Shown one piece after another: positions 1 to 64,000 of a stretch of DNA of 64,000 bases. The translations under genes and the position numbers were made by a program. The notes beneath the pieces were generated by a model that was given only the letters and a program-made list of their open reading frames with translations, ran no database searches and was not told the origin of the DNA. The stretch comes from Carnobacterium viridans (GTDB taxonomy: Bacteria; Bacillota; Bacilli; Lactobacillales; Carnobacteriaceae), in assembly GCF_900102725.1 (NCBI RefSeq), contig NZ_FNJW01000008.1, positions 1,178,001-1,242,000 of the forward strand, given 5' to 3'. Position 1 is the first letter of the stretch. Each line of letters starts with the position of its first letter.

Positions 1-476
1 AATCCACCATTTGTAATCATCGTTTTATTACCGTTTAGTATCCATTTATCTCCTTCTTTAACAGCTTTGGCTGTGAATCCCATTACATTAGATCCACCTT
101 GTGGTTCTGTTGAAGAAAATCCAAAAATACGATGATTTGCTTGTGGCAAGTATTTTTCTTTCAATTCTGGTGTTGCATATTTTAATACTTGATCAACTGA
201 TTTGTAATGGCCCTCTAAAGTAAAGGCAACACTGGCATTACGGACAGCAAAATCATAGATGGTTTGTGAACTAGCAATAGCATCAAACCCGGCACCACCA
301 TACTCTTCTGGTATAGTTAAACCTAAAAATCCGGTGTTTACTAGTTTATTCCATAACTCGTTAGGGAAATCTCTTTGCTTATCAATCAACATATCCAGTG
401 GTTTAACTTCTTTATCAGCAAAATCCGTAACCATCTGGTGTAACATTACTTGCGATTCGGTTAGTTTTATACTCAT
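1..476 (-). CDS. Acyl-CoA dehydrogenase, N-terminal part (cut by window edge)
   Basis: This gene was read directly on the minus strand. It starts at 476 behind an AAAGGAGTG ribosome site and runs off the left edge, so about 158 residues are visible. The segment EEYGGAG, the run FGFSSTEPQGGSN and the following ITNG are typical of the N-terminal and middle domains of FAD-dependent acyl-CoA dehydrogenases, which oxidise acyl-CoA thioesters to enoyl-CoA and pass electrons to ETF. The acyl chain cannot be told from this part. It is divergent from a Crp/Fnr regulator and shares with it a region holding a perfect FNR box, so anaerobic activation is likely. Family call firm, substrate unknown. Confidence 0.85.
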   Translation of the reverse strand, partial: MSIKLTESQVMLHQMVTDFADKEVKPLDMLIDKQRDFPNELWNKLVNTGFLGLTIPEEYGGAGFDAIASSQTIYDFAVRNASVAFTLEGHYKSVDQVLKYATPELKEKYLPQANHRIFGFSSTEPQGGSNVMGFTAKAVKEGDKWILNGNKTMITNGG

Positions 477-536
477 TATTACACTCCTTTTGTTCAGATA
501 TACACAAGAAAATTTTCAATTCGTTTAACAAAATTA

Positions 537-591
537 ACTATAGCCTATTTTTTTTTCGATAGAGTTGATTTAAATCAAGTACAGGTATAAT
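537..591. promoter_or_regulatory. Divergent promoter region with perfect FNR-type box
   Basis: The sequence TTGATTTAAATCAA at 565-578 is a perfect FNR/FLP-type palindrome. Towards the left, a -10 element TATAGT (542-537 on the minus strand) predicts a start near 530, which puts the box centre at -41.5, the classic class II activation position for the acyl-CoA dehydrogenase gene. Towards the right, TATAAT at 586-591 lies 15 bases after TTGATT at 565-570, so the same box covers the -35 region of the first regulator gene and could repress it. The motif is seen; the direction of control is inferred. Confidence 0.7.
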
Positions 592-674
592 TATAAAAAA
601 CATTTCCTTTTCTAAAGTCATGAAAACTGGTAAAATTAAGTAGTATTGTGAGGAATTACAGAGGAGAATACAGG

Positions 675-1376
675 ATGAAAAAAATTTATTCAACATCTTA
701 TCATCATACTTATCATTGTGAAAAAACAGCGCAGTGTTGTATATCTAACGTCCCCTTATTTCAATCCCTAACAACCGAACAAAAAGAACAAATTCATTCA
801 TTAATCCATCACAAACACTATTCTAAAGGAGAAACGATTTATCGACCTGGTGAACTTGCTGATTCTCTTCATGTATTACAAAGTGGTAAAATACGTGTTT
901 ATCGATTATCAGATACGGGAAAAGAACAATTGATCCGAATGGTAACTCAAGGTGAGTTCACCGGAGAATTAGCTTTGTTCAAGAAGGGTGTTTACCAAGC
1001 ATTTGCGGAAGCGCTAACGGATTGCTCGATTTGTGCTATCAAACATTCCGATTTTCGTGAGCTTCTTCTTCAATGCCCAGCTATGTCAATTGAAATGTTG
1101 GCTACAATTTCTGACAGATTGGGAACTTCTGAGCAACAAACAGCTTGGGCAACTACCGAAACTGTACGAGACCGTTTATTACACTTTTTGATTAGTTTAA
1201 CTGACACTACTGAAAAAGAACCCATTGTTGAGCTAAAGATGGCTAAAAAAGATTTAGCCTCTTATCTTGGAACCACTTCCGAATCATTAAGTCGTGAACT
1301 CACTCGGTTAGAAAAAGAAAAAGTTATTCAAGAAATGGCTTATGGAAAGTTTAAACTGAATATGCATTCCCCTTAA
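675..1376 (+). CDS. Crp/Fnr-family (FLP-like) transcription regulator 1
   Basis: This 233-residue protein has an N-terminal cyclic-nucleotide-binding-like beta domain and a C-terminal winged helix (KKDLASYLGTTSESLSREL). ATG 675 was chosen because GAGGAG lies 8 bases upstream; an in-frame GTG at 648 has no good ribosome site. Cysteines at 15, 21 and 22 near the start and at 117 and 120 in the sensor domain could hold an iron-sulfur cluster as in FNR or form a disulfide as in lactobacillal FLP. The N-terminus is also rich in His. It is the first of two tandem paralogues and sits opposite an acyl-CoA dehydrogenase gene. The effector is not known. Confidence 0.85.
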   Translation: MKKIYSTSYHHTYHCEKTAQCCISNVPLFQSLTTEQKEQIHSLIHHKHYSKGETIYRPGELADSLHVLQSGKIRVYRLSDTGKEQLIRMVTQGEFTGELALFKKGVYQAFAEALTDCSICAIKHSDFRELLLQCPAMSIEMLATISDRLGTSEQQTAWATTETVRDRLLHFLISLTDTTEKEPIVELKMAKKDLASYLGTTSESLSRELTRLEKEKVIQEMAYGKFKLNMHSP

Positions 1377-1476
1377 TTGATATCCAGCTTCATTTTTTTT
1401 TATGGATAAGAATACTTTTACATTTGCTACAATCTCTTTCCTTGAGAATGAACTTAACAAGACAACTTAATCATTC

Positions 1477-1518
1477 TTGATTGTAGTCAATTTTTTACTG
1501 TTAGTTATGAAGTAAGAT
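1477..1518 (+). promoter_or_regulatory. FNR-like box and -10 upstream of regulator 2
   Basis: TTGATTGTAGTCAA at 1477-1490 differs from the FNR consensus half-sites at one base. A -10 candidate TAAGAT at 1513-1518 predicts a start near 1525, so the box centre is again at -41.5. The resulting leader would be about 265 bases because a mobile element separates this promoter from the start codon at 1790. TATAAA at 1524-1529 is an alternative -10. Confidence 0.55.
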
Positions 1519-1542
1519 ACAAGTATAAAGAAACCACAATTC

Positions 1543-1709
1543 GGCTCTGTACTTTTTAGTGTTGATAGCTTAGTTAAATGAATGGCACGAAAATTCTGGA
1601 GGAATAGGGTTTGCTTGCTTACATTGGATTCAATGGCTCTCCACAAGTAATCTCGTCTATTCTAGAAGAAATTTTATTTTCTTGTATCAATACCATTTTA
1701 CGAAGAGTC
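1543..1709 (+). mobile_element. Short non-autonomous transposable element (MITE-like), element 1
   Basis: A 167-bp element starts with GGCTCTG and ends with an imperfect inverse (GACTCT when read from the right). It is flanked by an exact 8-bp direct repeat CACAATTC (1535-1542 and 1710-1717). Its outer parts match both ends of a longer element at 43163-43627, including the run GGCACGAAAATTCTGG and the tract AAATTTTATTTTCTT. The two halves are long imperfect inverted repeats, so the element can fold into one hairpin. No transposase is present. The 8-bp duplication and GGCTCT ends resemble the ISL3 family, an inference from general knowledge. Short reading frames inside it are not genes. Confidence 0.8.
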
Positions 1710-1789
1710 CACAATTCGAAAAAGGCAGCAAAGATTGTTATACTTACGTTATTGAATAGGCTTAAAAGTATGTTAATGGAGGGACTACA

Positions 1790-2494
1790 ATGAAAAAAGA
1801 CACTACGCACCATGATCATTCCGTTGAATCACATAAAGCTTGCGTTTCCTTAGTCCCGATTTTTAATCACTTAGAAGATGGGCAGCTAGATGAAATCATG
1901 GGAACCACTCATTCAGTTTCCTATCAAAAACATGAACTTATTTATCATGCCGGGGATGAATCTAATGCTCTTTATATTGTTAACAAAGGAAAAGTTCGTA
2001 TATATAGATTATCGGAATCAGGGAAAGAACAGTTAGTTAGGATTTTAAATCCCGGTGATTTCACTGGCGAGATGGCCTTGTTTTCTGAGTCTACCCATGA
2101 AACTTATGCAGAAGCAATGGTCAATACCAAAATATGTATGATTAATCGTTTGGATTTACAAGAGTTCCTAATGAAATACCCTTCAATTTCTTTAAAAATT
2201 TTAGCTGAGTTTTCACATCGACTTGACGCTTCTGAGAAACAGTCCTCTCGCTTCGCAACAGAAAAAGTTGATACGCGCATCGCCTTATTTTTAGTAGATT
2301 ATCTCGATAAAGAAATATCTGGAACAGATGAACTCACTTTACCAATGAGTAAAAAAGACTTAGCTTCTTATTTAGGAACCACACCTGAAACAATCAGTCG
2401 CAAATTTAACGAGCTAGAAGACCGAGGTTATATCAAACAATTGACGCATAAACAAATTCGAATAGTCGATTTAGACGGTTTGTTATTTGTTTAG
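1790..2494 (+). CDS. Crp/Fnr-family (FLP-like) transcription regulator 2
   Basis: This is a 234-residue paralogue of the preceding regulator with the same layout: sensor domain, dimer helix and winged helix (KKDLASYLGTTPETISRKF). It has one N-terminal cysteine (Cys18) and one in the sensor domain (Cys116), 98 residues apart. That two-cysteine plan is like the redox-switch FLP proteins of lactobacilli and is simpler than that of regulator 1. GGAGGG precedes ATG 1790. The putative promoter carries an FNR-like box, so cross-regulation by regulator 1 or autoregulation is possible. A strong terminator follows. Confidence 0.85.
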   Translation: MKKDTTHHDHSVESHKACVSLVPIFNHLEDGQLDEIMGTTHSVSYQKHELIYHAGDESNALYIVNKGKVRIYRLSESGKEQLVRILNPGDFTGEMALFSESTHETYAEAMVNTKICMINRLDLQEFLMKYPSISLKILAEFSHRLDASEKQSSRFATEKVDTRIALFLVDYLDKEISGTDELTLPMSKKDLASYLGTTPETISRKFNELEDRGYIKQLTHKQIRIVDLDGLLFV

Positions 2495-2510
2495 GTTAAG
2501 CATATGAGTG

Positions 2511-2568
2511 ATTAAAGTAAGGAGACTGGAATAATCATTCCAGTCTCCTTACTTTAATCGTTTTTTTC
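2511..2568. terminator. Strong bidirectional terminator
   Basis: A perfect 22-bp stem (2511-2532 with 2537-2558) and a 4-base loop are followed by a T-run. It ends the regulator 2 transcript and probably also the convergent small gene at 2606-2782. Confidence 0.9.
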
Positions 2569-2605
2569 TATTTCAACGTATTCCTTTTATTTATTACTTT
2601 CCAAA

Positions 2606-2782
2606 TCAGCCAAGTAGATTATCTCCAACTGTTTTTTTAGCTTCACTCATTAATTCTTTTTTCTCATTGTCATCAATTTTTCCATCCTCATGGGCTTGTT
2701 TAACTTCTTTTAATAATTGTCCTGCTTTTTTCGTGTCTACACTTTTGAGTTTTTGTTTCAGTTCATCAAATTTTTGACTCAT
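2606..2782 (-). CDS. Small charged helical protein, 58 residues
   Basis: This gene was read by eye. It starts at ATG 2782 with AGGAGAT upstream and stops at TGA 2606. The 58-residue product begins MSQKFDELKQKLKSVD and is rich in Lys, Glu and Asp with regular heptad-like leucines, so it should be almost wholly alpha-helical, soluble and cytoplasmic. The segment DGKIDDNEKKEL looks like the second half of an EF-hand loop, but the first calcium ligands are missing. The good ribosome site, its own terminator and clean coding character support a real gene. No function can be assigned. It could be a small stress or DNA-associated protein, which is a guess. Confidence 0.7.
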   Translation of the reverse strand: MSQKFDELKQKLKSVDTKKAGQLLKEVKQAHEDGKIDDNEKKELMSEAKKTVGDNLLG

Positions 2783-2953
2783 TTTAACATCTCCTCTTCT
2801 ATCTATTTGTAGTACATCCTAAGAATAAGAAAAACAGATGAAAATTTCAAGTAATTTGATTCATATAAAAACTAAATGAAAGCACTATCTCATTTCCAAA
2901 AATCAGCTTGATATTTGTTTGCAAACCAATTCCTTTGGACTTTATTATCAATT

Positions 2954-3337
2954 TTAAATCGTAATTTCTATCCAATTTCCTTCAGGATCGGCCACAACAC
3001 TTTCGTAGTACCCGTCTCCTGTCCAACGAGGTTGACCAATAACCGTATGCCCATCATCTAAAATAGTCTTGGTTAACGCATTGACTGCTTCTTCACTACC
3101 TACGCTAATAGCTAGGTGTGCCCAACCTAAAGGTATTTCTTCTGGTTGATAAGTAATAGTGGGTTGTTGCATCAATTCTAATCGAACTTCTGATTCAGAA
3201 AAAGTTAAAAAATAACTGGCAAAACCACGATTAGCATTTTCATAACGTTCTCCTGATTGAGCTCTAAAATACGTTTTATAGAATTGACGCATACGCTCAA
3301 TGTCTTTGACCCATAATGCTACATGTGCAATTTTCAC
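2954..3337 (-). CDS. Glyoxalase/VOC-fold protein
   Basis: The 127-residue protein has the two beta-alpha-beta-beta-beta modules of the vicinal oxygen chelate superfamily. It begins MKIAHVALWVKDIERMRQFY; the N-terminal His and the C-terminal GNWIEI with Glu are the expected metal ligands. Family members isomerise glyoxal-thiol adducts, open aromatic rings or inactivate antibiotics, and the substrate cannot be read here. Its start overlaps the stop of the upstream acetyltransferase by 4 bases, so the two genes are translated from one message. Confidence 0.8.
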   Translation of the reverse strand: MKIAHVALWVKDIERMRQFYKTYFRAQSGERYENANRGFASYFLTFSESEVRLELMQQPTITYQPEEIPLGWAHLAISVGSEEAVNALTKTILDDGHTVIGQPRWTGDGYYESVVADPEGNWIEITI

Positions 3338-3984
3338 TTAGAGACCTCTCCCTTAATTGTGGTATTCTGCTCATTCGCGATTTCTGACCAGTAAGCAGCT
3401 TGTTTATCTTCCCAGAAGTCTTTGTCTTCTTGGGTAATGTCTCGAATAACCCGACAAGGGTTTCCAACGGCTATCGTATTCGATGGAACGTTTTTTGTTA
3501 CAACGGATCCGGATCCAATAATGACATTGTCCCCAATAGTCACACCTGGGTTCACTACGGCACTTCCGCCAATCCAAACGTTATTTCCAATAGTAATCGA
3601 TGTCCCAAATTCTAATCCACTGTTGCGCACAGTTGGGTCAATTGGATGACCTGCTGTGTACAAGCATACTCGTGGCCCAAACATAGCATTATCTCCAATT
3701 TTGATTGGAGCAACATCTATCATAACGCAATCAAAGTTTGCATAAAAATTTTTGCCAATGGTAATATTTTGCCCATAATCAACTCGTAAAGTCGGCTCAA
3801 TGTAGATATTACCTGCTACTTCACCAAAAATATCCATTAGCAGTTGCGTACGATACGGCTTTTCTTCTTCAGTGGTCGCATTAAATAATCGAATTAATTG
3901 TTGTCCTTTTTGTCGCATAGCTTTCAATTCTTCTCCTTGTGCAAGGTACAATCTCTCTGCTAACATTCGTTCTTTTTCAGACAT
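3334..3984 (-). CDS. Maltose/galactoside O-acetyltransferase-like protein
   Basis: The 216-residue protein has a left-handed beta-helix built of hexapeptide repeats (for example IGDNVIIGSGSVVT) and the MAC-type N-terminal helical region (ERMLAERLYLAQGEEL). It belongs to the Maa/LacA/NodL family, which moves acetyl groups from acetyl-CoA to sugars. The catalytic His is visible in YTAGHPIDP. Length is slightly above the usual 185-205 residues because of a C-terminal extension of about 20 residues. It is the first gene of a two-gene unit with the VOC protein. The sugar acceptor is not predictable. Confidence 0.85.
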   Translation of the reverse strand: MSEKERMLAERLYLAQGEELKAMRQKGQQLIRLFNATTEEEKPYRTQLLMDIFGEVAGNIYIEPTLRVDYGQNITIGKNFYANFDCVMIDVAPIKIGDNAMFGPRVCLYTAGHPIDPTVRNSGLEFGTSITIGNNVWIGGSAVVNPGVTIGDNVIIGSGSVVTKNVPSNTIAVGNPCRVIRDITQEDKDFWEDKQAAYWSEIANEQNTTIKGEVSK

Positions 3985-4520
3985 TTGTGTATCTCCTCAT
4001 ACTCAAAATTTTATTTATACGTTCTTTTAAATACGCTTTCATTCAAAACTAAACAATGTACCTTTATCTATGTAATCTAGTAACCTTTTTATTTCTTCTA
4101 TTATCTAGAAACAAAAAAATTCTCTTTAAAAATAAAGTAAAGGTACCTCTACCATTATCTTAGCATGAATAATTAAGGATTAAAAGATACAATAACACGC
4201 TCCCAAGTATCATAATACGATATCTTATTATACTTTCATTATTAACCCTAGATAATTCATAGTTCTATGAGTTTGCATTTTAAAACCTTGTTCTTTAACG
4301 TTTATAAGAAATTTCTCTTTTCATCCATTTGATGCGTGAAAAAAGAATACCTTTTTATTCATGTAGATTTGACCAAAATACCAAACAGAGGTGCTCTATC
4401 TGTCAAATTTACGCGACAACCAAATATACTTGATTTATAGCTAGAATAGTCATTAAAACAATATATGTTACAATAAGCATGCTTATTTGCTTGAATCATC
4501 TTTATACTGGAGGTATTTAT
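3985..4520. other. Long intergenic region between divergent genes
   Basis: This 536-base AT-rich stretch lies between the acetyltransferase and the YibE/F genes. An extended -10 like TGTTACAAT at 4466-4474 may serve the rightward genes, but no convincing -35 is present. GTACCTTTA near 4070 and TAAAGGTAC about 60 bases later are inverted copies of each other. No coding region or known RNA motif was found. Confidence 0.4.
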
Positions 4521-5621
4521 TTGAATAAAAAATCTTTTTATTTATACGGCAGTATTTTGCTGTGTGTCATGCTATCTATATTATTTGTACAAAATAATTT
4601 TTATTTATACGATGACTCCATAGCAGAAGTCGTAACGGTAACCCTTAATGAACAACAAAACGCTAATGATCCAACTATTAATGATCGTTTGTTTGATCAA
4701 ACTTTAGTTGGGAAACTAGTAAATGGCGAACAAAAGGGTGAATTAATCACACTAGAGAATACTTACTCTCTATCTGGGGCATATGATTACGAGTATAAAA
4801 TAGGTGATAAACTCTTTGTCTCCATTCAAAAGAATTCAGGCAGTGATTTAAGAGGAACCATTGACGGTCCAAAACGAGATACCTATGTTTTAGCAGCTGC
4901 TTGGTTATTTATAGTAACGGTACTACTGGTTGGAAAGAAAAGCGGCTGGTTTTCAATAGTCAGTTTAATTATTAACGTCTTAGTATTGTTACTCGCATTA
5001 ACTGTCTACACAAATTCAGAAAATGCTAACTTACTGCTTATATGCAGTGGTTTAGTCTTTTTTTTCACGATTACTTCCCTATTCTTGGTTAGTGGAAATA
5101 CCGAAAAAACCTATGCTGCTATCTTAGCCACATTGACAGGAACCTTTTCTGCCCTTCTCATTGCTTTTATTGTCATGCAATTAACAGCGGAAAAAGGACT
5201 TAGATATGAGGAAATGGCTTTTATAACCAGATCTCCACAAAAAATATTTTTAGCTAGCATTCTAGTTGGTTCTTTGGGTGCTGTAATGGATATTGCGATT
5301 ACAATCACCTCTTCTCTTTATGAGTTATATGATAAAAATAACTCCATTCCACTAACGGACTTAAGAGCTTCTGGAAAGGAAATTGGTGCAGATATCATGG
5401 GCACTATGACAAATGTTTTATTTTTTGCGTATGTCAGTGGAAGCATACCAATGATTCTTCTATACTTAAAAAACGGCTCTACACTAGGTTACACCTTATC
5501 AATGAATTTATCCTTAGAATTAACCAGAGCGCTGGTTGGAAGTATTGGAATTGTACTGACCATCCCAATAAGTATCTATACTGCGACTTATTTCATTCAA
5601 AAAAGGAGGTCACATAAATGA
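4521..5621 (+). CDS. YibE/F family multispanning membrane protein 1
   Basis: The chosen start is TTG 4521, with GGAGG at 4509-4513, giving 366 residues; the ATG at 4479 has no ribosome site. An N-terminal membrane helix (about residues 5-25) is followed by an extracytoplasmic domain of roughly 100 residues with a beta-rich look (LVGKLVNGEQKGELITLEN) and then about seven or eight membrane helices. The loops GAVMDIAITITSS and GKEIGADIMGTMTNVL are hallmarks of YibE/F proteins (PF07907). Function in bacteria is poorly known; a transport role is only suggested. The stop overlaps the start of a second YibE/F protein. Confidence 0.8.
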   Translation: MNKKSFYLYGSILLCVMLSILFVQNNFYLYDDSIAEVVTVTLNEQQNANDPTINDRLFDQTLVGKLVNGEQKGELITLENTYSLSGAYDYEYKIGDKLFVSIQKNSGSDLRGTIDGPKRDTYVLAAAWLFIVTVLLVGKKSGWFSIVSLIINVLVLLLALTVYTNSENANLLLICSGLVFFFTITSLFLVSGNTEKTYAAILATLTGTFSALLIAFIVMQLTAEKGLRYEEMAFITRSPQKIFLASILVGSLGAVMDIAITITSSLYELYDKNNSIPLTDLRASGKEIGADIMGTMTNVLFFAYVSGSIPMILLYLKNGSTLGYTLSMNLSLELTRALVGSIGIVLTIPISIYTATYFIQKRRSHK

Positions 5622-6400
5622 ATGTCTTAGTATGCCTATCGATTATTTTATTTGTACTCATGAAATTGATCAGTGGCGAAAAAGGGACAAGATCGTTTAT
5701 TGCTCTTTTTTTAAACTTTGGTATCACTCTTTTGACGGTACTCTTAATGACAAGAGAAGCATTTAATCCGATTTTTCTAACTATGATTGCTTGCATCTTT
5801 ATTAGTTGCATCAACCTCTTTTATATAAATACGATAAATCTTAAATCCGTTATTTCATTTATTGCAACACTGATGACACTTTTCTTTTTAGTCGGGCTTA
5901 TTTTTATATTTGTTGAAAAAGCTATGATACAGGGATTTGGTATAGAAGAGATAGAAGAGCTTTCTTTTTTCAATCTCTATGTTGGGGTAAATTTTCTTGA
6001 AATCGCTAGTTGTACAATCATAATGGGTTCTATAGGAGCTATTACAGACACTTCTATTTCCATTTCTTCTGCAATGAACGAGATTTTTATCCATAACCCA
6101 TTCATGGACCGCTACAACCTTTTTAAATCCGGTATGAATGTTGGAAAAGATATTCTGGGCACCACTACAAACACTTTGTATTTCGCATTTATTGGTGGGT
6201 ATTTAGCTTTAATCGTTTGGTTTAAAGACTTATCTTACTCACTTAGTGAAGTGATCAATTCTAAGGTATTCAGTTCAGAAGTCATTTCCATATTCTGTAT
6301 TGGAACAGGCGCCATTTTGATCATACCGATTACTGCTTGGCTTACAGCCTTTATGTTAACGCGGCGTAAAAAGAACGTTTCTGTAAGTGAGGAAGTTTGA
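5618..6400 (+). CDS. YibE/F family multispanning membrane protein 2
   Basis: The 260-residue protein overlaps its upstream partner by 4 bases and has its own AAGGAGG site. It has about seven membrane helices and carries the family loops GAITDTSISISSAM and GKDILGTTTNTLYFAF, but it lacks the extracytoplasmic domain of protein 1. The pair probably forms a heteromeric membrane complex, inferred from overlap and complementary architecture. A terminator follows at 6468-6519. No substrate can be named. Confidence 0.8.
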   Translation: MNVLVCLSIILFVLMKLISGEKGTRSFIALFLNFGITLLTVLLMTREAFNPIFLTMIACIFISCINLFYINTINLKSVISFIATLMTLFFLVGLIFIFVEKAMIQGFGIEEIEELSFFNLYVGVNFLEIASCTIIMGSIGAITDTSISISSAMNEIFIHNPFMDRYNLFKSGMNVGKDILGTTTNTLYFAFIGGYLALIVWFKDLSYSLSEVINSKVFSSEVISIFCIGTGAILIIPITAWLTAFMLTRRKKNVSVSEEV

Positions 6401-6467
6401 TAAAATTAGAAAACCTGCTTCAATACCAAATTGGAGCTATTTTCAAAGGAAAACAAAGATTTTTGGC

Positions 6468-6519
6468 CTCACTCTTTCGTGGAGAAGTCTTTCATAGAAA
6501 AGAGTGAGACTCCTTTTTT
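6468..6519 (+). terminator. Terminator after the YibE/F genes
   Basis: A 10-bp stem (CTCACTCTTT at 6468-6477 with AAAGAGTGAG at 6499-6508) is followed by a T-run at 6513-6519. Confidence 0.65.
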
Positions 6520-6619
6520 ACTCCACTTTAACGTGAACTGTACTTTCATGGAAAAGTGAACACTTTTTTTAGTCTCACTCTATTATTTGAGACCTCCCCC
6601 AAAATAATAATCCAGATGC

Positions 6620-6658
6620 AAAGAAAGGGCTGAGATAAACCATCTCAGCCCTTTCTTT
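6620..6658 (-). terminator. Terminator of the ABC exporter operon
   Basis: A perfect 17-bp stem (6620-6636 with 6642-6658) lies just beyond the stop codon of the exporter gene. The T-rich flanks on both strands would let it work in both directions. Confidence 0.85.
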
Positions 6659-6677
6659 TAGGTATTCATTCTGGTTG

Positions 6678-8468
6678 TTACATTTCACCAGTTTTTTCTT
6701 GATAGGTTTGCAATTCATACATATCAAAATAGGTTCCTTTTTTATCGATCAATTCATCATGAGTCCCTTTTTCCACAATTTCACCATTGCTCAAAACTAA
6801 AATTTGATCTGCATCTTTTACAGTGGATAATCGGTGAGCAATGATTAAAGACGTTCGGTTTTTGCGCATATTGGCTAACCCTTTTTGAATTTTCTCTTCT
6901 GTTTCGGTATCTATATTAGCCGTTGCTTCATCAAGAATTAGAATACGCGGCGAACGCAGAATGGTTCTAGCAAAACTGATTAATTGCTTTTCTCCGGCAG
7001 ATAAACTTGCTCCACGTTCGATGACCTTTGATGCGTAACCATGCTCCATTTCAGATATAAACTCATCTGCATAAACAAACTCAGCAGCTTTTTTAACTTC
7101 AGCCTCTGTGTAGTCACTATTGTACATTCGAATATTGTCTGCGATATTTCCATAAAATAGGAAACTATCCTGCAGAACCAATCCCATTTTAGTTCGAAGA
7201 CCTTCTATTGGCATATCCTTGAGTGAGTGACCATCAATGGTGATCTCTCCTTCGTGATACTCGTAGAACCGCATCAGTACATTAATAATGGAACTTTTTC
7301 CTGATCCCGTTTGACCGACTAAAGCAACTGTTTCTCCCGGCTTCACTTCAAAACTGATATTACGTAAGACTTGTTTACTTCCATCATATGAGAAGTTCAA
7401 GTTATTTACACGAATATGGCCTTCTGTGATCATACCGTTTGTGTCTGGCTTAGATTGTGGAGCAAGTTCTTCATTTTTCAACAACTCTTGAACTCTATGC
7501 CCTGAAACAATTCCATCTTGTAATGAACTTAAGCTGTTCATCATTTGGCTGATTGGTTGGAAAAATGATCGTGAATAAGCCGTAAACGCGTATACCAAAC
7601 CTATATTAATGTTCCCTTGGGTCCAATCTTGATACCCAAAAATAAGCAGCACTGCTACTAGAGCGATTGATTCAATCACATTGATTGCAGGCGCCAATAA
7701 TAAGGCATTCATACTATACATCGAGCGACGTGAAACGACATATTCTTCATTAATCGTATTGAACTCGTCTACTAATCGCTCTTCTTGGTTGTATTTTTGA
7801 ATAATGCTCATCCCACTAATGGACTCACTTAAATTGGCATTCAGCTGACTTAATACTTTTCGCATACGACTGTAAACAAGTGTACTCTTCTTTCGATAAA
7901 CACCTGCGATCCAAACAATAACCGGTGTGAATAGAAGAAAAACTAAAGCCATTCTCCAGTTCAGCGCAAACATAGCAATTGTAATCGACAATACATTGAA
8001 CACCCCAGTAGCAATGGTCAAAAAGACAGTCCAAAATTCTTTAATCGTCTCTGTATCATTTGTTACTCTGGATACAACTGTCCCCGCTGGTGTCTGATCG
8101 AAATAGCGCATGCCAAGTAAAACGACCTTTTCATACAATTGATTTCGAATATTGCCCACGGTTCTTTCTGAAGCCGTGTTAAAGAGAAAGTCTTTTGCAT
8201 AAGCAAATACAGCTTTAAGAAGGGTTAATATCCCGTAAAAGATTACGATACGTACTGTGATTTCGATTGTTGCTGTTCCATTTGCTAAATACGTATCGAT
8301 GTAACGCTGAATAATAATGGGCAGATACGCAGCGATAGTTGAACCAAATGCTAGGAATACAAATGAAACGAGAAATAGGAATTGATAAGGCCTTGCAAAC
8401 CGAAACAAGCTAAGTAAAATACGCCAAGATTCTTTAGTAGAAAAAGCCGTTTGTTTTTGGTTCTCCAT
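6678..8468 (-). CDS. yheH: Heterodimeric ABC exporter subunit, BmrD/YheH-like
   Basis: The 596-residue half-transporter has six membrane helices in its N-terminal half (up to about residue 320) and a nucleotide-binding domain with Walker A GQTGSGKSS, signature LSAGEKQ and a complete Walker B, ILDEATANID, with the catalytic glutamate. The partner upstream has Asp at that position, so this pair has one competent and one degenerate ATP site, as in BmrC/BmrD and LmrC/LmrD multidrug exporters. The two genes overlap by one base. The assignment to the YheH group is by resemblance, and the protein is shorter than the B. subtilis one. Confidence 0.85.
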   Translation of the reverse strand: MENQKQTAFSTKESWRILLSLFRFARPYQFLFLVSFVFLAFGSTIAAYLPIIIQRYIDTYLANGTATIEITVRIVIFYGILTLLKAVFAYAKDFLFNTASERTVGNIRNQLYEKVVLLGMRYFDQTPAGTVVSRVTNDTETIKEFWTVFLTIATGVFNVLSITIAMFALNWRMALVFLLFTPVIVWIAGVYRKKSTLVYSRMRKVLSQLNANLSESISGMSIIQKYNQEERLVDEFNTINEEYVVSRRSMYSMNALLLAPAINVIESIALVAVLLIFGYQDWTQGNINIGLVYAFTAYSRSFFQPISQMMNSLSSLQDGIVSGHRVQELLKNEELAPQSKPDTNGMITEGHIRVNNLNFSYDGSKQVLRNISFEVKPGETVALVGQTGSGKSSIINVLMRFYEYHEGEITIDGHSLKDMPIEGLRTKMGLVLQDSFLFYGNIADNIRMYNSDYTEAEVKKAAEFVYADEFISEMEHGYASKVIERGASLSAGEKQLISFARTILRSPRILILDEATANIDTETEEKIQKGLANMRKNRTSLIIAHRLSTVKDADQILVLSNGEIVEKGTHDELIDKKGTYFDMYELQTYQEKTGEM

Positions 8469-10225
8469 TATAACCCCTCCCCATCTAATTTTTTCTCTAG
8501 CTGTTGTTTTTGATACATATCACGGTACCAACCTTTTGTTTCGATTAATTGCTCGTGAGAACCACGTTCACTAATGCTTCCTTTTTCCATGACGATGATT
8601 TCATCTGCGTGCATGATTGAACTGATGCGGTGAGCAGAAATAATCGTTGTTTTGTTGCTTCGTTCTTTTTTCAATGAATTTAAAATAGCTTCTTCTGTGT
8701 GAGCATCTACAGCTGATAAGGAATCATCTAGAATCAGACAATCTGGCTCCACTGCTAAAGCGCGAGCAATAGCAATACGCTGTTTTTGTCCACCAGATAA
8801 AGAAACACCTCGTTCACCCACTTCGGTATCGTACCCCTGTGGAAATTGTAAAATATCTTCGTGAACATTTGCTAATTTTGCATATTTTTCAACTTCTTCT
8901 TGCGTTAAATTCGGATTCCCAAATCGGATGTTTTCTCTAATGGTTGTTGAAAACAGAAAATTTTCTTGTGGGACGATTGCAATGCCTTTTTTTAGCGATT
9001 CTAAAGCATAGTCCTTTATATTAATACCGTTATATGAAATCATTCCTTCATATTGATCGTAATCGCGTAACAATAATTTATAGAGTGCACTCTTTCCAGC
9101 ACCCGTTCTGCCAACGACTCCCAGCATATTTCCTTTTGCTAAGTGAAAAGAAATATTGGTTAAAACAGGTTTCTCATCATCTGGATAAGTAAACGATTGG
9201 ATATCAAAAACAATATCTCCCTCTAATGCTTGACGATAAGGGTTTTCTATTTCTACAATAGAAGGGGTATAAGCTAATAAAACATCTACTCTATCATAAG
9301 CTGCACTTCCTCTTTCAAGAGTATTGATTAGTCCACCTACTGCGAGCAACGGCCATTGCATCATACCGATGTAACTGATAAAAGCTACTAAATCTCCAAT
9401 TGATATCCGTCCACTTTGAACATAATTTCCACCAACTAATAAAGCAATCACATAAGTCAGCCCCATGACAATTTCTATACTTGGATTTAAAGCTGCTTTT
9501 AATTTGTAGACACGTTGATTCTCATCGACAACGTGTTGCGTCTCTTCTTTAAAAGCAGACAAATCTTCTTTTTCTTCACCCAACGTTTTTAAGACCTTCA
9601 TTCCTGTTACACTTTCTTGAACATGGTCATTCATTGATGAAAAAGCTCGTAATGCACCACGATAACGTGCATGGATCATTTTCCCTAAATACGTTGAAAC
9701 AATGATCAATATAGGTAGAGGTAAAACGGACACTAATGTTAGTTTCCAATCGATGAAAAAGAACATTGAAAAGAGTGTTACACCACCTAATGATAAGGCA
9801 TCCGTCAACGTCAATACACCATCTGCTGCAACAAATCGGATAGCTGCCAAGTCATTTGTGGCATGTGCCATCAAATCACCTGTCCGGTATTTGTGGAAAA
9901 ATTCTGAATCCATACGCGTGAAAAATGAAAACAAACGATTACGCAATATAGATTCAATCAATGTTGAATTTCCAAATAACGCCATTCTCCATCCATAACG
10001 CAAGGCGTACATAATTAGTGCAAAAATAAGGATCAAACTCACCCAAAAAATTAAAATCTTCCAATTTAACGTTCCAGCTATAAAGTGGTCAATGATGGTT
10101 CCAATAATTTTAGGATTCATCACTTGTAGAATGGCACAAATAATTAACGCGGAAACACCAAAGGAATAGCTTTTCCAACGTAATTTAAAAAACCAGCCAT
10201 ATTTTTTTAACGTATTAAACATCAT
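8468..10225 (-). CDS. yheI: Heterodimeric ABC exporter subunit, BmrC/YheI-like
   Basis: The 585-residue half-transporter has the length of B. subtilis YheI. It has six membrane helices, then Walker A GRTGAGKSA, signature LSGGQKQR and Walker B LILDDSLSAVD, where Asp replaces the catalytic glutamate. This marks the degenerate subunit of a heterodimeric exporter. The N-terminus FNTLKKYGWFFKLRWKSY also resembles YheI. With the next gene it should form a drug or lipid exporter. No leader-peptide gene like bmrB was recognised in the short upstream region. Confidence 0.87.
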   Translation of the reverse strand: MMFNTLKKYGWFFKLRWKSYSFGVSALIICAILQVMNPKIIGTIIDHFIAGTLNWKILIFWVSLILIFALIMYALRYGWRMALFGNSTLIESILRNRLFSFFTRMDSEFFHKYRTGDLMAHATNDLAAIRFVAADGVLTLTDALSLGGVTLFSMFFFIDWKLTLVSVLPLPILIIVSTYLGKMIHARYRGALRAFSSMNDHVQESVTGMKVLKTLGEEKEDLSAFKEETQHVVDENQRVYKLKAALNPSIEIVMGLTYVIALLVGGNYVQSGRISIGDLVAFISYIGMMQWPLLAVGGLINTLERGSAAYDRVDVLLAYTPSIVEIENPYRQALEGDIVFDIQSFTYPDDEKPVLTNISFHLAKGNMLGVVGRTGAGKSALYKLLLRDYDQYEGMISYNGINIKDYALESLKKGIAIVPQENFLFSTTIRENIRFGNPNLTQEEVEKYAKLANVHEDILQFPQGYDTEVGERGVSLSGGQKQRIAIARALAVEPDCLILDDSLSAVDAHTEEAILNSLKKERSNKTTIISAHRISSIMHADEIIVMEKGSISERGSHEQLIETKGWYRDMYQKQQLEKKLDGEGL

Positions 10226-10280
10226 TTCGTTCCTTTCTTTTACTTACTGAATTTTTAGAAGTCATTATATTTCAAACCAC

Positions 10281-10314
10281 AAAAAAACAAATAGAAAGGA
10301 AACTTCCTATTTGT
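10281..10314 (-). terminator. Terminator of the CoA-disulfide reductase operon
   Basis: On the minus strand ACAAATAG pairs with CTATTTGT, extended by a few bulged pairs, and is followed by seven T. It separates the arsR-reductase unit from the exporter operon. Confidence 0.75.
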
Positions 10315-10340
10315 CCCGAATAGTAGTTATGAGTGGTGTA

Positions 10341-12005
10341 TTATTTTTTTAGTTTCATCATTTTGAGATAATTTTGATAATTTTTATTTCCACCTGATAA
10401 GTTGTACACTTTTGTAAATCCATGATGGATCAGTACATTTTGAGCAGCATTACCTGTAACGCCTTTATTGCAGTAGGTAATTGTTACTAAAGATTGATCC
10501 AACTCTGCACTTCTCTCTCTTAATTCAGCCAGAGAAATATGAATCGCTCCTTTAACATGAGCCTTTTCAAAATCCTTTTTTGAACGTGTATCAACGATTT
10601 GCAGAGTCTCACCTGTATTTTGAAGTTGCACTAAATCAGCTGGTGTCATCAACGGATTACGTTTTAAGGCATTATCTAACGCCATGCCCGTATAAAGAAT
10701 AGGGTCTTTCGTTGTCGCAAATGGTGGAGCGTAAGCCAAATCTAAATGGAATAAATCTTCAGCTTTTGCTTTAAAGGTAATGGCTGTTGCGATGACGTCG
10801 ATTCGTTTGTCGACGCCACCTTGACCAATAGCTTGCGCACCTAGAATGCGACCGTTTTTTTTATCTGCTAATGCTTTGATGGTTAATTCTTTCCCACCTA
10901 AATACTCGGCATGGTCTGGCTTGATATTATATAAAATTTCAACATCATAACCTTCTTTTTTTGCTTCTTTTTCGGTTAATCCTGTTTGACCAACATGTAG
11001 ATCAAAGATTCTAAAGATCCCTGTTCCTAATACTCCTCGATGCTCTAAATCGCCACCAGTAATAACATCTCCAGCAATCCGACCCATTTTATTAGCCGTT
11101 GAGCCCAGTGGACGATAGATAGGTTTTCCTGTAATAACGGAGAAGCTTTCGGCTACATCTCCAACTGCATAAACATCTGGAAGATTGGTTTGCATTTTTT
11201 TGTTGACCGCAATGGCTCTGGAAGCTCCAAGTTCTACTCCCATTTCTTTAGCTAATTCTGTATTGGGGCGTACACCTGCAGATAAGATAACGATATCCGG
11301 TTCAATTGTAACGCCATTTGTCGTAATAACTTTCTCGATTGTTGTTTCTCCTTCAATCGTTTTTACAGTATCACTAAGGATCAAATTCACGCCTTTCTCG
11401 CGCATATGCTCCTCTACACGGAAAGTCATGTCCGCGTCCATTGGGGGCATCACTTGATCTTCTAATTGAACAACTGTTACTTCCAGTCCTTTATGAATCA
11501 ATTGTTCTGTCATTTCTAAACCAATAAATCCAGCACCAATAATCAACGCTTTTTTTGGTTGTTTAACAGAATAAGCTCCAATATTTCGGGCGTCTTGAAT
11601 ATTTCGAACTTGGAACACATTATCATACTCTTTTTGATTAAATGGAGGTGGAGTAAATGGAGAAGCCCCAGTCGCAAAGACTAATACATCGTAGTTTTCT
11701 ACTTTCTTTTCTCCAGAAACAAGATTTGTCACTTCTACTTGTTTGTGGGTATGATCAATCTTTGTTACTTTATGCTCTGTGAAAACTGAGACATTGTATC
11801 TCTTTTTGAACCACTCTGCATTTCTAGGCGTTAAGTCACTTAATTCTTCCACTTCTCCACCAATTTGATAAGGAATTCCACAAACTGAATAAGAAATGTC
11901 TTTTCCTTGATCATAAACGACAATTTCAGCATCCTCTGTATTTCTTCGAGCTTTAGCTGCTACAGATGTACCCGAAGCAACGGATCCAATCACAATAATT
12001 TTCAT
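10341..12005 (-). CDS. CoA-disulfide reductase with C-terminal rhodanese domain
   Basis: The 554-residue flavoprotein combines a pyridine nucleotide-disulfide oxidoreductase body with a rhodanese domain (about 460-554). The N-terminal GSVASGTSVAAKARR binds FAD, and Cys42 in YSVCGIPY matches the single active-site cysteine of CoA-disulfide reductases and NADH oxidases. A second Rossmann motif, IIGAGFIGLEM, binds NAD(P)H. The rhodanese loop YCNKGVTG carries Cys512. Such fusions reduce CoA disulfide, CoA persulfide or polysulfide. The gene overlaps the upstream arsR-type repressor by 4 bases, so it is very likely controlled by it. Confidence 0.88.
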   Translation of the reverse strand: MKIIVIGSVASGTSVAAKARRNTEDAEIVVYDQGKDISYSVCGIPYQIGGEVEELSDLTPRNAEWFKKRYNVSVFTEHKVTKIDHTHKQVEVTNLVSGEKKVENYDVLVFATGASPFTPPPFNQKEYDNVFQVRNIQDARNIGAYSVKQPKKALIIGAGFIGLEMTEQLIHKGLEVTVVQLEDQVMPPMDADMTFRVEEHMREKGVNLILSDTVKTIEGETTIEKVITTNGVTIEPDIVILSAGVRPNTELAKEMGVELGASRAIAVNKKMQTNLPDVYAVGDVAESFSVITGKPIYRPLGSTANKMGRIAGDVITGGDLEHRGVLGTGIFRIFDLHVGQTGLTEKEAKKEGYDVEILYNIKPDHAEYLGGKELTIKALADKKNGRILGAQAIGQGGVDKRIDVIATAITFKAKAEDLFHLDLAYAPPFATTKDPILYTGMALDNALKRNPLMTPADLVQLQNTGETLQIVDTRSKKDFEKAHVKGAIHISLAELRERSAELDQSLVTITYCNKGVTGNAAQNVLIHHGFTKVYNLSGGNKNYQNYLKMMKLKK

Positions 12006-12304
12006 GAATTTTCTCCTCCTATTTGCTGTGTAGTTGCAGAAGTAAGTTGACTAGTATCAGATACTAGTTGATCAATACACTTTTCATTTAATGAATAGTG
12101 ATGCCATGTTCCAATTTTTTCTACTGTAACTAAACCTGCATTTAAAAGAACTTTTATATGATGAGATAACGTAGGCTGTGTAAAATCAAATTGCTCCAGA
12201 ATATCGCAAGCACATAACTCACCATTAGAAAGCATATCTATTATTTGTACACGTTTAGGATCAGACAAAGCTTTCATCACTTTTGCATAAGATTCATAGT
12301 CCAT
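12002..12304 (-). CDS. ArsR/SmtB-family repressor
   Basis: The 100-residue winged-helix repressor has a CxC pair (Cys31 and Cys33 in ELCACDIL), the place where ArsR proteins bind As(III)/Sb(III), and a recognition helix QPTLSHHIKVL. The third ArsR cysteine is absent. Because the partner gene handles disulfides and sulfane sulfur, the pair could instead sense persulfides or thiol stress. An inverted repeat between its own -35 and -10 elements predicts autorepression. Confidence 0.85.
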   Translation of the reverse strand: MDYESYAKVMKALSDPKRVQIIDMLSNGELCACDILEQFDFTQPTLSHHIKVLLNAGLVTVEKIGTWHHYSLNEKCIDQLVSDTSQLTSATTQQIGGENS

Positions 12305-12336
12305 AGTTAAACCTCTTTCTTTTTTCTACTCTTACT

Positions 12337-12365
12337 AATATAGATGACATTCTATCTATACGCAA
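12337..12365 (-). promoter_or_regulatory. Promoter with ArsR-type operator in the spacer
   Basis: On the minus strand -35 TTGCGT (12365-12360) and -10 TATATT (12342-12337) are 17 bases apart. A perfect inverted repeat TATAGAT-8-ATCTATA at 12339-12360 occupies the spacer and part of both boxes, the usual site of ArsR-family repression. The binding protein is inferred from position. Confidence 0.75.
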
Positions 12366-12470
12366 CTATTTTATTTTGAAAGAAAGAACTTCATGTGGCA
12401 TTCCTTATGTACATGAAACTCTATCTTTTTTGTATTGATGAATGAACATCACAAACTTTTTGAGCAGTTT

Positions 12471-12776
12471 AGGATGAGGTAAGAGAGTTCTATCTCACAA
12501 TTTTAGATAGAGAAAAGGATTTAGTATGATTTATATAGATTCTACTTCACAAAACTGTACGAAAAGAAGAAGAGATTATGAGCTAAAGCGGTTGTAGGTC
12601 ATATTTGTATCTAAAAAATAGACTGAATTATGAGCTAACAGAGGTCTATCTCACAATCTCACACAAAAAAGTTCCGTTTTATTCACTAGACGAAGCCTAG
12701 CTCATAATCGGAACTTAAAAACAGCGAGGATTATAGGGTAAAAGAGTTCTGGCGCATTACGGGAAAAATTTTAACT
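12471..12776. repeat. Six degenerate 51-bp tandem repeats
   Basis: Units begin at about 12471, 12522, 12573, 12624, 12675 and 12726, so the period is 51 bases throughout. The common core is close to ATTATGAGCTAA followed by GTTCTATCTCACAAT, which is itself an imperfect palindrome (ATTATGAG against CTCACAAT), and a tail rich in A. Units 3 and 4 are the most alike, unit 2 the most diverged. No reading frame with a ribosome site runs through them. The array fills the gap between the arsR and topB genes. Function unknown. Confidence 0.75.
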
Positions 12777-12781
12777 ACTAA

Positions 12782-12814
12782 AAGAGTCAAAGCACTACTC
12801 CCGCTTTGACTCTT
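12782..12814 (-). terminator. Terminator of topB
   Basis: A perfect 12-bp stem AAGAGTCAAAGC (12782-12793) pairs with 12803-12814, and T-rich sequence follows on the minus strand. Confidence 0.75.
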
Positions 12815-12882
12815 GGTAGATTCATCCATATCAATTTGTTTAATCATTAGTTGCAACAAAACGAACTGCTTTTTCCTTGCTT

Positions 12883-15021
12883 TCATTTCTTTTCTGTTTT
12901 TTCATAAGGTTTAAACAATAACTTGTTGTCTTCTGTCAGTATAAGGGCAGCTGAAAATGTTTGACCCGTTTTTTTCTTAAATCCTTTTAAAAGCTGCGTT
13001 TCTCTCGTATTAAGTAACTTTTTAAGTGTTGCTTCAGAAAGTGTTTTCCCTACGTACCTTTTGGGCAAAGTGAAGGTGCAACCATTGCTATAGCCACTAC
13101 AGCCATAAAACTTTCCTTTGTCGATCATCATCTGTCCACAAACTGGACACTTTCCAATTGCCTTCTGCGACAAATGGCTGATACTTTTGGTATGAGTTGA
13201 CCAATCGTTCTTTTCAATAACTTGTGCACTTGAATCTAAGGTATGAGCAATAAATTTTTGAATACTGTCTAAGAAAGCTTGTTGGGTGCCATCTTCATTT
13301 TTAATTTTCTTTAGATAGGTTTCCCACTTAGCCGTCATTTCAGGACTACTTAGAAGGGTATTTTCGACAGCTTGGCACAAGATTTCCCCTTTTTGAGTAA
13401 CCGTCACATTATTTTTTTGAATCTCTATATAGTGCTGCTTTTTAAGGGTTTCTAAAACATTCGCTCTTGTTGCTTCTGTTCCAATACCTTCTGTTGCCTT
13501 TAAGATCTCTTTTTCTTCTTCATTCTCTAATTCTTTGCCGCACGTTTTCATTGCGGTAATCAACGTACCTTCTGTGTAAGTTTTCGGTGGCGAAGTAAAT
13601 CCCTCTGAAGTATTTAGATCTGCTTCTACTGACTCCCCTTTTTTTACTAACGGTAATTCACCAGTTGTTTCTTTATCCGACTTTTTGCTTGCACCATATT
13701 CTAATCGCTGCCAACCTTTATCCAATATCACCTTTCCTTTGCTTATAAACGGAACAGTTTTAATGTCTACAGTGACAGTTGTTTCATCATATTTATAGTC
13801 TGTCTCAAACATAGCCATTGTTCGCTTTAAAATAGTAAAGTAAATTTCTTTTTGAATAGATGGCAGCTTCTCCAATGCTTTTTGTGTAGGTACTTTTTTA
13901 GTTGGAATAATAGCATAATGCTCTTGAACCTTTGAACCGTCTACATAGCGTTTTCGTTTGCTTGTATTTGGCTCTTTAATGGTGTGGTTTAATATACCTT
14001 GATACCCTTCTATTCTTTCTAACAAATACCGAAACTCTGAATCAGTGATGTATCTGCAATCACTTCTGGGATAACTGACTAATTTAGCCTCATAAAGCGA
14101 CTGTACATGTTTCAATGTATCTGAAGGGCTCACCTTATATTTTTTGTTTACTAAACTTTGTAAATCACTTAATGAAAACAGAAATGGCGAAGGCTGTGAT
14201 ATCCTTTTAGTTTCAACAGAAGAAATCACACCAGGATTGCTAGCCAGTAAACCGTGTTTTTTGATTAATTCTTGCAGTTCTTTTTTCGTTGAGAATTTCT
14301 TACTGTACTTGGCTTTAAATAGTCCATTTTCAGCTTTTACTGTTGCATGTAATTCGAAAAATGGTTCTGGAATAAAGTTTTCAATCTGTTTCTGGCGCGT
14401 ATAAATCATATAAAGCGTCGGTGTTTGAACGCGTCCGACACTGAATACTCCTTCGTTGATGCCTTTTTTCTGCAAAGAGAGAGTATACATACGAGATAAA
14501 TTAATCCCCACCAACCAATCACTTATTTGCCGTGTTTGGGCTTCAACGTAGGAAGAATAAAATTCTTTTCCATCTCTTAAATCAGAAAAACCTTTTTGGA
14601 TTTCATCAGATTCAAGTGAATTGATCCATAATCGTTTAATTTCTTTATTCCCCGCTTTTGCCTGATTGATGATCGAACGCGCAATATTTTCTCCTTCGCG
14701 ATCACTATCGGTAGCGATGATGATTTGATCAGCTTCTTTTAACAATTTTTTTACGACATTAAATTGCTTGGCTTTTCCCTGTCCCACTTTAAACTTAAAT
14801 GTTTCTGGAATAATAGGCAGCTCTTTCATGTTCCATTTCTTCCATTCATCCTTGTATTCCTCTGGAGAAGCCAATTCGACTAAGTGTCCAAATCCCCAAG
14901 TAATCACGTCATTAGATGGGTTTAAAACAATATACCCGTCTTTTTTTGAAAATTTTCCAAAAGACTCCGCATAAGCCTGCGCTTGGGAAGGTTTCTCTGC
15001 AAGTATTACTGTATGTCCCAT
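12883..15021 (-). CDS. topB: DNA topoisomerase III
   Basis: The 712-residue type IA topoisomerase changes DNA linking number by single-strand passage. The Toprim domain is at the N-terminus (ILAEKPSQAQAYAESFG, then ATDSDREGENIAR), the region around SYPRSDCRY holds the catalytic tyrosine, and a C-terminal four-cysteine zinc finger starts with CPVCGQMM. ATG 15021 was chosen because GGGAG lies 12 bases before it; the ATG at 15033 touches that site. It is alone between the repeat array and an unrelated gene. No plasmid or conjugation genes flank it, so a chromosomal housekeeping or accessory copy is likely. Confidence 0.9.
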   Translation of the reverse strand: MGHTVILAEKPSQAQAYAESFGKFSKKDGYIVLNPSNDVITWGFGHLVELASPEEYKDEWKKWNMKELPIIPETFKFKVGQGKAKQFNVVKKLLKEADQIIIATDSDREGENIARSIINQAKAGNKEIKRLWINSLESDEIQKGFSDLRDGKEFYSSYVEAQTRQISDWLVGINLSRMYTLSLQKKGINEGVFSVGRVQTPTLYMIYTRQKQIENFIPEPFFELHATVKAENGLFKAKYSKKFSTKKELQELIKKHGLLASNPGVISSVETKRISQPSPFLFSLSDLQSLVNKKYKVSPSDTLKHVQSLYEAKLVSYPRSDCRYITDSEFRYLLERIEGYQGILNHTIKEPNTSKRKRYVDGSKVQEHYAIIPTKKVPTQKALEKLPSIQKEIYFTILKRTMAMFETDYKYDETTVTVDIKTVPFISKGKVILDKGWQRLEYGASKKSDKETTGELPLVKKGESVEADLNTSEGFTSPPKTYTEGTLITAMKTCGKELENEEEKEILKATEGIGTEATRANVLETLKKQHYIEIQKNNVTVTQKGEILCQAVENTLLSSPEMTAKWETYLKKIKNEDGTQQAFLDSIQKFIAHTLDSSAQVIEKNDWSTHTKSISHLSQKAIGKCPVCGQMMIDKGKFYGCSGYSNGCTFTLPKRYVGKTLSEATLKKLLNTRETQLLKGFKKKTGQTFSAALILTEDNKLLFKPYEKTEKK

Positions 15022-15202
15022 TGACTGATACATCTCCCTTACTGCTGTATTTTAGCGGTACCAAACGTCTATTTCTTTCCTTATTTTGGAAGATTCCTCT
15101 TTAAAAGTCAATCTATTAAAAAAATCAAATCAAGTATTTTTACAAAAATTAGAACTACTGAAATAAAGCAATCGTTACTGTAAATGAAGTTTTTCATAAC
15201 TC

Positions 15203-15250
15203 AAAAAGCTTGGTTTCTCAAGCTGGTATGCTAAGAAATCAAGCTTTTTT
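15203..15250 (-). terminator. Terminator downstream of the 261-residue hypothetical gene
   Basis: A 16-bp stem with one mismatch (15203-15218 with 15234-15249) has T-runs on both sides. The rest of the 379-base gap between topB and the hypothetical gene shows nothing recognisable. Confidence 0.7.
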
Positions 15251-15400
15251 ATTAATTAAAAAATAATATAAGTCCTTTAAATTTAGAGTATTTTTATATA
15301 CCCTTCTGTTCCGTTCACTTGGTTTCTTTGTCTACCTTGGATTAGCTTAATGACCTTATCAACACTAAAACGAGTGCTCTACTAAATTTTATTTCTTCAC

Positions 15401-16186
15401 CTATTTCGGGTAACGAATGTATTTTTTTTGTTTTGCAATTCCAATACGAAGATCACTTTTTGCTTTCTCTAAATTTAATGCAATCATTTTTTCTGGATCG
15501 TTCGATTCAATAAGATTTAAAGAGCGAAGATTTTCTTGCATTTTAGCAATATTCTTGGTAATTCCGGTAACAAATGTACGCTGATCACGTGATAAAGATC
15601 TCCATTCTTTCGTTGTTTCTAAATAGCCAAAATACGCTTGTAACATGCTATTTTGATCCACCAAGATAGACAATGTTTCGTATTGATAAAGATTGACCCA
15701 ATTGACTATTTCGATATTATGATCAATATCTTTTTGTGTTAACTGTTCTCTTAACAACAATCCCTCATGATAACGGTGATAATCGTTTGTCAGCAGGTTG
15801 AATTTCTGTTGCACCTCCCATAGGTGCTTGAATGATTTATACCCTTCAATTACAGCAACTTCTGTTGAATTTACCGGAATTTCCAACGGTTTCGTATAAT
15901 AAGCGGTATCTATTTTTAAATGTTCACCGCCAACACGGAAAATATTATTACTCGTATCTGCAAAAAGCGATAAATAAGACTGGGCAATTTCTGCTTCTTC
16001 TCTCTCTTCATCCCCAACTGTTGTAAAATAAGCGCTGGCTTTTGGTGCATTTCCTACTGTGAACCCAGCCATATAATAATGTTTTCCATTTACTTCCCAA
16101 AAGATAGGATTTACAAATACACCTTCATACCACTTGCTGAGTTTCTTTGCTTTCTTAATCAACAACTTTTCTGTTTTCTTATCCAT
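15401..16186 (-). CDS. Hypothetical protein, 261 residues
   Basis: I do not recognise the family. The protein has no signal peptide or membrane helix. The N-terminal half looks alpha/beta, with WEVNGKHYYMAGFTVGNAPKA and further strands to about residue 110. The C-terminal half is mainly helical and strongly charged, ending in a Lys-rich tail. It could be a cytoplasmic scaffold or nucleic-acid-associated protein, but there is no direct evidence. ATG 16186 has a GGAGG-type site. It has its own terminator and is therefore probably monocistronic. Confidence 0.7.
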   Translation of the reverse strand: MDKKTEKLLIKKAKKLSKWYEGVFVNPIFWEVNGKHYYMAGFTVGNAPKASAYFTTVGDEEREEAEIAQSYLSLFADTSNNIFRVGGEHLKIDTAYYTKPLEIPVNSTEVAVIEGYKSFKHLWEVQQKFNLLTNDYHRYHEGLLLREQLTQKDIDHNIEIVNWVNLYQYETLSILVDQNSMLQAYFGYLETTKEWRSLSRDQRTFVTGITKNIAKMQENLRSLNLIESNDPEKMIALNLEKAKSDLRIGIAKQKKYIRYPK

Positions 16187-16360
16187 TTTTTCCTCCTAAT
16201 AGTGACAATCGCGTTATAGTCATATACTACGCAAAGTATTTCATATAAAGTTTTATTGCATCACTATAAAGTATATAGAGTTATTTCTGCATCTGCAAAT
16301 GAAATCCTTTAAAGCGAAGGGCTATAAACTCATTAGCTTAGTTCAGTAAAATAAATCGAT

Positions 16361-16409
16361 AAAAAGCCGCATCAGAAACCTTTATTAAGATTTTCTGATA
16401 CGACCTTTT
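16361..16409 (-). terminator. Terminator of the ugp operon
   Basis: On the minus strand an 18-bp stem forms with all bases paired if G-U pairs are allowed, and it ends in five U. On the plus strand the same positions are A-C mismatches, so it is directional for the ugp operon. Confidence 0.8.
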
Positions 16410-16429
16410 ATTTGCTAAAGTTATATTAC

Positions 16430-17263
16430 TCAACATATCTTATTTTTTGTGGGGATAACTATCGCTTTTTCTTTATTCATCACACTTTTCAAGCGATCAG
16501 GATAGTTAGTGATAATGGAGTTTACATTATCTGTCAATAATTGTTGCATATCTGATTCTTCATTGACAGTCCAGATATTTATACCTAGACCTCTATCCGT
16601 TATTTGCTTCGCGGTGTCGGGGCTAAAGCTGCGATAATTCGGGTGCAAATATTCAACCCCTAAAGCTTCAGCATAATCAATCAGTCTTGAAGGAACATTC
16701 AGTGTAAGCTGTTCAATCAATAAATCTGGGATGAATTCTTTTGCTTGTTCCAGAGTTTGATAATCAATTGTCAAGAATCCACATTTTAATCTAGGAGCCA
16801 AAGTTTTAACTCGCGCAATTGTTTGATAATTGAAAGAAGACAACACAATTTTTTCTGCCATATCGTATTGATTGATAAGTTGAATAACTTTTTGCTCAAT
16901 ACCTTCATACTCATCTTCGTAGGTTTTTAATTCAATATTTGTTATGAATCTTTTATTTTGCACCCATTCAAAATATTCTTCTAAAGTTGGAATAGTTTGC
17001 TTACCGAATTGAGTAAAAGTAGCAGCTGCATTTAAAAACCGTATTTCTTTGAGGGATAAGTCAGAAATTTTACCTGATCCATTGGTCGTTCGGTCTACTG
17101 CAGAATCGTGAATAATCATTGGTATCCCATCTTTAGACAGTTGTACATCCAATTCTACTCCATCGGCTCCATATTCATATGCTTTTTCAAAAGATAACAT
17201 CGTATTTTCAGGGTATTTTCCGCTGAATCCACGATGAGCTAAGATTAATGGTTTATTTTGCAT
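16430..17263 (-). CDS. ugpQ: Glycerophosphodiester phosphodiesterase, cytoplasmic
   Basis: The 277-residue TIM-barrel enzyme splits glycerophosphodiesters into sn-glycerol-3-phosphate and an alcohol. LAHRGFSGKYPENT near the N-terminus gives the catalytic His and Arg, GVELDVQLSKDG supplies metal-binding Glu and Asp, and IIHDSAVDRTTNG the second His. No signal peptide is present, so it acts on imported substrate, as UgpQ does. It is the last gene of a five-gene operon with the UgpA, E, B and C proteins, 29 bases behind ugpC, and a terminator follows. Confidence 0.9.
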   Translation of the reverse strand: MQNKPLILAHRGFSGKYPENTMLSFEKAYEYGADGVELDVQLSKDGIPMIIHDSAVDRTTNGSGKISDLSLKEIRFLNAAATFTQFGKQTIPTLEEYFEWVQNKRFITNIELKTYEDEYEGIEQKVIQLINQYDMAEKIVLSSFNYQTIARVKTLAPRLKCGFLTIDYQTLEQAKEFIPDLLIEQLTLNVPSRLIDYAEALGVEYLHPNYRSFSPDTAKQITDRGLGINIWTVNEESDMQQLLTDNVNSIITNYPDRLKSVMNKEKAIVIPTKNKIC

Positions 17264-17292
17264 AAAGCTACTATCTTCCTCTCTTTTTCTGG

Positions 17293-18402
17293 TTAGACAT
17301 ACCGATTTAACAACGTTTGTTCCGTTTCTGCATCAAATAAATGAATATTATCCATATCAACTTGCAAATGAACCGTGTCCCCGTATTCGATTATATAACT
17401 AGGGTCAATACGGACATTAAGTGCAGCTTCTTCGATACTAAAGTAGATATGTGTGTCGCTTCCCATCATTTCAGTGTTTTCGACTAGTGCATGAAGTGTG
17501 TTGTCGTCAGTTGCATGGGCAACTTTAAAGACTTCAGGTCGTATGCCCACAAAGACTTTATCTCCACTTTCAAGTGGTCGTCTTAATCGATTTACCACAG
17601 ACTGTCCAATGGCCATCTTTTTTCCATCCATTTGTATCGCGATTTCGTCTGCTGTCCTTTCAATTGTTGTTTCGAAAAGATTCATTTTTGGACTTCCGAT
17701 AAATTCAGCAACAAATTTTGTTTCTGGAAATGCATATAAGTTTGTCGGTGTATCCACTTGCTCGATAGCACCATCTCGCATCACAACGATCCGGTCTCCC
17801 ATTGTCATCGCTTCAGTTTGATCATGCGTCACATAAATAAATGTTGTTTGCAATTTACGGTGCAACTTCACAATTTCCGTTCGCATGGCTACTCGCAATT
17901 TGGCATCTAGATTAGATAAGGGTTCATCCAGTAAAAACACCTGTGGTTTACGTACCATTGCTCTTCCTAGAGCGACCCGCTGCCGTTGTCCACCAGATAA
18001 AGCAGCCGGTTTCCGGTCGAGATACTCTTCAAGTTCAAGGACTTTAGCTGCGCCGCGAACCAGATCATCAATTTCTGCTTTTCTCTTTTTTTTCATTTTT
18101 AAAGAGAACGCAATATTATCATAGATGGTCATATGAGGATATAAGGCATAATTTTGAAATACCATGGCGATATCACGATCTTTTGGCGGTATATGATTGA
18201 CTAGCTTATCTCCAAAGTACAATCCGCCACCAGTTATCTCTTCCAGTCCGGCAATCATTCTTAAGGTGGTCGATTTCCCACAACCAGATGGTCCAACAAA
18301 GACAATAAATTCTTTATCTTTAATTTCCAAATTAATACCCTTTACGGCTAATACGTCCTTATCGTATTTCTTTTCCACTTGTCTCAATAGTACCTCAGAC
18401 AT
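17293..18402 (-). CDS. ugpC: ABC transporter ATPase, UgpC/MsmK type
   Basis: The 369-residue ATPase has Walker A GPSGCGKST, signature LSGGQRQRV, Walker B VFLLDEPLSNLD and a C-terminal OB/TOBE-type regulatory domain of about 130 residues, as in sugar and glycerol-phosphate importers. ATG 18402 directly follows GAGGAGG; an ATG 15 bases earlier lies inside that ribosome site. Its membrane partners and binding protein are the preceding genes. MsmK-like ATPases may serve several importers, so use by other transporters is possible. Confidence 0.9.
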   Translation of the reverse strand: MSEVLLRQVEKKYDKDVLAVKGINLEIKDKEFIVFVGPSGCGKSTTLRMIAGLEEITGGGLYFGDKLVNHIPPKDRDIAMVFQNYALYPHMTIYDNIAFSLKMKKKRKAEIDDLVRGAAKVLELEEYLDRKPAALSGGQRQRVALGRAMVRKPQVFLLDEPLSNLDAKLRVAMRTEIVKLHRKLQTTFIYVTHDQTEAMTMGDRIVVMRDGAIEQVDTPTNLYAFPETKFVAEFIGSPKMNLFETTIERTADEIAIQMDGKKMAIGQSVVNRLRRPLESGDKVFVGIRPEVFKVAHATDDNTLHALVENTEMMGSDTHIYFSIEEAALNVRIDPSYIIEYGDTVHLQVDMDNIHLFDAETEQTLLNRYV

Positions 18403-18460
18403 ATTGAACCTCCTCATTTGTCAGTAAAAGTAATGCTTTTTTTAAACTGCAGTTAATAAT

Positions 18461-18500
18461 TGAATAAAGAGTTACCGCTGTCGCGAAAACTCTTTATTCA
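18461..18500 (-). promoter_or_regulatory. Intercistronic hairpin between ugpB and ugpC
   Basis: A perfect 13-bp stem (18461-18473 with 18488-18500) lies just after the binding-protein gene and lacks a following T-run. Such hairpins commonly protect the binding-protein message or partly stop transcription, keeping the ATPase level lower. That role is inferred. Confidence 0.65.
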
Positions 18501-18511
18501 GAACTACTTCT

Positions 18512-19891
18512 TTATTCTGCTTCATTTACTAAATTGTAGTTTTCAATGGCGGTATTAATTTGTTCTTCCATTGCTGTTGCAGCTGCTTCAGGTGTAACTG
18601 CCCCATTCAACATATTTTCAATTTCTTTTTCAACGATTTGTCTCGCTTCAGGATAAACACTTAAAAATGCGCCTTGTGATTCTGGATTAGAATCATGTAA
18701 TTGATCAATAGCTGTTTGGAATTGTGGGAATTCAGCAATATTATTTTTGAACACTTCTTCTTCATGTGCTGCAGTTGTGATTGGGAAATAACCAGTTGCT
18801 TTGTTCCATTCAGCTTGCACTTCTGGTGAAATCATGTATTTAGTGAACTCCCAAACAGCTTGCGCCTTTTCTGGATCTTCATTGTCTAGCGCCCAAAGCG
18901 ATGCGCCTCCAATAGAAACGCCGCCTTCGTCTGTTTCAGAAATAGCTGGAAGATAAGCCGTACCAACTTCAAATTCTCCATCAACTTCATTCAAAATGGT
19001 TTTCAGACTGGCTGTTGATCCAATCGTCATCGCAGATTGTCCTGCAACAAATTCTGGTTGTCCACCTTGACGTCCTACATTAGGAGCAGCACCAGATTCA
19101 TATAATTCATTCCATTCTGTTAAGATATTCACCATAGCGTCATTTTTGACGAATTCAACTTCTGTCGCTGCAGCATCACGTCCATTGCCATTATTAACAA
19201 ATTCTAATCCTTGTTTTGAGGTGAATTGTTCGATGAACCAACCATAAATTTGTAATGAAATAGCCATGTCAGCTCCGCCATCAGTTGTTAGAGCTTCTTG
19301 CATCTCTCCGATTTCTGCTAACGTTTCAGGAGCATTTTCAATCCCGGCATTCTCGAACATATCTTTGTTGTAATAAACAACCGGTGTTGAGGAGTTGAAT
19401 GGCATTGAATAAAGGCTATCATCTACGGTGTAATAAGCCGCAATATTCGGTTCAATTTGAGAAAGATCATATCCTTCATTATCAACAAATTCTTGCATCG
19501 GAATAATGAAATCCGAGTCCATCATATACCGTGAGCCGATTTCATAGATCTGTACTAAATCTGCCCCCATATTACCTAATGAAGCACTTTTTAATTTTGT
19601 GATTGTATCATCATATGTTCCTTGAAATTCAGATGTTACGGTAATCCCTTTATCATTTTCTTTATTAAAATCTGCTACAATTTCTTCAAGAGCAACACCT
19701 GCTTCTCCACCCATCGCATGCCAGAAAGTAATCGATTGGCCTTCACCAGTAGCTGTTGTTGATACCGTTGATTCATCCGTTGTTTTTGCTGTTTCTTCTG
19801 AATCAGCAGTTGAAGTTCCTCCGCAAGCTGCTAATGTTAGTGCAGTTGTTGCTGTTAAAGCTAATAAACTCATAAATGATTTCTTTTTCAT
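18512..19891 (-). CDS. ugpB: Glycerol-3-phosphate ABC transporter binding lipoprotein
   Basis: The 459-residue extracellular binding protein has a signal peptide ending in the lipobox LAACGG, so it is anchored to the membrane by a lipidated cysteine at about residue 22. A Thr/Ser-rich linker is followed by the family 1 solute-binding fold (ITFWHAMGGEAG, later YNKDMFENAGI). Together with the co-transcribed phosphodiesterase this favours sn-glycerol-3-phosphate or glycerophosphodiester as ligand; a sugar cannot be fully excluded. Confidence 0.85.
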   Translation of the reverse strand: MKKKSFMSLLALTATTALTLAACGGTSTADSEETAKTTDESTVSTTATGEGQSITFWHAMGGEAGVALEEIVADFNKENDKGITVTSEFQGTYDDTITKLKSASLGNMGADLVQIYEIGSRYMMDSDFIIPMQEFVDNEGYDLSQIEPNIAAYYTVDDSLYSMPFNSSTPVVYYNKDMFENAGIENAPETLAEIGEMQEALTTDGGADMAISLQIYGWFIEQFTSKQGLEFVNNGNGRDAAATEVEFVKNDAMVNILTEWNELYESGAAPNVGRQGGQPEFVAGQSAMTIGSTASLKTILNEVDGEFEVGTAYLPAISETDEGGVSIGGASLWALDNEDPEKAQAVWEFTKYMISPEVQAEWNKATGYFPITTAAHEEEVFKNNIAEFPQFQTAIDQLHDSNPESQGAFLSVYPEARQIVEKEIENMLNGAVTPEAAATAMEEQINTAIENYNLVNEAE

Positions 19892-19936
19892 CTCTTCTAA
19901 TCTCCCCTAAATCTAATTTTTTTTATTCTTTATTTT

Positions 19937-20833
19937 TTATCCTTTAACTGAACCTGAAAACATTCCTTTAACCAATGACTTTTGACCAAAAATGAATATA
20001 ACTAATGATGGAATCAAACAAATAACGACACCAGCCAACATGAGTACAATGGATTGAGAATCAACGCTGTTCATCATACTGACCCCGATTTGAACCGTTC
20101 GATAATTGTCTGATCCTGATACAAGCAGCGGCCACATATACATATTCCAAGCATTGATGAAACCATTTACTGCTACTGCACCAATTGCCGGCTTGGTCAA
20201 CGGCAACAAAATTCGGAAGATAAAACCGATATTGCTGCAGCCATCAATTTTAGCTGATTCATATAATGATATTGGGAAACTTTTGTAAAATTGCCTGAAT
20301 AAAAAGATAGTCGTAGCTGAAGTTAAATACGGAATAATCAAAACCTTATAACTATCCAGCCAACCCCAATTGCTTACTTGGAGATAATTTGAAATAATGG
20401 TGGCTTCACCAGGCACCATCATAGTTGCCATAACTAAGGCAAATAGGATTTCTCCCCCTTTTATTTTTAAAAAGTGGAAAGAAAAAGCTGCTAATGCACC
20501 CGAAACCAATTGTCCCGCTGTTATCGCTATCGCTACTACAAAAGAATTGAAAATGTATTGTCCTAGTGGAGCAATAGCAAAAACATCCTTGTAATTGGAA
20601 AATTGTAGTGCACCAGGGAAAAAGTTTAGTTCAGATGTGTAGATTTCACTTGGCGCTTTGAGTGACATACTGACCGCATACAACAGCGGAAACAATACAA
20701 CCACAACAACCATCAGATTTGCACCTAATAAAACTGTTTTTTTAATTTTTTGGGTCCGTTTGTGTTTCCTCAGTAAGGACTCCTGTTCTTCATCCAATGT
20801 AAATGAGTTGTTTTCTTGAACATTCGTGGCCAT
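19937..20833 (-). CDS. ugpE: ABC transporter permease, UgpE type
   Basis: The 298-residue inner-membrane permease has six membrane helices and the EAA loop (ESAKIDGCSNIGFIFRILLP) that docks to the ATPase. It starts one base after the stop of ugpA, and its ribosome site GGAGG lies inside the end of ugpA, so the two are translationally coupled. The N-terminal 30 residues are cytoplasmic and charged, as usual for the second permease of carbohydrate-type importers. Confidence 0.9.
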   Translation of the reverse strand: MATNVQENNSFTLDEEQESLLRKHKRTQKIKKTVLLGANLMVVVVVLFPLLYAVSMSLKAPSEIYTSELNFFPGALQFSNYKDVFAIAPLGQYIFNSFVVAIAITAGQLVSGALAAFSFHFLKIKGGEILFALVMATMMVPGEATIISNYLQVSNWGWLDSYKVLIIPYLTSATTIFLFRQFYKSFPISLYESAKIDGCSNIGFIFRILLPLTKPAIGAVAVNGFINAWNMYMWPLLVSGSDNYRTVQIGVSMMNSVDSQSIVLMLAGVVICLIPSLVIFIFGQKSLVKGMFSGSVKG

Positions 20834-21709
20834 TTAAGTATTCCTCCTTTGAATTCTGAACATGATGACGGTCAGAACGCTGATGATAAGGAAAAGCAGT
20901 ACAGATTCAGCCGATGCCAGCCCAAATCTGAAATTGGAAAAGGCGTTTCTATAGATATCATGCACAATAACGTTCGTTGATTCTCCTGGACCGCCTGCCG
21001 TCAATATTTTAATTTGTCCAAACGACTGGAACGCACCAATAATATTGATCACTACTGTGTAAAATAATATGGGCTTCAAACTTGGAATGGTAATATGGAA
21101 AAACTGGTTGATACTATTTGCCCCATCCACCGATGCACTTTCATAAAGAGATTCATCAATAGCTGACAATCCCGCACTGAAGTAAAGGAAATTTATGCCA
21201 CTGTTCAGCCAGCCGGTTAAGACAGCTACACTAAAGAGTGCCCATTTTGGATCGGCTAACCAGCTAATGTCTGTCCCCAATAACTGATTCACAATTCCGA
21301 TATTCTGATTCAGCATAGTTTTGAAAACCATGGCGATCCCGCTTGATGCAATAGCCATTGGCATAGCGTAAACGGTAGAAAAGAAACGAATACCTGGAAA
21401 GGTTCGGTTACACAATATGGCAGTCAAAAAACCGAATCCCATGCCTAAAACCAATACAATTCCGACAAACTGAACTGTTGCAAGTATGCTGTTCATGAAT
21501 GAAGCAGAGGTTAATAGATCCGTATAATTTTTAAACCCGACAAAAACTTTTTCTATTCCCCGATTGTCCGTTAAGAATAAACTTCTATAAATAGTCCTAA
21601 AAAAAGGCCAATACGTAAAGACAATAAAAATAAGAAAGGCTGGAACAAGATATACGTAAGGTTCGATATATATCCTTTTTTTCTTGCTGATTGTTTGATT
21701 TGCTGCCAT
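20834..21709 (-). CDS. ugpA: ABC transporter permease, UgpA type
   Basis: The 291-residue permease has six membrane helices and an EAA loop (YESASVDGANSINQFFHI). ATG 21709 is preceded by AGGAGGAG; longer in-frame extension upstream has no start with a ribosome site. It is the first gene of the ugp operon, with ugpE, B, C and Q after it. The upstream region has TAGAAT as a possible -10, but the -35 is poor, so a phosphate- or carbon-controlled activator may be needed. Confidence 0.88.
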   Translation of the reverse strand: MAANQTISKKKRIYIEPYVYLVPAFLIFIVFTYWPFFRTIYRSLFLTDNRGIEKVFVGFKNYTDLLTSASFMNSILATVQFVGIVLVLGMGFGFLTAILCNRTFPGIRFFSTVYAMPMAIASSGIAMVFKTMLNQNIGIVNQLLGTDISWLADPKWALFSVAVLTGWLNSGINFLYFSAGLSAIDESLYESASVDGANSINQFFHITIPSLKPILFYTVVINIIGAFQSFGQIKILTAGGPGESTNVIVHDIYRNAFSNFRFGLASAESVLLFLIISVLTVIMFRIQRRNT

Positions 21710-21952
21710 CAGACTCCTCCTAATGAATGACTCATAAACATTTGTACTTTCATAACAAATTTCTAACGAAAGGTAATTTTTTTGTTTCAGCTTTGCACTT
21801 ATCGGCAAACCTCCTTGGCTTCTTTTACTCTTTGTTACATATTCTATGCTAGCATCCACATGTTAATTTTCAGTAATCCAATAGATAAGTTTCAGAAAAT
21901 TTCATGTAAATTTTTTTGCTTTCATTAATTATTTGTAATGAGTTGATTGAGT

Positions 21953-21981
21953 TTGTAATTTTCCTGTTATTTGTTTACAAT
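21953..21981 (+). promoter_or_regulatory. Promoter of the membrane-anchored phosphodiesterase gene
   Basis: -35 TTGTAA (21953-21958) and -10 TACAAT (21976-21981) are separated by 17 bases and lie about 60 bases before the start codon. Confidence 0.55.
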
Positions 21982-22043
21982 ATGGCATTCATTCAAGTAC
22001 TGGTTTGGTAGACTTAAATTATATTTAAAAAGGAGTTAAAAAC

Positions 22044-22913
22044 ATGACAAAACGAGTTGCCATAAATTCACTAATTATTATTGTCCTACTTATTGCAGGG
22101 CTTGCTTATCTAGACACCAAATCTTTTAGTTCTGCGAAAAAAATAACTCTTCCTGAAGAATTCATGGTTATTGGTCATCGTGGTGCTAGCGGTTATGCCC
22201 CAGAACATACTATTGAAGCCTACCACCAGGCTAAAGAATTGGGTGCTGATTATATCGAACTAGACCTTCAATTAACAAAAGATGGGGTCTTAATAGCTAT
22301 GCATGATGATACACTTGACCGTACAACAAACGGAATAGGCTTAGTTAGCGACTATACTTTGGAACAGTTAAAAGAATTGGATGCAGGGTCTTGGTTCAAT
22401 CAAAAGAACCCTAAAAAAGCTAAAGAAAATTATGCAGGATTACAGATTCCGACATTAGAAGAAATTTTCCAAGAATTTGGCAATACTGTAAACTACTACA
22501 TCGAAACCAAATCTCCTTCAGAAAATAAAGGAATGGAACAAGAATTATTTTCTCTATTGACTAAATATGATTTATTGGAAGATGTTGCAACTCATCAGCA
22601 AGTCATCATTCAATCATTCAGCGAAGAAAGTTTGCACTTGATCCACGATTTAAATAAGGATATCCCCCTTATTCAGTTGTATAATTTCGATAAATCAGCT
22701 GTTCTTTCAAATAATCAGCTTGATGCTATCTCTAAGTATGCGGTAGGAATTGGTGTTAACTATGCCTCCTTGACAAGTAACTTTGGAGATCAGATCCGTC
22801 ATACCTCATTGCTGCTCCATCCGTATACCGTAAATACTGCCAAAGAAATTGCATCAGCTATTGAAATGGGAGCAACAGGTGTTTTTACCGATTACATTAA
22901 GGAAACAAGATAA
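22044..22913 (+). CDS. Membrane-anchored glycerophosphodiester phosphodiesterase
   Basis: The 289-residue enzyme has an N-terminal hydrophobic segment (about residues 8-24) that would anchor it facing outwards or be cleaved. The catalytic barrel follows: VIGHRGASGYAPEHT, YIELDLQLTKDGV and AMHDDTLDRTTNG carry the His, Arg, Glu and Asp residues. Acting outside the cell it could release glycerol-3-phosphate from phospholipid head groups or teichoic acid for the divergent ugp importer. That division of labour with UgpQ is inferred from location. AAGGAG precedes the ATG. Confidence 0.87.
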   Translation: MTKRVAINSLIIIVLLIAGLAYLDTKSFSSAKKITLPEEFMVIGHRGASGYAPEHTIEAYHQAKELGADYIELDLQLTKDGVLIAMHDDTLDRTTNGIGLVSDYTLEQLKELDAGSWFNQKNPKKAKENYAGLQIPTLEEIFQEFGNTVNYYIETKSPSENKGMEQELFSLLTKYDLLEDVATHQQVIIQSFSEESLHLIHDLNKDIPLIQLYNFDKSAVLSNNQLDAISKYAVGIGVNYASLTSNFGDQIRHTSLLLHPYTVNTAKEIASAIEMGATGVFTDYIKETR

Positions 22914-22923
22914 TCCGCAAAAA

Positions 22924-22968
22924 ATACAGCAGGCTATCAATTAATGATAGACTGCTGTATTTTTTTTA
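22924..22968. terminator. Convergent terminator between phosphodiesterase and metQ-like genes
   Basis: A 16-bp stem with one mismatch (22924-22939 with 22945-22960) is followed by a run of T on the plus strand and preceded by A, so it can serve both converging genes. Confidence 0.85.
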
Positions 22969-22972
22969 TTGA

Positions 22973-23851
22973 TTATTCTTCTAAATAAGAAATGTCTTTT
23001 TGGACTGGGACTTTTGTACCGTCAAATTGTTTCTCAATGTACTCTTGGACTTCTTCATCATGATACAGTTCTCCTAATTTCAGGATATCTTCATTATCAG
23101 CATTCTCTTTTTGGGTAACGAGAATATTAACATTGGCTTTTGTTTCATCTGTAATCTCTTCATGGAAAATGGAATCTTCTAAAACATTCAACCCGCCTTC
23201 CATGGCAATTGTATTTCCTATTAAGACTAGGTCTACATCTTGTATCACTCGTGGACCTGTTGTGTCATCGATTTCAACGAATGTTAAGTTTTTAGGATTG
23301 TCGATAATATCACTCGTTGTTCCTAATACATCAAAATCATCAGGTAATGTAATCAGCCCTGCCGCTTCGAGCAATAGCAAACCTCTTGAAGCATTAGAAG
23401 GGTTGTCTGCAATCGCCACAACCAAGCCCTCAGTCACATCTTCAACCGAATCAACTTTATCCGAATAAATTCCCATTGGTTCTAAATAAGTTGTTGCGAA
23501 AGCCGCTAAATCTGATCCACTTTCTTCATTAAAAGATTCTAAGTAAGCCCATGATTGAAAGGCGTTAACATCCACTTCACCTTCGACTGTTGCGGTGTTC
23601 AATTGAGGACCACCATCTACCTCTTCAACTTCTAATGTGATTCCTGCTTCTTTTGCAGCATCAGATTGAGCAATGAATTCCCAAATCTGAAAGTCTGCCG
23701 CTTGGGATCCGACGACTATTGGTTGTGATTCATTTGAACCATTCTTTTTTGAAGAAGCGTTTTCCGAAACACCTTCCGTTGAACTACAAGCACCTAATAC
23801 GAGAGTTGTAGTAATTAAAATGAATGAGAGAATACTTTGTTTTTTTTTCAT
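22973..23851 (-). CDS. metQ: MetQ/NlpA-family methionine-binding lipoprotein
   Basis: The 292-residue lipoprotein has a signal peptide with lipobox LGACSS and a NlpA-type binding fold (DFQIWEFIAQSDAAKEAGI, VDVNAFQSWAYLESF, then GIYSDKVDSVEDV). Such proteins deliver D- or L-methionine to a MetNI transporter. No metN or metI gene is adjacent, so the partner must be elsewhere. It is the last gene of an operon behind a methionine-type T-box, in agreement with a role in methionine supply. Confidence 0.88.
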   Translation of the reverse strand: MKKKQSILSFILITTTLVLGACSSTEGVSENASSKKNGSNESQPIVVGSQAADFQIWEFIAQSDAAKEAGITLEVEEVDGGPQLNTATVEGEVDVNAFQSWAYLESFNEESGSDLAAFATTYLEPMGIYSDKVDSVEDVTEGLVVAIADNPSNASRGLLLLEAAGLITLPDDFDVLGTTSDIIDNPKNLTFVEIDDTTGPRVIQDVDLVLIGNTIAMEGGLNVLEDSIFHEEITDETKANVNILVTQKENADNEDILKLGELYHDEEVQEYIEKQFDGTKVPVQKDISYLEE

Positions 23852-23874
23852 ACCTAACCGCCCCCTCTTTTATT

Positions 23875-24645
23875 TTAATGCATGGTCATACCACCAGTAA
23901 CATTAATAGCCTGTCCAGTCATGTATGCAGACAAATGACTGGCTAAGAATAACACGACGTCTGCAATTTCCGATGCTTTTGCTGTGCGAGCAAGTGGAAT
24001 TTGCGAGCAATCTTCGTCATAAATTTCTTCAGGCGTCATACCTCTAATAAGACCGCCTTCTACTCTTTCACGATGTTTCATTTCTGTTTCGACAACTCCA
24101 GGACAAACAGCATTGACCAAGATATTGTCCTTTGCCAATTCTTTTGCCAAGGTTTTAGTGAGTCCTAAAACAGCATGTTTAGATGCCACATAAGTTCCTA
24201 ATGCGGTATAGCCATTTTTACCAGCTTGTGAAGCAATCTGAATAATACGACCACCGTTTCCTGCTTTTTGCATCAGTTTCCCAACATTTTTTGAAGTCAA
24301 ATAGACCCCTTTTGCGTTCACATCCATAACCTTGTCCCAATCTAGAACTTGACTATCTACCATTAAATCCATAGTTGAAATACCTGCACTATTTACTAAA
24401 ATATTAACTTTTCCGAATGCCTCTAACGTGCTTTTCAACAAATCATTAACAGATTCTTCTGAAGCAACATTCAATTTTGAAACGGCAAACCGCCCTGTTT
24501 CCAATTTAAAGCCTTCTTCATAATTTAAATCTCCAGAAACTACAATTGCACCTGCTTCCAAAAAAAGATCTACAATTGCTTTTCCTATCCCGCTTTTTCC
24601 ACCTGTAACCAGAGCTACTTTGCCAGTTAAATCAATTTCGATCAT
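23875..24645 (-). CDS. Short-chain dehydrogenase/reductase
   Basis: The 256-residue classical SDR has the NAD(P) motif TGGKSGIG (residues 14-21), the NSAG motif, and the catalytic Ser (IASQAG) and Tyr-Lys (YVASK). Asp39 after the second strand (SGDLNYEEG) favours NAD(H). The substrate is unknown. It is odd that this gene sits inside the luxS/MetE-like operon; it may act on a product of the activated methyl cycle or be an unrelated passenger. Confidence 0.85.
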   Translation of the reverse strand: MIEIDLTGKVALVTGGKSGIGKAIVDLFLEAGAIVVSGDLNYEEGFKLETGRFAVSKLNVASEESVNDLLKSTLEAFGKVNILVNSAGISTMDLMVDSQVLDWDKVMDVNAKGVYLTSKNVGKLMQKAGNGGRIIQIASQAGKNGYTALGTYVASKHAVLGLTKTLAKELAKDNILVNAVCPGVVETEMKHRERVEGGLIRGMTPEEIYDEDCSQIPLARTAKASEIADVVLFLASHLSAYMTGQAINVTGGMTMH

Positions 24646-24671
24646 TAGTGCTTACCTCCTAAGAGTAGACG

Positions 24672-25136
24672 TTAGGCAAATGTACGTTCAAACGGGTCTC
24701 TACTGAGGCCTTTTTCCAGTACGTCTTTTGCATATTCTTTCGCCGAAAATAAAGAATGGTCTTTATAATTCCCACAAGAAACTTGAGATACAGCTGGAAC
24801 TTCTTCTGTGTCTAAAATGCGCTGCAACGTTTTTTCTAAAGCTTCCGCTACAACCTCAGGTGAATCTTCCTCCCATTTAATGAGATAAAAACCGGTACGG
24901 CAGCCCATTGGTGAGATATCAATAATGCCATCTAGCTCATCTCGTAAGTACGTCGCTAACAAGTGTTCTAACGTATGTAGAGCTCCTGTAGGCAATGCAT
25001 CTTGGTTCGGTTGCAAAAAGCGCAAGTCGTATTTTTGAACAACGCTGCCTTTACTATTCTTTTCTACTCCTGCCACACGTACATACGGTGCTTTCACCAA
25101 ATTATGATCTAATTCAAAACTTTCTACTTTAGCCAT
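24672..25136 (-). CDS. luxS: S-ribosylhomocysteine lyase (autoinducer-2 synthase)
   Basis: The 154-residue enzyme splits S-ribosylhomocysteine into homocysteine and the AI-2 precursor. The metal ligands His54 and His58 (HTLEH) and Cys121, and the catalytic Cys79 in MGCRTGFYL, are all visible. ATG 25136 follows GAGGAAC; an in-frame extension of 18 residues overlaps the upstream gene and was rejected. It lies between the MetE-like gene, which would remethylate its homocysteine product, and an SDR gene. Confidence 0.95.
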
Positions 25137-25164
25137 CTTGAGTTCCTCCTCATATTTTCTTTTG

Positions 25165-26283
25165 TTATTTACCCCAAACTTCTTCAGCAACTTCTAGTAC
25201 TAGTTTCACTTTTTGCCATTGTTCTTCTTCAGTTAAATGGTTTCCTTCTTCTGTTGAAGCAAAACCGCATTGTGTACTTAAACAAAGTTGCTCTAACGGA
25301 ACATATTTAGCAGCTTCTTGAATACGTGCCTTAATATCTTCTTTTGCTTCCAATTCACCAGTTTTGGAAGTTACCAAACCTAAAACAATTTGACCGTCAC
25401 CTTTATAAAAACGTAAAGGTTCAAATCCGCCAGAACGCTCGGTATCGTACTCTAAGAAATAACCATCATAATTGGTTTGCCCAAATAGTTCTTTAGCTAC
25501 GGGTTCATAAGCTCCGCTCCCAGCGTAAGTAGAAGCGTAATTTCCACGACAAATGTGTGTGGTAATGACTAAGTCAGCTGGTTTGTCTTTCAAAATGCTT
25601 TGCACATTTTTTGCCGACAGCTCTTTTAAATACGTTAACTCTTGTTCAGAGATATCTTCTACTACTTTGTCGTAACACAACACACCCCAGAAACAATCGT
25701 CAATTTGTAAATAACGACAGCCTAAGCGATAAAATTCTTGAATCGTTTCACGATAAGCTTGTTGAACATCCTCACAAAAAGCTTCTATCGTTGGATAAAC
25801 AGCTTCATCACGAATGCCTTGGTGCAATAATTGATTTGGACTTGGAATAGTTGCTTTCGGTATCGCTCTATCGCCTACCGCTTCTTTTAAATATGTAAAA
25901 TGTTCAAAAAACGGATGATTCGGATTAAAGGCCACTTTCCCTGTATTTCGAACATCGTATTTCTCTGTTTCTACTCCTTCAAAAAAATAGCCATGTTCTG
26001 GTACATAACCATCAATTCCTATTAAACCTTCCAGAAAATCTAAATGCCACCAGCTTCTGCGGAACTCACCATCAGTTATTGCTTTGAGTCCCACTTCCAC
26101 TTGTTTATTCACTAGCTTGTCAATTTCATTGTCTTCCACCTTACGTAATTCTTCTAAAGCAATATTTCCTTCAGCAAAAGCCTTTCGAGCTTTTTTCAAC
26201 GCTTTTGGACGTAAGAAACTCCCAACTTGATCTCCTCTAAATGGTGCATCTGTTCTAGTTAATCTCTCTGTAATTACTGACAT
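25165..26283 (-). CDS. MetE C-terminal-domain-like methionine synthase (YxjG/YxjH type)
   Basis: The 372-residue protein corresponds to the catalytic half of cobalamin-independent methionine synthase. THICRGNY supplies the HxC zinc ligands and STQCGFAS the other cysteine. The substrate-binding segment [16 protein letters not shown] is typical of the YxjG/YxjH group. It probably transfers a methyl group to homocysteine, though the donor in this short form is uncertain. ATG 26283 has GAGGG seven bases upstream; the ATG six bases earlier is too close. It is the first gene behind the T-box leader. Confidence 0.88.
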
Positions 26284-26321
26284 TTTCATTCCCTCTTTCT
26301 ATTTAGTATTTAAAAGCAAAT

Positions 26322-26645
26322 AAAAAATCCGCCCTCACACAAAAGAAAAAATCTTTTGTGCAAGGACGGAATCATTGATTTCGTGTTACCACCTTGTTTT
26401 ATGAAAACCTCACAGTTTCCACCTTTTCCAGTACTAAAGCAAAATACTACTATTTATACTGTAGCACTATAACGGGTGCACCCGTAACAACCTAAAGTTC
26501 TGTAATAAATTCTCCAAAACGTTCAATTGTTCCACTCAAAGACCATTTTCCATTTAGTTTTCTCTTCCCATTTTCAGCTACCAGGGTTCTCTGTAAAGAT
26601 TCCACTTAAATGTACTTTTCTTATCGTTGCGTTTCATCCAATTCA
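26322..26645 (-). promoter_or_regulatory. T-box riboswitch, methionine-type
   Basis: The minus strand carries the T-box core GGTGGTAACACG (26393-26382), a distal stem I with AGAGAACC and GCTGAAAATGGG, and a specifier region AAAATGGTCTTTGAG whose ATG (26546-26544) would read the tRNA-Met anticodon. The bulge sequence TGGT pairs with a tRNA ending in ACCA. A terminator (26370-26328) ending in six T precedes the MetE-like gene. Uncharged tRNA-Met should therefore raise expression of the four downstream genes. Confidence 0.93.
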
Positions 26646-26651
26646 AATTGT

Positions 26652-26707
26652 TTTATAATCTAAATTTAACGTAACATCAATTTAACATTCTACTATTCCA
26701 TTGTCAA
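26652..26707 (-). promoter_or_regulatory. Promoter(s) of the T-box operon
   Basis: Two overlapping candidates exist on the minus strand, each with a 17-base spacer: TTGACA (26707-26702) with TAAATT (26684-26679), and TTGATG (26680-26675) with TATAAA (26657-26652). The second gives a start near 26645, just before stem I of the T-box. Confidence 0.6.
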
Positions 26708-26793
26708 TCTTTTTTATTTTATTTTTTATAATCTAAAGCAACTAATACAATTGATTCCATTTTCGAGCAATAGACTCTGCTTCTTTTGGAGTA

Positions 26794-27864
26794 TTAAGAC
26801 ATTTTTTCTGGAACCTTTTCTCCCTTTTTAATCAAATTGATTGCACCAGCTATCATTGCTGCTCCGGCAAATCCAATAATACTTCCTACTACCAATCCAA
26901 TGAAACGATTTCCTACTAAATCACTCACGAAAGCGCCACTTGATAGATTTGCCAGCAACAAAGCCAGGGGATTTTTAAAGAAATTAGCCAGCCCGTAATT
27001 GCGCACCATAGTATATTCCACAAAAAAGTTCAAAATCGTAATAACAATAATCGTTTGAATCACGTTAAGATCTAACGAGAATAGAAACATTCCTACTAAC
27101 AGTCCAAAAATACCGCCAACTATCCGTTGAACGTTTCGATACATAATGACATTTAGCTTTCTTCCTTGAAGCACAGCCGCACAAGAAATCGTTATCCAAT
27201 ATGGATTACCCAATTCTAGTGCTAAACCCAGATAAGTAGCAAAAAAGATTATTCCTGCATGATGAATAGAAGACAATAGTAATTCTTGATCGTGCTTTAT
27301 AGCATAGAGAAATTTCGTCTTAAATGATTCAGATTTATACTCTTCTTTTTCTTCAATAAGCTTTCTGTGCAACACACCAACTAAACTAGCCATTAAAATC
27401 GCAACCAAAACTCCACAAGCTACATAAATCGTAGCCCAAATAATCCCCGCAAGAGGCAATGTTAAGCCTGTTCCCATAGAACCTACCATAATTACAAAGA
27501 AGGATCCTGGATTTGGCAAATGAAGGATTCTGAAAATTAAAAGACTAATTAAACTGATTATACTAATCGTAATAGGGATCATCCAAGGTACAAAGGTTGA
27601 TAAGGCTCCTGCCATAAAACTCAGCACTAAACAGATCCCAACTTTAAAGATCCGTTGCATCAATGCTTTGGTCGGAATTGGCTGGTAATACAAAAATGCG
27701 AAAGCTCCCAGTGCTCCGAACGTTCCAATTTGCATATTATTTAGCAAGTAGCCTGCCATAAGCATAATTCCAGTAGTAAATCCCGCACCAAAAACACGCA
27801 ACAAAGAATCTTTTGTTTCTTTTATAGTGATGATTTCTTTAAAAAAGCTCCTTTTCTTTTCCAA
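26794..27864 (-). CDS. FUSC-family inner-membrane protein
   Basis: The 356-residue protein has about ten membrane helices arranged as two similar halves, each of five, with a cytoplasmic charged linker (residues about 165-190, RKLIEEKEEYKSES). This duplicated layout and the motif GTFGALGAFAFLYY are typical of FUSC/aromatic acid exporter family proteins (YccS, AaeB-like). The usual long soluble domain of AaeB is absent. The exported compound is unknown. The gene is a single unit next to the T-box promoter, with no visible functional link to methionine genes. Confidence 0.75.
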   Translation of the reverse strand: MEKKRSFFKEIITIKETKDSLLRVFGAGFTTGIMLMAGYLLNNMQIGTFGALGAFAFLYYQPIPTKALMQRIFKVGICLVLSFMAGALSTFVPWMIPITISIISLISLLIFRILHLPNPGSFFVIMVGSMGTGLTLPLAGIIWATIYVACGVLVAILMASLVGVLHRKLIEEKEEYKSESFKTKFLYAIKHDQELLLSSIHHAGIIFFATYLGLALELGNPYWITISCAAVLQGRKLNVIMYRNVQRIVGGIFGLLVGMFLFSLDLNVIQTIIVITILNFFVEYTMVRNYGLANFFKNPLALLLANLSSGAFVSDLVGNRFIGLVVGSIIGFAGAAMIAGAINLIKKGEKVPEKMS

Positions 27865-28282
27865 TATAAAAACTCCTGATCCATAATTGATTTTTTGCAG
27901 CTTTTATTCCTTCTCTCAAGTATACCGCCTTTGCAAATTTAAAAAAGGGCGTTTGTTATGGTAAATCCCTCATAATTTTGCTCTTAGTATTAAAATAATA
28001 ATACGATAACAACTATGAAGGGATTTTTTTTGTTTACGATGATAATAATTGGAAAAGCCTATAAACAATTAAAAAAGCTATAGAGGTAATCATACTAACC
28101 GATTATTCTTTTAAGCTATTAAAGTATTTCTTTATACAATTTTTGCTTACTTCTTGTTTCTATAAATACTAAGTATTTACTTTCTAACTTCAGTACTAAT
28201 TTTCCTTCCATTTTATCTATTGCACTTTCCAATCATACGCTTACATTCATTTGTTAACAATCGACTGAAAATTAATGCGAAT
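27865..28282. other. Intergenic region with an orphan plus-strand hairpin
   Basis: This 418-base gap holds a rightward terminator-like structure: AAATCCCTCATA at 27963-27974 pairs with TATGAAGGGATTT at 28014-28026 with one bulge, followed by eight T. An inner palindrome GTATTA-TAATAC lies in its loop. No gene is annotated upstream of it on that strand, so it could end a small RNA. The remainder shows nothing I recognise. Confidence 0.4.
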
Positions 28283-28309
28283 AAAAAAGACCTAGAATAA
28301 TTCTAGGTC
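28283..28309 (-). terminator. Terminator overlapping the cupin stop codon
   Basis: GACCTAGAA (minus strand, 28309-28301) pairs perfectly with TTCTAGGTC (28297-28289), and six T follow. The TAG stop of the cupin gene is inside the first arm of the stem. Confidence 0.85.
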
Positions 28310-28806
28310 CAATACTTTAGTACTGCTCCATTTTTTCCTTCAACCGGATCATTTTCTGGTTGACCAACACCTGCAACTGCTTGTTTGATTGCCTCGTAAT
28401 CCTCTGCTTTATCTTTTTGCATACCTGGTTCTAGTCCATCAGGATAAGCACCCACTATTTTAAAATCATAACTTGCATCAATTCTTTTATGGGCTACACC
28501 TGCAGGAAGAAATAAAACATCCCCTTTAGAAAAAGAATAGCACTGAGCATCAGGACCTCCAAGTTGCACAGTTGCTTCACCAGCAATACAAGCCAATACT
28601 TCATGAGTATTAGAATGAAAATGATGATAAGAAAAAATACCGTTTACCCATCCATTGGTATACCCGTTTTTTTCAAATAGATCCTGCACATTCTGTGCTG
28701 GATCAAATTCGTTCAATAAATGAGCTACTGCTTTTGGATAGTAGAGAACAGGCAATGGATTGTTAGGAAATGGTTTGTTTTCTTCGGTATAAATAGTCTC
28801 TACCAT
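28303..28806 (-). CDS. Cupin-domain protein
   Basis: The 167-residue protein has a single beta-barrel cupin domain. Motif 1, YHHFHSNTHEVLACIAG, with three candidate His ligands and a Glu, and motif 2, GDVLFLPAGVAHKR, are both present, so a bound metal is likely. Family members include isomerases, dioxygenases and sensors. The gene lies 39 bases after an aldo/keto reductase and probably shares its message, so a sugar or aldehyde substrate is possible. The exact role is not known. Confidence 0.8.
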   Translation of the reverse strand: MVETIYTEENKPFPNNPLPVLYYPKAVAHLLNEFDPAQNVQDLFEKNGYTNGWVNGIFSYHHFHSNTHEVLACIAGEATVQLGGPDAQCYSFSKGDVLFLPAGVAHKRIDASYDFKIVGAYPDGLEPGMQKDKAEDYEAIKQAVAGVGQPENDPVEGKNGAVLKYWT

Positions 28807-28845
28807 AAGATTTTCTTCCTTTCACTTCTCTAATCCAAAATTAGT

Positions 28846-29694
28846 TTAATCAAACTCTTCGTATTCATTTGGATGTTGCGCTTCTACTCTGCCCTCTTCA
28901 CCTTTATCTAATGCATCGATTTCTTGAATATCTTCTTTTGATAATTCAAAATCAAACACATCTAAATTAGCTTTTTGATGACTAAAAGAAGAAGCTTTTA
29001 CAATTGGCATGACGCCATTTTGTAAGTTCCAACGGATGATGATTTGTGCAGGTTCTTTTCTATATTTTTCGGCTAACTTAACAATCGTTTCATTTTCTAA
29101 CACATCATTGATCTCACGACCGAATGGACTCCAAGCTTCCGTTAAGATGCCTAATTTTTTGTTGGCTTCCACTAATGCATTGTTATTAAAGTATGGGTGG
29201 CGCTCAATTTGATTGGTTGCAGGAGTAACGCCCGTCTTTTCAATGATACGTTCAAGGTGTTCTTGCAAGAAATTCGATACACCAATCGTTTTTATCAATC
29301 CAAATTTTTGTGCATCAACTAGTGCTTGCCATGCTTCTTCATATTTATCTTGTTTAGGCAGTGGCCAGTGAATCAAGTATTTATCAAAGTAATCAATACC
29401 AATACGATACAAAGATTCCTGAATCATCTTGATGGCCTTATCGTATTCATGCGCTTTTCCTGGTAGTTTTGAATTGATCATCAACTCTTCACGTGGAACA
29501 GATGAACGTCGAATTGCTTCCCCTACCATCCCTTCATTCATATAGTTGGTTGAAGTATCGATAAGTCGATAGCCCGCATCAATTGCTGTGAGAACACTAT
29601 TTACACCTGTATCTCCTTGGATATTTACCGTCCCAAATCCAATAGCCGGCAAACTCGTTCCATCATTTAATTCGAATTTCTCAATTTTTGTCAT
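28846..29694 (-). CDS. Aldo/keto reductase
   Basis: The 282-residue NADPH-dependent reductase has the catalytic Asp, Tyr and Lys in order (DTSTNYMNE with the Tyr, SKLPGK with the Lys) and His in LIHWPLP. The C-terminal IVKASSFSHQ region binds the cofactor phosphate. ATG 29694 was chosen because GGAAG precedes it; a 34-residue in-frame extension upstream is rich in unlikely codons and has no ribosome site. Substrates of the family are carbonyl compounds such as methylglyoxal or 2,5-diketogluconate, and none can be named here. It is followed by a cupin gene. Confidence 0.87.
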   Translation of the reverse strand: MTKIEKFELNDGTSLPAIGFGTVNIQGDTGVNSVLTAIDAGYRLIDTSTNYMNEGMVGEAIRRSSVPREELMINSKLPGKAHEYDKAIKMIQESLYRIGIDYFDKYLIHWPLPKQDKYEEAWQALVDAQKFGLIKTIGVSNFLQEHLERIIEKTGVTPATNQIERHPYFNNNALVEANKKLGILTEAWSPFGREINDVLENETIVKLAEKYRKEPAQIIIRWNLQNGVMPIVKASSFSHQKANLDVFDFELSKEDIQEIDALDKGEEGRVEAQHPNEYEEFD

Positions 29695-29815
29695 CTTACT
29701 TCCATCCTTTCTATGAATCATTACACTATTTAGTATAAAGGAATAAGGATAGAGTATCATGGAATACGTCTTCAATAGTTGAAATGTAGAAAACAATAAT
29801 CGAAAAAAATTTGCT

Positions 29816-29846
29816 AAAAAATACCGTAAAGGATATTAACCTTTAC
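29816..29846 (-). terminator. Terminator of the TerB-C/BrxD/helicase operon
   Basis: GTAAAGG at 29826-29832 pairs with CCTTTAC at 29840-29846; on the minus strand a T-run follows at 29821-29816. Confidence 0.7.
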
Positions 29847-29971
29847 AGCGTTTTAAATAGCATTATAAGTTTATTCGTACTTTCAATAGCGAATCTTTAT
29901 TTACTTAGGCATTTTATACTTCCTCTAGTTTAAGAACATATAAATCCCATATTTTACGCCCAGTTGAACCT

Positions 29972-32053
29972 TTATGCTTCAGTAGAAAAAAAGTTCTTCA
30001 AAATCCACTTTATTTTCAATGTTTTAGGTACTAATTGCATAAATTTTTGATTAATCGTTAATTCTTCGATAACCTTTTCGTTTTTCTCTAAATAAGCTGC
30101 GACCGTATCCAAAGAGCCTTCATTCTTGTTCAACCGTTCCATGATTATTTTCAAATTTGGACCGGTGATCAAAGAATGCTTGTCCTGTAATTGGTATTTT
30201 TCTCCTTCATCCGCAATACTCTTGATAAGCAGCAACAAGGCGATATTGAATCGGGTCCCTTTAAAAGTCACGATTCCAATGTTTGCTTGGTTATCCTCAT
30301 ACCAATAGTTGCCGTTATCATGGAACAGTTCACTTTTCATAAACTCAAAATCTTGATTGATTTTCTCGTTGTTCAAGTTTAAATAGGTCTCATTTTTTAA
30401 CAGCATCTCCATGTTTTCCCGCACTTCATTAGAAACGAATCCTGCATCACTGATAAATTTAGGAGCCTTTCCTTCTGTCGTCTTATCGACCATAATACGT
30501 TTTGCTTTAATGTCTATATCTTTTACATTCCAAACTCTACCTGCCAATAAAATTTTACTTTCGATTTGGATATCCGGTGTAAATGGCAAGCTACCGATTC
30601 GCTCATGCTGGTAATGAACGGAAAAGTCACTGGTTGTCAAAAACATGGCGTAGAACTCTCTGAAGCGTAACATCTGTTCCCCTTCTAAACCCACAATTGC
30701 TTCTTCACCCATGATTTCAATGAACTCTTTTTCTACCATATAATCAATTAGGGTAGCCAAATCGGCATCTGAAATCTCTGCCCATACCGGGAAAAATTTA
30801 TTCATTTGTCTTAATTGCTCTAGTGGTACACTTGTTTTTTGGAAAAGTGTGGCCATAATCTGATGCGCCAATGCATTGTACGGCATCACAATCATTTCCG
30901 TAGCGTCCATTTCTTTTCTTTCCAATAAATCCAAAGCCGAATAAGTTTGCAGCATGTCCCAAGGATCATCTTCCACAATATGTAAGATGCTTTGGTGCGT
31001 TCTACGGCCACTTCTCCCTAAACGTTGGCTAAGAGAAGATGTGGATGGAGGTGAGCTATACTGTACCACGCTATCGACTGTTCCAATGTCTATTCCCAAT
31101 TCTAACGTCGAAGTACAAGTAATCGTAAACAAATCCTGCTCGTTGTTTTTCGCAAAAAATTCTACTTCTTCACGCAAGACTTTATCCACTGATGAGTGAT
31201 GGGCAAAGTAACGAATTGGAAGATTCTCTTTCGTAGCCATTTTTTCCAATTTATGAGTGATTTCTTCTACTTTATTCCGCGAATTTGGAAAAACCAACAT
31301 CGTTTCTTTTTGGGAATACTGATAGATAGCGGCTAAAGATTTTCTTGAAATAAATGGACCTGCTTCGCCACTTGTATAGTCTATTGTAACGAGTAGATCA
31401 TTTTTATCAGAATCTACGAGAATATCTGTGTGGCGATTGCTTCCAAAGAAATTTTTTGCATAACTAAAATCAATCTTGCTTAAGGTTGCGCTCATTGCAA
31501 TGAATCGTGGATTCTGCATGAATAGACTGATCCTCTGTATCAGGGATTGAAGATGAATTCCACGTTCTGTCCCTAAAAAACTATGCAGTTCGTCAATGAT
31601 GATCCATTCTACTCCTTGAAATAGTTGTTGTGCTTCTTCAGAACGATTCACTAGCATGCCTTCAATGGATTCGGGTGTAATCAGTAAAATACCTTTTGGG
31701 TCTTTTATAATCTTTCTTTTTTCTGATTGGGATGCTTCGCCATGCCATCTGGTAATTGGAACATCCAAATACAGACATAATTCGCTAATGCGTTGGAATT
31801 GGTCATTTATTAAAGCTTTTAATGGTGAAATATACACTATTTTAAGTCCAGTATTCCAATCTTCCACACCATTTACTGCTGGAATAAAAGCTGCTTCTGT
31901 TTTCCCGGAAGCAGTCGGCGCAGACAAAATGAGATTATGATCCGTATTAGCGATTTGTTTGATAGAAGCATTTTGTATTCTAGTTAATTTTGACCAGCCT
32001 TTATCGTATATATAATGTTGGATATCTCTTTTCAAACTATCAAAAGCTTGCAT
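29972..32053 (-). CDS. Lhr/BrxHI-like superfamily 2 helicase
   Basis: The 693-residue helicase has motif I APTASGKT (45-52), motif II DELH (154-157), motif III SAT (188-190), TSTLELGIDIG (314-324) and motif VI QRLGRSGR (343-350), which are the marks of the Lhr and BrxHI branch of DEAD/DEAH enzymes. The C-terminal half (about 370-693) has winged-helix and beta-rich parts as in Lhr-type proteins but is shorter than full Lhr. It starts at the last base of the BrxD-like ATPase gene and is the third gene of an operon. A DNA translocase or unwinding role in a DNA-processing complex is inferred. Confidence 0.87.
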   Translation of the reverse strand: MQAFDSLKRDIQHYIYDKGWSKLTRIQNASIKQIANTDHNLILSAPTASGKTEAAFIPAVNGVEDWNTGLKIVYISPLKALINDQFQRISELCLYLDVPITRWHGEASQSEKRKIIKDPKGILLITPESIEGMLVNRSEEAQQLFQGVEWIIIDELHSFLGTERGIHLQSLIQRISLFMQNPRFIAMSATLSKIDFSYAKNFFGSNRHTDILVDSDKNDLLVTIDYTSGEAGPFISRKSLAAIYQYSQKETMLVFPNSRNKVEEITHKLEKMATKENLPIRYFAHHSSVDKVLREEVEFFAKNNEQDLFTITCTSTLELGIDIGTVDSVVQYSSPPSTSSLSQRLGRSGRRTHQSILHIVEDDPWDMLQTYSALDLLERKEMDATEMIVMPYNALAHQIMATLFQKTSVPLEQLRQMNKFFPVWAEISDADLATLIDYMVEKEFIEIMGEEAIVGLEGEQMLRFREFYAMFLTTSDFSVHYQHERIGSLPFTPDIQIESKILLAGRVWNVKDIDIKAKRIMVDKTTEGKAPKFISDAGFVSNEVRENMEMLLKNETYLNLNNEKINQDFEFMKSELFHDNGNYWYEDNQANIGIVTFKGTRFNIALLLLIKSIADEGEKYQLQDKHSLITGPNLKIIMERLNKNEGSLDTVAAYLEKNEKVIEELTINQKFMQLVPKTLKIKWILKNFFSTEA

Positions 32054-33384
32054 CAGTAAACCTCTATTTCGTCATGGTCATCCATGTCTTGTTCCACCAT
32101 GGAAGACTTTCTTCCAAAGCGCTCAGTAAGAATTTGAGTAAAGGAGTACTCCTGGTTTTGACGTAGTAGAGATAAAATTTCAATATAATCTTTAATAACC
32201 GCACGCGGTGTCAAGAAAGCCTCTGCACCTGGACGGTTTAACTGTGATTCCATGTATTCTTCAATATCGCCATCCTTTACAACTAAAGCCGTTTGATTAG
32301 CGACATTGTATATTTCCGACAGCTTTTTCAACAGAATAAAAATTTCTTCAGGCGTCAGTGGTTTCAAATCGATTACGGTACTGTTTACATTAATATAAGC
32401 TTTGTTTTTCATCAGTTCATTACCAAATCGAGTCTTCAATGCACCGTAGCTTGCTAATCCTCTTCGCTCATCATAAACCGTATTTTTTGTTGCTCCAAAA
32501 TTGATGAACAAGCCTTTTGCTTCATTGGTTTTAGTTTCGTTGTATAAATTAAGGATCATCTCGTAATTTTTTTCCCGTGTCAACGATCGAGGTAATTTGT
32601 ACAAATTAACGGATTCATCAAAATTGATGACAAATCCTTTATAACCAATTTTCAAAAACAATTCTGCTAGATTTTTTAATGCAATCAGATAATTCGAATC
32701 ATTGATGACATTTTTGATGCCTAATTCTTTAGAAGCTTCGGTTTTGGTCGTGATATCCCCGCGAATCCAGCGAATAGCTTCGATTTGGAGAGAAACATTG
32801 TCTTCTGCAACTCCTTCAAAATACTTCATCAGCGCTTGGCCAAACTCATAGGATAACCCCGATGAGTAGAAAGAATTCGTTGTCTTCAAAATGACATTCT
32901 CCACTAATTTCCAATTGCCTCTTTCAAGTAGTTCCGGAACACTGAGGTTGTTTTCTTCAGCAATCTGTTCAAGCAACCCTTGGATCCATTGTTGGACAAT
33001 CGTTTCGATGGCATTCCCATTGCGGTTGTTCTTGATTGTTATTTTATTGACGACTTCATTATAAAGCGCTAATGCTTTTCCTGACGAATCATAAAAACGG
33101 CGTGTCGGAGTTAAATCAATGGTGGATACCACGAAATTCTTTTGAAGTGCTAACGATTCGATCGTCCGCAAAACGAAACTTTTTCCAGATCCAAAATCCC
33201 CCACCCAAAAACGCAAGTCACTATTGCCGTCTTCTAATTTTTGTAAGGTAGCAATGATTTCCTCGACCTCATGGCTTCTCCCCACCAGCACGTGCTGTAC
33301 TCCTTTGATCGGAACAACACCTGCTTCCAAAGAGTCAATAATGTCCTGGGCATCCTTTTTTCTCAGTTTCTTTTCAACCATCAA
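32053..33384 (-). CDS. BrxD-like P-loop ATPase (DUF2791 family)
   Basis: The 443-residue ATPase has Walker A GDFGSGKS (62-69) and Walker B FVINFDE (251-257). The N-terminal run DAQDIIDSLEAGVVPIKG resembles the start of BrxD proteins of BREX phage-defence systems (DUF2791 family), which are AAA-like ATPases. Other BREX genes (pglX, pglZ, brxC) are not in the window. It overlaps the end of the TerB-C gene by 11 bases and the helicase gene by 1 base, so the three proteins are probably made together. The C-terminal winged-helix-like part is typical of DNA-binding ATPases. Confidence 0.85.
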   Translation of the reverse strand: MMVEKKLRKKDAQDIIDSLEAGVVPIKGVQHVLVGRSHEVEEIIATLQKLEDGNSDLRFWVGDFGSGKSFVLRTIESLALQKNFVVSTIDLTPTRRFYDSSGKALALYNEVVNKITIKNNRNGNAIETIVQQWIQGLLEQIAEENNLSVPELLERGNWKLVENVILKTTNSFYSSGLSYEFGQALMKYFEGVAEDNVSLQIEAIRWIRGDITTKTEASKELGIKNVINDSNYLIALKNLAELFLKIGYKGFVINFDESVNLYKLPRSLTREKNYEMILNLYNETKTNEAKGLFINFGATKNTVYDERRGLASYGALKTRFGNELMKNKAYINVNSTVIDLKPLTPEEIFILLKKLSEIYNVANQTALVVKDGDIEEYMESQLNRPGAEAFLTPRAVIKDYIEILSLLRQNQEYSFTQILTERFGRKSSMVEQDMDDHDEIEVY

Positions 33385-35191
33385 TCCATTCCCTCATTTC
33401 TTCCATAAAATCTTCTTCAATAATAATTTGGTGTTGATAAATTGTTAGTACTTGATCATCAAATACATCGTATAAAATTTCATTTAGTTCATTAAGATAG
33501 GCTTGATAAAGCTTACCTTTTTTAGCAGCTTGTTGTTTAAACTCTTCTAAAGATAGTCCATTGTTTCGCACTAAATAGCTCAAGAATGCCATTTGGTCCG
33601 ATGGTTGGCTTGCTTCTTGTTCCTCCGCTTCTGCTAAACTAGAGACAGACACAGCATGACTAGATTCCAACTGCTTTGTTGCCAACACGTTCTCCTTGTG
33701 AAAAAGAGGGTTAGAAACTGTATCTGGATTTATTTCTTCTTCACCCAAATAATCATCTACCCTATCAATGATAGCATATAGCGCAGAATTGGATGCGGTG
33801 ATTAATTCATTGTCCAACTTGATTTTTCTTCGTGCCGGCTGTGCTAGTTTATCCAACAGTGCTGGCAGATTTTCGTACACTAACTCTTTGGCACTCAACA
33901 ACTCTTGGTACTCTTCTTGTCGAGTTGAATGAATAAATTCATCACGTTGCTTTTGTTGTGCTTTTATTAATGGCAATGCCCTCTTCTCCATTAAGAAAAT
34001 AACTAGTCTGTGTTTATTCGAATCCGTGCTGTTTTTGATGACTTTAGTGCCTATTTTTTTCAAATCTGGATCTTTGGCTATATCTACAAGAAACTTACTA
34101 ACACTTTCAAATGGTTGATCAATAATAAAATTAGCCGCTTCATTCCATGCAGTCTTGTACACCGTTCTCAAACTCATTATGGTCGGGTAGTCAAAATCTA
34201 ATTCCGTTTTTGTATCTAGATACGCTTGAATTTTCTGAACCGTTTTTTTCGGCAGATATTGCTGCAAGCTTTGCCAGCTCTGTTCATCTGCTGCCAATCG
34301 AAACCCTTCGATTTCTTTGCGAATGCTGTTTTCAGCGAGTAGATAGAGATCCGTTGGCAGACTGTTTGTTTCTTTCCAGATACGAACATCATATAATGGC
34401 AAACGAAAGAATTGTCTGAAATAATTATTTGGTTTTACTTTCCACTTAATCGTTTCATCTTCTAAATCAGCTAATACAATGTGCAACAAGTCTGCATACT
34501 TCTCCAAACAAAGAGTCATCAAAGCTGGAACTTCCGTAAATTTAGTGACTCGTTTGTTTACACGATTAAAATAGTCCATTTGTATACTTTCAAATGCCTG
34601 TTTATTCCGTAACTCTCCTGAAGGATCCCACCAGATAATTTTTGTGCCAAAGGAGGTTAATTTATATTCTTCTCTCGTTTCTTCATCCGGAAAAGGAAGA
34701 CTTTCGCGGCATTCATCGATTTCTTTTCTCACTAACAAACAAATCTCACTAGCTAGCATGGATTCCAACACAAATGAAATAAAACTAGTCGCTTCTTTAT
34801 CCTCTTGTCTATAAAAGGAAGTAACTACATTTCTAGCTACCCGATAGATTTCGTCAATAGCAGATTCTCGAGAGTAGTAATAAGTAGCCTTCACATATTT
34901 GATATTTTGATGCCGTTTTTTCAATTCCACATCTACAACATCACACACTCTGTTAAATAATGCTTCAATTTCCTGTTCTACTTGATAGGTAAAATCATCA
35001 TTAAATCTTATATATGGTGTAATGTAACTGAGCCAGGCTTGTTTAACAGCCCTCCTAGAATGTTTTTTTTCTACAATAACATCTCTTGGATTAATAAACG
35101 ATTCTTCATTATCTACTAACTCGATGATGGAGAGTTTTTGTTGTTCAGTTAATTGCTTTTTTTGAAATAAATTGTTTAGAAATTCAAACAT
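33374..35191 (-). CDS. TerB-C domain protein, 605 residues
   Basis: The N-terminal two thirds are helical and rich in charged residues; two short segments (EAIRKEIEG-like and TTYYYSRE-like) are reminiscent of TerB-N proteins, but I could not confirm the domain. The last 65 residues (from about 540) match the TerB-C pattern: FLSYLVRNNGLSLEEF, then LNEILYDVFDDQVLTI and a closing IIEEDFMEEM. TerB-C proteins occur with helicases and ATPases in predicted DNA-processing stress systems. AAGGTGGAG precedes ATG 35191. First gene of the operon, behind a good promoter. Confidence 0.75.
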   Translation of the reverse strand: MFEFLNNLFQKKQLTEQQKLSIIELVDNEESFINPRDVIVEKKHSRRAVKQAWLSYITPYIRFNDDFTYQVEQEIEALFNRVCDVVDVELKKRHQNIKYVKATYYYSRESAIDEIYRVARNVVTSFYRQEDKEATSFISFVLESMLASEICLLVRKEIDECRESLPFPDEETREEYKLTSFGTKIIWWDPSGELRNKQAFESIQMDYFNRVNKRVTKFTEVPALMTLCLEKYADLLHIVLADLEDETIKWKVKPNNYFRQFFRLPLYDVRIWKETNSLPTDLYLLAENSIRKEIEGFRLAADEQSWQSLQQYLPKKTVQKIQAYLDTKTELDFDYPTIMSLRTVYKTAWNEAANFIIDQPFESVSKFLVDIAKDPDLKKIGTKVIKNSTDSNKHRLVIFLMEKRALPLIKAQQKQRDEFIHSTRQEEYQELLSAKELVYENLPALLDKLAQPARRKIKLDNELITASNSALYAIIDRVDDYLGEEEINPDTVSNPLFHKENVLATKQLESSHAVSVSSLAEAEEQEASQPSDQMAFLSYLVRNNGLSLEEFKQQAAKKGKLYQAYLNELNEILYDVFDDQVLTIYQHQIIIEEDFMEEMREWIDG

Positions 35192-35236
35192 TTTTAGAAC
35201 TCCACCTTCCTAATTTACTAGTTAGAATGTCCTCTA

Positions 35237-35265
35237 AGTATACGGCTACTGACAGGTAGATTCAA
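35237..35265 (-). promoter_or_regulatory. Promoter of the TerB-C operon
   Basis: On the minus strand -35 TTGAAT (35265-35260) and -10 TATACT (35242-35237) have a 17-base spacer, about 40 bases before the start codon. Confidence 0.65.
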
Positions 35266-35299
35266 GAACTCAAATCCCGTATTTTAAGGAATACATCCC

Positions 35300-35323
35300 T
35301 TTCTATTAATGTCCTAATAGAAA
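35300..35323. promoter_or_regulatory. Operator-like palindrome upstream of the TerB-C promoter
   Basis: TTTCTATTA at 35300-35308 and TAATAGAAA at 35315-35323 form a perfect 9-6-9 inverted repeat 35 bases upstream of the -35 box. It has no T-run, so it is more likely a protein-binding site than a terminator. The binder is unknown. Confidence 0.45.
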
Positions 35324-35460
35324 AGTACAGACCACTAATTTGTCTGACTATTACAATGACCAAAAATCGAAAAAAACGCTTAATATCAGTATAACTTCTT
35401 CTTTGCTTATGATATGATTGTCATAACTATGTGTACTAGAAAATAAAACAGGGGGTAAAT

Positions 35461-36315
35461 ATGACAAAATTTATTATCACGACTGAGAGCGGGTCCGACT
35501 TATCTTCAGAACTTATTGAACGCTACAATGTTCATGTTATTCCCATGCATGTTACTATGGGTTCGGAGACTTTTGATGACGGAAGCTTTGACGTTGAAGA
35601 CGTTTATCGTTTTTATGATCAAACAGGTTCCTTGCCAAAAACTGCTGGAACGACTCCACAAGATAACAGTGCTGTTTTTGAGCAAATCTTTGCAAATTTT
35701 CCAGAAGCTCATATTATTCATATTGCGTACTCAGCAGTCACAACAGTATCTTATACTTCTTGCACTATTGCAGCTAAAGATTTTAATAATATCCATATCG
35801 TTGATAGTAAAAATGTTTCCGGCGGCTTAACTGCTGTAATTGTTGCAACTGCAAAATTCATTGAAAACAATCCTACTACTACGGCTGAAGAGATTGTTGC
35901 TTTTGTGGAAGATGTCCGCGAACGCACTCGTTTTGTTTTCTTGCCTCAGTCCTTACTTTATCTGAAAGCTGGAGGACGAGTTTCAAATGTAGCCTATCTT
36001 GGTGCCTCTCTTTTGAACCTTCACCCTACTATTGTTCTTAAGGACGGCTATTTAGTGGCTTCGAAAAAATATCGTGGGTCGTTTGATCGCTGTTTGAAAA
36101 ATACCGTTAAAGATTTCATTAAAAACTATGACATTGACCCAGAGACAGTGATTATTGGTGGAACAAAAAGATTGAGTGAAGACCATAAACAACTCGCTAA
36201 ATCTTTGTTGCAAGAAGCAGGTTACAACGACCCATCTTTGTTCTCAGCTGGTGCTGTTATTTCAAGCCATGGTGGACCTGGAGCTTTTGGTATTATCGGA
36301 ATCGAAAAGAAATAG
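35461..36315 (+). CDS. DegV-family fatty-acid-binding protein
   Basis: The 284-residue protein has the two-domain DegV fold: N-terminal TESGSDLSSELIERYNVHVIP and TAGTTPQDNSAVFEQIF, then a C-terminal domain with a conserved S-x-G-P-G-A-F run (SSHGGPGAFGII). In Staphylococcus such FakB proteins present fatty acids to the FakA kinase. No fakA gene is adjacent. AGGGGG precedes ATG 35461. It is transcribed alone and ends at a strong hairpin. Confidence 0.87.
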   Translation: MTKFIITTESGSDLSSELIERYNVHVIPMHVTMGSETFDDGSFDVEDVYRFYDQTGSLPKTAGTTPQDNSAVFEQIFANFPEAHIIHIAYSAVTTVSYTSCTIAAKDFNNIHIVDSKNVSGGLTAVIVATAKFIENNPTTTAEEIVAFVEDVRERTRFVFLPQSLLYLKAGGRVSNVAYLGASLLNLHPTIVLKDGYLVASKKYRGSFDRCLKNTVKDFIKNYDIDPETVIIGGTKRLSEDHKQLAKSLLQEAGYNDPSLFSAGAVISSHGGPGAFGIIGIEKK

Positions 36316-36353
36316 CTCACAATTTTTCTATTTAAATTCAAATTATTTGTTTT

Positions 36354-36410
36354 AAAAAAACTTAATTTATCGAAACTGTTTGCCTACAGTTTCCTTAAAT
36401 TAAGTTTTTT
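36354..36410 (+). terminator. Terminator after degV-family gene
   Basis: A long stem with AAACTTAATTTA at the base and GAAACTGT near the loop pairs with the downstream arm ending TAAATTAAGTTTTTT; a T-run closes it. Confidence 0.8.
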
Positions 36411-36540
36411 AAATTGTTTCTAAATGCTTCCTTTCCCGTTCTGTTAGTAATTATAAAGGATAATCCTTCATTTTTTCTTAGACTAAAACAAAAGATTATA
36501 TAATTTTGTTGACAATATATATAGAAGCATGTCAAGCTTT

Positions 36541-36561
36541 AAAACGTAATGATTACGATTT
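36541..36561 (+). promoter_or_regulatory. Zur box upstream of the ZinT lipoprotein gene
   Basis: AAAACGTAATGATTACGATTT is almost identical to the Gram-positive Zur consensus, a 7-1-7 inverted repeat around CGTAATNATTACG. It lies 22 bases before the start codon, between a TTGACA at 36509-36514 and the ribosome site. Zinc-dependent repression is therefore likely. Confidence 0.8.
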
Positions 36562-36583
36562 AAAACAATTGGAGGACGAGAAA

Positions 36584-37552
36584 ATGAAAAAAAAGTTAAG
36601 TCAGTACATAGGATTGGTTGCTGTTAGTATTCTATTAGTAGCATGTGGAGACACTGTTGCTTCCGACCAAGAGTCACAAAGTAGTATGAGTGATCTAGCT
36701 ACTGAAAGTTATGAAAATCAAATTATTGAAATCAATGGTTTAGCAGATCATTACCATACAGGTGATTCTGTTGAACTAAGTGCTCTGCCAGAAAAAGAAA
36801 CTGAAACAACTCAGTGGCAGTGGTATACAAGAGAAAACGAAGAAAGCGAGTGGAAAGTTGTTTCTGGTCAAAGAACTAAAGACTTTATTGGAGAAGCTAC
36901 TGCTGATGGGTTAGAAATCAAAGCTGCCTTAGTAGATGATAATGATGAGCCTTATGCTGAATCGGAACCTGCTAAAATTGTTATTGATGACCACCATGGT
37001 CATGATGAAGCGAGCAAACAAATCTATGCAGGCTATTTTGAAGATGATCAAGTAGAAAATCGCGAACTATCCGATTTTGAAGGAGAATGGCAATCTGTCT
37101 TTCCTTACCTTCAGTCTGGTGATTTAGATGAGGTCTTTGAACATAAAGCAGAAGAAAGTGACGCTATGACTGCTGAAGAATACAAAGACTACTACACTAT
37201 TGGATATGAAACGACTGTTGATCAAGTTGTTATTGAGGGAAATCAAGTTACTTTTTCTGATGATGAAAAAGAATATTCGGGAACTTACGAAAATGATGGC
37301 TATGAAATACTTAATTACGAAAAAGGAAATAGAGGCGTACGTTTTGTCTTTAAATTAGTTGACGGTTCAGACGAAATGCCTGAATACATTCAATTTAGTG
37401 ACCACAATATTTTCCCGGAAGAATCTCACCATTATCATTTATTCTGGGGAGATGACAGAGACACAGTTTTAGAAGAAATGGATAACTGGCCAACTTATTA
37501 TCCTGCTGAGCTAGATGCAACTGGACTTGTTCAAGATATGTTAGCGCACTAA
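36584..37552 (+). CDS. Zinc-binding lipoprotein: Ig-like domain plus ZinT domain
   Basis: The 322-residue lipoprotein has lipobox LVAC (18-21), a beta-rich domain of about 90 residues (47-138) with WQWYTREN and an acidic/His end (DDHHGHDE), and a C-terminal ZinT/YodA domain (about 145-322) with zinc ligands in SHHYHLFWG. The Ig-like domain occurs again inside the neighbouring adcA. ATG 36584 follows GGAGGACG. Zur control plus ZinT domain point to zinc scavenging at the cell surface, handing metal to an AdcA-type importer. In streptococci ZinT is fused to AdcA; here it is separate. Confidence 0.85.
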   Translation: MKKKLSQYIGLVAVSILLVACGDTVASDQESQSSMSDLATESYENQIIEINGLADHYHTGDSVELSALPEKETETTQWQWYTRENEESEWKVVSGQRTKDFIGEATADGLEIKAALVDDNDEPYAESEPAKIVIDDHHGHDEASKQIYAGYFEDDQVENRELSDFEGEWQSVFPYLQSGDLDEVFEHKAEESDAMTAEEYKDYYTIGYETTVDQVVIEGNQVTFSDDEKEYSGTYENDGYEILNYEKGNRGVRFVFKLVDGSDEMPEYIQFSDHNIFPEESHHYHLFWGDDRDTVLEEMDNWPTYYPAELDATGLVQDMLAH

Positions 37553-37617
37553 ACTATTTTAAACTCACTTTTTTTAAATGTACTATCCATAAACAAATTT
37601 CAAATTAATTGATAACG

Positions 37618-37649
37618 ATCCATTTGTTGAATGCGTTTGTCAAATGGAT
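37618..37649 (+). promoter_or_regulatory. Hairpin just upstream of the adcA ribosome site
   Basis: ATCCATTTG (37618-37626) pairs perfectly with CAAATGGAT (37641-37649); the loop is 14 bases. The ribosome site CAGGAGG starts two bases later, so folding could affect translation. Just before it, GATAACGATC resembles half a Zur box. Confidence 0.45.
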
Positions 37650-37662
37650 TCAGGAGGAAAAT

Positions 37663-38915
37663 ATGAAAAGAAAATGGTTTGTTTCAAGTATGCTCAGTTT
37701 GTTTGCAGGTGTGACTCTTTTTGGATGTGGACTAGAGCAATCTGACAGCGAAACAAAGAATAGCCCAGAATTATCAGTTGTTACCACTTTTTACCCAGTT
37801 TATGAATTTACAAAAGAAGTCGCTGGTGATCGCGCTGATGTTTCTATGATCATAAAACCTGGAACAGATGCTCACGGTTTTGAACCAAGTGCTCTCGAGA
37901 CGTTGCTGCTATAAATGATGCAGATGTGTTTGTTTACAGTAGTGGTGAAATGGAGCCTTGGGTTGGTAGTCTGATGAGTTCACTTGATAGTGAAGACCTT
38001 ATTGCTGTTCGTACAGCTGATGCTGATAATTTTATTAGTACTGAAACGCATGAACATGAGCATACAGATAGCAGTGACCACAGTGATGAATCGCTTGAAG
38101 TGGACGGAGATCTACCTACTACTGTTGAAGTTAATGGACTAGCTGGTCACTACCACACTGGAGATATTGTACAACTTGTTTCCAATTCAACTGAGATGAA
38201 AGATTCAACTAAACTGCAGTGGTATATTCGTGAAGCTAACGCAGACTGGAAGGCCATTTCAGATCAAACACAGGAAACATTTGAGTATGAAACAACTGGC
38301 GAAAGTTTTGATGTCAAAGTTGTCTTTTCTGACAAATCAGGTACAGCATATGCTGAATCAGCTCCAGTTGAGATTGTTATCGATGATCATGAAGGTTCAG
38401 ACCCTCATATCTGGTTAGATCCAGTATTAGCTCAAGACCAAGTGACAGTCATCAAAGAGGCATTGATTCAAGCTGACCCTGAAGGAAAAGTTGTCTATGA
38501 AGAAAATGCTGAAAAATTTATTTTAGAACTTCAAAAATTAGATCAAGAGTATAAATCAGCTTTATCTTCAGCAACTAATCGAGTGTTTGTCGTTCAACAT
38601 CAAGCATTTGGATATATTGCTCAACGTTACAACTTAGAACAAATTGCTGTTGGAGGCATTTCTACTGAAGTAGAACCTAGCCCCTCACGTATTGCAGAGA
38701 TCAGCAAATTAGTTAAGGAATATGATGTTCCTGTGATTTATTACCAACAAGGTGCAGATTCATCTATTGCACAAACAGTAGGACAAGAAACAGATACCGA
38801 TATAGAAGTTTTATATGACCTTGAAAGTGTTTCTCAAGAAATGCAAGACGAAGGCATGGACTATCTAAGTTTAATGCGTAAGAATTTGGAGGCTTTACAA
38901 TTAAGCATTCATTGA
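37663..38915 (+). pseudogene. adcA: Frameshifted zinc-binding lipoprotein AdcA (ZnuA family)
   Basis: The first part (37663-37914) encodes signal peptide, lipobox (TLFGC) and the start of the ZnuA fold (VVTTFYPVYEFTKEVAGDRADV, then the His of DAHGFEPSA), and stops early. The next frame (from about 37900, first full codons DVAAINDADVFVY) continues the protein to 38915 with the remaining lobe, WLDPVLAQDQV, and the final TDTDIEVLYDLES. The join lies near the CTCGAG at 37891-37902, where two extra (or one missing) bases are needed to restore frame. An Ig-like domain like that of the ZinT protein replaces the usual His-rich loop. A sequencing error cannot be ruled out. Confidence 0.8.
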
Positions 38916-38950
38916 TTGGTGATTGAATACTTGTAATAGATGATTATTTT

Positions 38951-38998
38951 AAGAGAGAGAACTCCCCTTTTTTCACACGGGAGTTCTCTCTCTTTAAT
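38951..38998. terminator. Terminator after adcA
   Basis: A perfect 16-bp stem (38951-38966 with 38979-38994) has a 12-base loop. It lies between converging genes and may serve both adcA and the LysR gene. Confidence 0.85.
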
Positions 38999-39054
38999 AG
39001 TTAAATTCTAAGCAACTATTTAATTAATTTGATCAATCAATCCGTTTAAATTCA

Positions 39055-39945
39055 CTAATTATTAATTGTTTTAACGATTTCAATCATGGCTTCGTTAAAT
39101 TCTTTTTGAAAATATGAAGTATTGTTGTAGTTCTTATTTACGATAAGGCTAATGTAAAAGTGAGGTGCATTTTCAATGGAAACTCTGACCAGTCGCGGGC
39201 GATCTTTTACTAAAATAGGACTCATAAAAGCAACCATGCTAGTGGATGAAGCAATGGATAATGCCGTTTGGATTTCCTTGGTATAAAGAGTCTGTAGCTG
39301 TTCAATCTGGTTGTTTTTAGTCCATTCTTCAAAAATACGCTGATGGGTGTAACCTTGTGCTAAGGAGATAAATAGTTCATCTTGAAGTTCAGTTGCCGTG
39401 ATGATGCTTTTCTTTGCTAAGGGGTTATCAGGAGATACCCACAGTGCCATTTCCTCTGTTTTCAAAGGAATCTGTAATAAGTTTTCTTCTGAAAAAGTAG
39501 GACGGTCGCTTCCAATAATGGCCAATGGAACTTGACCTTTACACACCAAATCCAGCATCACATCAGAACTTTCTTCTTCAATGAATTTCATAGAGGCTGA
39601 AAACTTTGTCAAATGTGGCATCAGCTGGTTTAGAAAATGTCCTCCAATAGTTGGTAAGAAGCCAAAGTAAACAATTTGGTTCTTCAAATCATGAATTTCT
39701 TCTTTAACTTGTTCTACTGTTTGTAAAATATGGGTTGAGTGTTTAAGCAATATCTCACCATTTCCCGTCAAACGCAGATTCTTGTGAAGTCTTTTCCTAT
39801 CTATTAATACCGTATCTAGTTCTTTTTCAAGGCGCTTTAAAGCCATTGAAATAGAAGGCTGAGAGACGTAGAAATGCTCTGCTGTTGCAGTAAAGTTCAA
39901 GGTTTCAGCTAATTGATTAAAGTAAACTAAATCTTGTAGGTTCAT
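39055..39945 (-). CDS. LysR-family regulator
   Basis: The 296-residue regulator has a winged helix-turn-helix at residues 1-60 (LVYFNQLAETLNFTATAEHFYVSQPSI read in two parts) and a substrate-binding co-inducer domain. AGGAGG precedes ATG 39945. It is divergent from the lactate oxidase gene across 345 bases, so it is the likely regulator of the lactate genes, sensing lactate or oxygen state; the effector is not visible in the sequence. Confidence 0.85.
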   Translation of the reverse strand: MNLQDLVYFNQLAETLNFTATAEHFYVSQPSISMALKRLEKELDTVLIDRKRLHKNLRLTGNGEILLKHSTHILQTVEQVKEEIHDLKNQIVYFGFLPTIGGHFLNQLMPHLTKFSASMKFIEEESSDVMLDLVCKGQVPLAIIGSDRPTFSEENLLQIPLKTEEMALWVSPDNPLAKKSIITATELQDELFISLAQGYTHQRIFEEWTKNNQIEQLQTLYTKEIQTALSIASSTSMVAFMSPILVKDRPRLVRVSIENAPHFYISLIVNKNYNNTSYFQKEFNEAMIEIVKTINN

Positions 39946-40084
39946 AGTGTCCTCCTATAGGATGTTGTGAATTTAATAACATAAACAAAACGTATACTAA
40001 ACTGTATTTCTATAAATTTTATTTATCATACCATAAAAAAACGATATTTTCTAAGTAAAGCAGAACGTGATAAAGTAATGTATG

Positions 40085-40100
40085 TGCCAAAGCGCTTACA
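40085..40100. promoter_or_regulatory. Catabolite-responsive element (cre) between lysR and lactate oxidase genes
   Basis: On the minus strand TGTAAGCGCTTTGG matches the CcpA cre consensus at all key positions (the core AAGCGCTT). It lies 191 bases before the oxidase start and about 140 before lysR. Repression by CcpA during growth on glucose is inferred. The remainder of this 345-base gap shows no other clear site. Confidence 0.65.
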
Positions 40101-40290
40101 AATAATCGTGAAAGATGCGGTATTTTTAACGGGATGAACTAGTTTTCAAATGATTCAAAATTGATGATTCAGTCGTTCAAAGGGTGTAGTCGTAATGGTA
40201 GTTCCGTTGACTGTACTAATCGCCAATTGGTTGTTTTAAAAGCAGGTATTAAAATTAAACTCATAATATAAAAAGGATGGTTGGAAAATT

Positions 40291-41409
40291 ATGACAGATG
40301 AACAAACGATTAAATATGATGCGCCGACAATAGAGCAAGAAATTGACGTAATAAGCACATATCGACTTGAAGACAGAGCTCGCGAAGTCGTTCCTCATGG
40401 CGGATTTGATTATATGTCCGGGGCTTCAGGAGATGAGTTCACATTGAAACAAAATAATGAAGCGTGGACACACAAAGGAATTTTGCCTCGTGTATTAGCT
40501 GATGTAGAAAATCCAGACACATCGACTTCTATTTTAGGTCATGACATCAAAGTACCTTTTATTATGGCACCTATTGCAGCTCACGGGTTAGCTCATGCAA
40601 CCAAAGAAGCTGGAACAGCTAAAGGAATTGCTGAATTTGGCGGAACAATTATGTCTATCAGTGCTTATTCAGGAGCTACATTTGAAGAAATCGAAAATGG
40701 CTTGCAAGGCAATCCTCGTTGGTTCCAAATTTATATGAGTAAAAATGATGAAATGAATAAAAATATTCTTGATGAAGCTAAAGCAGATGGTGCGACAGCG
40801 ATCATTTTAACTGCTGATGCAACTTTAAGCGGAAACCGTGAAAAAGATATGCTGAACAAATTTGTTTACCCATTTGGCATGCCAATTGTCTCTCGTTACT
40901 TGACTGGATCAGGAAAAAACATGTCTTTGAACAATATTTATGCTCAATCTAAACAAAAGATCTGTCCAGAAGATGTTAAATTCATCTCTGAATACTCAGG
41001 ATTGCCAGTCTTTGTTAAAGGAATTCAAACTCCTGAAGATGCTTCATTGGCAATTGGTGCTGGAGCAGCAGGTATCTGGGTTTCTAACCATGGTGGACGT
41101 CAATTAGATGAAGCACCAGGTTCATTTGATACATTGGAAGGCATTGCTGAAGTTGTTGCCGGTCGTGTTCCAATTGTATTTGACAGTGGTATTCGTCGTG
41201 GAGAACACATCTTCAAAGCCTTAGCAAGTGGTGCAGACATCGTGGCTGTAGGTCGTCCAGTATTATTTGGACTTGCTTTAGGCGGATGGAAAGGCGTTAA
41301 ATCTGTTTTAGATTACTTTGAAACAGACTTGAAACGTGTTATGCAATTAGCAGGAACTCAAACAATTGAAGATGTAAAACAGGCTCGTTTGTTTGATATG
41401 AAAAAATAA
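40291..41409 (+). CDS. lox: L-lactate oxidase (FMN-dependent alpha-hydroxyacid oxidase)
   Basis: The 372-residue FMN enzyme oxidises L-lactate to pyruvate with O2, giving H2O2. [36 protein letters not shown] and the catalytic [18 protein letters not shown] closely follow the Aerococcus viridans oxidase as I remember it, including its N-terminal VVPHGGF. A quinone-linked lactate dehydrogenase is the alternative, but the resemblance to Aerococcus is stronger. AAGGATGG precedes the ATG. It is followed by a lactate permease and preceded by a divergent LysR gene. Confidence 0.87.
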
Positions 41410-41430
41410 ATTTGTGTGAATTTGGAGTAG

Positions 41431-41458
41431 CGCTGATGTTCTTTAATGGACATCAGCG
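41431..41458 (+). terminator. Weak hairpin between oxidase and permease genes
   Basis: A perfect 9-bp stem CGCTGATGT (41431-41439 with 41450-41458) is not followed by a clear T-run. It may be a weak terminator or message-stability hairpin. A TATAAT at 41526-41531 gives the permease its own possible promoter. Confidence 0.5.
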
Positions 41459-41571
41459 TTATCTATTCAGTAGAGCAGAGGATTTTTGGACAATAAAAAA
41501 TTGCACTTATAAGAAAGAATCTAGCTATAATACGCACTTATTAAAAAACGGATAATGGAAGGAAAAAAATT

Positions 41572-43119
41572 ATGATATTACAGACATTACTTGCAGTATT
41601 ACCTATTGCATGGCTGATTATCTCACTTGGCGTACTAAAGATGCCAGGTACAAAAGCCTGCTTGATTGGACTGCTTCTTACACTGGGAATTAGCATTGTT
41701 GGTTTTGATTTCCCGGTCATGAATGCTTTTACAGCCACATTAGAAGGTGTTATTAATGGCATTTGGCCAATCGTTTATATTATTATAGCAGCATTGTTTA
41801 CGTATAATCTTGCTACTTATTCTGGAAGCATGAAAATTATCAACCAAATGCTGACAGGTGTCTCCAAAGATATGCGAGTATTAGTTTTATTGATTGCTTG
41901 GGGATTTGGTGGATTTTTGGAATCAATCGCTGGTTTTGGTACAGCCGTTGCGATTCCAGCTGGGATTCTAGCTTCATTAGGTGTAAGCCCAATTATGGCA
42001 GCCGTTATTTGTTTGATTGCAAATACTACTCCAACAGCTTTTGGAGCAATAGGATTACCTGTAACCTCATTAGCTCAAGCAGGAGGATTAGAAGTAATGC
42101 AGACATCTTATATAGTCTCATTACAGTTATTCTTACTTATTCTAATTGTTCCTTTTATTTTGGTTATGCTATCAGGCGAAAGTATAAAAGCATTAAAAGG
42201 CGTCACTCTAATTACCTTATTGTCAGGACTTGCCTTTGGTTTACCTCAGATTTTTGTAGCTCGCTATATCGGCCCTGAGTTACCGGCTGTTATTGGTTCT
42301 TTAATTTGTATTTTAGTCACAGTCTGGGCAGCACGTTTAGTAAAAACACCAGCAGATTCTCCTTACTTAGTCAAAAATAATGACCAAGTAGGACAATCAT
42401 CCGTTACCTTATCGGTAGCCTTTAAGGCTTGTCTGCCTTATATTTTTGTTTTTCTATTTATCATTTTATCTTCATCCTTATTCCCAGCCATCAGCGGTAC
42501 ATTAGGAAAAATACAATCTTCGTTTGTAATCTATTCTGGCGAAGGTGCTAAACCTTATGTGATCAAGTGGCTAACTACTCCAGGAACATTGATCATCTTA
42601 GCTACTTACCTAGGTGGATTGATTCAAGGGGTTTCCTTTGGCAAAATAACAAACATTTTTTGGAGTACAATCAAGCAACTTAAAAATACTGCGGTTACTG
42701 TGAGTGCAATCGTAGCTCTCTCCAAATTAATGGGATATAGTGGTATGATCAGTGTACTATCAACTTCACTTGTTTCTTTTACCGGACCTTTATTCCCACT
42801 GATATCTCCTCTAATTGGAGCTGTTGGGACATTTATTACCGGTAGTGATACGAATGCGAACATTCTTTTTGGAGCGTTGCAAGTTAATGCTGCTCAATCA
42901 TTAGGTGCAAATGAATACTGGTTAGCTTCAGCTAATATGGCGGGTGCAACAGCCGGTAAGATGATTTCTCCTCAAAGTATAGCTGTCGCAACTGCAGCTA
43001 CAGGTCTGATTGGACAAGAAGGAGCAATCACTAAAAAAGTATTTAAATACTTCGCTATGTACTTAGGTGTTATTTGTTTGATTGTATTCTTCTTAGGCAA
43101 ACTGTTAGGTATGATTTAA
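41572..43119 (+). CDS. lctP: L-lactate permease
   Basis: The 515-residue membrane protein has about 12-13 membrane helices of the LctP/GlcA family, which carries L-lactate and glycolate with protons. GGFLESIAGFGTAVAIPAGI and the region TGSDTNANILFGALQ are strongly conserved in this family. AATGGAAGG precedes ATG 41572. With the upstream oxidase it gives lactate uptake and oxidation. Element 2 of the mobile-element pair lies between its stop and a strong terminator. Confidence 0.9.
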   Translation: MILQTLLAVLPIAWLIISLGVLKMPGTKACLIGLLLTLGISIVGFDFPVMNAFTATLEGVINGIWPIVYIIIAALFTYNLATYSGSMKIINQMLTGVSKDMRVLVLLIAWGFGGFLESIAGFGTAVAIPAGILASLGVSPIMAAVICLIANTTPTAFGAIGLPVTSLAQAGGLEVMQTSYIVSLQLFLLILIVPFILVMLSGESIKALKGVTLITLLSGLAFGLPQIFVARYIGPELPAVIGSLICILVTVWAARLVKTPADSPYLVKNNDQVGQSSVTLSVAFKACLPYIFVFLFIILSSSLFPAISGTLGKIQSSFVIYSGEGAKPYVIKWLTTPGTLIILATYLGGLIQGVSFGKITNIFWSTIKQLKNTAVTVSAIVALSKLMGYSGMISVLSTSLVSFTGPLFPLISPLIGAVGTFITGSDTNANILFGALQVNAAQSLGANEYWLASANMAGATAGKMISPQSIAVATAATGLIGQEGAITKKVFKYFAMYLGVICLIVFFLGKLLGMI

Positions 43120-43162
43120 GTTTAAAATTAGGCAATATCATTTACAAGAAGCTATTAAAATC

Positions 43163-43627
43163 AACTCTGCGTCAAAATGGTGTTGATAGAAGAAAATAAA
43201 ATTTCTTCTGGAATAGACGGGTTTGCTTGTGGAGAGCCATGGGAACGTCTGAAGTTGCTGTATTCTAGAACGTGTTTCAAAAAGCAAACCTGACGTCCAC
43301 TTTGTCATGGCTGTAGTTGCTTTAGCTACGTACAGACATGATACACTTAGGCGCAAGCCTACAGTGCTTCTATATAATGCTCGATGGTCGGTGACCATAC
43401 TGCGCTTATTCGCTCCAGTTGCCCTAGCTCTTGCGGCTTTAGTCGCTTAGAGATAAGGTATGCGTTAGAAGTTTCAGGTCTAAACGCTTTTAGTCACACT
43501 CCCAATGAAGCGCTAACGCTATATAATTCGCATTGAATCCAATGCATGGCTACAAGCAAACCCTATTCCTCCAGAATTTTCGTGCCATTAATTTAACTAA
43601 ACTATCAACATTAAAAAGTATAGAGCC
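43163..43627 (-). mobile_element. Longer non-autonomous transposable element, element 2
   Basis: This 465-bp element is oriented opposite to element 1. Its right end GGCTCTATACTTTTTAATG and its left end match the two ends of element 1, but it has about 300 extra bases in the middle, between the shared CATTGGATTCAATG and the shared GGCTCTCCACAAG. Flanks TTAAAATC and TTAAAAAC (43155-43162 and 43628-43635) form a 7-of-8 target duplication. The middle is richer in G+C, has short inverted repeats (such as CAAGCAAACCC in both arms) and no transposase. The short reading frame at 43138-43398 is not convincing. Element 1 looks like an internally deleted form of this one. Confidence 0.78.
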
Positions 43628-43633
43628 TTAAAA

Positions 43634-43679
43634 ACGACCTGTTGTACATTTCTAAAATGTACAACAGGTCGTTTTTTTT
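43634..43679 (+). terminator. Strong terminator of lctP
   Basis: A perfect 17-bp stem (43634-43650 with 43656-43672) is followed by eight T. It lies more than 500 bases after the lctP stop because element 2 separates them. It probably also serves the convergent acetyltransferase gene. Confidence 0.9.
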
Positions 43680-43747
43680 GTTTGCTCTCAATTGAGGCTT
43701 GTTAAAAAAATTTCTTCAGATAAAAGTAGAAATCAACTGTTTATTAG

Positions 43748-44275
43748 TTAGTCAATCGGGGGATAAAGATTAGCATTTATTCTCGCCATTAAATATTCAT
43801 TTTCATACTTTCCTTCTCTTATTGCTGCGAGCTGTTTAAGTCCCTCTTTTTCAAATCCAAATTTTTCATAAAGATGTATAGCTCTTTCATTGTTCTCAAA
43901 CACAGTAAGTTCGAGCCTAACGAGCATTAACCAATTATCTGCCATATCTATAAGTGCAGCTATTAAAGCAGTACCAACACCTTTATTTTGATAATCTTTA
44001 TGAATCATTATACCTATGTTTCCGCTATGTCGCATGCGATGACTGCCATTTACAGATAACCCAGCGGTTCCTACAATTAGTTCCTCATTATCTTGTCCCT
44101 TTGAAATAGCGACAAATTGGTGCTGATTAGCATCCATATTAGCAACAAAATTTTCATTTTGTTTTATTCTCTCTGACGGGATACCTAAAACATTTTCAAA
44201 TACCCCTGGCATACGTCTTAATTCGTTTAAACCTTTACCATCCCCACTATTAATTGGTCTAATATAAAATTCCAT
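43748..44275 (-). CDS. GNAT-family N-acetyltransferase
   Basis: The 175-residue GNAT fold protein has the acetyl-CoA loop in QNKGVGTALIAALIDMA (Q-x-x-G-x-G/A pattern) and the C-terminal NERAIHLYEKFGFEKEG. The fold resembles ribosomal-protein or spermidine acetyltransferases, but no substrate can be named. AGGAGG precedes ATG 44275. It stands alone. Confidence 0.83.
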   Translation of the reverse strand: MEFYIRPINSGDGKGLNELRRMPGVFENVLGIPSERIKQNENFVANMDANQHQFVAISKGQDNEELIVGTAGLSVNGSHRMRHSGNIGIMIHKDYQNKGVGTALIAALIDMADNWLMLVRLELTVFENNERAIHLYEKFGFEKEGLKQLAAIREGKYENEYLMARINANLYPPID

Positions 44276-44376
44276 ATGTATTCCTCCTTCAAAGGATATA
44301 AACTGCTAGTTAATAATTTCATTATACAGTTTATTCTCTTTTTAAATTCTATAAATTGAATTTATTTTTAAATTGT

Positions 44377-44410
44377 ATCGATGCTAACACTCTAGAGTGT
44401 TAGCATCGAT
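44377..44410. repeat. Perfect 34-bp palindrome
   Basis: ATCGATGCTAACACTCT is followed directly by its exact reverse complement, with no loop and no adjoining T-run. In RNA it would be a 15-bp or longer hairpin. It lies in the gap between the acetyltransferase and the GAP-like membrane-protein gene. Function unknown. Confidence 0.8.
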
Positions 44411-44526
44411 TGATCGTCACTTACCAATGAACTTTTCCTGAAAAGTGACACTTCCTTTCCACATATTTTTATTTGTTGGTTTATGCTTTTTTCTAAATTA
44501 AAGTTATTCAAAGTCCATTAGCTGTG

Positions 44527-44556
44527 TTGACAGTTCACCTGAATCTTTGTTACTAT
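44527..44556 (+). promoter_or_regulatory. Promoter of the LysE/GAP-like gene
   Basis: -35 TTGACA (44527-44532) and -10 TACTAT (44551-44556) are separated by 18 bases. The predicted start near 44563 leaves a leader of about 120 bases. Confidence 0.65.
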
Positions 44557-44578
44557 AGCTGTTAAATTGATAACGTTT

Positions 44579-44663
44579 GGTTTGCTGCCGAGTAAACCTA
44601 GGATATACGTATTTTCTACTCCGATAGGCCCTGCAGGAGTAGAAGTTATGTGTATCCTTTTTT
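44579..44663 (+). promoter_or_regulatory. Leader with intrinsic terminator (candidate attenuator or riboswitch)
   Basis: The leader first forms a small hairpin (GGTTT-AAACC, 44579-44600-ish), then a 22-bp stem (44601-44622 with 44636-44657, one mismatch, three G-U pairs) with a 13-base loop. Six T follow at once, and the ribosome site GGGGGAG comes only 8 bases later. This is an intrinsic terminator placed before the gene, so expression must require read-through or an alternative fold. I could not match it to a known riboswitch class. Confidence 0.7.
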
Positions 44664-44683
44664 ATGTTTAGGGGGAGATTATT

Positions 44684-45394
44684 ATTTTTTCACTTATTAG
44701 TTTGACCGTTGTTACTAGTTTTATAGATTCTTTCAACCCATTTGCTATCGCCCAACAATTTACTTTACAAGGTTTGTTAAAAAAGACACATCACATTTGG
44801 TATTATATTGTAACGTTATTTTTAACAAACTATTTAGCTAGTTTCATTTTCTATACCGGTGTATCGATTTTAAATGAACAGTTTTTGACAACCTATTGGA
44901 CAATACTGGCATTCCCAACTGCTGTCTTAGCCTTTATTGCTGGTAATATTCTTATTTGGTATAGTATTCGTTCTTTTTTAATCAATTGGAAAACTAGAAA
45001 GTTTCTTATGGATAAGAGTGATAATGAGACAAAAGAGCTAGAGTTGAAGTTTTCTGAAAAAAAAGTCACTCCAACTTCTTTGATAGGTATTGGTTTTACA
45101 ACTACGGTCATTGAATTTTCAACAGCTGCTCCTTTTATAGCCTATTTGACAGTTGTTCAGCAATTTCAACCGACATTTGGCCAATTATTATTGCTACTAC
45201 TAATCTACAACCTTATTTTTTCTTGGCCGTTATTTGCCTTGTATTTTCTATTTGTCGGTTTTCAAACAACTTTTGAAAAGATATACACACGCATGAACGT
45301 TGTGCTACAAATGGTTTCAGCTTTTTTATTGCCTATTTTATTTTTCATTATTGCGCTTTTATTACTAACATATGCGGTAAATATTATCTTTTAA
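44684..45394 (+). CDS. LysE/GAP-like membrane transporter, probable ATT start
   Basis: The 236-residue protein has about six membrane helices and starts with the pattern SFIDSFNPFAIAQQF, typical of the LysE/GAP (SAP-like) superfamily. A cytoplasmic loop (about residues 100-125) is rich in Lys and Glu. The in-frame reading upstream of TTG 44702 (FSLISLTVVTSFIDSF) is hydrophobic and fits the usual N-terminus, and GGGGGAG at 44671-44677 is spaced six bases from ATT 44684, so ATT is the most likely start. TTG 44702 is an alternative with no close ribosome site. Export of metal, amino acid or other small ion is possible; the substrate is unknown. Confidence 0.65.
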   Translation: MFSLISLTVVTSFIDSFNPFAIAQQFTLQGLLKKTHHIWYYIVTLFLTNYLASFIFYTGVSILNEQFLTTYWTILAFPTAVLAFIAGNILIWYSIRSFLINWKTRKFLMDKSDNETKELELKFSEKKVTPTSLIGIGFTTTVIEFSTAAPFIAYLTVVQQFQPTFGQLLLLLLIYNLIFSWPLFALYFLFVGFQTTFEKIYTRMNVVLQMVSAFLLPILFFIIALLLLTYAVNIIF

Positions 45395-45646
45395 CTAATC
45401 AACTTTAAGATTACTTTTCATTATTTTAGGTATTATGAATTTAATTTATGTTTAACCCTTAGATAAAAATATTTATTGTTAACTATTTCTTCTAATAATT
45501 ATTACTTATATAAATAGATATCGTCTTTGCTAAACCAAGGTGTATATTAAACTATACACATTTCTTATTTTTTTTATTAAAATATATCTTTTCTTTCTAA
45601 GTGCAAAGATATACTTTCTGAACTAATATTTTATATCAACAAATAA
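45395..45646. other. AT-rich intergenic region
   Basis: Between the GAP-like gene and the tagatose operon there is no coding region. GTGTATA at 45540-45546 and TATACAC at 45553-45559 form a small inverted repeat that could be a protein-binding site. Nothing else was recognised. Confidence 0.3.
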
Positions 45647-45707
45647 AAGAAACACTTTCTAATTTTGTTATGATTTTTAGACATAACAATTATAAAAAGT
45701 GTTTCTT
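45647..45707 (-). terminator. Terminator of the tagatose PTS operon
   Basis: A 12-bp outer stem AAGAAACACTTT (45647-45658 with 45696-45707) encloses a second one, TGTTATG-CATAACA. It lies beyond the aldolase gene on the minus strand. Confidence 0.7.
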
Positions 45708-45745
45708 AATTATTTACTTTTAAAATTTTACAGCTTTTTTCCTTA

Positions 45746-46732
45746 TTAATTTGTTACCTTACTTTCCCATGATGTAGCCGTTTCCATCAACACTTCATTT
45801 AATTCTTCAATATTTTTCTTCCCTGTTTCTTGTAACCAATCACGACTTACTTGTTCTCCATTGCTAGCAAAAGGTAATACCCCCTCTTTCCATGTTGCTC
45901 GTCCGCATAAAACTCCATTGAAAGTTGACCCTGCTTCTTTGGCAAATATTAACGTTCTTTGGAATAGTTTTGCACTAACTCCAGCACTTAAGAAAATAAA
46001 TGGCAATTTCGTTGCTTCACTTTGTTCTTTAAAGTATGCAGATGCTTCTTCTTTACTATAAACAGATTTTTCTTCGGTATACCCTTCGACAAAATTCATA
46101 TTAACTGGAACTTCAACTTTCAATACATCCACATTATATTGTACCTTAGAAAATTCTTTCATAGCTTCGATAACTTTATGGGGTTTTAATTTAGCGTATT
46201 CTTCACTTTTTACGTTATCATTTTCTGCATCATATGTGACAATTTCTAAGAAGAAAGGTATATCTTCAGCCACACATTCAGATCCTATTCGCTCCATAAA
46301 AACATGTTTATATTCATTGATCTTTTGATCTTCGTCTACATCATAATATAATAAAAACTTAATCGCATCTGCTCCAACTTTCTTTAGTCGCTTTACAGAC
46401 CATTCTGGTAGTAAGTCTGGCAAACGTCCAGGCTCAGTTGCATCATAACCTGTTTTTTCATAGGCTAATAATAAACCGGCTTCCTTATCACGTACTTTTG
46501 CAGCTGGCAATCCATATTCCGGATCTAGAAGAATAGAGGTTGCAAAAGGAGTTAATTCTTCAGAAACTAGTTTTTTGAAGTGAATAATGCCTTCATCCCC
46601 AATTTCTTTGGTGCTATTGTCAGCGATCATTTTTTTTAAAGATCCACGCTGATCAATAGCTAATGCGCCAATTACTCCATGGTCATTTGATAAACGTTTT
46701 AAAGCTTCTTTTTTGCTTTTTGTTAACTTCAT
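45746..46732 (-). CDS. lacD: Tagatose-1,6-bisphosphate aldolase, first copy
   Basis: The 328-residue class I aldolase splits tagatose-1,6-bisphosphate to dihydroxyacetone phosphate and glyceraldehyde-3-phosphate. [17 protein letters not shown] and [14 protein letters not shown], with a Schiff-base Lys region [15 protein letters not shown], are typical. It is about two thirds identical by eye to the second copy at 51410-52390. Last gene of a four-gene operon with a fructose-type PTS and a 1-phosphofructokinase-like kinase. Confidence 0.92.
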
Positions 46733-46755
46733 TGTCTCTTTACCCCATTTTCATT

Positions 46756-47208
46756 TTATTTTGTAATATATTTCGTTAATATAGTGTCTATTTCTGAATC
46801 ACTCTTTGCTTCTTTTAGTAAGTTCTTTACTTCTTCTTTCATTAATAATCTTGCCACTTTTGAAAGTAGCTGCAAGTGTGTGCTGCCTTTTTCTTCTTCA
46901 GGAATCAATAATGAAATTACAAAATCTATTTTCTTTCCATCCATAGAATTCCATTCGACACCTTCTGTTAACTTAAAAATAATCAGTGCTGGTGCTTTAA
47001 TTGTATTGCTCTTAGCATGTGGAATAGCAAAGCCATCCATCATTCCTGTTGTACCCTCATCTTCACGATTATTTAAGGCTTCTAACAAAAGATTACTATC
47101 TTCTGCATAACCTCTATCAACTGCTTCACGTGAAATTAAGTTAAAAACATCTTCTTTACTATTTGCAGAAATACCTACTAAAATAGATTTTTGAATATCC
47201 AATCCCAT
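46756..47208 (-). CDS. PTS fructose/mannitol-type EIIA
   Basis: The 150-residue protein carries the phosphate-accepting His in the FAIPHAKS segment and is a stand-alone EIIA of the fructose-mannitol class. ATG 47208 follows GAGGCG; the TTG codon 15 bases earlier overlaps that site. It passes phosphate to the EIIBC protein encoded just upstream. Confidence 0.87.
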   Translation of the reverse strand: MGLDIQKSILVGISANSKEDVFNLISREAVDRGYAEDSNLLLEALNNREDEGTTGMMDGFAIPHAKSNTIKAPALIIFKLTEGVEWNSMDGKKIDFVISLLIPEEEKGSTHLQLLSKVARLLMKEEVKNLLKEAKSDSEIDTILTKYITK

Positions 47209-47228
47209 TCTGTTTCGCCTCAATTCAT

Positions 47229-48659
47229 TTATTTTTTCTTTTCTACTGTTGGTTGTGATTTTTCCATACTATATTTACGAATCATTCCTAAAACAACCCC
47301 GCCGATAATTGATCCTATGAGTATTGCAACTACCCATAGTAAACCATTCGTTACTACTGGTAAAACTAAGAAACCACCATGTGGAGCGGGTACTTGTACT
47401 TTAAACATATACGTTAGGATTGCTGCTATAGAAGAACCTAACATCAAAGTAGGAATTACGCGTAATGGGTCTTTAGCAGCAAATGGAATAGCACCTTCTG
47501 TAATATGTGTTGAACCTAATATAAAGTTAACTAAACCTGAATTACGTTCTTCCTTATCATAGTATTTCCCGAAGAACAATACGGAAAAACCAGTGATTAG
47601 AGGAGGTGCCATGCATGCTGCTGAAACACCAGCCATAAAATATGAATTTCCTTGTGCTAATAACGCAGTACCTGTGACGTATGCAGCTTTATTAATAGGG
47701 CCTCCCATATCAAATGCTGACATACTGCCTACAATCAACCCTAATAAAATTGGGTTAGAATTTTGAAAACCTGCTAAAAAGTCCATCATTCCGACATTAA
47801 CCGCTTCCATTGGTTGGGAAATCGCAACCATTAGCAAACCTGTAACGAATACCCCAATAACTGGATATAAGAAAATTGCTTTTAATCCATCTAGAGATTT
47901 CGGCATTCCTTTTAGTACTCTACTTAATAGCAAAATAGTATATCCTGCTATAAACCCTGATACAATTCCACCTAAAAAACCTGTCCCTCCATTGTTAGCC
48001 ACTAAACCTCCAACAAATCCGACAACCAAACCTGGTCTTTGAGCAATACTTTCAGCAATATAAGCAGAAAGTATTGGTACCATTAAGCCCATAGCCAAAC
48101 CACCAATTTGGTTTAAGGTAGCTGCAAATTCATTGTATTGTGCGTTTGTTGGATCTGCTGAAAAAATCCCCCATAAAAAAGAAATAGCAACAAGAACCCC
48201 ACCACTAACTACGAAAGGTAACATGTGTGAAACACCATTCATTAAATGTCTATAGATCAAACGGCCGATACTTGTTTTGTCATTTTCTCTTTCATTATTT
48301 GAGTTATTGACTTTCTCATTACTTTGACTTGTAACAGTTCTAAGTTTCCCTTTACCATTAATTGCATCTTGAATTAAATTATCAGCATCTTTAATTCCTT
48401 TACTTACTGAAACGTCAATAATTCTTTTCCCTTCAAATCTCTCAGCGTGTACGTCTTTATCTGCAGCAATGATTACTGCATCAGCGTCTTTAATTTCTTG
48501 GGTAGTTAATGTGTTTTCAACTCCTATTTGTCCATGAGTTTCGACCTTAATTTGAACTCCAGCTTTTTTTGCTGCTTGTTCTAGAGCTTCTTGCGCCATG
48601 TAAGTATGAGCAATTCCTGTTGGACAGCCAGTTGCTGCAATGATATTAAATTTTGACAT
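47229..48659 (-). CDS. PTS fructose-type EIIBC
   Basis: The 476-residue protein has an N-terminal EIIB domain with the phospho-cysteine in AATGCPTGIAHTYMAQEAL, a linker of Asn/Ser/Glu (about residues 105-130), then an EIIC domain with about nine membrane helices. It lacks an EIIA domain, which is supplied by the next gene. Family members import fructose or a related ketohexose, giving the 1-phosphate. With a kinase and LacD-type aldolase in the same operon, D-tagatose is the best guess. Confidence 0.88.
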   Translation of the reverse strand: MSKFNIIAATGCPTGIAHTYMAQEALEQAAKKAGVQIKVETHGQIGVENTLTTQEIKDADAVIIAADKDVHAERFEGKRIIDVSVSKGIKDADNLIQDAINGKGKLRTVTSQSNEKVNNSNNERENDKTSIGRLIYRHLMNGVSHMLPFVVSGGVLVAISFLWGIFSADPTNAQYNEFAATLNQIGGLAMGLMVPILSAYIAESIAQRPGLVVGFVGGLVANNGGTGFLGGIVSGFIAGYTILLLSRVLKGMPKSLDGLKAIFLYPVIGVFVTGLLMVAISQPMEAVNVGMMDFLAGFQNSNPILLGLIVGSMSAFDMGGPINKAAYVTGTALLAQGNSYFMAGVSAACMAPPLITGFSVLFFGKYYDKEERNSGLVNFILGSTHITEGAIPFAAKDPLRVIPTLMLGSSIAAILTYMFKVQVPAPHGGFLVLPVVTNGLLWVVAILIGSIIGGVVLGMIRKYSMEKSQPTVEKKK

Positions 48660-48671
48660 AATTATATTCTC

Positions 48672-49601
48672 CTATTCTATAATTAGTTTTTTTACATTCA
48701 TTTGTTTTTTTAATTCTTCAACATCAGAATAATCTGTTAAGCCAGGTGAAAAAGCTGTAGAACTTCCAGCAGCAACTGCTTCTTTAAGAGCTTCTTCTAA
48801 TTTAAGCTCTTTTTTTAATGATCCTATAAATGTTCCTAACAATGTATCTCCTGAACAAGCTGTATTTATAACTTTGCCTTTAGGAGCATTTACATATAAG
48901 CTTTCTTCTTTAGTAAAAAGTAAACATCCCTCTTCACCTAGAGAGAGAAGAACTATCTCAGCACCCATTTCTACTAACTTCTTCCCATAATAACTTAGTT
49001 CTTCATCAGTTAAATTTTCTTTTTCAAACCACTTTGCTAACTCTTCATTATTGGGTTTAATACAATAAGGATTATATTTCAAACTATCTAGCACTACTTT
49101 CGAACTTGTATCAAGAACTAACTTAAATTTATTTTCTTTAGACAGTTTAGCAATTTCTATTATAACCTCGTCAGTTACTCCTCTTGGATTACTTCCAGAA
49201 ACAAATAAAATGTCTTCTTCACTTAATAGGTTAATTTTGTTAAGTAATTCATCAACTTGTTCTAGTTTTATTAAAGGGCCTCTATTGACTAATTTGTACT
49301 CTGTATTTTTTGACTCAACATGAGTAAACACATTTATTCGAGTCGTTCCCTCTACATGAACAAATTCTGTTTTAATTCCCTTTTTTTCTAATTCTTCCTC
49401 AATAAATGTTCCTGTAAATCCTCCGCTAAAACCAAGAGCAACATTTTCAATACCTAACATTTTTAAAACAAATGAAATGTTTACTCCTTTTCCATTTGGT
49501 TGTATATCTTCTTCTGAAGTTCTATTAACTATTAGCGGATCATAATTATTTGTTGATACAAATAAATCTATAGCAGGATTCATCGTGCAAGTGTAAATCA
49601 T
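48672..49601 (-). CDS. 1-Phosphofructokinase-like sugar kinase (possible tagatose-1-phosphate kinase)
   Basis: The 309-residue PfkB-family kinase has GKGVNISFVLKMLG near the N-terminus and NTACSGDTLLGTFIGSL with the catalytic Asp. FruK and LacC belong to this family. Operon membership with fructose-type PTS and LacD, but without lacAB, suggests that it phosphorylates tagatose-1-phosphate (or fructose-1-phosphate) at C6. The substrate is inferred, not seen. Confidence 0.83.
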   Translation of the reverse strand: MIYTCTMNPAIDLFVSTNNYDPLIVNRTSEEDIQPNGKGVNISFVLKMLGIENVALGFSGGFTGTFIEEELEKKGIKTEFVHVEGTTRINVFTHVESKNTEYKLVNRGPLIKLEQVDELLNKINLLSEEDILFVSGSNPRGVTDEVIIEIAKLSKENKFKLVLDTSSKVVLDSLKYNPYCIKPNNEELAKWFEKENLTDEELSYYGKKLVEMGAEIVLLSLGEEGCLLFTKEESLYVNAPKGKVINTACSGDTLLGTFIGSLKKELKLEEALKEAVAAGSSTAFSPGLTDYSDVEELKKQMNVKKLIIE

Positions 49602-49744
49602 CTAATCCCTTCTTTCATTTTTTTCTTATATCCTCTATAATTTAATTATGTCATAAAAAACAATGTAAAGGTTTTCAGCTTTAACTTTATTTATCAAAAT
49701 AGCAAGAAAAGTTTTCCAACTTTTTGAAAGAAGGTGCCCTCTTA

Positions 49745-50521
49745 ATGACCATTTCATATTTACAAAAAAATGAGAATAAAGAAGTCCATTTTAGTAGTTC
49801 AGAGTACTTTTTATTAGAATATATAGAAAAAAATTTAGATGATATGCCAGAAATAACTATAGTTAAATTAAGCGAATTAGCAAATGTTTCAACATCTACT
49901 ATAGTTAGAACTATGAAAAAAATAGGTTATGATGGTTTTACTTCTTTTAAACATCATTTGAAAAATGAACAAGAGTATAATCCAAAGTTTGCCATTATTG
50001 ACCAAGTAGACAAAAAAATTCGTGAAGCTATAATGAAAAATGAACAAGAAGTAACTAGAACCATACAAATGTTAGATAGTGGTACCATTGAAGATGCTAT
50101 TCAAAATATAAAAGCTTCTGATAAAATCACTATTTTTGCACGTGGATTTTCTGAACTTATAGCTAAAGAAATGATGATTAAGTTTCAGCTTATGGGAAAA
50201 TATTGCGAACTTCATGATGATCCGAACATCATAAAAAGTATCAGTAAAAAAATTGATAATAACAGTATTGTTATATTTGTATCATTAAATGGTGAAACAC
50301 CTGAGCTAGTTGAAGCAGCAAATAATTGTAATCAGCATAGTATTAAAACTATTACGTTTACTGCAAATTCACAAAGCTCTCTGGCTAAATTATCTGAAAT
50401 TACTTTCATCGGGTTTAAATCTTCTTTTTCTTATTTTCCTGATTACGAAGTTCGATCCAGACTTCCACTACAAATCATGACTCGGATTTTATTAGATTCG
50501 TACGCAATAAGAACACAATGA
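49745..50521 (+). CDS. RpiR/MurR-family regulator
   Basis: The 258-residue regulator has an N-terminal helix-turn-helix (LSELANVSTSTIVRTMKKIGYDG read in parts) and a C-terminal SIS sugar-phosphate-binding domain (DKITIFARGFSEL). ATG 49745 has AGAAGG upstream. It is divergent from the kinase gene of the tagatose PTS operon and probably regulates it in response to a sugar phosphate. The shared gap has the palindrome-like GAAAAGTTTTCC as a candidate site. Confidence 0.83.
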   Translation: MTISYLQKNENKEVHFSSSEYFLLEYIEKNLDDMPEITIVKLSELANVSTSTIVRTMKKIGYDGFTSFKHHLKNEQEYNPKFAIIDQVDKKIREAIMKNEQEVTRTIQMLDSGTIEDAIQNIKASDKITIFARGFSELIAKEMMIKFQLMGKYCELHDDPNIIKSISKKIDNNSIVIFVSLNGETPELVEAANNCNQHSIKTITFTANSQSSLAKLSEITFIGFKSSFSYFPDYEVRSRLPLQIMTRILLDSYAIRTQ

Positions 50522-50563
50522 CAAAAACTGAAGCTACTACTTCACTTATCATTTAGACAGAAT

Positions 50564-50603
50564 AAAAAATACCACATTGAGAATTATCAATGTGGTATTT
50601 TTT
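50564..50603. terminator. Convergent terminator between rpiR and lac operon
   Basis: A perfect 17-bp stem (50564-50580 with 50587-50603) has A and T runs at its two ends, so it works in both directions. Confidence 0.9.
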
Positions 50604-50661
50604 CGATATCAAATCCTACTATTTTCAGAGTGTTAGACTGCTAAAGGTTAACGCCTATTTC

Positions 50662-51336
50662 TTATGAAATTGTGTTAATCTCAATTAATTCACCTGATAA
50701 GCCTACTTTTATCCCCTGCTCTATTTTATCTTGTCTTGATTCATGAACCATTTGAAACTTATTTGTTTTTATAATTTGATTGTTTTTACTCTTGAAGTTA
50801 GCATCTAAAGATTCATTTGACCCTTTTATTAGAATGACAATCACTTTGAATCCACTCTCAAAAACTTTACAAGGACTATAGTGAAGTGTTGTACCGTACA
50901 TTTCAATTATACTTCCTGCAGGAACATAGAAAGCCTTAGCATCTTCTTGAGCGTTAAAATAACCATTAACTATTTGGTTTCTTTTTCCTAAAATCATAAT
51001 GACATCCGTTAAAATTAAATTAATTTCACTTCCTTGATGAAATTCAAAAGCTGAAAAAGAAGTATTCTGCCCTGAACATTCGCCTGCTTCAATAGGTAAT
51101 CCAGCATAAATATCTGCTTCTATTTCTTTTACAACTTCAAAATTTTCCAAATTAGGATTAGAAGGACTATAACTATTTCCTACTTTTGGGATTTCTATAT
51201 TTTCTTTTGCATAATTTTGAATATCTGCCAAATCATACCCTGTAAGAACATTTCCGAACGCATTAAATTTGGGATCTGTTATATCATATATGTCATATTT
51301 TTTATTTTCCATACGAATTTTATCAATCGTTTCCAT
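50662..51336 (-). CDS. DUF4867-family protein of the lac operon
   Basis: The 224-residue protein is cytoplasmic and beta-rich in its second half, with AFYVPAGSIIEMYGTTLHYSPC resembling a cupin barrel with a bound-metal motif (His, Glu). I recognise the family as DUF4867, often found in galactose/tagatose operons. AAAGGGG precedes ATG 51336. It is the last gene of the lacR-A-B-C-D group. An isomerase or epimerase role for a sugar phosphate is plausible but not proved. Confidence 0.72.
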   Translation of the reverse strand: METIDKIRMENKKYDIYDITDPKFNAFGNVLTGYDLADIQNYAKENIEIPKVGNSYSPSNPNLENFEVVKEIEADIYAGLPIEAGECSGQNTSFSAFEFHQGSEINLILTDVIMILGKRNQIVNGYFNAQEDAKAFYVPAGSIIEMYGTTLHYSPCKVFESGFKVIVILIKGSNESLDANFKSKNNQIIKTNKFQMVHESRQDKIEQGIKVGLSGELIEINTIS

Positions 51337-51409
51337 ACTTCTACCCCTTTAGAAAAATATTTTAAAAGACACAATTAAAGTTAATTGTGTCTTTTAATAT
51401 TTATTGAAT

Positions 51410-52390
51410 TCATTTCACTTTATCAAAATATGAAACAGCTGTCTCATTTAAGACAATATTTAGTTCTTCTATATTTTTTTTACCGACTGTATTCATCCAT
51501 TCTTTACCAGCTTTTTCACCATTTTTAGCAAATACTTCAATTCCATTACTCCATGTTGCACGACCACATAATACTCCATTGAACTGTGAACCGGCTTCAT
51601 GAGCTAGTTTCAAAGTATCTTGGAACATTTTAGCAGAAACTCCAGCACTTAGGAAAATAAATGGCAAATGTGTAGCTTCACTTTGTTCAACAAAATATTT
51701 TTTTGCTTCATCTTTGGTATAAACAACTGTATTACTTGAATTATATCCTTCAACGAATTCCATATTCACTGGTACTTCAACTTTTAATACATCAACTTTA
51801 TATTGTGGTTTAGAAAATTCTTTCATCATGTCGTTTACTTTATGAGGTTTTACTTTAGCATATTCTGCACTTTTAGCATCACTATTAGTTGCATCATATG
51901 AAACCAATTCTAAGAAGAAAAGAATATCCTCTGCAGCACATTCTGATCCAAGACGTTCCATGTAGACATGTTTATAGTCATTAATTTTTTTATCTTCATC
52001 TACATCGTAATACAATAGGAATTTAATTGCATCTGCTCCAGCTTCTTTCAAACGTAGTACAGACCACTCTTCTAATAAGTCAGGTAAGCGTCCAGGTTCC
52101 GTAGCATCATAGCCTGTTTTTTCATATGCAACTAGTAAACCAGTACCATCTGCACGTACCTTAGAAGCTGGCAATCCATATTCTGGATCCAATAGAATAG
52201 AAGTAGCGAATGGTGTTAACTCAGAAGAAATTGCTTTCTTGAATTCGACGATATCTTCTTCATTTGCTGGTTTATTTGCTGCTGAAGCTAACATTTTTTT
52301 TAATGAACCACGTTGGTCAATTGCTAATGCCCCAATTACACCTTTTTCATTTGATAATTTTTTTAAACTTGCTAATTTATTTGGTGTCAT
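51410..52390 (-). CDS. lacD: Tagatose-1,6-bisphosphate aldolase, second copy
   Basis: The 326-residue protein has exactly the length of lactococcal Lac[33 protein letters not shown] and [15 protein letters not shown] are the family marks. ATG 52390 was chosen; an earlier in-frame ATG overlaps the AAAGG site. It follows lacC with a 15-base gap in a complete lacA-B-C-D set. LacD in streptococci can also act in regulation, but nothing here shows it. Confidence 0.93.
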   Translation of the reverse strand: MTPNKLASLKKLSNEKGVIGALAIDQRGSLKKMLASAANKPANEEDIVEFKKAISSELTPFATSILLDPEYGLPASKVRADGTGLLVAYEKTGYDATEPGRLPDLLEEWSVLRLKEAGADAIKFLLYYDVDEDKKINDYKHVYMERLGSECAAEDILFFLELVSYDATNSDAKSAEYAKVKPHKVNDMMKEFSKPQYKVDVLKVEVPVNMEFVEGYNSSNTVVYTKDEAKKYFVEQSEATHLPFIFLSAGVSAKMFQDTLKLAHEAGSQFNGVLCGRATWSNGIEVFAKNGEKAGKEWMNTVGKKNIEELNIVLNETAVSYFDKVK

Positions 52391-52405
52391 AATAGTTCGC
52401 ATCCT

Positions 52406-53353
52406 TTAGTTTATTTTTTTTATAAGTACTTTTTCATAATATTCAGTAAACAAGTTCGTATTAATAAATCCAGTTTGTTTTTCTATCGTATTCAACATAC
52501 CTGTTGCCATACCAGTAGTCATTATTTCTATATCACTTGCTTTTTTTGAAATTGCGCTAGCTAATCCAGCAACTGTCGAATCACCTGATCCTACTGGATT
52601 GACTACATCAATTTTAGGAATCGTCAAACGATAACATTGTGTTCCATGCTTAACCAAAGCTCCATCCGCTCCTAAAGAAACTACAATCCATTCAACACCT
52701 GAAAACAATTGGTTATCAGTTAAAATTTGTTTTAAATGCGTTAAATCCTTTATTGGTTGTTGTATCAATTGAGCAATTTCTTCCTGATTAGGCTTAATCA
52801 AAAAGGGTTTTTTATCGCCAGTTAAGCTTGCTTTTAACGTTTCACCGGAACTATCAAGTAAAACAGGAATACCTTTAGACGAGGATATCTCAATCATTTG
52901 AGCATATAATCGTTTACTTAGCCCTTCAGGTAAACTTCCTGAGATGGTCACAACTGCTATGTTTTCTAATTGTTTTTCAAAATGTACTAAAAACTTAGTT
53001 TCATCGTTACTATTTAAAATCGGTCCTTTTTCTAATATCTCTGTTTGTTGCATGTCATCATGTAAAATTGCAATACAGTTTCGGGATTCTTGGTCGATGG
53101 CCATAAATTCATGCCTTATACCTGTTTCATCTAATTGTTTTTCAATGAATTCCCCAATTGTCCCGCCCAAAACACCAGAAGCAATTACTGGAGAATTTAG
53201 TTGGTGTAGTACTCGAGCAACATTTAACCCTTTTCCTCCAGCAGTTTTAGCAACATCATTCACCCGATTAACTGTATTTAAATGCAGTGTTTTTAATGGA
53301 TAAGAGATATCTACCGATGGATTCATCGTAATTGCTAAAATTGATTTAACCAT
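52406..53353 (-). CDS. lacC: Tagatose-6-phosphate kinase
   Basis: The 315-residue PfkB-family kinase has GGKGLNVARVLHQL at the N-terminus and the catalytic NPVGSGDSTVAGLASA. It is followed by lacD and preceded by lacA and lacB, the standard order of the tagatose-6-phosphate pathway, so the LacC assignment is firm. It converts tagatose-6-phosphate to the 1,6-bisphosphate using ATP. Confidence 0.92.
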   Translation of the reverse strand: MVKSILAITMNPSVDISYPLKTLHLNTVNRVNDVAKTAGGKGLNVARVLHQLNSPVIASGVLGGTIGEFIEKQLDETGIRHEFMAIDQESRNCIAILHDDMQQTEILEKGPILNSNDETKFLVHFEKQLENIAVVTISGSLPEGLSKRLYAQMIEISSSKGIPVLLDSSGETLKASLTGDKKPFLIKPNQEEIAQLIQQPIKDLTHLKQILTDNQLFSGVEWIVVSLGADGALVKHGTQCYRLTIPKIDVVNPVGSGDSTVAGLASAISKKASDIEIMTTGMATGMLNTIEKQTGFINTNLFTEYYEKVLIKKIN

Positions 53354-53371
53354 AAATACAACTCCTTTAAG

Positions 53372-53890
53372 TTAATCGTGGTAATATCCTTCATTCCATA
53401 AATCAAGTTCTTTTTTAAAGAAATCTGGATTGTCATGTTGTTCAGGATTCTTAGGAGCAATTGCATTAATTTTTTCAATCATCTTTTTATTTTCAGGAGT
53501 TTCCTTATATTCAGTATTTAGGAAAACGGAAACGATATCTTCAGCTAAAAACTTCCCAACTGTCGTCCCACCAAATCCAATAACATTAATATCTAATTCT
53601 TCTTTCATGTATCGTGTGATTGCTGCATTGCTAACTAATGCGGCACGAACACCATCGTTTTTATTAGCTGCTACTGTAATTCCAACACCTGTTCCACATA
53701 AAACGATCCCTCTATCGGCTTTTCCGTCACTAACTAGTTCTCCAACTCTCTTGCCAAAGATAGGATAATGCGTACGGCTTGTATCGTAAGCTCCAACGTC
53801 AATAACCTCATGCCCTTGTTCTTTTAAAAAATTAGAAATAGCAATTTTTACATCTGTTACAATATGATCGTTACCGATTGCAATAATCAT
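53372..53890 (-). CDS. lacB: Galactose-6-phosphate isomerase subunit LacB
   Basis: The 172-residue RpiB/LacAB-fold protein has the phosphate loop [13 protein letters not shown] with its active cysteine and [14 protein letters not shown] at the start. The C-terminal [19 protein letters not shown] is typical of LacB. With LacA it turns galactose-6-phosphate into tagatose-6-phosphate. Stop and start of neighbours are within a few tens of bases. Confidence 0.93.
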
Positions 53891-53924
53891 CGTTTAATTC
53901 CTCCTCATTTAATTTAGTCCTTTA

Positions 53925-54353
53925 TTAAATCATTTTTTCCAACATATCAACTCGGACTTGATGGCGACCGCCCGCATATTCAATATCTAAATATGAATCA
54001 ACAATACTTTTAGCTAAAGCCGGTCCAACAATTCCTGAGCCAATAGCTATTGCTTTTGCTCCATTATGTTCTGTTGTCATATGTGCGGTTCTTTCTTCTG
54101 TAACATTAGCTGTAATCATGCCTTTTATTTTGTTACTTGCCATAAACGAACCTGCACCATATTCATCAAACATTAACCCACGGTCTGCTTTTCCTTCTAA
54201 AATAGCTTTTGAAACAGCTGTTGATGAATCTACAAAGTCTTCAGCTGGTTCTTCTGTTAAGTCTAAAACACTATACTGTTTGTCTTGTAAGTATTTCTTG
54301 ATGGTTTCTTTCAACTCAAATCCCTTTTCATCTGAACCTAATGCGATTTTCAT
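53925..54353 (-). CDS. lacA: Galactose-6-phosphate isomerase subunit LacA
   Basis: The 142-residue subunit has the RpiB fold without the active cysteine: [18 protein letters not shown] replaces the phosphate loop of Lac[20 protein letters not shown] and the ending [15 protein letters not shown] fit LacA. It forms a hetero-oligomer with LacB. Confidence 0.92.
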
Positions 54354-54371
54354 TTTTATTCTCTCCCTTTA

Positions 54372-55145
54372 TTAATGATTATTTTTTTCGTCTGTCACTT
54401 TCACTTCAGTATATTGTTGATAATGTGCTAATATTTCATCTGTTACTAAATAATTTGTAATTAAATAGTCAATATCATACAGATTATAAAATTGATAAAA
54501 GTCATCTTTATTTAATTTATGGTAATCTGTCAATATATATTTAACTTGTGCATTATTTAAAGCAGTTTTTTGTGTTTGTCCTTCTTCTGTATCTGCAGTC
54601 ATGATGCTCTCATTTTTTATTCCATTAACTCCGACAAAGGCTCTATTAAATTTCAACCTTCCAATTGTCTCATTCGTTAATCCCCCTACGAAAGCTCCAG
54701 AACGTTGTCGAAAGTTTCCACCAGTTAAAATGAGTTCAATGTGAGGCTTTTCTTTCTGGAACCTTTCGAATACCGGCAAACTATTAGTAACTACTCTTAG
54801 ATGATTCACAGTGATATAGCTTGCTAATTGTTCTAAGGTTGTACCGGGTCCAATAAATATTGTTTCTCCATCTTGGATCTCCTTCGCTGCCATTTGAGCA
54901 ATCATTCTTTTTTCTTCTATATGAAGTTCACGCTTTTCTACATGAGAAGCTTCATATAGAATGCCACTTTTAACACTCTGCGCTCCTCCGTGTAATCGGA
55001 TAATTTTCCCACTACTCGCTAGTTCATCTAAATCCCTACGAACAGTCATATCCGATACATTTAATTTTTGAATTAAATCTGATATTTTTACAGTATCATG
55101 TTTATCCACTTCTTCTAGTATGGTTAATAATCGATTTCTTTTCAT
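54372..55145 (-). CDS. lacR: DeoR-family repressor LacR
   Basis: The 257-residue regulator has an N-terminal DeoR helix-turn-helix (LNVSDMTVRRDLDELASSGK) and a sugar-phosphate sensing domain (GETIFIGPGTTLEQLA). ATG 55145 follows AGAGGTGAGG; a 36-residue extension upstream was rejected. It is first in the lac operon and divergent from gatABC. In related bacteria tagatose-6-phosphate releases LacR from DNA. The region between the operons contains several AACAAAC repeats that may be its operators. Confidence 0.9.
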   Translation of the reverse strand: MKRNRLLTILEEVDKHDTVKISDLIQKLNVSDMTVRRDLDELASSGKIIRLHGGAQSVKSGILYEASHVEKRELHIEEKRMIAQMAAKEIQDGETIFIGPGTTLEQLASYITVNHLRVVTNSLPVFERFQKEKPHIELILTGGNFRQRSGAFVGGLTNETIGRLKFNRAFVGVNGIKNESIMTADTEEGQTQKTALNNAQVKYILTDYHKLNKDDFYQFYNLYDIDYLITNYLVTDEILAHYQQYTEVKVTDEKNNH

Positions 55146-55484
55146 TTTCCTCACCTCTTTTTCATTATCTGAATTATAGTGCTTTTTTGTTTTTTTGTTT
55201 GTTTTTATTTTATATGAACATAATCTAACATTTAAAAAAACATTTGTCAACATTAATAGAGATAAAAGTTGTTAAATCAACTCATTTATCTATCTTATAA
55301 AAATTATCTACTATTAAACATTACCTATTTATCGTTCTTTTTTTTATTTAAAATCCTCTATCCATTTGTTTTACTTTGAATTATCAGAAAGAAAGCGTTG
55401 ACTTTTTATTATATGGGGTTATACTATAGTCATAACAACATTAACAAACATTTTAAACCAATAACAAACAAGGAGGCCTGCTCA
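55146..55484. promoter_or_regulatory. Divergent lacR-gat control region
   Basis: The gat promoter is -35 TTGACT (55398-55403) and -10 TATACT (55420-55425), with a 16-base spacer. The preceding GAAAGAAAGCGTTGAC is a possible cre overlapping the -35. AACAAAC occurs twice at 55440-55470, and GTTTGTTTT with a similar run at 55185-55215 on the other side, the kind of repeat DeoR-type repressors bind. The binding roles are inferred. Confidence 0.55.
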
Positions 55485-55991
55485 ATGACAAATATATCTT
55501 CTGAGAAAAAAAATAAATTGTTTCTAACTGAGGGTATTTTTATATCTGAAAACGTAACTAGAGATAGTATATTCGCAGAAGTTGCTCAGCAACTAGTTGA
55601 ATTAGGATTAGTAAAAGAGAATTTCTTAGACAATTTAATTGAGAGAGAAAATAATTTCCCTACAGGACTAGATTTATCTGTAGTGCATAGTTCTCTACCC
55701 AATATTGCCATTCCACATACTGAAGGAGAGTTTGTTAACACTCGATGTGTGATCCCAGTTAAACTAATGACACCGGTACCATTTAACAACATGATTAGCC
55801 CTTCAAAATCTTTAGATGCTAGCTTTTTATTTATGATTTTAAACAATGATCCCGAATCACAAACGAATATTTTGTCTGACATAATGGGGTTTTTAAGTAC
55901 CACTGATTCTAAGGAACTCAACAAATTTTTCGATTATACAAAAAAAGAAGACATCTATAATTTTTTACAAAAAAATTTCTATTTAATTTAA
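55485..55991 (+). CDS. gatA: PTS galactitol-type EIIA
   Basis: The 168-residue protein has the phosphate-accepting His in NIAIPHTEGEFV and is of the fructose/galactitol EIIA fold. ATG 55485 follows AAGGAGG; the longer in-frame start at 55398 lies on the promoter. It is followed by EIIB and EIIC. With lacAB opposite it should carry galactose or galactitol in as a 6-phosphate. Confidence 0.88.
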   Translation: MTNISSEKKNKLFLTEGIFISENVTRDSIFAEVAQQLVELGLVKENFLDNLIERENNFPTGLDLSVVHSSLPNIAIPHTEGEFVNTRCVIPVKLMTPVPFNNMISPSKSLDASFLFMILNNDPESQTNILSDIMGFLSTTDSKELNKFFDYTKKEDIYNFLQKNFYLI

Positions 55992-56038
55992 TAAAACGAC
56001 TATCAATCTATTAAATATATTATAAGGAGGAAAATATA

Positions 56039-56341
56039 ATGATTAAAATTTTAGCAGCATGTGGAGCAGGGGTTAATTCAAGTCATCAAATAAAAGATAG
56101 CATTGAAAGAGAAATGACAAACAGAGGGTACAGCGTTCAAGCTGATGCAGTGGTTGTTAAGGATATCAATGAAGAAATGATAGCTAAATATGATATTTTC
56201 ACACCAATTTCTACCCCAGATTTAGGTTTTAAAATACCTATTCCAATTGTTGAAGCTGGTCCTATATTATATAGAATTCCAGCAATGGCCGTTCCAGTAT
56301 TTGATGAATTAGAAAGAACTATTAAAGAAAACAATCTTTAA
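56039..56341 (+). CDS. gatB: PTS galactitol-type EIIB
   Basis: The 100-residue protein starts with MIKILAACGAGVNSSHQ, in which Cys9 is the phosphorylated residue. It accepts phosphate from GatA and hands it to the sugar bound to GatC. AAGGAGG lies 8 bases before its ATG. Confidence 0.9.
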   Translation: MIKILAACGAGVNSSHQIKDSIEREMTNRGYSVQADAVVVKDINEEMIAKYDIFTPISTPDLGFKIPIPIVEAGPILYRIPAMAVPVFDELERTIKENNL

Positions 56342-56371
56342 CAAAAAATTATTTCAAAGGAGATACGATAA

Positions 56372-57829
56372 ATGTTAGATGGTATTGTAAAATTTGCTAA
56401 TATGATTTTCCAGCCTTTAATCAACTTAGGGTCTGCACCTATGATGATGATTCTTTTAACAATCTTTGCATTAGTTCTAGGCGTGAAATTTTCAAGAGCT
56501 CTTGAAGGTGGTATGAAACTTGCTATTGCTTTAACCGGTATGGGAATTGTCATTAATATTCTAACTTCCGCTTTTTCAGGAGCTTTACAAGATTTTGTTG
56601 CTAATACAGGTATTCAACTTTCTATTACCGATGTAGGTTGGGCACCCTTAGCAACAATCACTTGGGGTTCACCATATACTTTATTTTTCCTATTAATTTT
56701 AGTAGTTATTAATATGGTTATGCTAACTCTAAATAAAACAAAAACATTAGATGTAGATATATTCAACTTTTGGCATCCAGCGTTACTTGGTATCATTATT
56801 CTATATTTCTCTAATAACCTCTTCATTGCTACTGTATTTGTAGTTTTTATTGGAGTTCTAAAATTCATAAATTCAGATTTAATGAAACCTACTTTTAATG
56901 ATTTACTGAATATGCCTGAAGAAAATCCTACAACAACAACTCATTTGAATTTTATGTTAAATCCAATTATTATGTTGTTTGATACAATTTTTGATAAGTT
57001 CTTCTATAAACTTGATAAGTATGATTTCAATGCTGCAGAATTAAATAAAAAAATTGGTTTTTGGGGTTCAAAATTCGCAATTGGTTCTTACTTAGGAGTA
57101 TTTGTTGGTCTACTAGGGCAACAGTCAGTGACAGAAATATTCACACTAGCCTTTACAGGTGCTGTTTCTCTAGAGCTTTTCTCATTAGTTGGATCTTGGT
57201 TTATTTCAGCTGTAGAACCTATTTCTCAAGGTTTGACCAACTTTATGGCTAAACGTTACCCTGGTCGCAAGTTATTCATTGGTATTGATTGGCCATTCTT
57301 AGGTGCACGTGCCGAAATGTGGGCAACAGCCAATATCTTAGCACCTATCTTATTGATCATGTCTTTATTTTTACCAGGAAATTCTATTCTTCCACTTGCA
57401 GGTATTATTGCTATCGGATTAACTCCAGCTTTATTGGTTGTCTGTCGTGGTAAAATGTTAAGAATGATCATCATCGGAGTTTTCATGTTGCCAATCTTCT
57501 TATGGTCAGGTACTATGATTGCACCATTAATTACAGATACAGCACAAAGCGTTGGTGCTTTCCCAACAAGTTTAGATTCAACTCAAATGATTTCTCACTC
57601 AACAAAAGAAGGCCCAGTTGAAGGTATGCTTGCAATGGTAGTTGGAAAAGCTGTAAGTAACCCACAAGTTAACTCAGTTTTATTAGCTGGAGGATCAATG
57701 GTAGCTTATCTTCTATTATTCATATGGTATGCAGGTAAAATGAAAGTACGTAATAGAATTTACGCAGAAGAAAAAGATCCTAAAGTTTCAACTACTGCAG
57801 ATAAAGCTAAATTACAAAAGCATAACTAA
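56372..57829 (+). CDS. gatC: PTS galactitol-type EIIC
   Basis: The 485-residue membrane permease has about 10-12 membrane helices of the galactitol (Gat) class. The loop GIDWPFLGARAEMWATANI is strongly conserved in GatC proteins. A C-terminal charged tail of 20 residues follows the last helix. Whether galactose or galactitol is the real substrate cannot be told; no galactitol-phosphate dehydrogenase gene is present, which favours galactose. Confidence 0.88.
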   Translation: MLDGIVKFANMIFQPLINLGSAPMMMILLTIFALVLGVKFSRALEGGMKLAIALTGMGIVINILTSAFSGALQDFVANTGIQLSITDVGWAPLATITWGSPYTLFFLLILVVINMVMLTLNKTKTLDVDIFNFWHPALLGIIILYFSNNLFIATVFVVFIGVLKFINSDLMKPTFNDLLNMPEENPTTTTHLNFMLNPIIMLFDTIFDKFFYKLDKYDFNAAELNKKIGFWGSKFAIGSYLGVFVGLLGQQSVTEIFTLAFTGAVSLELFSLVGSWFISAVEPISQGLTNFMAKRYPGRKLFIGIDWPFLGARAEMWATANILAPILLIMSLFLPGNSILPLAGIIAIGLTPALLVVCRGKMLRMIIIGVFMLPIFLWSGTMIAPLITDTAQSVGAFPTSLDSTQMISHSTKEGPVEGMLAMVVGKAVSNPQVNSVLLAGGSMVAYLLLFIWYAGKMKVRNRIYAEEKDPKVSTTADKAKLQKHN

Positions 57830-57864
57830 TTAAGAGAATAGACAATAAATAGCCTTAACTTTAA

Positions 57865-57916
57865 CAAAAGAATGAGTCCATATCCCATTTCAGGGGTATG
57901 GGCTCATTCTTTTGTT
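57865..57916 (+). terminator. Terminator of gatABC
   Basis: A long imperfect stem (CAAAAGAATGAG on the left with CTCATTCTTTTG on the right, and CCATA-TATGG inside) is followed by T. The 200 bases beyond it up to nagA hold nothing recognised. Confidence 0.8.
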
Positions 57917-58116
57917 TATTTATTTTTATTACTTTGTATAATTAGATCATTGTATTTCTCAAACTGATTGCCATAAGAATAACTAAGCTTCCATTTTCTT
58001 CTTTAGATAAGAGGGACCACTATTTTGTGTAATCCGATTTTTGGAATTTGTAGATAAATGATCCAAGCTTCTTTTTTCCTTTTGAAATGGTCAGTATTTT
58101 CTTCATCCCTTAGTTA

Positions 58117-59271
58117 TCATTTTTTGTATACTGATATGCCGTTTAAATAAGTTTCGTGCAAGTTCAATTGAGAATCTATCACTAAGAAATCTGCATCATA
58201 TCCAGCCTGCAAACTGCCACAACAATCATCGATATGGCAACTTCTTGCTGGAACAACGGAAGCCATTCGAATAGCTTCTTCAACTGTAGCAATATCCCAA
58301 TCACAGATATTTTTAACAGCATCAAGTAATTTCAAAATACTGCCGGCTAAACTTCCATTTCCTTTTAAACGAGCTGCACCATTTTTTACTTCAACTGAAA
58401 ATTCCCCTAAGGTATAGTCTCCTTCGGGCATACCACCAGCTCTCATGCAATCAGTAACTAGAGCAACACACTCAGGAGTTTTAGCTTTTATCAAAACTTC
58501 TGCAGCTGCTGGATGGACATGGTGTCCATCACAAATCAACTCAGCTACTGTGTCTTTCGTAGTCATTGCTGCTCCAACCATTCCAGGTTCTCGATGGTTC
58601 AGGCCGCTCATTCCATTGTATGTGTGAACAAAGATTGAAGCACCCGAAGAAATCGCCCTTTTCGCTTGTTCATACGTTGCAGAACTATGCGCAAGAGCAA
58701 CAGCAACACCTTCTTTGACAACACTTTCTGTAAATCCAACAGCTCCTTTTCTTTCTGGAGCAATGGCTATTTTCTTTATTAATCCTCTTGATAACTTTTG
58801 CCAATGATGAAAGGCATCTAAATTGGGATCGTGAAAGAACTGAGGATTTTGTGCTCCTTTATGCTCTTCTGTAAAGAAAGGACCCTCAAAGAAAATACCT
58901 CGAATTTTAGCCCCTTGTACTTCTTGATAGTGATTTCCTATCGTCTGACTCACTTGATTCAATGTTTCAACATCTGAAGTCAAAGTTGTGGGCAAAAACG
59001 AAGTCACTCCGCAACTCAATAAGCCTTTTGACATCACTTTAATGCCTTCAAAGTCATTGTCCATTACATCATGACCCATGAAGCCGTGGATATGCGTATC
59101 CACTAGCCCAGGAGCAATCCATTTGCCTGAGTAATCAAGAATAGTTTCATTTCCATCAGGTAATTCCTTAAAATAAGCTCCAAACTTTCCTTCCCTTATG
59201 GCTAAATACCCTTCATTTTCTATTCCGCTTGGTAAGAAAAACCGGCTCGCGCGTACATAATAGTTTTTCAT
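58117..59271 (-). CDS. nagA: N-acetylhexosamine-6-phosphate deacetylase
   Basis: The 384-residue amidohydrolase has the metal motif HIHGFMGHD, His in ALAHSSATYEQ and FVHTYNGMSG, and catalytic Asp in LVTDCMRAGG. It removes the acetyl group from N-acetylglucosamine-6-phosphate or, as AgaA, from N-acetylgalactosamine-6-phosphate. Being last gene of an operon with agaS and a GalNAc-type PTS, the galactosamine form is more likely. ATG 59271 was chosen over ATG 59280, which touches the ribosome site. Confidence 0.88.
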   Translation of the reverse strand: MKNYYVRASRFFLPSGIENEGYLAIREGKFGAYFKELPDGNETILDYSGKWIAPGLVDTHIHGFMGHDVMDNDFEGIKVMSKGLLSCGVTSFLPTTLTSDVETLNQVSQTIGNHYQEVQGAKIRGIFFEGPFFTEEHKGAQNPQFFHDPNLDAFHHWQKLSRGLIKKIAIAPERKGAVGFTESVVKEGVAVALAHSSATYEQAKRAISSGASIFVHTYNGMSGLNHREPGMVGAAMTTKDTVAELICDGHHVHPAAAEVLIKAKTPECVALVTDCMRAGGMPEGDYTLGEFSVEVKNGAARLKGNGSLAGSILKLLDAVKNICDWDIATVEEAIRMASVVPARSCHIDDCCGSLQAGYDADFLVIDSQLNLHETYLNGISVYKK

Positions 59272-59293
59272 TTTTTTCATCCCTTTTTTCTGA

Positions 59294-60475
59294 TTATTCC
59301 TTGTAATCGTGTATTGTTACGCCCTTGACTACTCGATTAACTGTTCCAGATTTTGAAGGAGTATCCGGTGTATTCTTGACTTTAACAGAAGACAGCAACG
59401 ATACAGTTTGCGCTGCCATGATAAACGGTAAAGCAAGGTAGCCTTCTGGTAATAAAGAGTACTGTTTATCAAAACCGAATGTTGTGCCAGAAAATTCTTG
59501 TCCTTCTACAGACTGAGCAATAGCAATGGTTTGTTTAGCAATGTGATCATGTTGAATTTCTTCTAAAATATCCAAATCGTACTTGCGGGTATAGTGGTCG
59601 TTATTTACAAAGACAAAGACCAGTGTTTGTTCATTTACAAACGACTTAGGACCATGACGGAACCCCATAGAGGAGTCAAACATAGTTGCTATTTTTCCAG
59701 CTGTTAACTCCAATACTTTTAACTGAGCTTCGCGTGTTAATCCGGCTAAGCTGCCAGATCCTAAATAAATGATGCGATCGAAACCATCTGCTAATAAGTT
59801 GTCCAGCTGTTCTTCGTTTTCTACCACTTCTTTACCCATTTTGACCGCAGTGGTTACATAGCTTTCTTTTTCTGCTAAAGAAGATTGATCAAAAACCAGT
59901 AAAGCAGTCAATGTCATACACGTGAAACTTCCCGTCATAGCAAAACCTTGATCATTCGAACGCTCAGGCATTAATAACAGAAGATTTTTTTCATCTTGAG
60001 AAGCCGCTTTTGCTAAAGCTCCATCTGCTGCACAAGTAATCATAATGTGTCGGATATTTTTTACGCCTTGATCAGCAATTACAACTGCTGCAATACTTTC
60101 AGGACTATTACCGCTTCGTGCGAACGAAACCAATACTGTCCAATCCTCTTCATGCAGATGATCCTTTGGAGAAACTACAATATCAGTTGTTGGAATGCTT
60201 TCAAAGATATAGGAATCAGTGTCGCCTGCCTTGTTTAAATAGGGTACAATCGTGTCACCAACATAAGCTGATGTGCCAGCTCCAGTAAAAACTATACGTA
60301 TTTTCCCATTTGCCTCTTTTTTTATTTGTTCCAAAAAAGAATTGATTTTCTCTTCTTGTTTCTGATAATTTTTCCACGCTTCTTCCCAAATTTCAGGTTG
60401 TTGCATAATTTCTTGAGTAGTGATCGTCGCTCCAAGATCCTTTAATTCATTTTGTGATTTAGTAAATAGTTGCAT
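59294..60475 (-). CDS. agaS: Galactosamine-6-phosphate deaminase/isomerase
   Basis: The 393-residue protein has two SIS domains (TGAGTSAYVGDTI and YLGSGSLAGLTREA) as in AgaS, which turns galactosamine-6-phosphate into tagatose-6-phosphate and ammonia. The conserved FRHGPKSFVN with its His and Lys lies in the second half. It is placed between the PTS EIIA gene and nagA, as in the pneumococcal bgaC operon. The product enters the LacC/LacD steps encoded 7 kb to the left. Confidence 0.9.
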   Translation of the reverse strand: MQLFTKSQNELKDLGATITTQEIMQQPEIWEEAWKNYQKQEEKINSFLEQIKKEANGKIRIVFTGAGTSAYVGDTIVPYLNKAGDTDSYIFESIPTTDIVVSPKDHLHEEDWTVLVSFARSGNSPESIAAVVIADQGVKNIRHIMITCAADGALAKAASQDEKNLLLLMPERSNDQGFAMTGSFTCMTLTALLVFDQSSLAEKESYVTTAVKMGKEVVENEEQLDNLLADGFDRIIYLGSGSLAGLTREAQLKVLELTAGKIATMFDSSMGFRHGPKSFVNEQTLVFVFVNNDHYTRKYDLDILEEIQHDHIAKQTIAIAQSVEGQEFSGTTFGFDKQYSLLPEGYLALPFIMAAQTVSLLSSVKVKNTPDTPSKSGTVNRVVKGVTIHDYKE

Positions 60476-60492
60476 GATTACTTCACTCCAGT

Positions 60493-60909
60493 CTATTCGT
60501 CTTCTTCATCAAAATCTTCAGCATCCAATAAATCATTCACTTTCACGATACTTTCTTTCGTTTCCACTATCAGAGAATGAGTGTTACCAGTTAAAGTTGC
60601 ATTTACAAAACTGATAATCATCGGCAAGTTCATACCCGTATATAACTCAAATGCAGAGCCGCTCATAATTTTTTTTGAAACAATATTGCAAGGAGTACCA
60701 CCTAATAAATCAGCGAATACAATATAATCTCCATTTAACGGATCAGCAACTGCATTAAATTTTTCAGTAAATTCTTTTTCACCTTCATGTGGCAATAAGG
60801 ACACAGTGAAAATATTTTCTTGTACGCCTAAAATCATTTCTGCACTTTTCTTTAATTCTTTACAGAAATCTCCATGACTTACCAGTATTAAATTGTTCAT
60901 ATTTTTCAT
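60493..60909 (-). CDS. PTS mannose-family EIIA
   Basis: The 138-residue protein starts ILVSHGDFCKELKKSAEMI, with His10 the phosphorylated residue, and has the LGGTPCNIVSK segment of mannose-class EIIA. It is a separate protein, not fused to EIIB. The two ends of the gene lie 15-17 bases from IID and agaS, so one message is likely. Confidence 0.88.
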   Translation of the reverse strand: MKNMNNLILVSHGDFCKELKKSAEMILGVQENIFTVSLLPHEGEKEFTEKFNAVADPLNGDYIVFADLLGGTPCNIVSKKIMSGSAFELYTGMNLPMIISFVNATLTGNTHSLIVETKESIVKVNDLLDAEDFDEEDE

Positions 60910-60924
60910 TCCTTTACTTGAATC

Positions 60925-61734
60925 TTATTTTGAAATGACTCCTAATGCGGATAAAGCAATAGATACTACTAATACAATAAAGATAGCTTTAGTAGAAGTG
61001 ATGTTCTTTTTGCCTAATAACCAGTAAACAGCTCCAACGATTACTGCTGGTAAAAGACGAGGCATAATCATATCAACATTGTTTTGTACATCAACCACTA
61101 AGTCTCCGATAGAAGGTGTCCAAGATAAACGAACATTGATCATGGTTGCAACTAGAGCTCCAACCATGAATACTCCTAATAATGTAGCAGCATCTGTGAT
61201 AGCTGTTAGTCGACTCTGCATTGTTGTGACAAGAGATACCCCTTCTCTATGAGCAATTTCAAGTTGTTTCCAACGGAAGAACATTACAGCAAAGTTAACG
61301 AGCATCCAAATAAATGCGCCAATCGGATTTCCACTTACAGCCATATTAGCAGCTAACGCTCCAAATATAGTAGGCAGCAAAGCTCCAAAAATTGAATCTC
61401 CAATAGCAGCAAATGGTCCCATTAAACCAACTTTGATCCCAGCGATTGATTCTTGGGCATCAATGCCTTCTTCTTCTTCAATCGCCATATCGATCCCTGT
61501 AACAATCGTATTTAAAAAGTTACTTGTATTGAAAAATTGAGAATGTGTTTTCATCATTGACTTCAACTCTGGTGTGCCATCACCATACATTTTTCTTAAT
61601 TGAGGTAAGATTGTATATAAATACCCAGATCCTTGCATACGTTCATAGTTCCAACCTAGTTGAAAACCAAACAAACTTCTTCTATTGATTTGGTTAAAGT
61701 CTTTTTTTGTCAATTTATAATTAGATTTCGTCAT
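60925..61734 (-). CDS. PTS mannose-family EIID
   Basis: The 269-residue membrane protein has the EIID marks: SLFGFQLGWNYERMQGSG near the start and KVGLMGPFAAIGDSIFGAL in the middle. A few membrane helices lie at the C-terminal side. It forms the translocation unit with EIIC, and the two genes overlap by 14 bases. Confidence 0.92.
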   Translation of the reverse strand: MTKSNYKLTKKDFNQINRRSLFGFQLGWNYERMQGSGYLYTILPQLRKMYGDGTPELKSMMKTHSQFFNTSNFLNTIVTGIDMAIEEEEGIDAQESIAGIKVGLMGPFAAIGDSIFGALLPTIFGALAANMAVSGNPIGAFIWMLVNFAVMFFRWKQLEIAHREGVSLVTTMQSRLTAITDAATLLGVFMVGALVATMINVRLSWTPSIGDLVVDVQNNVDMIMPRLLPAVIVGAVYWLLGKKNITSTKAIFIVLVVSIALSALGVISK

Positions 61735-62608
61735 CTTCTATTTCTCCTTCCTCTGATGCTGAACCATTCATTTGTTGAACTTTTGGTGCTTCTATAGTTC
61801 GTTTGTATTCTTTAAAGGCGAATGCAAATCCTATCAATGCGATAGCTAACATTGGCATACCTGTAAATGTATTCGCAAATCCTTCTACTACACCAGCTAC
61901 AGATCCGCCAAGTAATTGAATATTTCCAAATACTGTCGTTAATAAGGCCGTAATAACAAATCCTAAAATCAAGTAAGGTAGATGTTTTTTCACTGGTAAA
62001 TATCTTAATAAGATAGCGAAACCAACAGCAGGCAGAACAGCACCGGCTACAGCTAATCCGTTACCTAACCACAGTAATTGGTTGTTTAAGACACCAACAA
62101 TAGAATTGACAAAGCTTCCGCCAAAACTTAATGCTAGCAATACTGGGACAGCTCTAGATAATGACCAAGATAAGGCCCCCATAAGAAAGTTTCGTTCAAT
62201 TCCTTTGTAATCCATCTCTTCAATCTTTGTATCAATGCGATGTGCAAAAAATGTATTTGCAAATCTTCCTAAAATATCCATTTGAATCATTAATCCTGCT
62301 ACTGGAACTGCGATTGCAGCGATTGCTTGCTCTGGGTTCATACCAATTCCTACTGAAAAAGCTGTAGCCAAAACGGTACCAGAGTTAGCATCTATTTTTG
62401 AAGAACCTCCAAATGTACCTATACCTAAAACAGTTAATTGCATACTACCACCAATAATAAGTCCAGTTGTAACATCACCCATAATTAAACCAGCTATTAA
62501 TCCAGCGAATACCGGTTGAGCAAGACCAGTATAAACTTGTAATTCATCTAAAATTTGATACCCTGCGTAAAGCGTTAACAATATAATTTGCCACCATGCA
62601 ACTGCCAT
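61721..62608 (-). CDS. PTS mannose-family EIIC
   Basis: The 295-residue membrane protein has about seven to nine helices and the EIIC motif TGLIIGGSMQLTVLGIGTFGG with MNPEQAIAAIAVP. The C-terminus is acidic (EEGEIEDDE). Compared with mannose EIIC it matches the N-acetylgalactosamine (AgaW-like) group better by neighbourhood; this is inference. Confidence 0.9.
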   Translation of the reverse strand: MAVAWWQIILLTLYAGYQILDELQVYTGLAQPVFAGLIAGLIMGDVTTGLIIGGSMQLTVLGIGTFGGSSKIDANSGTVLATAFSVGIGMNPEQAIAAIAVPVAGLMIQMDILGRFANTFFAHRIDTKIEEMDYKGIERNFLMGALSWSLSRAVPVLLALSFGGSFVNSIVGVLNNQLLWLGNGLAVAGAVLPAVGFAILLRYLPVKKHLPYLILGFVITALLTTVFGNIQLLGGSVAGVVEGFANTFTGMPMLAIALIGFAFAFKEYKRTIEAPKVQQMNGSASEEGEIEDDEI

Positions 62609-62638
62609 TATTTTTTCCTCCTCTATCTTTATCTATTT

Positions 62639-63124
62639 TTAAATATGTTGTTTTAACAAACCAATAAAGTTCTCTTCGCGATCGCTTGGAACCATTTGTG
62701 ATACCAATTCCACGCCTTTTTCATTAAGTTGCTTGAAGTTCTCAATATCTTCTTCTAGAACGTTGATCGATCTTGTAATAGATTTTGATTCATCCGATTG
62801 AGACATATTTCCAACGTTGATTTTTTTAATTGGTACTCCCAATTCAACTAGCTTTAATAATCTGTCTGGTTTTTTTGCAATGATCAGTAACCGCTGTGAA
62901 TCATATTTTCCAGCTAGAATATTTGCAGCTGCTTTTTCGATTGATAAAATACTTAATTTGACCCCCGCCGGAGTGGCCAATTTCAACCCGCTCTTTTCGA
63001 TTGCATTTGTTGTTACGCTATCATCTACCACCATAATTCTGCTGATACCTAGTTTTGTGGTCCAAAGATTTGCTACTTGTCCGTGAATCAATCTTCCATC
63101 TATTCTTACTGCTGTAATACTCAT
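62639..63124 (-). CDS. PTS mannose-family EIIB
   Basis: The 161-residue protein contains VRIDGRLIHGQVANLW, with the His15 phosphorylation site, and VDDSVTTNAIEK. It is the first PTS gene after the beta-galactosidase, separated by one base. The order EIIB-EIIC-EIID-EIIA-agaS is that of pneumococcal galacto-N-biose uptake. Confidence 0.9.
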   Translation of the reverse strand: MSITAVRIDGRLIHGQVANLWTTKLGISRIMVVDDSVTTNAIEKSGLKLATPAGVKLSILSIEKAAANILAGKYDSQRLLIIAKKPDRLLKLVELGVPIKKINVGNMSQSDESKSITRSINVLEEDIENFKQLNEKGVELVSQMVPSDREENFIGLLKQHI

Positions 63125-63125
63125 A

Positions 63126-64000
63126 TTACTCTTCCTCCTTATCCATTTTTTTAAATTTTGGTTCCATTTCCAAACTTATTGTCTCTGACCAAATGCCTTC
63201 TGTTTCAAAAACAATAATCTCATTTTCTCCCTTTTTAAAGAGAGCTTTTGGAACATATAACGATAGAGTTGGTCCCTCATTCCAAAATCGCCCAATGTTA
63301 AATCCATTTACTAGAACGATTCCTTTGCCAAACGACTCCATGTTGATAAATGTATCTTCTGGTGCATCGATTTCCACTTTATACTGGTAAAACGATGGCG
63401 AATGCTCTTCCCATTCTTTATCAAAGTCAATAGACAACGGTTCTGAAAAGTCTAAGCTGTATTGCTCCCAATCGGTAATAAAATGCAGATCAGACATGAC
63501 TCCTCTTCGGATCCCTTTTTGTTGCGTATCTGCCAATAACTTGTGTCCGTAATTGACACGCCCCATATTTTCTACTAGTACATCCAGTTGGTTAGAGCCC
63601 GTTATAGGTGAAGCGTATATTTTTTCTCCAATCTCTTCTTGATATTGTGTGGCTATTTTTTCTTCATTAAAGAAAAACTGGAGACGATCGCTGCCATCAA
63701 TTACACGATAAAATTCTTTTTGACTGTCTTTTTCCACATAACTTCTGTAAAGCGTATACCCATATTGTTGACCTAGTTCTTCCATTGTTTTTGGGTACTT
63801 AGATTCTTGTTTTTTAGCGATACGATCGACAATAGAAAGCAGACTTACTTTTCCAGTGACCTTTATATCCTTAATGTTCATGCTTGTCTTTAACAAAGGG
63901 CTATGTTGTTTAATATCAGGAAAAAATTCTTGCATCATTTTTTGTAAAGCATAATATTTCTCTGTCGGATTGCCTTGTTCATCTAAAGGAGCATCATAAT
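63126..64000 (-). CDS. bgaC: GH35 beta-galactosidase, C-terminal part (cut by window edge)
   Basis: The open frame runs past the right edge, with no start codon in the last 62 bases, where it reads YDAPLDEQGNPTEKYYALQK, the typical end of the GH35 catalytic barrel. About 291 residues are visible; the rest is beta-sandwich jelly-roll domains (FINMESFGKGIVLVNGFNIG, RFWNEGPTLSLYVP). BgaC of Streptococcus pneumoniae cleaves Gal-beta-1,3-linked sugars and has the same gene order after it. The catalytic glutamates lie outside the window. Confidence 0.87.
   Translation of the reverse strand, partial: YDAPLDEQGNPTEKYYALQKMMQEFFPDIKQHSPLLKTSMNIKDIKVTGKVSLLSIVDRIAKKQESKYPKTMEELGQQYGYTLYRSYVEKDSQKEFYRVIDGSDRLQFFFNEEKIATQYQEEIGEKIYASPITGSNQLDVLVENMGRVNYGHKLLADTQQKGIRRGVMSDLHFITDWEQYSLDFSEPLSIDFDKEWEEHSPSFYQYKVEIDAPEDTFINMESFGKGIVLVNGFNIGRFWNEGPTLSLYVPKALFKKGENEIIVFETEGIWSETISLEMEPKFKKMDKEEE

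Follow-up and report, generated by a model that had tools for sequence, protein, structure and literature searches.

What a protein with a TerB-C-like domain at its end, a BrxD-type ATPase and a BrxHI-type helicase do together is the question raised by three overlapping minus-strand genes in Carnobacterium viridans, located at 29972-35191 of the 64,000 nucleotide stretch of DNA analysed here (the window). A preliminary description of this DNA recognised the three proteins, guessed at a role in phage defence or DNA repair, and suggested that the trio may be undescribed. Its gene and domain calls agree with our results. The genes are transcribed in the order sngA-sngB-sngC, named here after the system to which they are assigned below. 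sngA (33374..35191, minus strand) encodes a 605 aa protein with a Pfam TerB_C domain at residues 447-599 (38.6 bits; cut-off 26.3). PF13208 (TerB_N), which had been proposed as a further check on this protein, gave no match at E ≤ 1. sngB (32053..33384, minus strand) encodes a BrxC/BrxD-family AAA+ ATPase in which the Pfam BrxC_BrxD match (395.2 bits) covers nearly the whole protein, with Walker A (GDFGSGKS) at residue 62 and Walker B (VINFDE) at residue 252. It would be 443 aa if started from the TTG at 33384, and 442 aa from the ATG at 33381; the ATG is the more likely start, 442 aa being the length in relatives. This choice sets the sngA/sngB overlap at 8 or 11 bases. sngB and sngC overlap by a single base (TGATG). 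sngC (29972..32053, minus strand) encodes a 693 aa SF2 DEAD/DEAH helicase of the SngC/BrxHI kind with Pfam DEAD and Helicase_C domains and four intact motifs, APTASGKT, DELH, SATL and QRLGRSGR, starting at residues 45, 154, 188 and 343, respectively. A Pfam scan of the three proteins found no nuclease domain. The G+C content of the trio is 0.37 and that of the window is 0.35.

When the three proteins were compared with PADLOC models, the best match of SngB was to the SngB model (E 1.1e-140, 467.7 bits; BrxD model 156.6 bits) and that of SngC was to the SngC model (E 8e-182, 604.7 bits; BrxHI model 378.6 bits). SngA matched the SngA model at E 1.5e-19, over model positions 218-527 of 528 only, and the match begins at residue 218 of the window protein. 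A TerB-domain SngA, an SngB ATPase and an SngC helicase are thus encoded by three contiguous genes in one operon, and by its sequence the operon is almost certainly Shango, a system whose three genes are described as encoding TerB, ATPase and helicase domains (PMC10250203). In that study, Shango lowered the plating of many, though not all, of the Pseudomonas phages tested by 10- to 100-fold and gave protection in liquid culture; the paper also reports the system from E. coli, with modest inhibition of two phages (PMC10250203). The guess of phage defence was therefore a good one, and the idea of a possibly undescribed trio does not hold, because the combination of a TerB-like protein, an ATPase and a DEAD/DEAH helicase is Shango, already published and phage-tested (PMC10250203). 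The finding is in this respect mostly ordinary: the system type is known from other bacteria, and what is less familiar here is a divergent, faster-changing SngA.

The ATPase and helicase might instead be what is left of a type 2 BREX system that retained only BrxD and BrxHI, and the BrxC_BrxD match of SngB and the 378.6 bit BrxHI match of SngC would both fit such a remnant. However, the BREX models fall behind those of SngB and SngC by about 311 and 226 bits, respectively, and SngB scores 156.7 bits against the NCBI BrxD equivalog NF033438, below its cut-off of 350. PglZ, reported absent from the window in the preliminary description, had no match in the whole window assembly either, in a search that found it in 2 of 14 control genomes, and an inspection of the window ORFs by eye revealed no PglX methylase, BrxC or PglW. 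The trio with its TerB protein is also found in distantly related taxa and on a plasmid of an archaeon. We regard a reduced BREX system as highly improbable. Nor does the TerB-C domain point to a Ter (tellurite) operon, as there was no match to a TerD-family protein (PF02342) in the window assembly.

The operon had been credited with its own promoter, operator-like palindrome and terminator. The probable sngABC promoter, TTGAAT-17-TATACT (35237..35265, minus strand), scores 9 of 12 and both of its hexamers are identical in all four aligned genomes, although promoter-like sites are not commoner in the window than expected by chance (16 found, 19.2 expected). A terminator-like hairpin 3' of sngC (29823..29849, minus strand) is a candidate by its suitable position, hairpins of this kind being at the level expected from shuffled sequence (4 found, 3.4 expected). 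The palindrome upstream of the promoter (35300-35323) was dropped as an operator; it is not kept in the other three aligned genomes.

The distribution of the operon is patchy. At E ≤ 1e-60, SngC was found in 5 of 59 genomes, namely four of the six genomes of the genus (the window's own included), none of 12 others of the family and one of 41 others of the order. SngB at E ≤ 1e-40 showed the same pattern in the genus (4/6) and in the rest of the family (0/12). The preliminary description had set two outcomes against its own reading, a first protein without a match to TerB-C models and a fixed core locus, and neither was found. The gene order is A-B-C in all four carriers in the genus, and the same degV gene adjoins the operon in each. 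The two genomes of the genus that lack the operon differ at this site. In G003, about 250 bases separate the matches to the aldo-keto reductase and degV. This almost clean empty site holds about 60 unmatched bases between a left flank homologous to the window as far as 29797 and a right flank homologous from 35372 onwards. In G005, about 875 unmatched bases that include a 195 aa ORF occupy the site. Absence within the genus may reflect either loss or a site that was never filled.

Across the order, SngB (E ≤ 1e-40) was found in 23 of 295 genomes, 13 with at least 53% identity and 10 with 34-37%. Across the phylum, 23 of 398 genomes contained a match to the SngA model; next to it there is an SngB relative in every one, though in pieces in G523. 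Eleven loci of a Trichococcus type, one from a record labelled Sedimentibacter, all have the order A-B-C and lie at another genomic place. Their SngB and SngC are 87-89% and 80-82% identical to those of the window, respectively; sngA is split into two ORFs in L031 and sngC in L036. A literature search gave no paper on Shango in Trichococcus among the matches listed. In a midpoint-rooted tree of 26 chosen SngB sequences, the genus that we take, from matching coordinates (for example those of L034 and G273), to be Trichococcus joined the genus of the window, which belongs to another family, with a support of 0.946, rather than the other genera of its own family. The SngB sequences would be consistent with either horizontal transfer or differential loss, and the core-gene yardsticks for horizontal transfer (LuxS and a NagA-like protein) had only distant or no matches in several genomes.

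Relatives are also found on plasmids. An SngC relative was present at E ≤ 1e-40 in 683 of 72,556 plasmid records, 542 of them typed as conjugative and 596 from Klebsiella or Salmonella; the query is covered to 80% in only 10 of the 683, and the set may include other helicases of similar type. Three of five plasmids inspected carry the complete trio, including an archaeal plasmid (Natrinema), another carries at least sngB and sngC, and the last carries sngC and part of sngB at the edge of the record. On the Natrinema plasmid the trio is followed by genes annotated as a metallophosphoesterase, an SMC-family ATPase and NurA, neighbours that would fit DNA-end processing. Among phages, SngC relatives at E ≤ 1e-20 were found in 2 of 50,697 records, and a scan of viral contigs with SngB, sensitive to close relatives only, found none; there is thus no sign of phage-borne Shango. 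Of a set of 32 loci, 21 are archaeal helicase loci with 27-34% identity and no SngA or SngB relative, and these were excluded from the Shango counts.

Defence genes accompany several of the relatives. CRISPR-like arrays of at least four copies were found at 5 of the 11 Trichococcus-type loci (L029, L031, L032, L037, which has four copies, and L038), in every case with the end of the array no more than about 2 kb from sngA; L029 also carries cas1 and cas2. No such array was found in the window, in the six stretches from its genus or in six other stretches from the order. In L118, from another genus, Shango is preceded by GmrSD and a type I R relative and followed by a BnzB-matching protein. In the window itself, inspection by eye revealed neither an integrase nor a further recognised defence gene, the other ORFs being of transport, sugar and regulatory types. 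A comparison of eight other window proteins with PADLOC models gave a DpdF match for a topoisomerase III-like protein, weak matches for a regulator and nothing for the remaining six. A divergent Shango with the order B-C-A lies near degV in two genomes of another genus. We considered whether degV marks a defence hotspot, which was not supported: a type I specificity gene was found in 1 of 13 further degV neighbourhoods, the rest being read by eye, and the B-C-A Shango is on the other side of degV.

These data also bear on whether the operon is primarily anti-phage at all, since TerB-C, ATPase and helicase might process damaged chromosomal DNA as a repair or stress module. The Natrinema neighbours speak for such a module, as does the constancy of the operon beside degV within the genus, with dS values like those of its neighbours, which would suit a housekeeping role equally well. 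However, a chromosomal repair function sits poorly with the absence of SngC from two of the six genomes of the genus and all 12 others of the family, with relatives on many conjugative plasmids, with the defence neighbours in relatives and with the published plaque tests of Shango (PMC10250203). We therefore judge a repair module to be quite unlikely.

SngA is the most variable of the three proteins. Within the genus, identities to the window proteins are 66-77% for SngA, 92-95% for SngB and 86-92% for SngC. In three genome pairs, dN/dS was 0.17-0.27 for SngA, 0.035-0.049 for SngB and 0.052-0.081 for SngC with similar dS, so that SngA exceeds SngB or SngC in this ratio 2.4- to 5.7-fold. The corresponding values for other genes were 0.047-0.082 for DegV and the aldo-keto reductase, 0.044 for LuxS (one pair), and 0.14 and 0.20 for a neighbouring ZinT-like protein. 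As all values are below 1, they indicate weaker constraint on SngA rather than demonstrated positive selection. From the contrast between a fast SngA and slow SngB and SngC comes a direct idea, open to testing, of the subunit that encounters the phage.

The divergence extends to domain content. TerB_N was found in 8 of 10 SngA proteins in a first Pfam scan (absent from L027 and L028) and in two of six in a second (L118 and L119). On one side of the SngB tree, of 13 sequences, none of the seven scanned SngA partners has TerB_N (the window, L027, L028 and L114-L117), and on the other, also of 13, all six scanned partners have it. Support is mixed inside the TerB_N-less side (0.358 at one node). 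The window SngA aligns with those of L114-L117 along most of its length (E 2e-23 to 5e-11). Among 18 SngAs from the other branch, only two matched it at E < 1e-3, L083 over residues 307-598 (3e-6) and L091 over residues 505-601 (8e-4), and residues 1-217 had no significant match in any of the 18. When a profile of 11 SngAs was compared with one of 13, the alignment spanned 78 columns at the C-terminus, with a probability of 90.5. Structure prediction with AlphaFold2 was poor for both SngA (8 sequences, mean pLDDT 55.7) and SngC (12 sequences, 48.1), and hence lends no fold support to their roles. Profile searches of the PDB found no match for the SngA alignment at E ≤ 1 or for the SngB alignment at E ≤ 0.01; with SngC, 71 sequences matched at E ≤ 1e-5, the best being 5v9x, 'ATP-dependent DNA helicase'.

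An N-terminal TM2 domain was found in five SngA relatives. It is above the Pfam cut-off in L116 and L117, which lack TerB_N, and in L101 and L118, where it occurs together with TerB_N, and below the cut-off in the TerB_N-less L027. Such a domain, together with the position of SngA as the fastest-evolving of the three, would be expected if SngB and SngC were the sensors of phage DNA and SngA, tethered to the membrane by TM2 in some relatives, were an effector that stops the cell. In the window, however, SngA has no TM2, and TerB_C is its sole Pfam domain; an abortive or signalling system of this sort appears unlikely. A further possibility, about which we are doubtful but which we rate a little higher, is that a Lactobacillales branch of Shango (five genera in our sample) replaced or remodelled SngA, with loss of TerB_N and, in some members, addition of TM2, such that a fast-changing SngA that recognises phage drives the conserved motor formed by SngB and SngC. 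If so, SngA would be the exchangeable specificity subunit of Shango.

How Shango might act here can be proposed from the homology of SngB and SngC to BrxD and BrxHI. BrxD is an ORC-Cdc6-type AAA+ ATPase proposed to load or activate BrxHI (PMC12839542); neither Shango nor TerB occurs in the main text of that paper. By analogy, the AAA+ ATPase SngB would form a BrxD-like oligomer that loads the SF2 helicase SngC, or switches it on, at phage DNA as it enters or replicates. SngA would be the adaptor that directs this process or senses when or where it should occur. Unwinding or translocation by SngC would then block replication of the phage DNA. As the trio has no nuclease domain, host nucleases would finish the job or blocking alone would suffice. 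The literature search returned no paper on the mechanism of Shango among the matches listed. We lean slightly towards this anti-phage account as a whole. Support for it comes from profile membership, gene order, intact ATPase and helicase motifs, a scattered occurrence among genomes, defence genes next to Shango in relatives and the fast change of SngA. Against it stand a window with no other defence gene or integrase recognised and no CRISPR-like array, the constant position beside degV, the partial match of SngA to its model, and the raised dN/dS of the ZinT-like neighbour, with all values below 1. What the analysis provides is a name and a testable function for three genes, together with a TerB_N-less type of SngA.

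Compared with Shango of P. aeruginosa PA14 and E. coli, the latter reportedly studied by Millman et al. in 2022, the window operon has in common the TerB-type protein, the BrxD-like ATPase, the SF2 helicase and the order A-B-C. It differs in an SngA without detectable TerB_N whose likeness to the 18 other-branch SngAs is C-terminal only, a comparison that covered proteins other than those of PA14 and E. coli, and in its location among metabolic genes rather than in a defence hotspot. With the BrxD-BrxHI pair of type 2 BREX it shares an adjacent, homologous ATPase and helicase, but it has a TerB-C partner, no PglZ in the assembly and much lower scores against the BREX models. SngC has been grouped with BrxHI, DruE and DpdJ (PMC12278908). 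Like Hachiman (HamAB), Druantia (DruE) and Dpd (DpdJ), the operon would represent a defence centred on an SF2 helicase; unlike them, it has no nuclease partner by Pfam scan and has separate AAA+ ATPase and TerB-C subunits.

Divergent Shango systems with the gene order sngB-sngC-sngA are found near degV in two genomes of another genus (L114:922-8927 and L115:3606-9381), where degV is 65% and 63% identical, respectively, to that in the window. The side of degV differs, with Shango downstream of it in both of these loci and upstream in the window. The proximity to degV in both genera could be due to chance or to a common insertion region. In G002, a genome of the window's own genus, approximately 30 kb separates the aldo-keto reductase gene from sngC (L021:2797 to L022:11848), and the region between these genes is therefore variable within the genus. 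Judged by eye, the genes in this interval are mostly for sugar transport and metabolism.

The topoisomerase III-like gene of the window (12883-15033) matches the PADLOC DpdF model (1.3e-87), presumably via a topoisomerase part of this long model, and the match is not evidence for a Dpd system.

Among the Trichococcus-type loci, HicB-like antitoxin genes flank Shango in all three such candidates scanned (L029:5870-6298, L032:10589-11110 and L038:5744-6265), and a Phd/YefM antitoxin gene flanks it in a fourth (L036:438-770). On a haloarchaeal plasmid, the genes directly after Shango (L112:8400-13737) carry the annotations metallophosphoesterase, SMC-family ATPase and NurA.
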